Shown here: in pieces, positions 1 to 35,897 of the stretch
Numbering within the stretch: position 1 is the stretch's first letter
Layout of the letters: every line of letters begins with the position of its first letter
Virus record (IMG/VR): IMGVR_UViG_3300049826_000059
Span: 1 to 35,897 of that record
Length of the DNA: 35,897 nt
From: a virus
Strand: one strand, 5' to 3'
Notes under the pieces: generated by a model
What the model saw: the letters and a program-made list of their open reading frames with translations, nothing else
Told to the model about the DNA's origin: nothing
The model's database searches: none
Program-made: the position numbers and the translations under genes

Positions 1-219
1 TATAATTTTTGATCCGGCACACCAACAATTTATTGAAACCGTCTCTCTGTATCGTGTTGCAGCGCCACCCTCTCCGTATAAGAAAAATTCGCCAGTCTTT
101 TTTCTGTAAAGAGTCTCGCTTTTGTTGTAAAAATCTCCACTGCCAAGATCGTTGCTGTATGAGTCGACAAAGGCCGCTGTCTTTGTGTTGTATAGCTTTC
201 CGTTGATAACTTTTTTCAT
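1..219 (-). CDS. Phage/bacterial accessory protein, 5' part only (runs off the left edge)
   Basis: An open frame on the minus strand starts with ATG at 219 and is still open at base 1, giving 73 residues of the N-terminus. It begins MKKVINGKLYNTKTA and contains SETLYRKKTGEFFLYGEGGA. This resembles a small conserved family of unknown function, common in phages and bacterial accessory regions, with a KxINGKxYxT start and an ETLYRxKxGxxFLxGEGGA core; that is recalled from memory and not searched. The start is supported by a TTAGGA ribosome-binding-like stretch 6 nt upstream. Its leader shares a 26-bp element (25 matches) with the leader of the neighbouring minus-strand gene, so the two are probably co-regulated. 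The function is unknown. A role in host takeover or anti-defence would be a guess from context. Confidence 0.75.
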   Translation of the reverse strand, partial: MKKVINGKLYNTKTAAFVDSYSNDLGSGDFYNKSETLYRKKTGEFFLYGEGGAATRYRETVSINCWCAGSKII

Positions 220-227
220 GTGATTTC

Positions 228-253
228 CTAAGTGTGATTAATTTGTTGGCTGC
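228..253 (-). repeat. Shared leader element, copy 1
   Basis: On the minus strand this 26-bp stretch contains AACAAATTAATCACACTTAG and lies just upstream of the ATG at 219. A second copy (944-969) differs at one position and lies just upstream of the ATG at 936. Positions 228-248 are identical to 944-964. It could be a shared promoter-proximal or 5'UTR element, or the trace of a duplication. Confidence 0.8.
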
Positions 254-316
254 CTGTACGGCAGTGTATTTTTCTACGCTGCTTGTGCTTTCTAAGCTGC
301 CTGTTCGGCAGTTGGT
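242..316 (-). repeat. Three tandem type I-F CRISPR-like repeat units without normal spacers
   Basis: Unit A (242-269) and unit C (289-316) each match the Pectobacterium/E. coli type I-F repeat consensus, recalled from memory, at 23 of 28 positions. Unit A holds an 18-base exact stretch, GCTGCCTGTACGGCAGTG (plus strand). Unit C begins TTTCTAAGCTGCCTGT (plus strand), which on the minus strand gives the CTGCC/GGCAG stem followed by the exact CTTAGAAA handle. Unit B (271-288) is a truncated copy matching 15 of 18 positions. The units lie almost directly end to end, with no 32-nt spacers, so this is not a working array. The orientation is co-directional with both flanking genes. The last codons and the TAG stop of the 214-aa gene are formed by unit C. 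No cas genes are in the window. Confidence 0.7.
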
Positions 317-936
317 TTAATTTTTCTGGCTAGAGCAATATCGAAAATGTTGTTTGAAAATTTGATTAAAACTTCTCTGCGAACTTCTTCATTGATGTTT
401 GCGTAATACCAATCATCGCCTGCGTCACTAGGTATTCTTAATAAATGTAAAATAATCCAAACTTTGTGCGCATTTTTTATGAGCGTAGAAATTCGTTCTG
501 CAGAAGTTTCTTCAAATTCCGAGTAATGAGAAATAAAATAAGGGTCTTCGTAAAGATGCATCTGCGATGCTTTTACCCGAAAATCTAATCTGTAGGAGTA
601 GTAATCAGTTTCACGAATAGAAAACCTTAGTTTTTTAGCCCAAATAATTGTTTCACGGTATGATCTGTGAAAACGGCAGTTTGCCTCGAGTGATATAGTT
701 GATGGTTTCAACTGTAGATCAAATTTTTTTGATACTGTTCCGCAAATGACTTTTCCTTTGTGTATGCGAACGTATGTTGATGCAAGCAAGGGTACTCCTA
801 AGATTACAGCGTCTTCTGAGAGTACCGCGTCGCTTATAGACCCATCGTCGTTTTCGAATCTAACTCCCGTTCCCGCTTTGCAGGGGATGCCATATATTAC
901 TACGTCTTCTTCGAGAATAATTTCATTGCGATGCAT
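292..936 (-). CDS. Hypothetical accessory protein with two N-terminal GIPCxAGT-type repeats
   Basis: This 214-aa protein has no recognised enzymatic motif. Its first ~75 residues hold two related beta-rich repeats, VVIYGIPCKAGTGVRF and AVILGVPLLASTYVRI, each followed by a short G/K-rich turn and a strand. They resemble MORN/YwqK-like repeats found in bacterial accessory proteins, a memory-based similarity. The remaining ~130 residues look mixed alpha/beta with many charged and aromatic residues. The ATG at 936 is preceded by the shared leader element at 944-969. The stop codon lies inside a type I-F CRISPR-like repeat, so the C-terminal TAEQAA is encoded by that repeat. The gene is transcribed away from the late block, like the partial gene to its left. 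It is probably a moron gene. Its function is unknown. Confidence 0.75.
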   Translation of the reverse strand: MHRNEIILEEDVVIYGIPCKAGTGVRFENDDGSISDAVLSEDAVILGVPLLASTYVRIHKGKVICGTVSKKFDLQLKPSTISLEANCRFHRSYRETIIWAKKLRFSIRETDYYSYRLDFRVKASQMHLYEDPYFISHYSEFEETSAERISTLIKNAHKVWIILHLLRIPSDAGDDWYYANINEEVRREVLIKFSNNIFDIALARKIKPTAEQAA

Positions 937-943
937 AACGTCT

Positions 944-969
944 CTAAGTGTGATTAATTTGTTGTCTGC
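944..969 (-). repeat. Shared leader element, copy 2
   Basis: This is the partner of 228-253, with one mismatch, located just upstream of the ATG at 936. Beyond it, 965-978 carries a degenerate CTG/CAG stem in the place where the first copy has the I-F-like repeat. Confidence 0.8.
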
Positions 970-1130
970 GTGACAGCCTGCATCGATCGTATGGTGTGCT
1001 GCTGATAGATATATGTTATCACATCGTGATATATATTAGCTAGCTAAATGATAATGTATATGGTTAAAGTAATGATGAATATCAAGTAAATATTTGAGAA
1101 GATGGAGTGTGTATTAAGAGGTGAGTGAGG

Positions 1131-1205
1131 GTGATTGATAAAAGCGAACAAAAGCCGCTAGATGTAAATGATAATTTTAGGACGTTGTTTTGTGAGGGGA
1201 AATGA
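1131..1205 (+). CDS. Possible 24-aa leader peptide
   Basis: A GTG start lies 9 nt after AAGAGG (1116-1121) and opens a 24-codon frame beginning MIDKSEQKPLDVNDNF and ending at TGA 1205. Composition looks protein-like, but the frame is very short and the match to a ribosome-binding site is the only support. It may be a leader peptide or chance. Confidence 0.25.
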   Translation: MIDKSEQKPLDVNDNFRTLFCEGK

Positions 1206-1218
1206 ACGTCGTGTTTTT

Positions 1219-1254
1219 GTGGAACAATTTGTGGAACAATTTGTGGAACAAATT
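1219..1254 (+). repeat. Three tandem copies of a 12-bp repeat (GTGGAACAATTT)
   Basis: Copies at 1219-1230 and 1231-1242 are identical. The third (1243-1254) reads GTGGAACAAATT. Each junction makes a TTGTGGAACAA element with TTGT/ACAA half-sites. The repeat ends 33 nt before the terS-like gene. Small terminase subunits often bind repeated sites in or near their own gene, so this is a candidate packaging-initiation or operator site. Confidence 0.7.
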
Positions 1255-1287
1255 AGATCAATATCTGATATGACAAAAAGCTGTTAA

Positions 1288-1737
1288 ATGGATGTGTGTA
1301 TGGATGATGAGTGGTTGTGGGATGGACCTAGGGCTGGCACGGGTAGAGCGATTAAGAAGAGTGTGTTGATGGACGCGCTGCTTAACTGTGATGGGATACC
1401 CCTGAGGGCTGCTAAGGCGCTGGGATGTCACGAGTACACTATATATCGGCATATTAAGAGTGATCCCGATCTTAAAGCGATTGTAGACGCGTCTTACGAG
1501 TCTATCATCGATAAGTCTCAGTATGTTTTGAGCAAGGGCATAGATGAGCTTGACGTCGATAAAAAGCATGCTCTTGAGTGTGTTAAGGTGGCTCTGAAGT
1601 ATGGTGCTAAAGCGATGAAGAGTCGCGGAATGTCAGTAAGCGACGAAGATAAGACAGAGTCAGAGACTACTATAGTCATTAAGCGATCTACAGACGCTAG
1701 CGATGCTGCACCGGAGTTGACAAATGGCACTGACTAA
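1288..1737 (+). CDS. Probable terminase small subunit (DNA-binding)
   Basis: This 149-aa protein has a helix-turn-helix near residues 38-57 (LRAAKALGCHEYTIYRHI). It is followed by SDPDLKAIVDASYESIIDKS, the pattern of phage terminase small subunits, where an HTH precedes an xxDPxxxxxxxxA helix. The C-terminus is acidic and probably flexible. Small subunits bind the packaging site and regulate the large subunit's ATPase. The start is uncertain: ATG 1288 and ATG 1300 both lack a clear ribosome-binding site. It overlaps the next gene by 14 nt. It sits next to a three-copy tandem repeat that could be its binding site. The large subunit is about 15 kb away (16682), which is unusual, so another DNA-binding role remains possible. 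Confidence 0.6.
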   Translation: MDVCMDDEWLWDGPRAGTGRAIKKSVLMDALLNCDGIPLRAAKALGCHEYTIYRHIKSDPDLKAIVDASYESIIDKSQYVLSKGIDELDVDKKHALECVKVALKYGAKAMKSRGMSVSDEDKTESETTIVIKRSTDASDAAPELTNGTD

Positions 1738-4700
1738 AGAGCAAAAGAGAGCTCTGTTGTACGGCAGCAAGACGGGCCCTGTAGCTACACAAGAGACCTC
1801 TGCAGAGCGCAAGAGGCGTCTATTGTATGGAGACAGCGTCAATCAAGCTAAGCCCGCTGCTGAGTCTCCTAATGCGTTTATGAGGGGCTATAATAAGTCT
1901 AGTCTGGGTGTGATAACGGGAGCGGCTCCAAAAACTCAAGCTGAGTATGACGCTTACGCTGCTGCCGATCAAGAGGGGTCTTGGGTTGGCGAGGTTGCCG
2001 GTGCGTTAGGCGGGATTGTGGGAGATGCTCCGGCTGCTATATTAGGGGCGCTTGGGGGTGCTCCGGCAGGTGCTGCTCTTGGTACAGCTATAGCTCCAAG
2101 TGTTGGTACTATAGGGGGCGCAATCGGCGGTGCTGCGGTTGGTTTTGCGGTTCCGGCGACTATAAGGTCGGCTTACGAAGAGTACGTCAAGCTGCAGTCA
2201 CTACCTGAGTATGCTGGGATGAGCATGGAGCAGGTAGCTACAAAGATCGCTCAAGAGGGTCTAGTTGGAGGCGCTAAGGGGTTTGCAACGGGAGCTCTAG
2301 TCGGTCTAGTCCCTGAGCTTGGCATACTCAAAAAGATACCCGCGCTTAACAAGCTATTATCTACTCCCGCAGGTCAAGCTGTAGAGCGTGCTGCGTCTAG
2401 CACGGCGGGCAAGATCGCTGGAGAGGCTGCTGTGTTAACTGCTGCGCCAGCTATATTAGATGGGCAGCCTCCGACACTGGAGGGGTTTGCGCTTAATGCT
2501 GGACTGCTAGGGCTTATTAAGGGGGCGCTTAAGATCCCCAGCATTGGCAAAAAAGTCGAGAAGCTCAAAGAGATGGGTGAGGAGATAGACGTTAAAGATC
2601 TCCCCCCAGAGATGTCTACGATGGAGCGCTCAAAGTTCGAGGAGACGCTGAACAAGTATCTCGATCAAGAGATTGCTAAAGCTGAGTCTGCGAAAGCTGC
2701 TGCCGAGGCAAAGGCATCTGAGTCAATAGAGTCAGTGAGCAAAAAAGCTGAAGCTAAGCTGGACAAGTCAAGCCCAGAATCCATACCCGAGTCAGACATT
2801 AGAGCTGCAGAGCGAGGGCTTAAGGAGCGAGAGTCGATAAAGCGAGAGCAAGCTCAAGAGATCAACGATATAACACGCACTCAAGCTCGAAAAGCAAAGT
2901 CTGCGCTGTCGGATTATAAGATCGACGAGGAGTATTACGCATCTCGCAAGGCTGAAGAGATAAAAGCCGCTGATAAAAAGCTTAAAGCTGAAGAGGCGCA
3001 GATCAAGCAGCTTTCGAAGATCGAGCTTAAAGCGTCTGAGGAGCTACAGGGTCTCAAGTCTAAGTCAGCTATAGAGCAGCGCGAGGCTATAAAACTAAAG
3101 CGAGATCAACAGATAGAATCTGCTAAGTCCGTCGCTGACTCTGTTAAGTCAAAAGTTGAGTTGGGCTACGACAAAGTAACTAGAGCGATGGCTAAAGATG
3201 CTACATCTAGCGTGTCAAAAGCTCTTAAATCTAACGAGACGTTGCCAGCAAAAAAGATCTACAAGCAAGCGCAAGCTGCATTTGACACGTTTAATGGCGC
3301 GTTATCTACTCTGCAAAAGAGCATGGCGTCAGTAATGGATAGAGCTAACAAAGAGTTTGCTAAAGAGAGCAAGACACTCATTGATAGGGCTCCTTTGGAG
3401 GCTGATTTACAGCGCTCGATATCAAAGATAGAGTCAAACAACACTAAGCGTTACGAGTCTAAGCTAAAGGCTCACAAGCGAGCTATCGAAGATGCTCAAC
3501 GTAAGTACGACAAGAGCGTCGAGCGGATAAAGTCTAAGCTGCAAGAGGCTGAGGCTGTCGCTAACAACTTAGCCAAGACAAAGTTGGATGCTTTACCCGA
3601 TGCTCAACGCGCTGAGTTAAGAGAGCAGCTTGATAGATTTCGAAAGGATAATCTCGATCGTCGAGCTGCTTTTGAGAAAGAGGTGAAGGATTGGGAGCAA
3701 GGACGTAAGAAAGCCATCGAAGATAGGTTACAGAAAGATATTGAGAGGGTTGAGCAACGTAATAAACAAAAGCTGGAAGAAGCAAAACAGAAGATAGTTG
3801 AAGCTAAGAAGTCTGGTTACTTCGAAGCTGATATTGACGGCAAGAAGACTCGCGTTAGAGTTGTTGAGCGTAAGCCTTCGGATGCAGGCAAGTCTTCGGC
3901 TGAAGTTGTTGCGTCTCGCATCAAAGACCGTCCTAAGCCGTCTAAGTCAAAGTCTTCCGGTTTTGAAAAGCAGGTATTCGACAAGTATGCAGATCTACGC
4001 ACTGGCAACGAGTCTGTGCTAAGAGATCCCGCTCTCATGCTTGAGCGTATCAATAGCGCTGAGTCTGTAGCTCTGCATTCGATTGAACAGGGTGTTGTAG
4101 ACTTCAACACTCAAGAGTTAATCAGCTCAGGCTACAGTAAGATACTGCAAGAAAACTTCGGGAAGAAGCCGGTTGATCTTGTCTTATTAGATTCCCATCT
4201 GGCTGCACAGACATCGCTTCAGAGACAGAATCTTGGTCAAAAGAATCCGATACCAACAGCTGACGCCCTAGCTCTAATCAATGACGGATCTGTCTACGCT
4301 AAGACTACTAGAGATCTAGCGAAGATGCAGAACGCTTTGCTGGATAGAGCCCAACAAGCCAGCGTTCTTTCCGCTCAGTCAGTTAAAAATATGAAAGAAG
4401 CTCACACTCTCTATGCTCCACTACAAAGGGTGATGGACAAAGACACTCAGGCATTCATTCGATCAAGATCCAATCTTCCCAAGCAGCTCATTAAGTCAGC
4501 TAAGGGTTCTGAGAGAGACATCATTTCACCCTCTCAAGTGATGATCGAAAACAACGTTGCTCTTGAGTACAACATCGCTAAAAACGAAGCGATGACAGCT
4601 TTGTCTGCTGAAATGAAGCGCAATGGTTACAAAGCCGAGGCGTTTGAATCTAAGGATCTGACAGAGTCTGCGATGAAAGAGCTAGTTGGGGATGATTTCG

Positions 4701-6499
4701 TTCTCACTCCCGAGGTGATGAAAGAGCTTAATATATGGAGAGACATCTCTAAAGTTGGAGCTAAGGACGATGGGTTTATCTATTGGTTTGAGAACGGCAA
4801 ACAGATGCGCATGTTTGTCCCTAAAGAGATACACGACATAGCACGCAATGCTACTAAGCCCGAGCTTGGCATGGCTGAACGTGCTGTTGAGGGATTCCGT
4901 AAGTTCAACTCTCAGGCTATCACATCATTCCCAGACACTATAGTTAAGTTGAGTCTATTAGATACCCTACAGGGCGGACTACAGACCAAGCACGGTGTGG
5001 CTAACTATATAGCTGCACTGCCAAGAGCATTGATCGACTCTATTACCCGTAGCGGTACATTCGTGGACTTTCTTAAGTCAGGTGGTGGACGTCAGGCTAT
5101 GCATGACATGATCTCTAACGGTGATATGCAGTACGCTAGAGACTCACTGTCTAATGCACTCAAGAGAAAGGCTCCTGGAGCCCAAGCGTTCATGGATTCG
5201 ATGTACGGCATCGTCACAGCTCCATTCAAGGCCTTAAATAAGATCTCTAACGTCTTAGATACAGTCCCACGTCTAGCTGAATACAATAACTCTATCAAGG
5301 CAGCTAAGGCTAAAGCCAAGGCTGAGGGCATTCCTTATAACCCAAAAGAGGCTAACTATAGAGCTGCTGCCGATGCGTACGAAGTGACTACTCCCTACGG
5401 CCGAGAGGGAGCTTCGATGTCCATTCAGTGGATGAATCGCATTATCCCTTTCGCTAGAACGATCATGACATCGACGCATACGTTTGCTAAGAATGTCAAT
5501 CCATCAACGGCTCAGGGTCGCAGAGGTCTCTATAGGGCTACGTTGGCTCTGACTATTCCTACTATTGGGGCGTATCTGATGAATCGTAATGATCCGAGAT
5601 ATCTCCGCAAGACTGAGCAAGACAGATCTAACAACATCTATTTCTTCCTGAGCGACGATCCAGATGATCCTGGCATCAAGATACGCAAGTTGTGGCAATA
5701 CGGTTGGTTATTCCAGACGCTTCCCGAAAAGGTTATAGACTTCATGGCTCAAGATAATCCAAGGGCTCTCAAGCAATTGATGCGAGCTTTTGAGTTTGAG
5801 TTTAGCCCTGCAACAATACTCAACTTCTCGGATTCTGTTGGTGACGGTGGAGCGTTTGTTGCTCCTGAGAAGTTGCTACAAGGTAGATTCCAAACTGTTC
5901 CCAAGCGACTAGAGGATCTTGACCCCGAGTTTCAGGCTACAGAGTTGACGTCTGAGCTAGCTAAGATCTTGGGCTCAAAGATTGGTGTACTATCACCGGT
6001 TTGGATTGACCACGTGTTCAATTTATTTGGTGCCAAGTTCGGCAAAGAAGCTCTTAATCTGATTGATGAGACACTTATAGGCGCTGGCATTGCACCCGAC
6101 TCTAAGATGGGTAGAGAAGCTGCCGATAACATCTTAATGGGCTCATTCTTTGGGCGTATCGGTAAGAGTTCTGCTTACTTAGAGGACTTTTATCGCATGG
6201 CTAACGAGCAAAATTCTCGCTACAAGACGTACTCCGATCTCATTAAAAAAGGTCGTGAGGATGAAGCTGAGGATTACATCAAGCGCAAGCCATTCGTTGA
6301 CAATTCAGCGCTTACAGCCAAGAAAAAAGCGATTACAGATATCGGTAAGCGAATCAGAGAGGTAGAAGGTCGCATCAATGAAAATCGATCAGATAGAGAA
6401 TTGAAGACAAAAGAAAGACTCGAGCTTATAAAAGAAATGACTGATTTAGCTAAAGAATACGCATCTGAATTGAGACAGGAGATTAAAGACCTTGGCTAA
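1724..6499 (+). CDS. Giant internal virion / DNA-ejection protein, polyvalent-protein type
   Basis: At 1591 aa this is the largest product here. Residues about 80-155 are an Ala/Gly-rich hydrophobic stretch able to insert in membrane. Residues about 290-700 are a long, highly charged Lys/Glu/Ala coiled coil. Residues about 1050-1500 contain a conserved-looking globular part with MNRIIPFARTIM and NRNDPRYLRK. These recall the large polyvalent-protein-associated domain LPD38, typical of giant proteins injected with phage or plasmid DNA (family recalled, not searched). No lysozyme or transglycosylase motif was recognised. It probably travels inside the capsid and enters the host with the genome, like T7 gp16, as part of an ejection channel. 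It starts inside the end of the terS-like gene and its end overlaps the next gene by 8 nt. Confidence 0.7.
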   Translation: MALTKEQKRALLYGSKTGPVATQETSAERKRRLLYGDSVNQAKPAAESPNAFMRGYNKSSLGVITGAAPKTQAEYDAYAAADQEGSWVGEVAGALGGIVGDAPAAILGALGGAPAGAALGTAIAPSVGTIGGAIGGAAVGFAVPATIRSAYEEYVKLQSLPEYAGMSMEQVATKIAQEGLVGGAKGFATGALVGLVPELGILKKIPALNKLLSTPAGQAVERAASSTAGKIAGEAAVLTAAPAILDGQPPTLEGFALNAGLLGLIKGALKIPSIGKKVEKLKEMGEEIDVKDLPPEMSTMERSKFEETLNKYLDQEIAKAESAKAAAEAKASESIESVSKKAEAKLDKSSPESIPESDIRAAERGLKERESIKREQAQEINDITRTQARKAKSALSDYKIDEEYYASRKAEEIKAADKKLKAEEAQIKQLSKIELKASEELQGLKSKSAIEQREAIKLKRDQQIESAKSVADSVKSKVELGYDKVTRAMAKDATSSVSKALKSNETLPAKKIYKQAQAAFDTFNGALSTLQKSMASVMDRANKEFAKESKTLIDRAPLEADLQRSISKIESNNTKRYESKLKAHKRAIEDAQRKYDKSVERIKSKLQEAEAVANNLAKTKLDALPDAQRAELREQLDRFRKDNLDRRAAFEKEVKDWEQGRKKAIEDRLQKDIERVEQRNKQKLEEAKQKIVEAKKSGYFEADIDGKKTRVRVVERKPSDAGKSSAEVVASRIKDRPKPSKSKSSGFEKQVFDKYADLRTGNESVLRDPALMLERINSAESVALHSIEQGVVDFNTQELISSGYSKILQENFGKKPVDLVLLDSHLAAQTSLQRQNLGQKNPIPTADALALINDGSVYAKTTRDLAKMQNALLDRAQQASVLSAQSVKNMKEAHTLYAPLQRVMDKDTQAFIRSRSNLPKQLIKSAKGSERDIISPSQVMIENNVALEYNIAKNEAMTALSAEMKRNGYKAEAFESKDLTESAMKELVGDDFVLTPEVMKELNIWRDISKVGAKDDGFIYWFENGKQMRMFVPKEIHDIARNATKPELGMAERAVEGFRKFNSQAITSFPDTIVKLSLLDTLQGGLQTKHGVANYIAALPRALIDSITRSGTFVDFLKSGGGRQAMHDMISNGDMQYARDSLSNALKRKAPGAQAFMDSMYGIVTAPFKALNKISNVLDTVPRLAEYNNSIKAAKAKAKAEGIPYNPKEANYRAAADAYEVTTPYGREGASMSIQWMNRIIPFARTIMTSTHTFAKNVNPSTAQGRRGLYRATLALTIPTIGAYLMNRNDPRYLRKTEQDRSNNIYFFLSDDPDDPGIKIRKLWQYGWLFQTLPEKVIDFMAQDNPRALKQLMRAFEFEFSPATILNFSDSVGDGGAFVAPEKLLQGRFQTVPKRLEDLDPEFQATELTSELAKILGSKIGVLSPVWIDHVFNLFGAKFGKEALNLIDETLIGAGIAPDSKMGREAADNILMGSFFGRIGKSSAYLEDFYRMANEQNSRYKTYSDLIKKGREDEAEDYIKRKPFVDNSALTAKKKAITDIGKRIREVEGRINENRSDRELKTKERLELIKEMTDLAKEYASELRQEIKDLG

Positions 6500-7157
6500 C
6501 CCACTCTCTAACTTTAACGCTCAATTCTCTCCGTTCCAGCCCGTTAAGACGGTTACGATAACGCGTGATCCAACTATCTATGACTCGGCCTACCCCCTCT
6601 CTCAAGAGTGGCTTAACCCAGATACACAGCGGGCTTTTAAGCTCGTTGATATCTCCAGTGGTTTGGCTACTTGGGAGCAGATCAATAACACTGTCTTTCA
6701 GCTCAATAACGGACAGCTTCAAATTGGCTCAACAGGCCTGCCTCCAGTTAACTCAACACTTACAGCTGGATCAAACGTAACAATCACTAACGGCGCTGGA
6801 TCAATCACGATATCAGCAGCTAATCCACTATCTCCCCAGTCGTTCAATGTTGTCACAAGCTCTCAGTCTCTTGCCCCAAATCAGTGCTATTTTGTTAACG
6901 CAATGTCGTCAGTTGATCTCACGCTACCGGTAACGATGCAAGCGGGTTATGTCATTGAGATTCTTGGACAAGGCGCAATGTGGACCGTGAAACAAAACGC
7001 TAATCAAACGATTCGATTTCACGAACAAAACACTACTACCGGCGTTACAGGGCAGCTTGCATCGGTCACAGCTTATGATTGCGTTACATTGAGATGTGTA
7101 GTAGATAACACTTTATTTATTGTTCACCCGTGCACGGGTAATCTAGATCTAACTTAG
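6492..7157 (+). CDS. Fibre-like virion protein with shared C-terminal beta domain
   Basis: This 221-aa protein starts at TTG, inside the end of the preceding gene, 10 nt after AGGAGA. The TTG start is supported because the next gene begins with the same MANPL. The middle contains a GQLQIGSTGLPP element followed by a TAGSNVTITNGAGSITI element, a beta repeat common in phage fibres. The last ~105 residues form a domain shared with the genes at 7165 and 8618, ending in a GNLDLT-type strand. It is probably a surface-exposed fibre or receptor-contact protein. The exact place on the virion cannot be told from sequence. Confidence 0.7.
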   Translation: MANPLSNFNAQFSPFQPVKTVTITRDPTIYDSAYPLSQEWLNPDTQRAFKLVDISSGLATWEQINNTVFQLNNGQLQIGSTGLPPVNSTLTAGSNVTITNGAGSITISAANPLSPQSFNVVTSSQSLAPNQCYFVNAMSSVDLTLPVTMQAGYVIEILGQGAMWTVKQNANQTIRFHEQNTTTGVTGQLASVTAYDCVTLRCVVDNTLFIVHPCTGNLDLT

Positions 7158-7164
7158 AGGCATC

Positions 7165-8601
7165 ATGGCAAATCCATTAGTCGACCTACAGAGGTTCCTA
7201 TCTCCTGGCATACCAGCCAGTAACGTACTTGTTGGCAATGGACCACCATCGCCTAGCTTGACTTCAGTACCTGTTCAACAACAGTACTTTGACCAAGTCA
7301 ATCGCAATACGTTTATCTTCAACGGCTTGGTTTGGGAGGGTGTTGATAACCCGCTTAATAACTACGCTGCAACGGTCGTTCCGACATCTACAGATGACGC
7401 TTCCATGGGTTACGCTGTTGGATCTCAATGGCTGATTGCTTCGACTCAAAACCTCTATGTTTGTTCCGATAAAACCATCGGTGCAGCTGTCTGGTTTTTG
7501 GTTACATCTGGCGGTGGCGGTGGTTTACCCACGATTGGATCATCTACTGACAATGCGTTAGCTCGATGGGATGGAGCGGGTGGTACAGCTGTACAAAACT
7601 CTAACGCTACGCTTAGCGATGCTGGGTTGTTGTCATTGGCTGTGCCTTTGCCTGTCACATCTGGTGGTGCTGGAGCCGCTTCTTTCACCTCTGGAGGGAT
7701 CATTCTTGGTAACGGCGCATCTGCCTTACAAGTCACTGCTCAACCAACCAACGGTCAGTTACTTATTGGCTCAACTGGTAATCCACCCGTGCTTGCATCT
7801 CTGACAGCTGGAGCTAACATTGCGATTACGCCCTCAGCTGGTGGTATCACGATTGCAGCCACTGGCATTGGAGTTGGCGACGTTGTTGGACCTGCATCAT
7901 CTGTTAACTCTCACGTAGCTCTGTTTAACGGGATTACCGGCAAGCTGCTTAAGGACGCGTCAAACGTCACAATCGATGCATCATCCAACGTTACTGGAGT
8001 TAACGGCCTGACTGTTGGTGGAGCGTTTGTTTTGAGTGCTGACCAAGTCCAAGTGTCTGAGGGCGGAACCGGAGCGACTTCGTTAACATCTAACGGCATT
8101 CTCTTGGGTAATGGAACATCGGCTGTGACGGCTTCTGCTGCTCTATCCAATGGTCAGTTGTTGGTTGGATCGTTTGGTCTTCCTCCTGTAGCGACCACTC
8201 TTACAGCTGGGTCTAACATCTCAATTACAAACGGCGCTGGATCAATCACCATTGCATCTACTGCCTCGGGTGGTTTGACTTACAACGCTGTGGCTGGCAC
8301 TTCTCAAGCCATGGTTGCTAACAACGCGTATCAAAACGACAACGCTGGACTAACAACCTTTACACTACCCGTTACTGCTGCTAAGGGATCACGTCTTGAG
8401 ATCATCGGATTTGGATCTGGTGGATGGGCCTTGGCTCAAGCTGCTGGTCAACAGTGTATCGTGGGGACTCTATCTACGACTGTTGGTGTGGGTGGTAGTA
8501 TTGCTTCGACCGATCGCTACGACAACATCGAATTGGTTTGCGTCGTGGCTGACACCATCTGGAAAGAAGTTGATATGCAGGGCAACATCAACGTTGTTTA
8601 A
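7165..8601 (+). CDS. Tail-fibre-like protein with two internal GGTGATS repeats
   Basis: This 478-aa protein starts 7 nt after the previous stop, with TAGAGG upstream of ATG. Two copies of a ~55-residue module are visible, each with a GGxGAxSxTSxGIxLGNG start, an NGQLLxGSxGxPPV middle and a LTAGxNIxI end, at about residues 165-230 and 298-365. This module is widespread in phage and bacterial surface fibres (recalled). The C-terminal ~105 residues match the domain in the flanking genes, ending GNINVV. It looks like an expanded version of the 221-aa neighbour, produced by duplication of the repeat module. It likely forms a trimeric beta-rich fibre. Host-recognition function is an inference. Confidence 0.75.
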   Translation: MANPLVDLQRFLSPGIPASNVLVGNGPPSPSLTSVPVQQQYFDQVNRNTFIFNGLVWEGVDNPLNNYAATVVPTSTDDASMGYAVGSQWLIASTQNLYVCSDKTIGAAVWFLVTSGGGGGLPTIGSSTDNALARWDGAGGTAVQNSNATLSDAGLLSLAVPLPVTSGGAGAASFTSGGIILGNGASALQVTAQPTNGQLLIGSTGNPPVLASLTAGANIAITPSAGGITIAATGIGVGDVVGPASSVNSHVALFNGITGKLLKDASNVTIDASSNVTGVNGLTVGGAFVLSADQVQVSEGGTGATSLTSNGILLGNGTSAVTASAALSNGQLLVGSFGLPPVATTLTAGSNISITNGAGSITIASTASGGLTYNAVAGTSQAMVANNAYQNDNAGLTTFTLPVTAAKGSRLEIIGFGSGGWALAQAAGQQCIVGTLSTTVGVGGSIASTDRYDNIELVCVVADTIWKEVDMQGNINVV

Positions 8602-8617
8602 ACAATAAGAGGACAAC

Positions 8618-9268
8618 ATGGCAAAGAATTCAGCAATTAACTTAGACGTATCCCCATTAGCAGACGGCTTTAGCCTAGCTGGGGGAACAGTATCGCGTGA
8701 GGCTCGCTTTGACGGTGCTAATACGCGATTTATTGGACAAACAACCGCTGCTTTAACACTACCTAACGCTGCAACAACCAATCTAGTTGGTGAGAACTAC
8801 GTAACTGCTAAGGGTGATATCCTAGCTGCTACAGCTTCTAACGCGCTATCGCGTGTTGCTGTGGGTACAAACGGACAGTTCTTACAGGCTGACTCTGGCG
8901 CTGCTAACGGCGTTAGCTGGGCTTCTGTCGGTGGTACTTGGACTTGGACTGAAGTTACTGGTACATCGGCTGCTTTAGTAGCTCTTGGTGCTGTAATCGC
9001 TAACAACGCTGCATTGGTAACTTTAACATTGCCTGCAACTGCAGCTGTTGGAGATCAGTTCTGGGTTGTTGGAAAGGGTGCTGGTTTATTTCGCATTGCT
9101 CAAAACGCATCTCAATTAATCCACATCGGTAGCTCAGCTAGCACTGCTGGAGTTGGTGGATACGTTGAAGCAACCAATCGTTATGATGCAGTTCGTCTAG
9201 TATGTACTGTTGCTAACACTGAGTTTACAGCTTCTATGGCTCCTCAGGGCAATATTACTATCGTTTAA
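8618..9268 (+). CDS. Fibre-like virion protein, short version
   Basis: This 216-aa protein has ATG after AAGAGGAC. Residues about 70-100 contain ILAATASNALSRVAVGTNGQ, a variant of the fibre repeat seen in many phage fibres. The C-terminal ~105 residues (from WTWTEVTGTSAAL to GNITIV) are the same domain as in the two preceding genes and carry the conserved TNRYDAVRLVC segment. It closes the first fibre cluster. A strong GC hairpin follows at 9280-9296. Its function as a surface fibre or decoration is inferred from the domain and its neighbours. Confidence 0.7.
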   Translation: MAKNSAINLDVSPLADGFSLAGGTVSREARFDGANTRFIGQTTAALTLPNAATTNLVGENYVTAKGDILAATASNALSRVAVGTNGQFLQADSGAANGVSWASVGGTWTWTEVTGTSAALVALGAVIANNAALVTLTLPATAAVGDQFWVVGKGAGLFRIAQNASQLIHIGSSASTAGVGGYVEATNRYDAVRLVCTVANTEFTASMAPQGNITIV

Positions 9269-9279
9269 TGTCACATATT

Positions 9280-9296
9280 GGGGGGTTAGTCCCCCC
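9280..9296 (+). terminator. GC-rich hairpin between fibre genes and the paralogue array
   Basis: Six G and six C (9280-9285 and 9291-9296) flank TTAGT. There is no U-run after it, so it may be a partial terminator, a processing site or a stabilising mRNA end rather than a full stop. Confidence 0.45.
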
Positions 9297-9310
9297 TAAC
9301 TCGGGGTAAC

Positions 9311-10414
9311 ATGATCACTATCAACTCTTCGAATATGGGTTCCCTAGCTACAAACGCCGAGGCGATTGCTGGTAGTGATCCACGATTGGTTATGTCTCCA
9401 GCTTCATTACAGGCCGTAATGGATGTCTCAAGAGACTCGTTTTCACACTACGAGAATCTGGGGATCAAATATGTCGCTGGAACATTCTCTGTTTGTGCTG
9501 CAAATGGATCCGATCTATCAGCTACTAACTATGCTAAACTTACACTACCCAGCAACGTTCAAGCTGGCACCATCGTTAGACATACGCTAATTGCCAATCA
9601 GTCGTTCATCGATGCCACTGGGGCTTCAACGATTATTGGCAACGTCATGGGCACAACAGTGGCTAAAGCTTGGCCTGAACAGATGCCTATGTTTATCTAC
9701 TGCGCTCCAAAGTCGGATGATACAACACCCGTCTTCTTCATCTCCCGAATACCCAATATGAGCTACATCCCACCCACTGCTAAGATCGGTTACTCTGGGA
9801 CTCCTGCAGCTAGCACTGCTGGCTCGGTATTTGCATTACAAGTTATCGATGGCAACGACTATCAGGGATGCCCAGCTGTCTTGATGGGGTCATTCCGCAT
9901 GGCCTCAAAATCCGCATTAGAAGACTGGACAGTGGCCGGCTTAGATCGCACTGATGGCTTTGGTCTCTATCGAGATAATCAGGGCTTTAACATGCCTTAT
10001 AATCAGTTTGGAGCGACGTCTCTAATCATCGAGGGAGCTGGCACATCCCCAACGTTTGGAATCCAAGAGTCTCTCGGTTACAACGTCCAGCGTAGTGGCA
10101 TGTGTGGCATACAGTTAATCTTGGTTAACTTCGGCGGTGGAACTCCAGCGTCTGGAGCTAACGATGTTGAGGTGGTATGTCCTCTTCCCGCATCAACACA
10201 GTTCCCAGCTGCTGCAGTATTTTGGGCTAATGGAGCCGACTTCTTGACAGCTGACAAGAGCATGGAGTTAGCGCAGGCTATTGGATCTCCACTTCCTGGA
10301 GTCATTAAGTTCTCACCAGGAACAGCTGGAGCTTTTTTCTTAACGCTAAACGACTTGAGTGGAGATGTTAGGTTGTTATCTGGAACGTTCTCTTACCCGA
10401 TTGGTACTGACTAA
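9311..10414 (+). CDS. Tandem paralogue 1 of 6 (virion surface/receptor-binding candidate)
   Basis: This 367-aa protein is the first of six adjacent relatives. Shared landmarks are an N-terminal NxGSLATNAEAIAGSDPR element (present in all six as NxGxxAxxxexIaGxDxrk), a TLPSNV/ANQSFIDATGAS block, an FFISRIP segment, MGSFRMASKS followed by DWTV, and a C-terminal GTPASGANDVEV strand. No enzymatic motif or signal peptide is visible. The sequence is rich in Ser, Thr, Gly and aromatic residues, as in beta-structured virion surface proteins. The gene follows the GC hairpin and uses ATG after GGGGTAAC. Its stop overlaps the next start by one base (TAATG). The role as a tail or capsid surface protein is inferred. 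Confidence 0.65.
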   Translation: MITINSSNMGSLATNAEAIAGSDPRLVMSPASLQAVMDVSRDSFSHYENLGIKYVAGTFSVCAANGSDLSATNYAKLTLPSNVQAGTIVRHTLIANQSFIDATGASTIIGNVMGTTVAKAWPEQMPMFIYCAPKSDDTTPVFFISRIPNMSYIPPTAKIGYSGTPAASTAGSVFALQVIDGNDYQGCPAVLMGSFRMASKSALEDWTVAGLDRTDGFGLYRDNQGFNMPYNQFGATSLIIEGAGTSPTFGIQESLGYNVQRSGMCGIQLILVNFGGGTPASGANDVEVVCPLPASTQFPAAAVFWANGADFLTADKSMELAQAIGSPLPGVIKFSPGTAGAFFLTLNDLSGDVRLLSGTFSYPIGTD

Positions 10415-11493
10415 TGCCAACTAATAACGCTTGGAATCAGGGTACGCAGGCTACGAATTCGGAAAGCATTGCTGGGACGGATACCCGAGCGGTAATCTCT
10501 CCATCGACATTGCAGAGCGTTGTTAACATTGCTCGTAACCAGATACCTTGGTTTGAGAACTTAGGGTTACAATATGCTTCCTCTACTTTCTCCATCTTGG
10601 CATCTGATGGGACAAACTTATCTAATACCAACTATGCTAAAGTCACGCTGCCTTCTAACGTTAACCGTGGTCGCTTGGTTAAATATACGCTCATTGGTAA
10701 CCAGTCGTTTATAGACGCCACTGGTGCCTCTACGATTACGGGCAACACGTTTGGAACAGATGCAGCGGTGGCTTGGAATCAGCCTATGCCGTTCTTTATC
10801 TACTGCGCTGCATCATCTACGGATACCAACCCTACGTTCTTTATCTCCCGAGTTCCACACAGACAAACGGTTCCTCCTGCTGCAAACATTGGTCAAAGCG
10901 GATCTGCCATAGCTGACATCGAGAATGCGTTCTTTGCGCTCGCCGCTGTAACGGCTGCCAACTACGCGGGATCGTCTTGTATCTGTCTGGGATCATTTCA
11001 GATGGCTAGCAAGTCGGCTGGAGATGCTTGGACTGTTCAGGCGTTGGATGCTACGGATAACATTGGCTTCTTCAAGGACCAAACGTTCTTCAACTATCCC
11101 ACTGGACAGCGTGGAGCTACGGCTTACATGCAACCCAACGGTGGAACTGGGCCAACATTTACTGGCACTCAGACTTATATCTACTGCGTTAGACGAGATG
11201 GGCTTAGCCAAATCCGTGTGACTCAATCTAATGCTGCTGGTGGCACAGCTGGAGCTGGAGCGGGTAACGCTCGACTTAACCTACCTTTCGGCGCATTCGA
11301 CACAACCTATCAAGACACAGGTTATTATGTTAACGGTGGTACGTCCAGATCTGTTATTTGGAGTACGTTTCCTGCTGGTTATGCTGAGCAATTGCGTGAT
11401 GATACCGGAGCTCTACTGACTAACAACAGCTATAACAACGCATCTCGTCAGCTATCTGGCAAGCTCGAATATCGCATTTCGGATACAACATGA
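10414..11493 (+). CDS. Tandem paralogue 2 of 6
   Basis: This 359-aa protein is closest to paralogue 1: both share PSNV, NQSFIDATGAS and the FYITCA-like IYCA segments. It begins MPTNNAWNQGTQATNSE and carries SRVPHRQTVPPAANIG, CICLGSFQMASKS and DAWTVQALD. These are the array signatures. It is translationally coupled to its neighbour by a 1-nt overlap. The stop codon overlaps a small 36-codon frame (11490). It is probably a structural surface protein of the same kind as the others, with divergence concentrated in the C-terminal half. Confidence 0.65.
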   Translation: MPTNNAWNQGTQATNSESIAGTDTRAVISPSTLQSVVNIARNQIPWFENLGLQYASSTFSILASDGTNLSNTNYAKVTLPSNVNRGRLVKYTLIGNQSFIDATGASTITGNTFGTDAAVAWNQPMPFFIYCAASSTDTNPTFFISRVPHRQTVPPAANIGQSGSAIADIENAFFALAAVTAANYAGSSCICLGSFQMASKSAGDAWTVQALDATDNIGFFKDQTFFNYPTGQRGATAYMQPNGGTGPTFTGTQTYIYCVRRDGLSQIRVTQSNAAGGTAGAGAGNARLNLPFGAFDTTYQDTGYYVNGGTSRSVIWSTFPAGYAEQLRDDTGALLTNNSYNNASRQLSGKLEYRISDTT

Positions 11494-11600
11494 ACCCAAT
11501 ATGCCCCATACCGATTAGACCCGAGCCTGTGATAACGATTGAAGTGCCAGAAAGACCCAAGAACCCCTCACCCAAGCCGGTAGAAAATGCCCACAAATAA
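11490..11600 (+). CDS. 36-aa proline-rich peptide within the paralogue array
   Basis: ATG at 11490 overlaps the TGA of paralogue 2 (ATGA), and the TAA ends 14 nt inside paralogue 3. Together they make a continuous coupled chain through what would otherwise be a 93-nt gap. The product, beginning MNPICPIPIRPEPVITI, has 10 prolines in 36 residues and no membrane segment or lipobox. A function is not evident. It may exist to couple translation of paralogue 3, which lacks a good ribosome-binding site. Confidence 0.45.
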   Translation: MNPICPIPIRPEPVITIEVPERPKNPSPKPVENAHK

Positions 11601-12648
11601 TTCCATCAATACTCAGGGCTTAGCTAGTTCTGGAGAAGTGATTGCTGGGGTCGTTACTAACAAGCTTGTCACACCATTTACACTAGACGCATTGCTAGAC
11701 ACCTTTACGATTGTCTCAGATCTATCTCCTAATCTCGGTCTCTATTACTCGTCTGGCACACTCTCTATTAAGAGCTCCGTTGGTGCAGATCTGTCTTCAG
11801 GAGCTCCAGGACGGCTTAAGCTTAGCTCCAAGGCATCTGCAGCCCAGTATATTACTTACGTCATTACAGCCAACCAGACGCTGACAACATCGGATCTGAC
11901 ATCTAACCTATTTGGCACAACGACTTCGGTTGCTTGGGCTGAGGACAAACCATTTTACCTATATGCTGTACCTAATGATGCTGAGACCGCAGTTTCGTTT
12001 ATGATATCAGCTGTTCCACACCGGTCCACCTCTCCAGCTGCTGCTAATATCAGTAAGACTGGATTAACGGCTGCCTCGACTCAGGGCTCTTTCTTCGCAT
12101 TTGGTAACCCAACGATTGCGGATTACGAAAGCAACGGTGCATTCCTAATGGGATCATTTCGTATGCGTAAAGACGCGTCTAATATATGGACTGTGCAGGC
12201 TTTGGATAACCAAGATGGACTCTATGTCTACCAACAAAACAGACTCTTTAACTACCCTTCTGGCCAGCAGACTGCTGCGTCAGGTGAGTGGTTCCGACCG
12301 AATGCTGGCACTCCAGCGGTATTTACCACCAACACCTACCAATATACCCTCTCGTTTTCGGGAGTATGTCAAGCCGTCATCAAGTTTGATGGCGACGGAG
12401 GAACAGACGGCTCGGGGTCTGTTAACGTACAACTTACTGCACCATACACAGCATCCACAGCTGCATCTCAGTTCAACGCTGAAATATCATTCGGGGGAAC
12501 TACAGCAAGTTCAGTCCTTGATTTCTCAGGAAATGCTTATGCTGAGGTGTTTCGAAGCGATACTGGAGCTAAGCTCACTTATGCTGGTTGGGTCGCAGGT
12601 GCTAGGTCCCTCTCGGGTATCGTCAACTACGTAATATCGAGCTCATAA
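11587..12648 (+). CDS. Tandem paralogue 3 of 6
   Basis: This 353-aa protein begins MPTNNSINTQGLASSGEVIAG. Array signatures present are an SAVPHRSTSPAAANIS segment, FLMGSFRMRKD, IWTVQALDNQDG, FNYPSGQQ and DGGTDGSGSVNVQL. Its start has weak Shine-Dalgarno support and lies in the end of the 36-codon peptide gene. It ends with a 1-nt overlap with the next copy. Surface virion role inferred from the array and its position next to fibre genes. Confidence 0.65.
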   Translation: MPTNNSINTQGLASSGEVIAGVVTNKLVTPFTLDALLDTFTIVSDLSPNLGLYYSSGTLSIKSSVGADLSSGAPGRLKLSSKASAAQYITYVITANQTLTTSDLTSNLFGTTTSVAWAEDKPFYLYAVPNDAETAVSFMISAVPHRSTSPAAANISKTGLTAASTQGSFFAFGNPTIADYESNGAFLMGSFRMRKDASNIWTVQALDNQDGLYVYQQNRLFNYPSGQQTAASGEWFRPNAGTPAVFTTNTYQYTLSFSGVCQAVIKFDGDGGTDGSGSVNVQLTAPYTASTAASQFNAEISFGGTTASSVLDFSGNAYAEVFRSDTGAKLTYAGWVAGARSLSGIVNYVISSS

Positions 12649-13718
12649 TGGTAACTAATAACTCTATAAATACCGGTAACTTGGCCTCTGACGCGGAGAT
12701 GATCGCAGGTCTAGACCAACGCAAACTCGCGGCTCCAAGCTCACTAAAGGCCTTAACAGACGCCCGTGTGTTAACTGGGGTTGTGCAGAATCTGGGGCTA
12801 ACTGTTAGCGGTGGAACTCTGACTCTGACGAGTGCGGATGGCTCGGCATTGAGTGGTGGAAATCCTGGCAAAGTGTTTATTGGCTCGAATGTAAACTTTG
12901 GAAAGGTTATCGAGTATAGCCTAACTGGCAACCAGACAATTACAGAGGCAGCTTTAGCCGGTGGTAACCTGTTCAATACATTTACGGGCAGAGCTTGGGC
13001 GGACCAAATGCCTTTCTTCGTATACATGGTTGCTAGCAGCACAGACACAGCTCCCTTGATGATGATCTGTCGACAGTCACACCATTACATCTCATCTGCT
13101 TCTATTGGAGTTTCTGGTAGCCCTGTTGCGGATTCACAATTCTCTTTCTTTTCATCTGGCACACCAACGGCTTACTTATCTCAATCGTGTGTCTGTATCG
13201 GATCAATCCGTATGACCAAGGACGCGGCTAACGCTTGGACGTTCACGGCGCTTAATGAGACTGACGGCATTGGCCGATTTAGAGAGGGCGAACTCTTTGA
13301 TATGGCATCCAATCAGGGTGTAACAGCTGCTAGCGGATATTTCTTAAATATCACCCCACCCGTGTTCACAACCAATACCGTTAAGTACTCCATCGACCGA
13401 CAGGGGAACTGTTATTACTATTGGAACTTTCAGGGTGACGGTGGAACAGATGGTTCCGGAGCAAGCAATGCAAACTTAATGATACCGTTTGATATTGATG
13501 GATCTCAGGGAGGAGCTTTGTTTAGACGTGGTGGTGGAGCTGGTAGCGCCTTCTTTGCTGGAGCAACACGGGCTAATCTCTATTACGTATGGCCGTTTAC
13601 CACACAATCTATTGAGTTTCATCGAGCGGATACTAACGCCATCCTGACCAACGCAGCGTTTACCAATGGCGATAGATCACTAACCGGCTCCGCAATCTTT
13701 TTCATGGATAGCGCATAA
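12648..13718 (+). CDS. Tandem paralogue 4 of 6
   Basis: This 356-aa protein begins MVTNNSINTGNLASDAEMIAG. It has WADQMPFFVYMVASSTDTAP, CVCIGSIRMTKD, AWTFTALNETDGIG and DGGTDGSGASNANL. The segment RRGGGAGSAFFAGATR, near residue 285, is a glycine-rich insertion not seen in the other copies. It is coupled on both sides by TAATG overlaps. The function is inferred as for the rest of the array. Confidence 0.65.
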   Translation: MVTNNSINTGNLASDAEMIAGLDQRKLAAPSSLKALTDARVLTGVVQNLGLTVSGGTLTLTSADGSALSGGNPGKVFIGSNVNFGKVIEYSLTGNQTITEAALAGGNLFNTFTGRAWADQMPFFVYMVASSTDTAPLMMICRQSHHYISSASIGVSGSPVADSQFSFFSSGTPTAYLSQSCVCIGSIRMTKDAANAWTFTALNETDGIGRFREGELFDMASNQGVTAASGYFLNITPPVFTTNTVKYSIDRQGNCYYYWNFQGDGGTDGSGASNANLMIPFDIDGSQGGALFRRGGGAGSAFFAGATRANLYYVWPFTTQSIEFHRADTNAILTNAAFTNGDRSLTGSAIFFMDSA

Positions 13719-14764
13719 TGGTACAAAACAACTCCATCAATACCGGTCCCATAGCTAGCTTGGCAGAGTCTATTGCTGGATCGGATACCACTAAGCTAAT
13801 AACGCCATACACAGCTTACCGAACATTGCTGGCACGCGGATTAAATGCCTCTAAGCAGAACTTGGGCATAACAACATCTGGCGGGTTAATGACGATAACC
13901 GCTGCAGATCAAACCGCATTATCCACAACGAATCTTGGCACAGTAATCATTCCATCTAAAACGATGGGTGAGTTTAACACTTTCTATATCACTTCAAACC
14001 AAGTGCTTACGATCTCAAACATGACTAACAATCTGTTTGGAACTACGGTTGGAGTTGCTTGGGCTAACAACCTACGTCTTTATATTTACGCTGTATCTAA
14101 TGACGCTGAAGACACCGTTACATTCGCCGTTTCTAGGATTAGATCAAGAGTTACCGCTCCATCTGCTGCTAACATTGGGACACCATCTAGCGCTGTAGCG
14201 GATACTCAGGGCTCTTTCTTTATGTTTAGCAGTGTCACCGTTGCAGATTATGAATCAAACCCATGTGTATGCATTGGGTCATTCCTTGTTACGAAGAACT
14301 CTTCGGATGTTTGGTCGCAGGTTGCTGTAGCTAGAGATACTGGCATTAATAGATTTGGAAATGGATTCCTTCAAAGCTTTCCAGCAGGTCAGTTTGGAGC
14401 TGTATCAACCAAGGTTACGCTTGCTAACGGTGGTGTTGGAGCTACATTTTCAACACAGCTAATCCAGTATATGTTACAGCCAAACGGGCTTTGTACAATG
14501 TTCGTTAACTTAAATACCGTGACTGTGGCTAGTTCGGGAAGCGTTAATACTCAGGTGACCATTCCCTTCGCTCCAGCTTACGACAATTACCCCTTGGTGG
14601 CAGGTGATATATTCATTGCCGGTGCAAGTACTGGATACTACCCTATTATTCACAGCGCAAATTACATGGAATTTAAGCGTACTTCGACTGGAGCTTTTCT
14701 TTTAAACAGCACAGCGACGGCTAACATGGCGTTTGTTCTAACCTATCAAGTGAGCGATCAATGA
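13718..14764 (+). CDS. Tandem paralogue 5 of 6
   Basis: This 348-aa protein begins MVQNNSINTGPIASLAESIAG. It carries LRLYIYAVSNDAEDTV, SAVADTQGSFFMFSSVTVAD, NPCVCIGSFLVTKNS and FPAGQFGAVS. The usual DGGTxGSG loop is reduced to VTVASSGSVNTQV. Its stop overlaps the next start by four bases (ATGA). The function is inferred as for the rest of the array. Confidence 0.65.
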   Translation: MVQNNSINTGPIASLAESIAGSDTTKLITPYTAYRTLLARGLNASKQNLGITTSGGLMTITAADQTALSTTNLGTVIIPSKTMGEFNTFYITSNQVLTISNMTNNLFGTTVGVAWANNLRLYIYAVSNDAEDTVTFAVSRIRSRVTAPSAANIGTPSSAVADTQGSFFMFSSVTVADYESNPCVCIGSFLVTKNSSDVWSQVAVARDTGINRFGNGFLQSFPAGQFGAVSTKVTLANGGVGATFSTQLIQYMLQPNGLCTMFVNLNTVTVASSGSVNTQVTIPFAPAYDNYPLVAGDIFIAGASTGYYPIIHSANYMEFKRTSTGAFLLNSTATANMAFVLTYQVSDQ

Positions 14765-15798
14765 CACAAAACTCAATCAACACGGGTTACATAGCCTCCA
14801 GCACAGATGCAATCATTGGAGCCGATACTCGTAAGCTTATTGTGCCCTCCTCACTACTGGCTGTGTCCAACTCAATCAGATCATCTGACATCGGTAGCAC
14901 GTATAACCTCAGGTTATCGTTTGGTAGCCCAAACTTAGCTATCAACACCTACAGCGACAACACTCCCAGCTCGTCTAATCCCGCCTATGTGGTAACCCGA
15001 TCTAAGGGGATTGCTGGCAAGGCTGTGCTTCAACAGATCACTGGAGCCAACACGTTCTCCCAAACCAGCATGTTAAATAACCTGTTTGGTACGGTTGGGG
15101 GTACAGCTTGGTCTTCTGTGATGCCAATGTACGTCTACTGCGTTACGGATGATTCAGATGCCAACCCCGTGTTTGCATTAAGCCGTGTTCCACACCTGAC
15201 AACATCTCCAACTGTGGCTAACTCAGGCTCTCCTAGCTCGTCAACAGCTGACACAGATCAAAGCTTTTTCTACTTCAACTCTGGCACAGTGCTAGCTAAC
15301 TACGACCAAAACCCATGCGTCTGCATTGGATCATTGGAGATCTCTAAGAGCGCTCTAGACGCTTGGACCATTAGCACAGTGCACCCAATTGGGGATCTTA
15401 GAGAGCAGACTTATTACACGTTTCCTGGCTATGGCAGCGGGTATTTGGCTAACAACGGTGGTACCGCCCCAACGTTTTCGTTTAATGTGTACCAATACTC
15501 TATCAGCCGTCAGGGTGTGATAACCGTTAATATCAATCTGGCTAACGATGGTGGAGTAGCTGGAGCTGGAGCTGTTGATACACAGGTGTACCTGCCCATC
15601 AAGTTCTTGGCTGACGTTAACCTGTCCAGCGTGTTTGTTGTTGGGCCTGCCACTCGTCAGTATTCAATTTGCGCTACCGCTCCCTACTATTTTGTGATAC
15701 GTGATACGACTAGCTCCATCAACATCCAAAACAACTTCTTCACCGCTGGACCACGCGGTATTGCAACCTATTTCAACTATCAACTACAGGTAGACTAA
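14761..15798 (+). CDS. Tandem paralogue 6 of 6
   Basis: This 345-aa protein is the shortest and most divergent copy, beginning MTQNSINTGYIASSTDAIIG. It keeps MPMYVYCVTDDSDANPVFAL, SRVPHLTTSPTVANSG, NPCVCIGSLEISKS and AWTISTVHP, then a DGGVAGAGAVDTQV strand. The N-terminal third has diverged from the other copies. It ends with a 1-nt overlap with the small gene that follows. The function is inferred as for the rest of the array. Confidence 0.65.
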   Translation: MTQNSINTGYIASSTDAIIGADTRKLIVPSSLLAVSNSIRSSDIGSTYNLRLSFGSPNLAINTYSDNTPSSSNPAYVVTRSKGIAGKAVLQQITGANTFSQTSMLNNLFGTVGGTAWSSVMPMYVYCVTDDSDANPVFALSRVPHLTTSPTVANSGSPSSSTADTDQSFFYFNSGTVLANYDQNPCVCIGSLEISKSALDAWTISTVHPIGDLREQTYYTFPGYGSGYLANNGGTAPTFSFNVYQYSISRQGVITVNINLANDGGVAGAGAVDTQVYLPIKFLADVNLSSVFVVGPATRQYSICATAPYYFVIRDTTSSINIQNNFFTAGPRGIATYFNYQLQVD

Positions 15799-16055
15799 TG
15801 GCACTTCCCGAGTACAAGCAGGCTGCTAAAGATCAACTCAGATCAATTTATGACGATACCATCGTGGATTACATCAAGACGATTGATCGTATCCGAGTGT
15901 CTTACATGGATGATTCGGCTCTTAAAGATGAGGGCAGAGCTACCATCCAATTGTTCGATGATTCGTATCTGCATTACGCGGATGAAATTGATGCAGCCTC
16001 AGACGAAGCAGGAGTCGATTCTGTGATGGGTTCAGTTAGCTTACCAACACCATAG
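15798..16055 (+). CDS. Small acidic protein, unknown
   Basis: This 85-aa protein is coupled to paralogue 6 by TAATG. It is acidic and probably helical (EYKQAAKDQLRSIYDDTIVDYI), with a flexible Ser/Pro end. No family was recognised. Its position at the end of the fibre/paralogue block suggests a chaperone or small virion component, but nothing in the sequence proves this. Confidence 0.6.
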   Translation: MALPEYKQAAKDQLRSIYDDTIVDYIKTIDRIRVSYMDDSALKDEGRATIQLFDDSYLHYADEIDAASDEAGVDSVMGSVSLPTP

Positions 16056-16062
16056 GCGTTAA

Positions 16063-16260
16063 ATGAAAACGATTGAAATTTGCGGTACCCAGATCGTTCC
16101 TGCACACATCGTTTCTTTTAAGAAGGTGTCTGCTGCTATCAAAGTCCAAAAGCCTTTTGGCTTGGAAGTGGTCATGTCTAACTACTACGGAGCGCAAGCC
16201 TACTGGTTTGCTTCTGAGTTGGAGCGTGAAGCCAAGTATCAAGAGATTTTGAAGTCGTAA
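16063..16260 (+). CDS. Small hypothetical protein
   Basis: This 65-aa protein begins MKTIEICGTQIVPAHIVSF and ends ELEREAKYQEILKS. The layout, three short strands and a terminal helix, looks like a compact alpha/beta fold. No clear ribosome-binding site is visible upstream (GGCGTTAA). Strong RNA hairpins follow immediately. The function is unknown. Confidence 0.5.
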   Translation: MKTIEICGTQIVPAHIVSFKKVSAAIKVQKPFGLEVVMSNYYGAQAYWFASELEREAKYQEILKS

Positions 16261-16264
16261 GTTT

Positions 16265-16302
16265 GACGGTTGCCATGTTCCTCCATTTCCATGGTGACCG
16301 TC
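16265..16302 (+). terminator. Strong 13-bp hairpin after the 65-aa gene
   Basis: GACGGTTGCCATG (16265-16277) pairs with CATGGTGACCGTC (16290-16302) across all 13 positions, two of them G-U, with a 12-nt loop. There is no U-run directly after it, so it may act as an mRNA 3' stabiliser or a processing site. Confidence 0.5.
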
Positions 16303-16373
16303 ATGTATAGAAAAGTGGTGTTTTCTATGCATATCCCAAAAACGTGCATAGAAAAGTGATGTTTTCTATACAT
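16303..16373 (+). repeat. Nested double inverted repeat (two alternative folds)
   Basis: Two hairpins share an ATAGAAAA/TTTTCTAT stem: 16307-16328 with loop GTGGTG, and 16348-16369 with loop GTGATG. The outer arms (16303-16314 and 16362-16373) are perfectly complementary to each other. So are the inner arms (16321-16331 and 16345-16355). The region can fold as two tandem hairpins or as one long hairpin with a 6x6 internal loop. Confidence 0.7.
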
Positions 16374-16384
16374 ATCGAGGCCTT

Positions 16385-16627
16385 ATGAAGCTTTATGAGC
16401 CATTCACCGCAATCGTCATTGGAGTAGTGATCTTTTCCGCACTACTCGGTATTGCCACTTACAAGTGGGGCGACATGAAGCAAGACAACATTATCGAGGA
16501 GCTAGCTGAAGATGTCATCGAATCACAAACCGGAATCGAATTGGACTTATCTCCGGACACAGTCGAGTTGGCTATGGAATGGCATGAAGAACTTAGCGAA
16601 GAAGATGTACACGAATTTCTGGTTTGA
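16385..16627 (+). CDS. Small membrane protein with acidic C-terminus (holin candidate)
   Basis: This 80-aa protein has one hydrophobic segment near residues 8-26 (AIVIGVVIFSALLGIATY), followed by KWGDMKQD and a strongly acidic C-terminal tail (EELAEDVIESQTGIELDL). ATG follows GAGGCCTT. It overlaps a second, tiny membrane peptide at 16605, and both lie directly before terL. Small single-pass proteins near terminase genes are sometimes holins or spanin components. No endolysin is seen nearby, so this stays tentative. Confidence 0.6.
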   Translation: MKLYEPFTAIVIGVVIFSALLGIATYKWGDMKQDNIIEELAEDVIESQTGIELDLSPDTVELAMEWHEELSEEDVHEFLV

Positions 16628-16685
16628 GTTAATGCTCTCTGCCACCGCATTCATCATCATGCTTATGATATTCTTATCTAAATGA
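16605..16685 (+). CDS. 26-aa hydrophobic peptide coupled to terL
   Basis: The frame opens inside the end of the 80-aa gene and ends with TGA overlapping the terL ATG (ATGA). The product, MYTNFWFELMLSATAFIIML plus six residues, is almost entirely one membrane helix with a terminal Lys. The four-base overlaps on a chain of three genes support real translation. It may only serve coupling. Confidence 0.45.
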   Translation: MYTNFWFELMLSATAFIIMLMIFLSK

Positions 16686-18001
16686 AAGAAATAGTCCTGT
16701 CATACAAACCACGCTGGTATCAAAAGCCTGTTGAAGACGCATTGCTTAACGGCAAGAAACGTATAGCTCTTCTATGGCACAGACGAATGGGTAAGGATAT
16801 CTCTTGTCTTAACTTAATGGTTCTAAAGGCTTTGGAAGAAGTTGGGACTTACTATTACTTCTTTCCATCGTTCAAGCAAGCTCGACGAGTTATCTGGGAT
16901 GGAATTGATGAGAGTGGCAGATCGATTCTACAGACCGCATTTCCAAAAGAGATCATCGCCTCACAGCGACAAGATGAGATGAAGATCAAGCTTATCAACG
17001 GATCTGTATTCCAGATTGTTGGTAACGATAACTACGACTCTATTGCGGGTACAAACCCTCGAGGTTGCGTATTCTCCGAGTATGCGCTTCAAGATCCAAA
17101 GTGTTGGGAGCTTATTGTAAGCCCTATTTTGCTGAAGAATGGTGGGTGGGCAATCTTCAACTCTACACCTAGAGGTCGCAATCACTGGTATGACATGTGG
17201 TCCATGGCTGAGACCAATCCCAATTGGTTTACTTCCAAGATGACCATTAGAGATACCAAGCTGATTACTCAAGAACAGATCGACGAAGAGCGCAAGCAAG
17301 GTAGATCTGAGGAGTACATCCAACAAGAATTCTACGTTAGCTTTAACCGCGGTATCGAGGGATCTTACTACGGCAAGCTATTAGACCGGATGCAGCAAGA
17401 TAAGCGAATCTGCAATGTCCCCTATGATCCAGCGGTACCAGTTCACACAGCTTGGGATATTGGGGTTGGTGATCCTAATGCGATTGTATTCTATCAACTG
17501 TATGGATCTCACGAAATCCACGTTATTGACTACTACGAGACCATTGGAGAGTCGTTAACACACGAAGTTAAGCACGTCTTTTCAAAAGAGTATCTTTATG
17601 GAGAGCATTGGGCCCCTCACGATATTAGGGGTAGATCTAAGGCTTCTGGAATGACTCTGTTAGATCAAGCTAGAGATCTTGGATTGCGATTCAATGTAGT
17701 GCTTAAAAACAATCAGCCAGTAAGTCTTGAATACGGTATAGAAGCTGTTAGATCTACACTTCCAAAGGTTTGGATAGATCAAACTAGATGCGCTCGCTTA
17801 ATCAAATGCCTTGAAAGTTATCATAAAAAGTACAATGAAAGTATGAACTGCTATGCGGATGAACCAGTTCACGACTGGGCCTCACATGGTGCGGATGCAT
17901 TTCGTATGATGTGCGTTTCTCTCAAATTGCGTAGCAACGAAGGCTCGCTTACACCCGAAGATATCGAAACTATGCGCCGTAGAGCTGGGTTGTATAACTA
18001 A
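16682..18001 (+). CDS. terL: Terminase large subunit (packaging ATPase and nuclease)
   Basis: This 439-aa protein pumps DNA into the prohead and cuts concatemers. The ATPase half shows a terminase-type Walker A, WHRRMGKD (32-39), in place of the classic GxxxxGKT, and a Walker B with catalytic Glu in CVFSEYA (Glu133). The coupling motif STPRGR is at 161-166. The nuclease half has an RNase H-like first acid in AWDIGVGDPN (Asp259), APHDIRG (Asp314), and a final HDWASHGADAFR (Asp398/Asp405). Length is usual for podoviral large subunits. The start overlaps the tiny membrane peptide and the stop overlaps the portal start (TAATG). Residue roles are known for the family; positions are read from this sequence. 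Confidence 0.92.
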   Translation: MKEIVLSYKPRWYQKPVEDALLNGKKRIALLWHRRMGKDISCLNLMVLKALEEVGTYYYFFPSFKQARRVIWDGIDESGRSILQTAFPKEIIASQRQDEMKIKLINGSVFQIVGNDNYDSIAGTNPRGCVFSEYALQDPKCWELIVSPILLKNGGWAIFNSTPRGRNHWYDMWSMAETNPNWFTSKMTIRDTKLITQEQIDEERKQGRSEEYIQQEFYVSFNRGIEGSYYGKLLDRMQQDKRICNVPYDPAVPVHTAWDIGVGDPNAIVFYQLYGSHEIHVIDYYETIGESLTHEVKHVFSKEYLYGEHWAPHDIRGRSKASGMTLLDQARDLGLRFNVVLKNNQPVSLEYGIEAVRSTLPKVWIDQTRCARLIKCLESYHKKYNESMNCYADEPVHDWASHGADAFRMMCVSLKLRSNEGSLTPEDIETMRRRAGLYN

Positions 18002-20031
18002 TGCACGATAATGAGCTGATTGACGAGATACGAGACAATTACAACGATGCATCTACGACGCTTCAGCCGTTTTGGAGTGCTGCAGATCGTGATTTAAGAC
18101 TGTTTGTTGGTGACCAACAGGATTGGATGAGAGAGAGTTTCCCTGTCATGGGGAACAACATGGTTACCTTCAACCATATCCACCAATCGGTCAAATGGGC
18201 ATCGGGTTCCCAGCGTCAAAACCGTATGGCCTCAATTGTCACATCTACCAATGGCGGAGATGAGAAGACCTCTTCTCAGTACTCTAAGCTTCTGGGTTGG
18301 CAGATGCAAAACGAGAATGGCTATAACGTCATATCAGATGCGTTTGAGGGAGCTATTTCCTCACGCCTCAACTTTATCTCTCTATGGATGGATTATCGTA
18401 ATGATAACCTCAATGGAGATATCCGTTACGACAGATTGAGCTTCAATCAGATTGCCTTTGATCCATGGTTTACCAAGCCAGACATGTCCGATTGCAACTG
18501 GATGCTCGTTAGACGTTGGATTAAACGAGACCCTCTAATCAGCCTATTCCCAGACCTCGATGGAGAGACTCAGGACTTTATGCGGTTTAACAACCGGTAT
18601 GGTCAGGATATGCGCTTTCTATTCATGCCACAGGCGTCACAGCTCAATCAGAAAGATTACTTTGCTTACGATGAGTACTGGAGACGCTGCTACCGATCTG
18701 AACATAAAGTTATTGATCGTGAGCAGGGTCAAATGTTCGATTGGGAGTTTCCACGATCGGAGTTCAAGCGCCTTAAACAGATGATGCCATTTGCTGAGCT
18801 TATCACTGTTCAGGTCCCCACCATTGAAAGACACGTCTTAGTTAATGGCCATCTGGTTGATACTGTTAAATCGATCTGGGGACTGGATCAATACCCGTTC
18901 ATCCCCATGTTCTGCTACTTCAACCCAGACTCGATTAACCCACTATTTAGATTTACTTCGTTTACCACGATCGTTGCTGATGCGCAGATGGAGATTAATC
19001 GACGTAGAAACTCTTACCTAGACATCATCGACTCCCAAATCAACTCGGGTATGATCGTTAAAGAGGGCTCACTAGTTAGAGCTCAAGATGCGTTTATGCG
19101 TGACAAGGGTAAGATCCTTCACGTTAAGCGCGATGCCAACATCGACACCGATATCAAGATCATTCCCCCTCCTGCAGTTCCACAAGCCGACTACCAGATG
19201 CAAGAGCTTATGGCGTCTGAAGTTCGTACGCTATTGGGTATTACCGAGAACTCATCTGGCGACTCAACAGCCGGAAATGTATCTGGGATAACTGAGATGT
19301 TGCGCCAAAAAGCGGCTCAAATGGGATCTCAGGGAGTCTTTGATAGCTGTAATCTGACTCAAAAGATCATGGGTGATCGCACTTTGGATCTTATGCAAAA
19401 CTGGTCTCCTGAGAAGATCGCTAAGATCATCAATGAGGAACCCACTCAACACTTCTATCAAGATAAACGTGATCGAAGTTATCAGTGTATCGTTGAGCAG
19501 GGCGTTCTAACCACGACTCAAAGACAAGCTGAGTTTGCTCAACTCTTGCAATTGCGCGAAATGGGCATCGAAGTTCCATCGGATATTCTGCTTGAAAAAG
19601 CAACCATTCAAGGCAAACAAGATCTTATTGATCGCGTTAAACAAAACCAAGAGCAAGCCTCTCAACAGGCTCAAAAACAAACTCAGTTTGAAATGCAGAA
19701 GATGGATGCAGAGATTAAGTTACTCGACTCCACAGCAGCAGAGAGATACACACGCGGTGTTTCTAACATTGGGTTGGCTCAAGAGCGTGTTGGTAGATCG
19801 AACGAGAATAGAGCTCAAGCTGACCTAGATCGCGTCAGAGCCCTTAAAGAAATGCAGGCTATGGATGCTAAAACTTTGACAACTCTTGGAGCTCTCATTA
19901 AGAACATGGAAGCTAAAGACGATCGCCAAGAAAATGTAGACATCCAAGTTATGGCTCAACAAGCTGCATCTATAGCCCAACAGGGCCCAGAACAACCCGT
20001 TCAACAACCTCAACAACAGAGTATTCCATGA
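18001..20031 (+). CDS. Portal protein, P22-like
   Basis: This 676-aa protein forms the dodecameric ring through which DNA passes, docking terminase, adaptor and tail. It starts with an acidic helix and an FWSAADRDLRLFVGDQQDW segment. NNMVTFNHIHQSVKWASG follows, the pattern of the P22-type portal family (length near P22 gp1). Residues about 310-420 contain the conserved FRFTSFTTIVADAQMEINRR helix and a TENSSGD loop. The C-terminal ~110 residues are a Gln-rich coiled coil ending in a poly-Gln/Pro tail, as expected for a portal barrel. It lies directly after terL with a 1-nt overlap and overlaps the next small gene by 4 nt. Confidence 0.9.
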   Translation: MHDNELIDEIRDNYNDASTTLQPFWSAADRDLRLFVGDQQDWMRESFPVMGNNMVTFNHIHQSVKWASGSQRQNRMASIVTSTNGGDEKTSSQYSKLLGWQMQNENGYNVISDAFEGAISSRLNFISLWMDYRNDNLNGDIRYDRLSFNQIAFDPWFTKPDMSDCNWMLVRRWIKRDPLISLFPDLDGETQDFMRFNNRYGQDMRFLFMPQASQLNQKDYFAYDEYWRRCYRSEHKVIDREQGQMFDWEFPRSEFKRLKQMMPFAELITVQVPTIERHVLVNGHLVDTVKSIWGLDQYPFIPMFCYFNPDSINPLFRFTSFTTIVADAQMEINRRRNSYLDIIDSQINSGMIVKEGSLVRAQDAFMRDKGKILHVKRDANIDTDIKIIPPPAVPQADYQMQELMASEVRTLLGITENSSGDSTAGNVSGITEMLRQKAAQMGSQGVFDSCNLTQKIMGDRTLDLMQNWSPEKIAKIINEEPTQHFYQDKRDRSYQCIVEQGVLTTTQRQAEFAQLLQLREMGIEVPSDILLEKATIQGKQDLIDRVKQNQEQASQQAQKQTQFEMQKMDAEIKLLDSTAAERYTRGVSNIGLAQERVGRSNENRAQADLDRVRALKEMQAMDAKTLTTLGALIKNMEAKDDRQENVDIQVMAQQAASIAQQGPEQPVQQPQQQSIP

Positions 20032-20174
20032 AAAAGAAAGGACCCGCTTCACCCATGCTTGCTAGCGCTGGTGGACAAATTAAGAACCAAAGATCTAATG
20101 ATCCTAAGATGATCGATAAGATCGCTAAAATGAATGCCTCTAAACTAGCTAGTCAAAAGATTAAGAAAGCATGA
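20028..20174 (+). CDS. Small basic protein after portal
   Basis: A 48-codon frame opens in the portal stop (ATGA) and ends in the start of the next gene (ATGA). The product, beginning MKKKGPASPMLASAGGQIKN, is lysine-rich (12 Lys) with an amphipathic second half. Four-base overlaps on both sides strongly suggest it is translated. No family recognised. A small packaged or assembly protein is possible. Confidence 0.65.
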   Translation: MKKKGPASPMLASAGGQIKNQRSNDPKMIDKIAKMNASKLASQKIKKA

Positions 20175-20542
20175 CACCTAATCCATTCGATGATTCTTTA
20201 CACGCAATTGTAGAAGCATTTAATAAGAAGCTTATGAGTGTTGTTGAGGAGAATTCCGATTATGCGGAAAAGTACTATATCATAGTGCTAGCTCGTCAAG
20301 AACCTCGTGGATCTCGAGTGATTAAGCAGAAGATTCTTTTATCTAAGATCAAGCCCCCAATGATGCTTGCGACGATGGTTTATTTTGTGGACCAAGTCAA
20401 TGGCAAGCTATCTCGGTTGTGGACGCTTCCTGGAGATTGGCCAAGTCTCCCCAGTGGAAGCATTGAAGAACCCTCACCCGAGATCGTCTCCTCGATTAAA
20501 AAACTTGGAGAGAGCTACTACCGACATCCGGTTTTAGCGTAA
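20171..20542 (+). CDS. Hypothetical protein between portal and scaffold
   Basis: This 123-aa protein begins MTPNPFDDSLHAIVEAFNKK. It has a central basic stretch and a proline-rich segment (LPGDWPSLPSGSIEEPSPE), and ends in a Tyr-rich helix. It is coupled to the preceding small gene by ATGA. The place between portal and scaffold suggests a head morphogenesis role. No domain was recognised. Confidence 0.65.
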   Translation: MTPNPFDDSLHAIVEAFNKKLMSVVEENSDYAEKYYIIVLARQEPRGSRVIKQKILLSKIKPPMMLATMVYFVDQVNGKLSRLWTLPGDWPSLPSGSIEEPSPEIVSSIKKLGESYYRHPVLA

Positions 20543-20652
20543 CACAAAAAGGGGTCGCCACCCTATGGGCGTATAGATCGAATGAGGACGTAATTGGCTG
20601 TCGTCTAGCCTGATCTGGTTTCTAAACTCGGACGTAAGGACATCGTCGTCGG
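20543..20652 (+). other. Structured interval before the scaffold gene, with a weak CRISPR-like repeat
   Basis: These 110 bases show several small stems, including GGCT/AGCC near 20597-20611, and a GGACGTAA direct repeat at 20586-20593 and 20630-20637. Bases 20554-20583 loosely follow a type I-C CRISPR repeat pattern (GTCGC, ATGGG, GATxGAA in order). The scaffold start has AAGGA 14 nt upstream, a longer spacing than usual. It could be a 5'UTR control element for the highly expressed scaffold and capsid genes. Confidence 0.35.
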
Positions 20653-21279
20653 ATGCAAGATGAATTAATCGAAGAAGCTCCAGAAGTTGAGATGGAAGAA
20701 GTCCAGACTCAAGAGCCTGTAGAGCAAGTTGATAATCAGAATCAAAACTGGCGTGACGCTAGACGCGTTATGGCAGAGCAAAAAGAGCGGCTTCAGCAGC
20801 TAGAATCTGTTATCGAGTCAATGCGAAAAGCTCCAGCAGAAGACAACTCTTCAGACGAAGAGATACTCACCAAGGGTGAATACAAACGTCTTAATGCTGA
20901 CAGAGAACGCCGGTTGGCATCTCAACAAATCCAAACCGCTGAACAGATCTTTGCTGCTAGAAATCCTGATTATCAAGATTTGATAAACAAATACCTTCCA
21001 AAGATGGTCGAGAAGAACCCTGCTCTCTTGGATGTGTTGAAGACAAATCCTCAAGCTCACGAAATGGCATATAATCTCATCAAGGAAAGCGCTATGTACC
21101 AAAAAGACTCTGGTAAGTCGAAAGATGATGCTAAGAAGATCTTAAAGAACGCAACACAGCCCGTGAGTGTTAATGCGGTTGGTCGTGGTGCATCTAGAAA
21201 TGAGCCTAACTATACCAGCATGAGCAATGCGGATATCATCGCTTTGGCAAAATCAAGAGCTCGTGGTCAAGCTAACTAA
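20653..21279 (+). CDS. Capsid scaffolding protein
   Basis: This 208-aa protein guides capsid shell assembly and leaves before maturation. Residues 1-30 are very acidic (DELIEEAPEVEMEE). Residues about 30-60 form a coiled coil (AEQKERLQQLESVIESMRK). The rest is charged and helical, ending in a basic SRARGQAN tail likely to contact the coat protein. This composition and the position just before the capsid gene identify it. No protease motif is present, so it is not the fused protease type. Confidence 0.8.
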   Translation: MQDELIEEAPEVEMEEVQTQEPVEQVDNQNQNWRDARRVMAEQKERLQQLESVIESMRKAPAEDNSSDEEILTKGEYKRLNADRERRLASQQIQTAEQIFAARNPDYQDLINKYLPKMVEKNPALLDVLKTNPQAHEMAYNLIKESAMYQKDSGKSKDDAKKILKNATQPVSVNAVGRGASRNEPNYTSMSNADIIALAKSRARGQAN

Positions 21280-21307
21280 TTTGGGAGGGCAATAGAGGAC
21301 CTAACAG

Positions 21308-22258
21308 GTGTCTAGCCCTATTTCAAACTTAGTCAATAACCCTTCACCTGTCTTCGAGTATTTTACAAAGGTAATGCTCGCAATTGACATGCCAGGGTTA
21401 ATGCACGGATCGTTTGCTATGGAACAGCAAATGCCCGTAAACGTCGGCGGTGTGGCTATCTGGCGTCGCATGAATCGCTTGCCAACATCCAAAGTTCCAT
21501 TGAAGGACTTAACTCCTCCTCCAGTGGCTCTTAGCGGTGTTGATGTCAAAGCGACTGTTATGCCTTATGGTTCATGGACCGTCATTGATCACGGTGTAGT
21601 ACAGTTGTCCCAGCAAGATTCTATCCTTAACGATAGAGCTATGTTGATGGGTCAACAAATGAAGCAAACTTATGACGAACTTATTCGTGATATGTTGCTT
21701 TCTACATCGAACGTGTACAACGCTACCCAAGGCGGTGGTGCTGATACTCCAACTCCCGTTTCATCTGCTGATCTCAATGATTTGAGAACAGCCATGAAGC
21801 GTGCTGATGCAATGAAGATTACAAAAGCGATTAGCGCAACGACCAATATCTCAACAGCTCCAATCAGAGCCGCGTTTTGGTCTATGTGTCACGTCGATCT
21901 TCAAACAGACCTTGAGAATGTTCCTGGCTATATCCCAGCCATTAACTACTCAAACGACAAGCCACAGTTGGAATACGAAGAGGGTAACTTCAAAGAATTC
22001 CGATTTATGATGACTACACTCGGAGCTAAAGAGGCTAACGCTTCTCTCTTGGGTAATGACGTTTACACGATCATTAGCACTGGAGACCAAGCTTACGGTA
22101 TGGTCAATATGGCTAATGCTATGGCATTCAGAGCGTGGCCAGCCGGTGGTAACTCTGACCCGTTAGAATTGCAGTACGCAGCAAGCTGGAAAGCTTGGTG
22201 GGCTCCTGTTCTTCTAAATGATCAATGGTTGCGTCTCTTACGTTGCACATTGGCTTAA
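21308..22258 (+). CDS. Major capsid protein, N4-gp56-like family
   Basis: This 316-aa protein builds the icosahedral shell with an HK97-type fold. A GTG start at 21308 follows GAGG by 9 nt. Family features visible are WRRMNRLPTSKVPL near residues 44-58, then PYGSWTVIDHGVVQLSQQD, YDELIRDMLLSTSNVYNA, SADLNDLRTAMKRADA, a DLQTDLENVPGY segment, and an EYEEGNFKEFRFMMT strand. These follow the order seen in N4-gp56 family capsid proteins (family recalled, not searched). Scaffold precedes it and a structural protein follows 12 nt downstream with a clear GGAGA site. Confidence 0.85.
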   Translation: MSSPISNLVNNPSPVFEYFTKVMLAIDMPGLMHGSFAMEQQMPVNVGGVAIWRRMNRLPTSKVPLKDLTPPPVALSGVDVKATVMPYGSWTVIDHGVVQLSQQDSILNDRAMLMGQQMKQTYDELIRDMLLSTSNVYNATQGGGADTPTPVSSADLNDLRTAMKRADAMKITKAISATTNISTAPIRAAFWSMCHVDLQTDLENVPGYIPAINYSNDKPQLEYEEGNFKEFRFMMTTLGAKEANASLLGNDVYTIISTGDQAYGMVNMANAMAFRAWPAGGNSDPLELQYAASWKAWWAPVLLNDQWLRLLRCTLA

Positions 22259-22270
22259 GGAGAATAAACC

Positions 22271-23260
22271 ATGACCTACGCATTTTCTAATACCTATGCA
22301 GGTAGCCTTATCTCGACTGGAGCTCAACGGGTTCTTCCTCTTGAGTTTATCCCAGACTATTTCGTTTTGATTAACGAAACCAACCAAAGCTCAATTGCTA
22401 ACCCAGCTGTTGTCAAGCGAGCTCTTAAGATGCCAGGACAAGCCGATGGTGGAGCTTATTTAACGAAGAACACAGCCGGAGCTGCTACAGACGAAAGCTC
22501 TGTAATCACATCTGGCGGTTTCTATGCGTTTGATAGCTCACAAACCGGCCTTGAGGCTTCCAAGCCAATCACTAGCGTTTCGCAAGCTGCAAGCGCCCTA
22601 GTGACTGTTGCTAGCCACAATTACATCGTCGGAGACATCATCCGATTTTTCAATGTGACAAACATGCAGCAAATCGGGTCTATGGACTTCGAAATTCTAA
22701 CCGTTCCTAGCGTTAACACATTTACAATCCCCTTGGATTCATCTGCGTTTGCTGCTGCTGGAGCTGGTGGACAAGTTCGACGTCACAAGTCTCGTGGCCT
22801 GTTTGTGCCTAAGCATCGCTACATTACTAAGATCACACAAGCTGCCCAAGCGGTTGTTACAACTTCAACGGCTCACGGTTATGTGACTGGGCAATACGTG
22901 CGCGTTAACGTCGATGCGTCTTTCGGGATGTATCAAATTAATGGCCAATTGCTGAAAGCAACTGTTCTAAGCGACACAACGTTCTCGTTAGCTGTCGATA
23001 GCACGTTGTTCTCACCATTCGCATTCCCTGTTTCAGCAGCGTTCCCCTTCCAATTCCCAACAGTAACCCCAGCGGTTTCTTTGGGTGTGGCAGCAACGAT
23101 TGCTGTTCCGTTTGATCCGTTTAATCTCGTTGAAGTACGCCCTGCTTTCACAAACAGAGGGTACTTTGGGATTGTTCTCGGATCACAAGTTTGTGGTGCT
23201 GCTAATGATGTACTGCGATTCTTCGCGGCTAAAGGCGACGCTTTCACAGCGTTCAATTGA
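22271..23260 (+). CDS. Virion structural protein with FCCH-type beta repeats
   Basis: This 329-aa protein follows the capsid gene. Two repeats are visible at about residues 95-155 and 185-245: SHNYIVGDIIRFFNVTNMQQ and TAHGYVTGQYVRVNVDASFG. Each is followed by a hydrophobic strand and an xxTFxxxLDSSAF or xxTFSLAVDSTLF end. This is the layout of the ubiquitin-activating-enzyme FCCH-like module that recurs in phage head and tail proteins (recalled). It is probably a capsid decoration or head-surface protein. A perfect GC hairpin with a short T-run follows the gene. Confidence 0.7.
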   Translation: MTYAFSNTYAGSLISTGAQRVLPLEFIPDYFVLINETNQSSIANPAVVKRALKMPGQADGGAYLTKNTAGAATDESSVITSGGFYAFDSSQTGLEASKPITSVSQAASALVTVASHNYIVGDIIRFFNVTNMQQIGSMDFEILTVPSVNTFTIPLDSSAFAAAGAGGQVRRHKSRGLFVPKHRYITKITQAAQAVVTTSTAHGYVTGQYVRVNVDASFGMYQINGQLLKATVLSDTTFSLAVDSTLFSPFAFPVSAAFPFQFPTVTPAVSLGVAATIAVPFDPFNLVEVRPAFTNRGYFGIVLGSQVCGAANDVLRFFAAKGDAFTAFN

Positions 23261-23266
23261 TAATAT

Positions 23267-23289
23267 GGCGGGGGTAATTCCCCGCCTTT
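23267..23289 (+). terminator. Hairpin with short U-run after the capsid operon segment
   Basis: GGCGGGG (23267-23273) pairs with CCCCGCC (23280-23286) across a 6-nt loop and is followed by TTT. It is likely a partial terminator that lowers downstream expression relative to capsid genes. Confidence 0.6.
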
Positions 23290-23303
23290 AATGGAGTAAT
23301 AAT

Positions 23304-23702
23304 ATGTCGAAAGCTCTAGATGTTAAGCCAGTAATGCAACAAACCGTGACTATCCGTAACGCAATGGATATGCCACACGGCAAAAGTCCTGGAGACGTGC
23401 AGAAAGAACTGGCTGCATTCACACCCGAAAAAGACCGAATGGTTAAGGGACAGTTTAAAAACATCGAACGTCCTGGAGACGGACAGTTCATCGATGTGAA
23501 ATTCTACAAGGGACAGAAGCCCTTTAGACACGATTTTAAAGATGGCGAGGTTCTAGAGATCCCCCTCTCTGTTGCTATCCACCTAAACCACGCTTGTTGC
23601 TATCCAGTTGGAGCTCATCTACAGGATATCAACGGCAATAAGTTTCAGGGTGTTGGCAAATGGGTTTATCGCTATGAATTCAAGCCAACAGAGTTTTTAT
23701 AA
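23304..23702 (+). CDS. Conserved small structural protein
   Basis: This 132-aa protein begins MSKALDVKPVMQQTVTIRNA. It has a GDGQFIDVKFYKGQKP strand pair and a KDGEVLEIPLSVAIHLNHAC segment, with no signal peptide. ATG follows GGAGTAATAAT. It lies between two hairpins, after head genes and before the adaptor. A head-completion or decoration role is likely by position but not by motif. Confidence 0.65.
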   Translation: MSKALDVKPVMQQTVTIRNAMDMPHGKSPGDVQKELAAFTPEKDRMVKGQFKNIERPGDGQFIDVKFYKGQKPFRHDFKDGEVLEIPLSVAIHLNHACCYPVGAHLQDINGNKFQGVGKWVYRYEFKPTEFL

Positions 23703-23719
23703 ACATCTGTGAACTTGTA

Positions 23720-23789
23720 TTGACAACTTGCGAACATGCTTTTTGATCATAAGTAACCGTTGCTAAGGGGTTTCTGTTACTTATGATCA
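23720..23789 (+). promoter_or_regulatory. Consensus -35 followed by a 14-bp inverted repeat
   Basis: TTGACA (23720-23725) is followed about 18 nt later by the arm TGATCATAAGTAAC (23744-23757), which pairs perfectly with 23776-23789 across an 18-nt loop. No U-run follows. It could be a terminator-like mRNA end for the capsid segment, or an operator overlapping the -10 of a promoter for the tail genes. The -10 is weak, so the promoter is uncertain. Confidence 0.45.
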
Positions 23790-23856
23790 TCTTCTACCTA
23801 CTCAGAGGAGGAGGAGATAAGCTTAATATATAGAGATAATCAAGAAGGCTGGGGAA

Positions 23857-24765
23857 ATGTCGACAACATTACAAGGGATCCGAGACAGCATACGAAAGAT
23901 AACGGGGATGGACGCTTCCCAGTTACCCGATGCGGTTGTCGACCAAGAGATCAACGACTTCTATCTCTATAAGATGCCCCAAGAGTTAAGCACCTATAAG
24001 CTCTATTCTTGGTACGAATTTAACACGATCCCCAACCAAGACGTGTATCCAGTCAACCAAGACTATATCGTCGTAGAACCGCCTGTATATTGCTCTGGCT
24101 GGCCTGTCTCGTTTTACCAAGATCCAACCCAGTTCTACGCCGTATTCAATCAAGTTAAAGCTCGTCAGAATCTAGCTCAGGGTAATGGTGGTACCAACTA
24201 CTCATTTACAATGACTTACGCTCCATACGTCCGTGGAACAGTAATGATTAGCTCTGGATTCGAGAGCTTCAATGATGATTCGTTGGGCATACTTACCTCC
24301 AATCTTGGTGGTACAGGCACGGTTAACTACCTGACTGGAGCAGTTACTCTAAACTTCTTTGTTGCTGTACCCAATACAACGACGATCACAGCTGAAGCCG
24401 AAAACTATGTGGCATCCCAACCAACGGCTATGCTGTTTTACAATCAGACTTTTATTGTTAGACCGGTGCCAGATATCGCTTATGGGATGAAGATTAAGAT
24501 CTTATTGAGACCTACCGAGCTGATTGGTGCTTCGGATGAGCCTCAATATCGGGAGTGGTATGACTTAATTGCTCTTGGTACATCTCTTGAGATCTTTAAA
24601 GGCCGTGGCGACTTTGACATGCTAAATCCATATAAAGCCCTCTACATGGAAGAGGTGTTGATTGCTCAAAGACGTACGCTTATCCAAATGTCTAATCAGC
24701 GCACTCCATCAAGATATGCTCCGGTGCAAAACACCATGTGGCCTTACAACCTATACCCCCGTTAA
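23857..24765 (+). CDS. Head-tail adaptor (connector) protein
   Basis: This 302-aa protein likely forms the ring joining portal to tail. The N-terminal helices LQGIRDSIRKITGMDASQLP and DQEINDFYLYKMPQEL are the pattern of the phage adaptor family, in which an xxxIxxxVRxxTG start precedes a DxxIxxxIN helix. The C-terminal helix block (PQYREWYDLIALGTSLEIFK and GDFDMLNPYKALYMEEV) is also typical. The middle carries beta strands with FESFNDDSLGILTSNLGGTG. ATG follows GCTGGGGAA; a long GGAGGAGGAG lies too far upstream to be the ribosome-binding site. It starts the tail gene group. Confidence 0.7.
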   Translation: MSTTLQGIRDSIRKITGMDASQLPDAVVDQEINDFYLYKMPQELSTYKLYSWYEFNTIPNQDVYPVNQDYIVVEPPVYCSGWPVSFYQDPTQFYAVFNQVKARQNLAQGNGGTNYSFTMTYAPYVRGTVMISSGFESFNDDSLGILTSNLGGTGTVNYLTGAVTLNFFVAVPNTTTITAEAENYVASQPTAMLFYNQTFIVRPVPDIAYGMKIKILLRPTELIGASDEPQYREWYDLIALGTSLEIFKGRGDFDMLNPYKALYMEEVLIAQRRTLIQMSNQRTPSRYAPVQNTMWPYNLYPR

Positions 24766-24768
24766 CAC

Positions 24769-25434
24769 ATGCCTTATCTTCCAAATATCCCTATAGCCAC
24801 TCAGACGCTAAAGAGCTCTCAGCCTCAAATTCTGTCTAACTTCCAAACCTCCAATAGCGTTTATGGAGTGGATCATTACGACTACACAGTTACAGGGACC
24901 GATCTAGGCCATCATAAAAACGTCACCATGCCGGTTTTGGTTACCCCTCCAACTCCATCCGCAAATCAGTTTACCATCTACTCAAAGACTGTCTCTGGAT
25001 CATCTGAGTTGTTTGCTAAGCGAGATGGGTTTCCAACCGAGTATCAGCTGACTAGCGGAGGGAATATCAATATTTCAGCAGCTGCTGGCTATACTCCACT
25101 AGCTAGAGCCGTGACGCTACAGGCCACTTACAACACTGGAGATCGTGTTAACCCGACTGGGTATTCTATCATCTCATCCATTGGCGTTGCATCAATGGTG
25201 CCTAACGTCGCTCCAAACTGGCAAATGACATTTACAACACCCATGGCCTCAGCTAACTATTACGTCTCTATAGCACTTGGTAACTGGACATCCACAACGT
25301 TTGGAGCCACAACCGTAAGCCCGTTTTACTTCAACCGCACCGTTAACAGCCTTTTTATCCAAGTTCCCAATCTTGCCAATCTTGGAGCTGGACCCTTTAC
25401 TACTGAGATCTCAGTTATGATTTTTGGTACCTAA
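24769..25434 (+). CDS. Tail accessory protein of the short-tail group
   Basis: This 221-aa protein begins MPYLPNIPIATQTLKSSQPQ and continues with a LSNFQTSNSVYGVDHYDY segment and a LGHHKNVTMPV strand. The motif of an IPxAxxxxxxSQxQIxxNF start, a VDHxxx turn, a GxHxxVxxP strand and a LYxKxxxxxxELFxR segment is shared by many podovirus tail proteins (recalled). Residues about 125-220 form a beta domain. It sits between the adaptor and the tail hub and overlaps the next gene by 1 nt. It is likely a tail component or fibre attachment protein. Confidence 0.65.
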   Translation: MPYLPNIPIATQTLKSSQPQILSNFQTSNSVYGVDHYDYTVTGTDLGHHKNVTMPVLVTPPTPSANQFTIYSKTVSGSSELFAKRDGFPTEYQLTSGGNINISAAAGYTPLARAVTLQATYNTGDRVNPTGYSIISSIGVASMVPNVAPNWQMTFTTPMASANYYVSIALGNWTSTTFGATTVSPFYFNRTVNSLFIQVPNLANLGAGPFTTEISVMIFGT

Positions 25435-27083
25435 TGGAACCTAAGCTAATAGCCAACTACGCAAGCGGGTTAAACCAAGTCTATAAGCCTTGGATCATGC
25501 CGGAAGACGCATTCCCAACACTGAACAATGCGTATGTGTGGCGTGGTAACATTTTAAAGCGTCAGGGTTACGCTTCTATTAGCGATCCATCCCAACCAAC
25601 GCCTTTGGCTCCAGGACCCGTAATGGGGCTTGTAACGCGTTTGGATGCCGAGAATGGAGACCCCAATCTGGTTGCCTTCAATACGACTAACGCCTACTCG
25701 TATGATCCCGTGTCTAAGCTATTCACAGACATATCGGGATCAACCGTTTGGAGTGGCACAACCACAGACTTCTTTTGGTCGGATAACTCGTTTAGAGCTC
25801 TGTTTGTAACCAACAACTTTGACCCCATCCGATATTACAACCAATACGATGGAACTTGGTACGATCTGATTCCCATAGTTAATGGGACAACAACTCTAGA
25901 TGCGTGCCTCATACTCGTATCTCACAAGCAAAGACTCATCGCATTTAACACTGTTGAGAGCGGACAAAGATTTGCTCAAAGAGCTCGTTGGTGTCAGATT
26001 GCTAATCCCTACGCAACGGGAACCCCTCCATCAACATTTACACTTAGCCCAACAGCTTGGAGAGATGAAACGCCAGGAAAAGGTGGTTTCATTGATGCTC
26101 CAACGTCTGAGGATATTATCTCCGTTGGATTAAACAGGGATAACATCCTAGTTTTCTTTGAGAGCTCAACATGGCGTTTAAGATATACTGGAAACGCGTT
26201 TAATCCATTTGATTGGGAGCAGGTTAACTCTCAGCTTGGTTGCGAGTCTACGTTCAGCACGGTTGATTTTGATGAGGTTGTGTTTGCAACTTCTCGTCGA
26301 GGGATTGTTGGAGCCAATACGAACCAGCTACAAAGAGTTGATAACCAGATACCCGACATAGCTGTAAATTTCGACTCTCAAAATAACGGTCTGAAGCGTA
26401 TCCATGGAGCTAGGCATTACTATAGAGAGCTAGCTTTATGGATTTATGGCGATGGTGAAAGCGTTGATCATCTGCCAGATAAAATTCTTTGCTATAATTA
26501 CAAACAGCCATCTTGGGCGACTTGGGACGCGTCTTTTACCTGCTTTGGAAATGCTGCTACAACTTCTAGTTTAACTTGGGACACTGCGGAATTTACATGG
26601 GACTCACCAACCGCAGCAGCTCTAACTTGGGAGTCATCTAGCGACACTTCTGGATCTCCATTTCTGTTAGCCGGAGACGCTAACGGTGTTGTCTACGAGA
26701 TATTAAGCGGTACACAGGACATAACCACAAACTTTGGCTTCGACGTACTCACAAAGCGGTTTATGTTCTACGGTGAACAGGGCAAGAAAGCTCGTCTCTA
26801 TTACGCTGACCTGTACGTAACTGGCACAACCGGTGGAGAGATAACCGTCGATCACTACATCGATGAGGGATCTGTACCCACAAGAACGGTTACTGTTTCA
26901 ACAAGCAGTACGAAAGACACTTTGTACACGAGGGTTTATCTTGGAGCCATCGGACGAACCCATCAATTACGATTCTATTTGTCACCGTCCCAGTTGGCCG
27001 ATCCAATCAAGGGAGCTGCAATCTTTGAATTGCAAGCCATGGTACTCTGGGTGTCACCGGCTGGGAGGATTAACGATCCATGA
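25434..27083 (+). CDS. Tail hub / DNA-stabilising tail protein, P22 gp10-like
   Basis: This 549-aa protein is rich in repeated WxxR, SWATWD and TWDSP-type blades, as in a beta-propeller. The N-terminus, LIANYASGLNQVYKPWIMPE followed by NNAYVWRGNILKRQGY, matches the opening of tail hub proteins that plug the portal after packaging. DIISVGLNRDNILVFFESST and GRTHQLRFYLSP are further core strands. P22 gp10 (472 aa) is the closest named analogue. It overlaps the neighbouring genes by 1 and 4 nt. Confidence 0.75.
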   Translation: MEPKLIANYASGLNQVYKPWIMPEDAFPTLNNAYVWRGNILKRQGYASISDPSQPTPLAPGPVMGLVTRLDAENGDPNLVAFNTTNAYSYDPVSKLFTDISGSTVWSGTTTDFFWSDNSFRALFVTNNFDPIRYYNQYDGTWYDLIPIVNGTTTLDACLILVSHKQRLIAFNTVESGQRFAQRARWCQIANPYATGTPPSTFTLSPTAWRDETPGKGGFIDAPTSEDIISVGLNRDNILVFFESSTWRLRYTGNAFNPFDWEQVNSQLGCESTFSTVDFDEVVFATSRRGIVGANTNQLQRVDNQIPDIAVNFDSQNNGLKRIHGARHYYRELALWIYGDGESVDHLPDKILCYNYKQPSWATWDASFTCFGNAATTSSLTWDTAEFTWDSPTAAALTWESSSDTSGSPFLLAGDANGVVYEILSGTQDITTNFGFDVLTKRFMFYGEQGKKARLYYADLYVTGTTGGEITVDHYIDEGSVPTRTVTVSTSSTKDTLYTRVYLGAIGRTHQLRFYLSPSQLADPIKGAAIFELQAMVLWVSPAGRINDP

Positions 27084-27529
27084 ACCCGAACTTCCTGCCC
27101 ACAGAATTTGTGCTTCCGTTGAAATGGGAAGACGCTCGACAGATCTTTGTTGATCGTGAAACGCACACTGCTGATGTAATCAACAACACTGAGTCTGGTT
27201 TCTACGACTCCCTAGAAGTTTTGAACGGACAGCAGTTCTTTTCATCGATCAACTATCAACAACCACGTCTTGCGTTTCGTAAGATAATTGATCTCGGCTC
27301 TTTGCCTAACACCGGAACACTATCGATAGCTCACGGTATCACGGGTATAACCGTAATGACCCGTATTTACGGAGCTGCAACTTCAGCCACAAGTTACATA
27401 CCAATGCCCTATTTTGGACTAGGTAACGGTATTGAATTGCAAATGGATCTAACGAATATTATTGTCACAACTTATAGCAATCGATCGGCTTATACCGGCC
27501 TAGTGGTTGTTGAATACTTAAAGAATTGA
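27080..27529 (+). CDS. Minor tail protein (VAHGI-type small tail family)
   Basis: This 149-aa protein contains AFRKIIDLGSLPNTGTLSIA followed by HGITGITVMTRIYGAAT, and ends with TGLVVVEYLKN. The order R-x-IDLGxLPN, then AHGIT, then IYGAAT, then IxTxxxRS, then EYLK is characteristic of a small tail protein found in many podoviruses, recalled from memory. It overlaps the tail hub gene by ATGA, supporting a role in the same structure. It probably sits on the tail or connects fibres. Confidence 0.65.
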   Translation: MNPNFLPTEFVLPLKWEDARQIFVDRETHTADVINNTESGFYDSLEVLNGQQFFSSINYQQPRLAFRKIIDLGSLPNTGTLSIAHGITGITVMTRIYGAATSATSYIPMPYFGLGNGIELQMDLTNIIVTTYSNRSAYTGLVVVEYLKN

Positions 27530-27536
27530 GGTCTCC

Positions 27537-28235
27537 ATGAACTTTCTTGCACCCCTTGCTGTTGGAGCTGGAGGCTCTCTTTTGGAGAAGTTGTTTGGCA
27601 ATAGCGGTAAGACAAAGATGGGGTCGATATCAACTCAGACTCCAGAGCAACAACAGTTACTAAAAAACCTGATTGGCTCTCTGGGTCAAGCCCCACAAAA
27701 CATTAGCCAAAACCAAACCTATCAGCAGGGAAATACCCTCTTATCACAACTGCTAAGCGGTGGACCTAATGAGGGTTTAGAGCGCCCACTTATGCGCCAG
27801 TTCTCTGAGTCAACTATACCCCAGATTGGAGAGCAATTTAGTGGCTCATCTGGGTCAAGTGCTCTTAATCAGGCCCTAGCTAAAGCCGCTGAAAATCTAC
27901 TGGGTGATATCGGGACTATGCGTTCGCAAAATCAGATTAGCGCTCTTGGTCAGGTGTTGCCTTTTGCTAAAGCTCCGTCTGATGATTACCGAGCTGGAGC
28001 GCAATTGGCCTTGGGTCAAAACGCATTCCAGACAACTCAGCAGCCAGGACAACAAGGCTTCTTGGGTTCCGTTCTTGGCGGTATTGCCCCAGCCTATGGT
28101 CAACATCTTGGTAAGGGATTTGCTGGAGAAAACGATATGTTTGGATCTCTATTTGGATATAAGAAGCCTCAAGATGGCTCTCGCATTAGCTCGTACACAA
28201 CTGGTCCCGCTGTAGCCCAACCTTTTAACTGGTAA
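27537..28235 (+). CDS. Internal virion / ejection protein, small (T7 gp14-like position)
   Basis: This 232-aa protein starts with a hydrophobic stretch, NFLAPLAVGAGGSLLEKLFG, then TQTPEQQQLLKNLIGSLG and a Gln/Gly/Ser-rich helical body. The last part contains GFLGSVLGGIAPAYGQHLGK, a second membrane-active-looking segment. A hydrophobic start followed by an STQTPEQQQLL motif is typical of the smallest podoviral ejection protein. ATG follows GAGGTCTCC. It precedes a second internal virion protein by 4 nt. Confidence 0.65.
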   Translation: MNFLAPLAVGAGGSLLEKLFGNSGKTKMGSISTQTPEQQQLLKNLIGSLGQAPQNISQNQTYQQGNTLLSQLLSGGPNEGLERPLMRQFSESTIPQIGEQFSGSSGSSALNQALAKAAENLLGDIGTMRSQNQISALGQVLPFAKAPSDDYRAGAQLALGQNAFQTTQQPGQQGFLGSVLGGIAPAYGQHLGKGFAGENDMFGSLFGYKKPQDGSRISSYTTGPAVAQPFNW

Positions 28236-28239
28236 ACCG

Positions 28240-29358
28240 ATGATTACTATTGCTCCAGATGCAAAGTTTGGAACCATACTTGGACAGGGACTTGGACAGG
28301 GTATATCTCAGGGTTATCTCAAACAAAAGCAAACCAATGAGGGGCAAACTGCTATCCAGCAATTAGCTCAGGGATTGCAGGCTAACCCAGATATGCCTCT
28401 ACAACAACAGTTGCTCGCTGCTCAACAGATGTTGCAGGGATTGCCTCCAGATCAACAAAAATCGGCCATGGATGCGATATTACAAAACGCTCTGATGCGA
28501 GAGCGTGGAATGAAAGCTGGAGATGAGAGATCTTTTGACCTAGAAAGACTGCGTCGTCAACACGAGTACTCCTTGGAGCAAGACGCTCAAAAACAAGCTG
28601 CCGATCTTGCAAAAGAAGAGCTTAAGAATAAATACCAAGAAATGAAGGACGCCAAGAGGGAAGAAGAGGAAGCTAAAAGCCAAGAGGCCTTCTCCACACT
28701 CACCACTCTACCAAACTTCTTGAAGATGGATGATGCGCAGATTTTAAAAGAGGCAAAGAACCTCGGTTTGTCAGCCAAGCAAACCCGAGAAGTGTACGCC
28801 TTAGTCACCCAAAGTAAGAAAAACTTCGCAGCTCAAAAGAAAGAAGCTGCTGCTGTCATGGATCGATTGATATCCCAAGAGAATGCTCTTATACCCAAAA
28901 CAGCCGGAGAGAAAGCTAAAAAGCCCTACGTCCATCGAGTTAAAGAGTTGATCAAGCGCAAGCAAGAGCTCCTCGATAAGATGGATGCCAACTTTGGTAA
29001 GGGATCCATGGAGGACATCATCACCGAAGCAGACATCCTAAAGCCAATAGATCTAGACAGCGAATCATCCGTCCAAATCTATACCGACATCTCCAAGAAC
29101 CTCTTTAATGGTAGGGGCTACTTTACTTTAGATCCCCAAGAGAAACAGCTGTTTAACATAGAGCTAGCTAAGCGCGGATACGGTCCACCACAAGAGGATC
29201 TCTCAGAAGAGGATCTTGTCAATCAAGCCACACCTCCCCAACAGAATCAACCAGCCTCGACACCATCCGTTGCTAGCTCTGTCGTGAAAAACTCATTGCT
29301 TAATGCTGCAAACCCAGCACTGCCAGCTATAAATCTATTGAACAGGCTGTTCGGTTAA
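28240..29358 (+). CDS. Internal virion protein, coiled-coil (ejection complex)
   Basis: This 372-aa protein starts with FGTILGQGLGQGISQGYLKQ, Gly-rich and amphipathic. A Gln-rich helical region follows (QQQLLAAQQMLQGLPPDQQK), then a long Lys/Glu coiled coil at about 85-145 (KQAADLAKEELKNKYQEMKD), then a helical C-terminal domain and a Pro/Gln linker. It is the last gene of the late block and pairs with the preceding small ejection protein. The pattern of membrane-active start and long helix suggests a tube-forming ejection protein, as with T7 gp15. The giant 1591-aa gene would be the third member, but it is encoded at the far end. Confidence 0.6.
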   Translation: MITIAPDAKFGTILGQGLGQGISQGYLKQKQTNEGQTAIQQLAQGLQANPDMPLQQQLLAAQQMLQGLPPDQQKSAMDAILQNALMRERGMKAGDERSFDLERLRRQHEYSLEQDAQKQAADLAKEELKNKYQEMKDAKREEEEAKSQEAFSTLTTLPNFLKMDDAQILKEAKNLGLSAKQTREVYALVTQSKKNFAAQKKEAAAVMDRLISQENALIPKTAGEKAKKPYVHRVKELIKRKQELLDKMDANFGKGSMEDIITEADILKPIDLDSESSVQIYTDISKNLFNGRGYFTLDPQEKQLFNIELAKRGYGPPQEDLSEEDLVNQATPPQQNQPASTPSVASSVVKNSLLNAANPALPAINLLNRLFG

Positions 29359-29570
29359 CGCCTACACCATGGGCAGACGTTTGATGTAGTGTCAAAGTCT
29401 GCCTCTGTCACCCTCCAATCCGTTGCGCTTTTAATACGCTCCATAGATAGCCGTCCTGGCATCCGTTTGTCATTGCGCCAGTGTGACACAATCGCTCTGC
29501 TGACCCCAAACAACTTACCTGCAGTCACATTGGACAGATTGTTGTCTCTAATCCATTTGTCTAATTTCAT
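29355..29570 (-). CDS. Cro/C1-type repressor-like regulator
   Basis: This 71-aa protein has a helix-turn-helix at residues about 16-35 (TAGKLFGVSRAIVSHWRNDK). The size and layout fit Cro-type phage repressors. Its C-terminus has a CPWC pair of unknown purpose. ATG at 29570 follows AGAGGTGG. It is transcribed divergently from the ERF/YqaJ genes through a 65-nt interval with overlapping promoters, so it likely controls both. Its end overlaps the end of the late block by 4 nt, tail to tail. Confidence 0.8.
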   Translation of the reverse strand: MKLDKWIRDNNLSNVTAGKLFGVSRAIVSHWRNDKRMPGRLSMERIKSATDWRVTEADFDTTSNVCPWCRR

Positions 29571-29580
29571 GATCCACCTC

Positions 29581-29618
29581 TTGACACCTATTATACGTCT
29601 ATGCTAATATATACGCAA
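29581..29618. promoter_or_regulatory. Overlapping divergent promoters (repressor / ERF)
   Basis: Plus strand: TTGACA (29581-29586) with an 18-bp gap to TAATAT (29605-29610), driving ERF. Minus strand: TTGCGT (29618-29613) with a 17-bp gap to TATAAT (29595-29590), driving the Cro-like gene. They share nearly all their bases, so binding of one regulator or RNA polymerase can affect both. Confidence 0.65.
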
Positions 29619-29635
29619 CCCATTAGGAGGGTGAA

Positions 29636-30349
29636 ATGGAAATGTCCACCGAGGTATCCAAACTATTTGATGCTCTGTGTAAAGCGCAGGGGTCTGTATC
29701 CCACGCAATTAAGGACTCCGATAATACTCAGTATAAATCACAATACGCAAGCCTAGCGGCTGTTGTATCGGCGATAAAAGCTCCCTTATCAAGCAACGGT
29801 CTAATGTTAACGCAGTGGCCGGAGTCTGACGGGGATGATGTGTATCTAACAACTATATTGGGCCACGTGTCTGGCCAGTGGATTAAATCCAGAATAAAAA
29901 TGCTTTTAGTAAAAAAAGATCCACAGGGTTTGGGGTCTGCAATGACCTACTATCGTAGGTATTCCGCCTGCTCGATTGTTGGATTACATCAAGATGATGA
30001 TGATGGCCAAGACCATCGCAAGGGTCTCGAAAGACAAGAAAAAATGGAAGAAGAGCGCCTAAATCTGGAAAAAGAAAATCTTGAGATTGAGAGACGCAAA
30101 TTAAAACTCGCTGAAACCCAAGCTAAGCAAGTCCAACAAGTCCAAACAGCCCAAACAGCCCAAATAGCAATTGATGTAACAAAAACAATCTCCGCCCAAC
30201 AACTCGCAGAATTGATGCAGCTCGTTAAGCCTAACACAGACACCTACTCTAAAATATTGGATCACTACAAAATCCCATCGTTAGATCAACTGCCAGTAGA
30301 TCAATTTAATCCCGTGATATCACGCCTCAAATCTAAGGTGGCGGTATGA
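29636..30349 (+). CDS. ERF-type single-strand annealing recombinase
   Basis: This 237-aa protein anneals single-stranded DNA during phage recombination. It shows the ERF pattern: KSQYASLAAVVSAIKAPL (34-51), DVYLTTILGHVSGQWI (68-83), SAMTYYRRYSACSIVGL (101-117) and a DDDDG acidic site (120-124). The C-terminal half is a charged coiled coil with an in-frame repeat of QVQ and QTAQ units (30128-30165), then a helical end. AGGAGGG lies before ATG. The stop overlaps the YqaJ start by ATGA, so the pair is co-translated as an annealase plus exonuclease module. Confidence 0.9.
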   Translation: MEMSTEVSKLFDALCKAQGSVSHAIKDSDNTQYKSQYASLAAVVSAIKAPLSSNGLMLTQWPESDGDDVYLTTILGHVSGQWIKSRIKMLLVKKDPQGLGSAMTYYRRYSACSIVGLHQDDDDGQDHRKGLERQEKMEEERLNLEKENLEIERRKLKLAETQAKQVQQVQTAQTAQIAIDVTKTISAQQLAELMQLVKPNTDTYSKILDHYKIPSLDQLPVDQFNPVISRLKSKVAV

Positions 30350-31212
30350 ATCTTAACATTTCTCAGAGGTCCCCAGAATGGCTTGGGTGGAGACGTAAGG
30401 GGATTGGCTCATCTGACGCCTCGGTGATCATGGGTATCAATCCATGGAAGCACATCTATACATTGTGGCTGGAGAAAACCGGACAGATTGACGATTCGGT
30501 ACCCGTTAATTCTCACATGCAACGTGGCATCGATAACGAGGAAAGAGCTCGCATCATGGTCTCTGGGATACTCGGTCTAGAGCTGTATCCCGCTGAAGTG
30601 CAGCATCCACAATATGCTCATTTGAGGGCGTCATTGGATGCTACAGACGTTGATAATACAACAGTTGTCGAGATCAAATGTCCCACGAGAGAAAATCACC
30701 TCAAGATAAAACAATCTGGGGTTGTACCTCCGATTTATGCGTGTCAAATCCAACATCAATTGATGGTAACGGGAGCAAAACATGGATACTATTTTGGTTA
30801 TGAGGCCGAAACGGGAGACCATTTTCTCACAGCAGTCAACCCTGACGAATCGTTTATCTCAGAGATGTTCCACGCTGAGAATCGATTTTGGGATGCCGTC
30901 TGTAGCCGAACGCCACCATGCGACCCCCCTGCTGGCTGCACAAGCTACACCCAAAATTCCACGCAAGAATTCGCGAAACTCGCCGTGGAATACATCTATC
31001 TAGATGAGCAGATAAAGGATCTTGAGAAGTCCAAGGATCGTATCAAGGACATCCTCAAGGCGCTAGCTAATGGCATGCCAACCCGAGGCGGTGGTATCTC
31101 GATATCGTTTCAACAACGCACAACATTAGATAGAGACGCTCTAGCTAGAGTGATCGACATCTCAAAGTTTGAAGTAAAAAAAGAGCCGTATGCTGTAATA
31201 AAAATACTATAA
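30346..31212 (+). CDS. YqaJ-type viral recombinase exonuclease
   Basis: This 288-aa protein is a lambda-exonuclease-like PD-(D/E)XK nuclease. Motifs visible are RSPEWLGWRRKGIGSSDASV (substrate region), GIDNEERAR (Glu65/66), ASLDA with Asp98, VVEIKCP with Glu109 and Lys111, and QIQHQL with Gln134/136. It resects double-stranded ends to give single strands for the preceding ERF protein. The gene is followed by two plus-strand intrinsic terminators, which end the recombination operon. Confidence 0.9.
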   Translation: MNLNISQRSPEWLGWRRKGIGSSDASVIMGINPWKHIYTLWLEKTGQIDDSVPVNSHMQRGIDNEERARIMVSGILGLELYPAEVQHPQYAHLRASLDATDVDNTTVVEIKCPTRENHLKIKQSGVVPPIYACQIQHQLMVTGAKHGYYFGYEAETGDHFLTAVNPDESFISEMFHAENRFWDAVCSRTPPCDPPAGCTSYTQNSTQEFAKLAVEYIYLDEQIKDLEKSKDRIKDILKALANGMPTRGGGISISFQQRTTLDRDALARVIDISKFEVKKEPYAVIKIL

Positions 31213-31229
31213 GGTCTTGGTGGACCGGT

Positions 31230-31256
31230 GCGTAACAATAGTGTTACGCGCTTTTT
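31230..31256 (+). terminator. Intrinsic terminator after YqaJ
   Basis: GCGTAACA and TGTTACGC form a perfect 8-bp stem with loop ATAG, followed by GCTTTTT. Confidence 0.85.
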
Positions 31257-31274
31257 AAATTACCTGAGTGTGCT

Positions 31275-31308
31275 GCTCCTGTGTCATTTGATGCAGGGGC
31301 TTTTTTTT
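31275..31308 (+). terminator. Second intrinsic terminator after YqaJ
   Basis: GCTCCTG (31275-31281) pairs with CAGGGGC (31294-31300), with a 3-nt bulge and a CAT/ATG top, followed by eight T. It backs up the terminator at 31230-31256. Confidence 0.8.
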
Positions 31309-31324
31309 ACTCAATGCATTGAGT
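31309..31324. repeat. 16-bp perfect palindrome
   Basis: ACTCAATGCATTGAGT reads the same on both strands. It lies between the terminators and the stop of the minus-strand RusA gene, where ACTCAA occurs once more (31331-31336). Likely a protein-binding site. Confidence 0.5.
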
Positions 31325-31328
31325 TAAT

Positions 31329-31811
31329 TTACTCAATAGGCAACTTCTTACACGTCTCAGCTTGCAATGCGATCTCAAATTGAGCTCTACAATGAGCGTG
31401 TTTGTCGCAACATCTGTCTATACACCTCACCTCGATAGCTACATGTGGTATCTCAGCGTAATATTTTTGCAACCTCAGGTCTGCAATACGGCTATCGTCC
31501 TGCCATATCAATCCGTTACCACAGTCCTCGATGAGTTTTGTTAGATTAGTTAGATCGGGTCTAACGGTGTGCGCCTCAACACCCAAACGGCGTCGTTTAC
31601 TGGCAGCTTTTGGCCAAGGAATACCAAAGGACATCCAAACTCTGATAGGGCAGCTAATGGGCTCGTAATGCAGTCCTATAGCCAGCCTAATGAGATTGCG
31701 GATCTTTAGATAAATGGAGTGTTGGGAGTTGTACATTCGGGGTTTACCCCCAATTGTGCTAACGCGAGGGCGTTGTTGGGGGATGGGAGACATAGCTAGA
31801 TAAATCAGCAT
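31329..31811 (-). CDS. RusA-like Holliday junction resolvase
   Basis: This 160-aa protein resolves branched DNA in the recombination pathway. The ATG at 31811 is chosen because GAGGTG lies 5 nt upstream; a GTG two codons earlier is less likely. RusA features: an N-terminal PQQRPRV segment, RPDLTNLTKLIEDCGNGLIW (84-103), DDSRI with Asp105/106, and an LQKYY strand with Lys116. The second Asp of the usual PDxDN motif is Thr88 here, which may alter metal binding. The C-terminus carries a Cys/His-rich tail (CIDRCCDKHAHC). It is opposite in direction to ERF/YqaJ. Confidence 0.8.
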   Translation of the reverse strand: MLIYLAMSPIPQQRPRVSTIGGKPRMYNSQHSIYLKIRNLIRLAIGLHYEPISCPIRVWMSFGIPWPKAASKRRRLGVEAHTVRPDLTNLTKLIEDCGNGLIWQDDSRIADLRLQKYYAEIPHVAIEVRCIDRCCDKHAHCRAQFEIALQAETCKKLPIE

Positions 31812-32013
31812 AGACACCTCGCATGTGTCTTAATGCTAGCTATGTAGGCGTTTGAGTCAAGCGGGTTGTGCGCGACCTAATTTTGACTAGTCCCTGATGT
31901 AGTACATTTTTTCAAAAATGATCGACAAAAAAACAAACCAAACGTTTGTTACATATTGATTGTCAGGATCTTAAGTCGTGTTTTTGATGGAATACTAACG
32001 ATGGAATCTAGAT

Positions 32014-32049
32014 AAAAAAAAGACCCAATCTACAAATGTAAATTGAGCC
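32014..32049 (-). terminator. Intrinsic terminator after the ImmA-like gene
   Basis: On the minus strand GGCTCAAT (32049-32042) pairs with ATTGGGTC (32029-32022), 8 bp with two G-U, followed by eight T. Confidence 0.75.
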
Positions 32050-32076
32050 TGCCGTGGTGGCAACCCCACATTACAA

Positions 32077-32215
32077 TTGCGCAACGTATCGCGCAACATC
32101 GTCTTAATAGCGTTACATAGACTTGCGCGTATAATGGCTTTATAATGAGAGTGTTGCGACTGTGAGTTATAGAAATGAGTTCTATTGCGCAACATCGTGA
32201 TACATATCGCGCAAT
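32077..32215. promoter_or_regulatory. Cluster of TTGCGC/GCGCAA operator-like sites
   Basis: TTGCGC paired with GCGCAA occurs at 32077-32096 (8-nt gap) and again as ATTGCGC/GCGCAAT at 32184-32215 (18-nt gap). A 12-bp direct repeat, GCGCAACATCGT, is at 32091-32102 and 32187-32198. Further half-sites lie near 32123 and 32153. The sites bracket two plus-strand TATAAT boxes, the layout of a repressor-controlled promoter region. Confidence 0.6.
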
Positions 32216-32218
32216 GTT

Positions 32219-32629
32219 TTATGAGACGTAAAACAAAACCTTAGACGATACCAAAAAAATACCTTCTAACTCTGAAATTGTGAGTGTTGATTTGCGTTTT
32301 TTCACCTGATTAGGCGGTGCTAATAGATGTGCTGCAAAACAATAGGCGTCATCGATTGGCTCACAATCATATGCACAACCTTCTCCATCTAACAGAAAAT
32401 AACCCAATCCCATTGCGATCGAAAATCGCTTATCTATTACAGGGCGATTTCTGTTGATATAGACAATCTTTTTATCGATATCTAACAATCCACAGGCATC
32501 AAAGTCACACTCTAGACAGTCTAGCCCGTAATTTCTCAAAACCTCTAATACTGGGGTTGGCGGGCTGTAGCTATAGGCTTTTTTAGCCTCGGCTATCGCT
32601 CTGTCAAAATTAGAAATACCCACCTCCAA
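32219..32629 (-). CDS. ImmA/IrrE-like protein lacking the HExxH zinc motif
   Basis: This 136-aa protein has the ImmA/IrrE layout. VYINRNRPVIDKRFSIAMGL precedes a hydrophobic helix, and DDAYCFAAHLLAPPNQV follows, the counterpart of the usual E-AN-FAAELLMP helix. The catalytic HExxH is replaced: residues 73, 74 and 77 are Met, Gly and Tyr (IAMGLGYFLL). It therefore probably cannot cut its repressor partner and may act as a binding-only regulator. The start is uncertain. TTG at 32629 is the longest frame, but GGAGGTG lies within its first codons, so initiation may occur a few codons later. A minus-strand terminator ends just before it, suggesting attenuation. Confidence 0.65.
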   Translation of the reverse strand: MEVGISNFDRAIAEAKKAYSYSPPTPVLEVLRNYGLDCLECDFDACGLLDIDKKIVYINRNRPVIDKRFSIAMGLGYFLLDGEGCAYDCEPIDDAYCFAAHLLAPPNQVKKRKSTLTISELEGIFLVSSKVLFYVS

Positions 32630-32630
32630 T

Positions 32631-32660
32631 AAAAAACCCCAAACTCAAATGAGAGTGGGG
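32631..32660 (-). terminator. Minus-strand terminator directly before the ImmA-like gene
   Basis: On the minus strand CCCC/GGGG and ACTC/GAGT pairs with a small bulge form a stem (32660-32637), followed by TTTTTT. Its T-run ends 2 nt before the ImmA-like start, so it may be an attenuator. Confidence 0.7.
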
Positions 32661-32710
32661 TGGGCGCTTCAGATGCCTGCCACAAGTTTATCACAAATCA
32701 GGTTTTGAGC

Positions 32711-32748
32711 AAAAAAAAACCTCAGCGTCTGAAAACAAACCCGCCGAG
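32711..32748 (-). terminator. Minus-strand intrinsic terminator
   Basis: On the minus strand CTCGGCG (32748-32742) pairs with CGCTGAG (32727-32721), 7 bp with one G-U. It is followed by G and nine T. Confidence 0.7.
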
Positions 32749-32817
32749 CGCCAACGCGTTGAGTTCAACCCCGAGGCCTTCCATGGAAGATCATGCCATG
32801 GTCGGCTGAATCTTCAC

Positions 32818-32848
32818 AAAAAAAAACCCCACCTCGTGAGAGGCAGGG
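32818..32848 (-). terminator. Minus-strand intrinsic terminator downstream of the I-C-like repeat
   Basis: On the minus strand CCC-TG-CCTC pairs with GAGG-TG-GGG, 9 bp with two G-U and a TCAC loop, followed by nine T. It lies 21 nt downstream of the CRISPR-like repeat on the same strand. Confidence 0.8.
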
Positions 32849-32869
32849 TAAAAGATCCCGAAGGAATTT

Positions 32870-32897
32870 GTTTCAATCCACGCCCTAGGGCGAAGCC
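32870..32897 (-). repeat. Solitary type I-C CRISPR-like repeat
   Basis: On the minus strand the unit ends GGGCGTGGATTGAAAC, which is the conserved 3' half of type I-C (and some type III) CRISPR repeats, recalled from memory. The 5' half supplies CGCCCT, so CGCCCTAGGGCG forms the repeat stem with the usual loop shortened by about eight bases. Only one copy is present and no cas genes are in the window. A weak minus-strand promoter (TTGTTG, 17 bp, TTGAAT at 32903-32898) sits just upstream and a strong terminator lies 21 nt downstream. This gives a possible promoter-repeat-terminator unit. Confidence 0.65.
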
Positions 32898-32950
32898 ATT
32901 CAATAAAAGATTGTGTCTTACAACAAATTATTGGGAGGCGTACTGTCATT

Positions 32951-32988
32951 AAAAAATTGACATGAAGAGTAATCATCTCTTCATGTCA
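32951..32988 (-). terminator. Minus-strand terminator with a 12-bp perfect stem
   Basis: TGACATGAAGAG (32958-32969) pairs perfectly with 32977-32988 across a 7-nt loop. On the minus strand it is followed by ATTTTTTAA. On the plus strand the same bases make a consensus TTGACA (32957-32962), so this could instead be an operator over a plus-strand promoter. Confidence 0.7.
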
Positions 32989-33012
32989 CATGCGTTCTTC
33001 TAAACAACAGAA

Positions 33013-33098
33013 GAGCCGCACAAGTTAGATGATCTACCTTGAAGAAGATCGTCTAACAAACTAACCATCCCAAATGGTAGCAGTGCGGCTCCTTTTCT
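33013..33098 (+). ncRNA. Three-way-junction RNA upstream of the replication genes
   Basis: P1: GAGCCGCAC (33013-33021) pairs perfectly with GTGCGGCTC (33083-33091). P2: GTTAGATGATCT (33024-33035) pairs with AGATCGTCTAAC (33046-33057), 12 bp with one G-U. P3: ACCAT (33064-33068) pairs with ATGGT (33074-33078), extended by two pairs past a bulge. CTTTTCT follows P1. The fold could be a small regulatory RNA with its terminator or a structured 5'UTR. The identity is not known. Confidence 0.6.
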
Positions 33099-33134
33099 GA
33101 GAAGACTGAATCTTTTCTTTATTGAGGAGCCTCT

Positions 33135-33452
33135 ATGCAATCCCTTACGACTCATCTTTTACAACCAAATTACACTTATATACCAAACATCATACTCGAT
33201 GAGTGGATAGACAGGCTAAACATAGTAGAGCTAAAGATTTTGCTAGTTGTATGCAGAGAAACCCTTTCTAGTTCTCTTAGCGAAGCTGACATATCTTTAG
33301 ACAAATTTGTGTTGAAAACCGGATATAGCAAGACGTCCATTATTAAAGCAATTAACAGCCTAGAACAGCATTGTTTTATCAATAAAAAATGTATTAAGGG
33401 AAGGGGTGGAGTGGCTAAAGCTTGTACATTTTCCATCAAAATGGAGGTTTAA
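33135..33452 (+). CDS. Winged-helix replication-type protein, short
   Basis: This 105-aa protein consists of one winged-helix domain. NIILDEWIDRLNIVELKILL is followed by EADISLDKFVLKTGYSKTSI and IKAINSLEQHCFINKK. This is the layout of the N-terminal domain of phage replication initiators (O-like), where an xPNxxLD start precedes an ELKVLL helix and an IxxAIxxLxxxxFI helix. A catalytic or DNA-melting second domain is absent. ATG follows GAGGAG by 6 nt. The next gene starts 2 nt after its stop and carries a second winged helix, so the two probably act together at the origin or as a regulator pair. Confidence 0.7.
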   Translation: MQSLTTHLLQPNYTYIPNIILDEWIDRLNIVELKILLVVCRETLSSSLSEADISLDKFVLKTGYSKTSIIKAINSLEQHCFINKKCIKGRGGVAKACTFSIKMEV

Positions 33453-33453
33453 T

Positions 33454-34365
33454 ATGAGCGTTATCCATTCGTTGCGATACGAAGATCCGTTTACGAGGAT
33501 ATCAAACGGATTGCTCAACGACGATCGGCTATCATTAGAGGCCATCGGCTTGGCAAGCTGGTGTCAATCAAAGCCAGCAAACTGGGTTTTTCACATAAGT
33601 CACATCAAAAAAGTTCACAAACTCGGTAACACAAAGCTGTATCGAATACTACAAGAGCTCGTCGATTGCGGGTATTGCGTTAGATCGCAAGCACGGAAAA
33701 ACGGACGATTTGCAACATACGACTATGCGATATGTGATAAGCCAGAGCTGCTCAAGGACTTCTGTTTTAAAGAAAACATTACCGCACTCCCATTTTCTGA
33801 ACGCGGTTTTTCCGATAGCGGAAAACAGACCACTAGTAAGAATGATCTATACCAAGACTTATCTAAAGAAATAGAGAGAGAGAGAGCGCCGGCTCCGCCG
33901 ACTCTCGCTCCCAAGATTGAAAAGCCGCTAAGAGGAGAATGCGTCAGACTATCCGATGTTGAGATGCAAAAACTCGAGGCGACATACGGAGCTAAAGCCA
34001 AGCAGTATATCAAAGAGTATGACCTTTATCTCGAGGAGTCTGGGGGTAAGCTACGCAACGGCAAGGCTCCAGTCTCGTGTTATGCTGGCATACAGCGATG
34101 GGCCAGCCGTGAAAAGCAATTTGCTCCTAAGACTAAAGAAGACAAGACCGTTGATAACAAGGCGTATGCAACTCAAAAGGCCCAAGAAATTAACAAGAAC
34201 CAGAACATTTTCGAGGCATGTATTACGGTAGAGGGGATTCGCATCGAAGATCGGCGCAAACTGGGCGTTGAGTACAACGTTTCGTTTAAAGAATTGGCAT
34301 TTCGCGAGCAATTCGACAACATGTTGCGAAAACTGGGTTTGACTCAGTCTATTTTATGCCCCTAA
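33454..34365 (+). CDS. Replication-initiation-type protein with N-terminal winged helix
   Basis: This 303-aa protein starts at ATG 33454, six nt after GGAGG, rather than at an upstream ATG at 33406 that would overlap the previous gene. Residues about 20-100 form a helix-turn-helix (SLEAIGLASWCQSKPANWVF and VHKLGNTKLYRILQELVDCG). A linker near residues 135-165 contains ERERAPAPP, encoded by a GA-rich tract at 33870-33887. The C-terminal half has LEATYGAKAKQYIKEYDLYL and a YAGIQRWASREKQF segment, resembling the C-terminal domain of DnaD-like/O-like proteins that bind DNA or recruit helicase. No helicase motif is seen. The role in replication start is inferred. Confidence 0.65.
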   Translation: MSVIHSLRYEDPFTRISNGLLNDDRLSLEAIGLASWCQSKPANWVFHISHIKKVHKLGNTKLYRILQELVDCGYCVRSQARKNGRFATYDYAICDKPELLKDFCFKENITALPFSERGFSDSGKQTTSKNDLYQDLSKEIERERAPAPPTLAPKIEKPLRGECVRLSDVEMQKLEATYGAKAKQYIKEYDLYLEESGGKLRNGKAPVSCYAGIQRWASREKQFAPKTKEDKTVDNKAYATQKAQEINKNQNIFEACITVEGIRIEDRRKLGVEYNVSFKELAFREQFDNMLRKLGLTQSILCP

Positions 34366-34480
34366 TTCGCACAGAAAGGCATCAAATTTCAACGATATGT
34401 GGTTAGTTAATGGATATAGCCATAAGCCCCAACCACGGCTAGAATCGAAAGCAAACAGTGTTTACAAGAGGATGTAGTTA
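34366..34480. other. Short non-coding interval
   Basis: 115 bases with a TAGCC/GGCTA stem near 34414-34442 and no recognisable gene or promoter. Confidence 0.4.
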
Positions 34481-34618
34481 ATGCCAGCTTTATCCAAGAA
34501 AAAGATGTATCGAGGTCGTAAGTTTGTGAAGCGCACCATTGGATATGACGGCTGGTTAACAAACCCAAGGGGGTTGCGAAAGTGGCTGGGATTTAAGCGA
34601 TGGGGGTCATATGCGTAA
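34481..34618 (+). CDS. Small basic protein, 45 aa
   Basis: ATG at 34481 follows AGAGGATGTAGTTA, a plausible ribosome-binding site. The product MPALSKKKMYRGRKFVKRTI and 25 more residues is strongly basic and rich in Trp and Gly. It overlaps the next start by 8 nt, suggesting coupled translation. No family recognised. It may bind nucleic acid. Confidence 0.5.
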   Translation: MPALSKKKMYRGRKFVKRTIGYDGWLTNPRGLRKWLGFKRWGSYA

Positions 34619-34859
34619 GAGCGTCTCGCTAGAGGAGTCAGCTGCAATCAGAGCTCAAGCTCTTAAAGAAAACTTTGTTATGTGGATGGATGAGTTTAAA
34701 TATCCTCGATCAAAGTTTGGTGAGGGGTTTGCATCTGGTAGCATCAAATATTACTCCAAGGAGATCGAGGTGTTACACTCAGATTATCCACATGTTCCGG
34801 CTGTAAAGGAATTATTTGAGATGTATGAGGAGTTTAAAAGGATGGGAGTCGGTTGTTAA
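34611..34859 (+). CDS. Small hypothetical protein, 82 aa
   Basis: The product begins MRKSVSLEESAAIRAQALKE and is helical, with a FVMWMDEFKYPRSKFGEGFA segment and an acidic C-terminal helix. ATG follows TGGGGGTC. It overlaps the 45-aa gene and is the last plus-strand gene of the replication group. No function can be assigned. Confidence 0.6.
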   Translation: MRKSVSLEESAAIRAQALKENFVMWMDEFKYPRSKFGEGFASGSIKYYSKEIEVLHSDYPHVPAVKELFEMYEEFKRMGVGC

Positions 34860-34864
34860 AATGA

Positions 34865-34908
34865 CAATGCCATGTAAGTGTCGTTAACTGTTGGCTTACA
34901 GGGCATTG
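34865..34908. terminator. Hairpin between converging genes
   Basis: CAATGCC and GGCATTG (7 bp), then one mismatch, then TGTAAG and CTTACA (6 bp), with a 16-nt loop. It lies between the plus-strand 82-aa gene and the minus-strand gene at 34921, so it could stop transcripts from both sides. U-runs are weak. Confidence 0.55.
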
Positions 34909-34920
34909 CGAGTTGATATG

Positions 34921-35238
34921 TTAAAACGGTAGGCCATCTGGATTAAAATCATCTTGAGCGAGTGGGATGATCTTGGTCGAATCCTTTAGGGATTGGTCAT
35001 AGAAATCCCGAGCTGCGTCGGTGAGAGCTCTAAAGTCTGATTGATTGTGTACAGCAAAGAGAGGCTGAAATGGTCCATCGTCGAAGAATTTACGGCTTGG
35101 TAACGATGCAAATACGCCACCGTCCTTTTTACGAATGATCGTCATGTAAACGGTGTATTTGCCGTCAATTTCAGTGCGGATAAAGGCTAGGGTTTTTTCG
35201 TTGTTTGTAGAGACAATTTCTTTAAATTCAAATTTCAT
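34921..35238 (-). CDS. Small SSB-tail / SpoVG-like protein
   Basis: This 105-aa protein uses ATG 35238. An ATG 24 nt upstream lies inside a TnpB-element hairpin and would add a probably artificial extension. The body (TLAFIRTEIDGKYTVYMTII and GGVFASLPSRKFFDDGPFQP) is a compact beta fold reminiscent of SpoVG-type proteins, where an FxxxPSRK segment is typical. The C-terminus DDFNPDGLPF resembles the acidic, Phe-ended tail of single-stranded-DNA-binding proteins that recruits partners. A ssDNA- or RNA-binding role in replication is therefore possible. Only CAGG touches the start, so the nearby mobile-element end may have altered its translation signal. Confidence 0.5.
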   Translation of the reverse strand: MKFEFKEIVSTNNEKTLAFIRTEIDGKYTVYMTIIRKKDGGVFASLPSRKFFDDGPFQPLFAVHNQSDFRALTDAARDFYDQSLKDSTKIIPLAQDDFNPDGLPF

Positions 35239-35246
35239 CCTGTTGA

Positions 35247-35288
35247 CGAGGCGGAAACCCATCCCTTGAGGGGTGGGAGGAAACCTCG
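35247..35288 (+). mobile_element. Nested hairpin at the left side of a TnpB element
   Basis: CGAGG (35247-35251) pairs with CCTCG (35284-35288). Inside it, symmetric CGGAAA/AGGAAA bulges separate it from CCCATCCC (35258-35265) paired with GGGGTGGG (35270-35277) across TTGA. A bulged hairpin of this kind close to an open TnpB frame resembles the subterminal hairpins of IS200/IS605-type elements. The exact element boundary is not visible. Confidence 0.5.
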
Positions 35289-35336
35289 CTCCTTTCTGTG
35301 TTGCTTTAATTCTATTTGTGGTGAATCATTATCTAC

Positions 35337-35897
35337 ATGGAAACACGAACGATTTGCTGCAAACTCCTTACAACGACCACCATTTCGGATGCTCTCAAAG
35401 AAACCAGCGAGCGTTTTGCTGATGCGTGCAATCTTGTTCTTAAGATCGCCATCAAAGAGAAGACAAGCAATGCTATTAAACTGCATCATCTTTGCTATAG
35501 AGAAGTTCGTGAATCGTTCGGTCTTTCTTCCAATCTTGCTGTTCGCTCCATTCGCCGAGTTGTGGCATGCATGACTAAATTGAAAGGGAATCGAAAGCAG
35601 CCTAAAGAGTTTAAGCCAAAAAGCATCGACTATGATGCCCGCATCTTTTCCTATAGAGAGCGTGACGAAACCGTTTCTTTGACTACAACTCGGGGCAGAA
35701 TACGAGTGCCTATGATTCTTGGTGATCACCAACGGTCGGCTCTTGAGGGTCAAAACCCAACAGCTGCTATCGTGATTGAAAAAGCGGGCGTTTGGTATAT
35801 CCACATAGTTACTGAGTTTACTCCCCATGTCTTTGGTGGTAGTAGTATAATGGGTGTCGACCTCGGTCTTAATAATATCGCTACCACTTCTATAGGA
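35337..35897 (+). CDS. tnpB: TnpB-family RNA-guided nuclease, 5' part (runs off the right edge)
   Basis: ATG at 35337 opens a frame still open at the last base, giving 187 residues. The N-terminal ~60 residues are helical (SDALKETSERFADACNLVLK). A beta-rich part follows, with DYDARIFSYRERDETVSLTT and an AAIVIEKAGVWYIHIVTEF strand. MGVDLGLNNIATTS comes next, the RuvC-I motif with the first catalytic Asp at residue 175. These are typical of TnpB/IS605 OrfB, the transposon nuclease guided by a reRNA (omega RNA) made from the element's right end. The remaining RuvC motifs, the zinc ribbon and the guide RNA lie beyond the window, and no TnpA transposase is visible. Confidence 0.9.
   Translation, partial: METRTICCKLLTTTTISDALKETSERFADACNLVLKIAIKEKTSNAIKLHHLCYREVRESFGLSSNLAVRSIRRVVACMTKLKGNRKQPKEFKPKSIDYDARIFSYRERDETVSLTTTRGRIRVPMILGDHQRSALEGQNPTAAIVIEKAGVWYIHIVTEFTPHVFGGSSIMGVDLGLNNIATTSIG

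Follow-up and report, generated by a model that had tools for sequence, protein, structure and literature searches.

A two-unit, short-spacer type I-F crRNA module carried by a phage is best read as an RNA anti-CRISPR, a reading to which we give a probability of about 0.65, and the array is most likely a variant of the RNA anti-CRISPRs and one of a recurrent set of phage short-spacer arrays. The window analysed is the whole virus record of 35,897 bases, the left end of which, at least, is open, and protein scans found the phage to encode P22-like portal, terminase, Erf/RecE and RusA genes. A preliminary description of this DNA had suggested a solitary repeat unit acting as an RNA anti-CRISPR; its proposal of an RNA anti-CRISPR against type I-F is retained here, and the solitary unit is replaced by a pair.

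The two repeat units lie on the minus strand. Unit C (289 to 316; ACCAACTGCCGAACAGGCAGCTTAGAAA) comprises a stem at 297 to 311 and the full 5' handle CTTAGAAA at 296 to 289, with a predicted Cas6f cut at 297/296, and unit A (242 to 269; ATACACTGCCGTACAGGCAGCCAACAAA) has an intact stem at 250 to 264, a predicted cut at 250/249 and a degenerate handle (CCAACAAA). Each unit matches the consensus GTTCACTGCCGTACAGGCAGCTTAGAAA at 23 of 28 positions, as had been claimed, where the next-best place in the window reaches 17 and the best score among dinucleotide shuffles (n=100) was 20. A search for CTGCCGNACAGGCAG with up to 2 mismatches allowed found 2 occurrences, both exact, against 0.16 expected. 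The CTGCC/GGCAG stem and exact handle previously reported for unit C were confirmed, and the stem of unit A proved perfect too; when the minus-strand RNA was folded, as had been recommended, each unit formed the 5-bp Cas6f stem (unit C -8.6 kcal/mol). The handle is lost from unit A, the first 4 bases of unit C deviate from the I-F consensus, and in their 5' five bases the units differ both from one another and from the consensus.

The units are 47 nt apart from start to start, which leaves a 19-nt spacer between them (270 to 288, minus strand; GCACAAGCAGCGTAGAAAA), so the earlier view of head-to-tail repeats without spacers was mistaken. Applying the I-F cleavage site (PMC10651486) to units C and A predicts a 47-nt mini-crRNA (250 to 296, minus strand) composed of 8 nt of handle, 19 nt of spacer, 5 nt of flank and a 15-nt hairpin. 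The layout is not that of a solitary unit, defined by the absence of full or partial repeats within 100 bp, as a second unit stands 47 nt off, nor that of a canonical I-F array with 28-nt repeats, spacing of about 60 nt and 32-nt spacers; identity to the consensus is also below the 90% demanded by SRUFinder. It is the layout of a CreR array, with two units, a short spacer, the first handle kept and the last lost. No cas genes were found among the window proteins scanned, so the adjoining cas genes of CreR are missing here, and neither Tn7-like transposition genes nor the minimal cas set of a type I-F CAST were present among the scanned proteins, which represent part of the ORFs of a contig cut at its left end. 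The preliminary description was thus right that cas genes (among scanned proteins) and 32-nt spacers are absent, and wrong in concluding that there is no array. The window gave no match in Rfam and no tRNA.

The strand and the shared direction with the flanking genes were given correctly, and the placement between two genes holds for the intergenic unit A only, since unit C overlaps the 3' end of the ORF at 936-292, which takes its stop codon from the TAG in the handle. That ORF (292 to 936, minus strand; 214 aa, ending ...KPTAEQAA*) lies upstream of the array and is an orphan, with no homologues found in viral contigs or in profile and structure databases; an AlphaFold model made without an alignment (pLDDT 31) was discarded. 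The downstream ORF (1 to 219, minus strand; 73 aa), cut by the contig end, belongs to a small phage family with homologues of 38-49% identity in Lactobacillus, Paracoccus and methanogen-virus records. Searches of the flanking genes against solved structures, NCBIfam and PADLOC gave nothing usable, and neither gene could be tied to anti-defence, a role that had been suggested for both. No convincing promoter was found directly upstream of unit C, so the array would depend on read-through, and it may be transcribed from the 214-aa gene in this way. In the predicted fold of the free precursor, a competing hairpin in which the spacer pairs with unit A is preferred. A 29-nt stretch at 228 to 256 (minus strand), which overlaps the 3' part of unit A, is the same at 27 of 29 nt (93%) as 944-972; it forms the 5' untranslated stretch before both minus-strand genes and could be a duplicated leader or operator.

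No close relatives of the locus were found by blastn/megablast against phages, nor among viral contigs via the 214-aa and 1591-aa proteins, and a search with the portal protein returned one relative only (27% identity). Elsewhere in the window, TTTGTGGAACAA occurs in three tandem copies (1216-1254), and six consecutive genes of 345-367 aa on the plus strand (9311-15798) have similar N-termini (NNSINTG...AES IAG.D) and are apparently tandem paralogues, perhaps copies of a tail fibre or adhesin. An ORF open at the contig end (35337-35897, plus strand), with last residues ...VWYIHIVTEF...IMGVDLGLNNIATTSIG, gave no Pfam match at E<=0.01 and no PDB match; its end resembles the RuvC-I stretch of TnpB/OrfB.

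Short-spacer I-F arrays recur in viruses. An unbiased search of viral contigs for the stem with an exact handle returned 117 stretches. Of their 129 repeat clusters, the window included, 40 were single units, 39 were ordinary arrays, 17 were ordinary pairs, 4 were mixed and 29 were short-spaced. When the gap was allowed to vary, a further scan yielded 28 viral contigs and 84 stretches from genomes. Non-redundant viral spacings were concentrated at 42 and 46-49 nt and those of genomes at 47-49 and 54, compared with 60 in ordinary arrays; the short spacings thus equal 60 minus about 18, 12 and 6, in steps of approximately 6 nt, as much as a single Cas7f covers. A Rayleigh test for period 6 gave R = 0.48 (n = 113), but there are only three modes and a period of 7 fits equally; the step size is therefore argued from the agreement with 60 minus 6n and not from the test alone. 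Across 34 non-redundant viral arrays the handle was kept in 49 of 53 non-final units against 7 of 34 final units. In the same arrays 13 stem changes were compensated (for example CTGCT...AGCAG and CTACC...GGTAG) and 1 was broken, a count biased towards paired cases by a unit finder that demanded pairing when clusters were first defined. The window array suits this class throughout, with two units, a spacing of 47 within the main viral mode (46-49), the first handle kept and the last lost.

The short arrays of many phages (L161, L123, L120, L127, L046, L099, L116, L122, L014, L023 and L172) lie downstream of one conserved phage protein family of about 220 aa, so that a fixed accessory-gene site seems to collect them. 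In three others (L021, L103 and L119) a homologous protein of 82-107 aa is encoded upstream of the short array and is a candidate accessory or anti-CRISPR gene.

The published survey of solitary phage repeats (Racrs) with SRUFinder counted full matches less than 100 bp apart as arrays and nearby partial matches as mini-arrays, and it dropped candidates whose flanks were repeat-like (PMC10651486), so the short-spacer class was left out of it by design. Our literature search found no description of short-spacer I-F arrays of phages, which is weak evidence of novelty given that most subscription papers were beyond its reach.

Many of the genome examples lie between a csy1-sized and a cas3-sized gene, which in those scanned were csy1 (TIGR02564) and cas3f (TIGR02562). 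Among genome spacers (n=55), 74% had at least 9 of 10 seed matches beside a CC within 3 kb, usually just upstream, compared with 3% for swapped spacers. In 32 host guide-target pairs the match rate was 0.84-1.00 at positions 1-5, 7-11 and 13-17 and fell to 0.34, 0.28 and 0.16 at 6, 12 and 18; because positions 1-5 and 7-9 served to choose the pairs, the information lies in the dips and in the high rate at 10-11 and 13-17. The same pattern is known from structures of type I effectors, in which Cascade leaves every sixth base unread. These arrays by csy1 (L134-L213), which have 20- or 26-nt spacers, are CreR-type regulators with a 17-nt pairing region gapped at 6, 12 and 18. CreR is described for type I systems in the summary given in PMC12737573.

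At least one phage array looks, from its spacers, like a copy of such a host cas-silencing guide. An Azonexus prophage array (L161), beside which lie a Sie-like gene and a gene sharing 83% identity with one of viral contig L123, has spacers beginning AAGTAGTTACG... and AAGTAGTTTCC..., and the host CreR spacer at csy1 starts with AAGTAGTTTCC and has the target CC-AAGTAGTTTTC; two of the three prophage spacers have their first 8 and 11 nt in common with the host spacer. A P. indoloxydans prophage spacer had no convincing target in its host genome. As a set, viral short spacers (n=50) matched their own loci no better than the null, unlike those of host CreR, as would be expected of a sink or decoy. 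Against csy1 promoter regions and array leaders (120 csy1 loci from about 1,570 sampled genomes, the CreR loci and 69 array leaders, the hosts being known for few of the viral arrays) they showed no excess over shuffled spacers; the exceptions were the spacers of the Azonexus prophage and the repeat match in the window.

Properties of I-F systems suggest how the module could inhibit its host. For I-F1 of A. actinomycetemcomitans, spacer length L sets the count N of Cas7f subunits by L = 6N-4, with assembly down to approximately 14 nt; spacers shortened by 6, 12 or 18 nt bind with falling affinity, none triggers Cas2/3, and the in vivo binding effect is gone at -18 (PMC7296934). A complex with a 19-20-nt spacer would on this basis bind weakly and not cut. 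Phage-borne I-F repeats act as inhibitors of immunity and are substrates of Cas6f, and interference is already reduced by a non-targeting crRNA on its own (PMC10651486). We infer that the window copy would be transcribed from the minus strand, probably inside the 936-1 operon, and cut at both stems by host Cas6f, releasing a mini-crRNA that carries a proper handle at its 5' end, a 3' hairpin from unit A and between them a 19-nt spacer with room for about 4 Cas7f instead of six. This RNA would assemble Cas8f, Cas5f, about 4 Cas7f and Cas6f into a truncated Csy complex unable to trigger Cas2/3, such that Cas proteins would be withdrawn from immune crRNAs, and the spacer may in addition steer the non-cleaving complex to CRISPR repeats.

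What the spacer itself does could be answered in two ways, which are versions of the same short-crRNA claim and whose likelihoods therefore overlap. Compared as GCACAAGCAGCGTAGAAA, the spacer matches GCACAGGCAGCTTAGAAA, the part of a repeat that follows its only CC (in CTGCC), at 16 of 18 positions, and the CC before GCACAGGCAGCTTAGAAA is a PAM. The mismatches fall only at 6 and 12, the signature seen in the 32 host CreR pairs, and in the 17-nt pairing region none of the 15 positions that are read is mismatched. The repeat types matched (GCACA loop, CTTAGAAA handle) include the second commonest of the 194 distinct repeats compared, GTTCACTGCCGCACAGGCAGCTTAGAAA. The loops in the phage repeats are GAACA and GTACA, each of which carries a mismatch to the guide at seed position 2. 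The preliminary description had taken this segment for a truncated repeat unit B: the likeness to a repeat is genuine and extends over the loop, the 3' arm and the handle found in a common type, but the segment is the spacer and not a unit, and a guide would account for its register and mismatches no less well than a truncated repeat would. We tentatively propose that GCACAAGCAGCGTAGAAA could lead a truncated, non-cleaving Csy complex to all host CRISPR repeats, at their CC-flanked half, where the complex would block array transcription and park Cascade on many sites, the phage's own repeats being spared through the mismatch at seed position 2. The wider proposal that phages deploy short-spacer crRNAs as a class, either sinking Cascade or copying CreR guides, is put forward jointly with this repeat-targeting reading and is equally tentative.

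It is somewhat doubtful, and still the strongest competitor, that the mini-crRNA only sequesters Cas proteins, its spacer an irrelevant relic of a contracted third repeat. The failure of viral short spacers as a set to match their own loci or the sampled csy1 promoter regions and leaders points that way, and the window spacer resembles the 3' half of a repeat, as contraction would leave. A strict register scan found no second viral array with a repeat-matching spacer, the window match standing alone in the set; a looser first scan was dominated by coding repeats. Contraction, however, would have had to begin exactly at the PAM-adjacent base, a junction with odds of perhaps 1/4 to 1/15, and to leave its sole two differences at 6 and 12, which go unread (a probability of 3/153 over position pairs), both odds being post hoc and from one locus.

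The preliminary description had also allowed for the remains of a repeat element. That the window holds a decayed Racr or array without present function is improbable, even if the divergent 5' five bases of the units, the handle gone from unit A and the single locus without close relatives would suit it. Both stems are perfect and the first handle is exact, although random decay would strike stems too, and the differences are those found across the whole class. For the class, in which stems co-vary and handles are kept, decay is disfavoured; the single window copy may still be a remnant.

Three further readings were considered and rejected. Host arrays of like short-spacer design act beside csy1, and by analogy Cascade might be led to a promoter in the phage genome as a CreR-like regulator of the phage's own genes, but within 3 kb no CC-flanked site matches the seed of the window spacer at more than 7 of 10 positions, as many as swapped spacers achieve, making this very improbable. 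It is just as improbable that ordinary hairpins, such as plain terminators on either strand, resemble I-F repeats by chance: the plus-strand stems are followed by T-rich stretches and terminator-like sites number 3 against 1.1 expected, but the 5-bp stems have no long adjoining U-run, no recognised plus-strand gene ends there, and the loops, the CTTAGAAA handle and two matches of 23/28 beyond all shuffles would be left unexplained. Least probable is an ordinary mini-array against a rival virus, as known in archaeal viruses (PMC6858448), for the spacer is 13 nt below the I-F norm of 32, I-F1 spacers even 6 nt shorter fail to trigger Cas2/3 and no array leader was recognised.

If the short-crRNA reading holds, these arrays would be a recurrent phage counter-defence class that was invisible to the published survey because neighbouring repeats were filtered out, and their spacing in Cas7f-sized steps makes a direct structural prediction of a truncated Cascade unable to recruit Cas2/3. 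If the guide reading is true, phages turn CRISPR interference on CRISPR arrays. The 17-nt pairing of host I-F CreR, with gaps at 6, 12 and 18, gives a rule by which guides of this kind can be sought in other genomes.

Among known systems, RacrIF1-3 (Camara-Wilpert et al. 2023, PMC10651486) resemble the window array as phage-borne I-F repeats with an intact Cas6f stem, no cas genes and an expected withdrawal of Cas proteins. Racrs are solitary repeats with a product lacking the 5' handle, whereas the product of the two window units would combine a handle with a short spacer and a hairpin. RacrIF1, lacking a handle, traps Cas6f and a Cas7f filament without Cas5f or Cas8f (PMC10651486); the window product, with its handle, is predicted to trap Cas5f and Cas8f too. 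Virus-borne mini-CRISPR arrays (Medvedeva et al. 2019, PMC6858448) likewise have few repeats and no cas genes and use host Cas proteins, but they carry ordinary spacers against related viruses. CreTA/CreA antitoxin RNAs, as far as they are covered in PMC12737573, are similarly crRNA-like RNAs, which would use Cascade without cleavage; the window array differs from them in having no recognised neighbouring toxin gene and no target at its own locus. CreR (Liu et al. 2023), to the extent that it is summarised in PMC12737573, shares the two-unit short-spacer I-F module with the first handle kept and the second lost, and the guide pattern of 17 nt in which 6, 12 and 18 go unread; by the same summary it is chromosomal, lies beside cas genes and targets a cas promoter, whereas the window array is phage-borne and matches the CRISPR repeat best, not a promoter.
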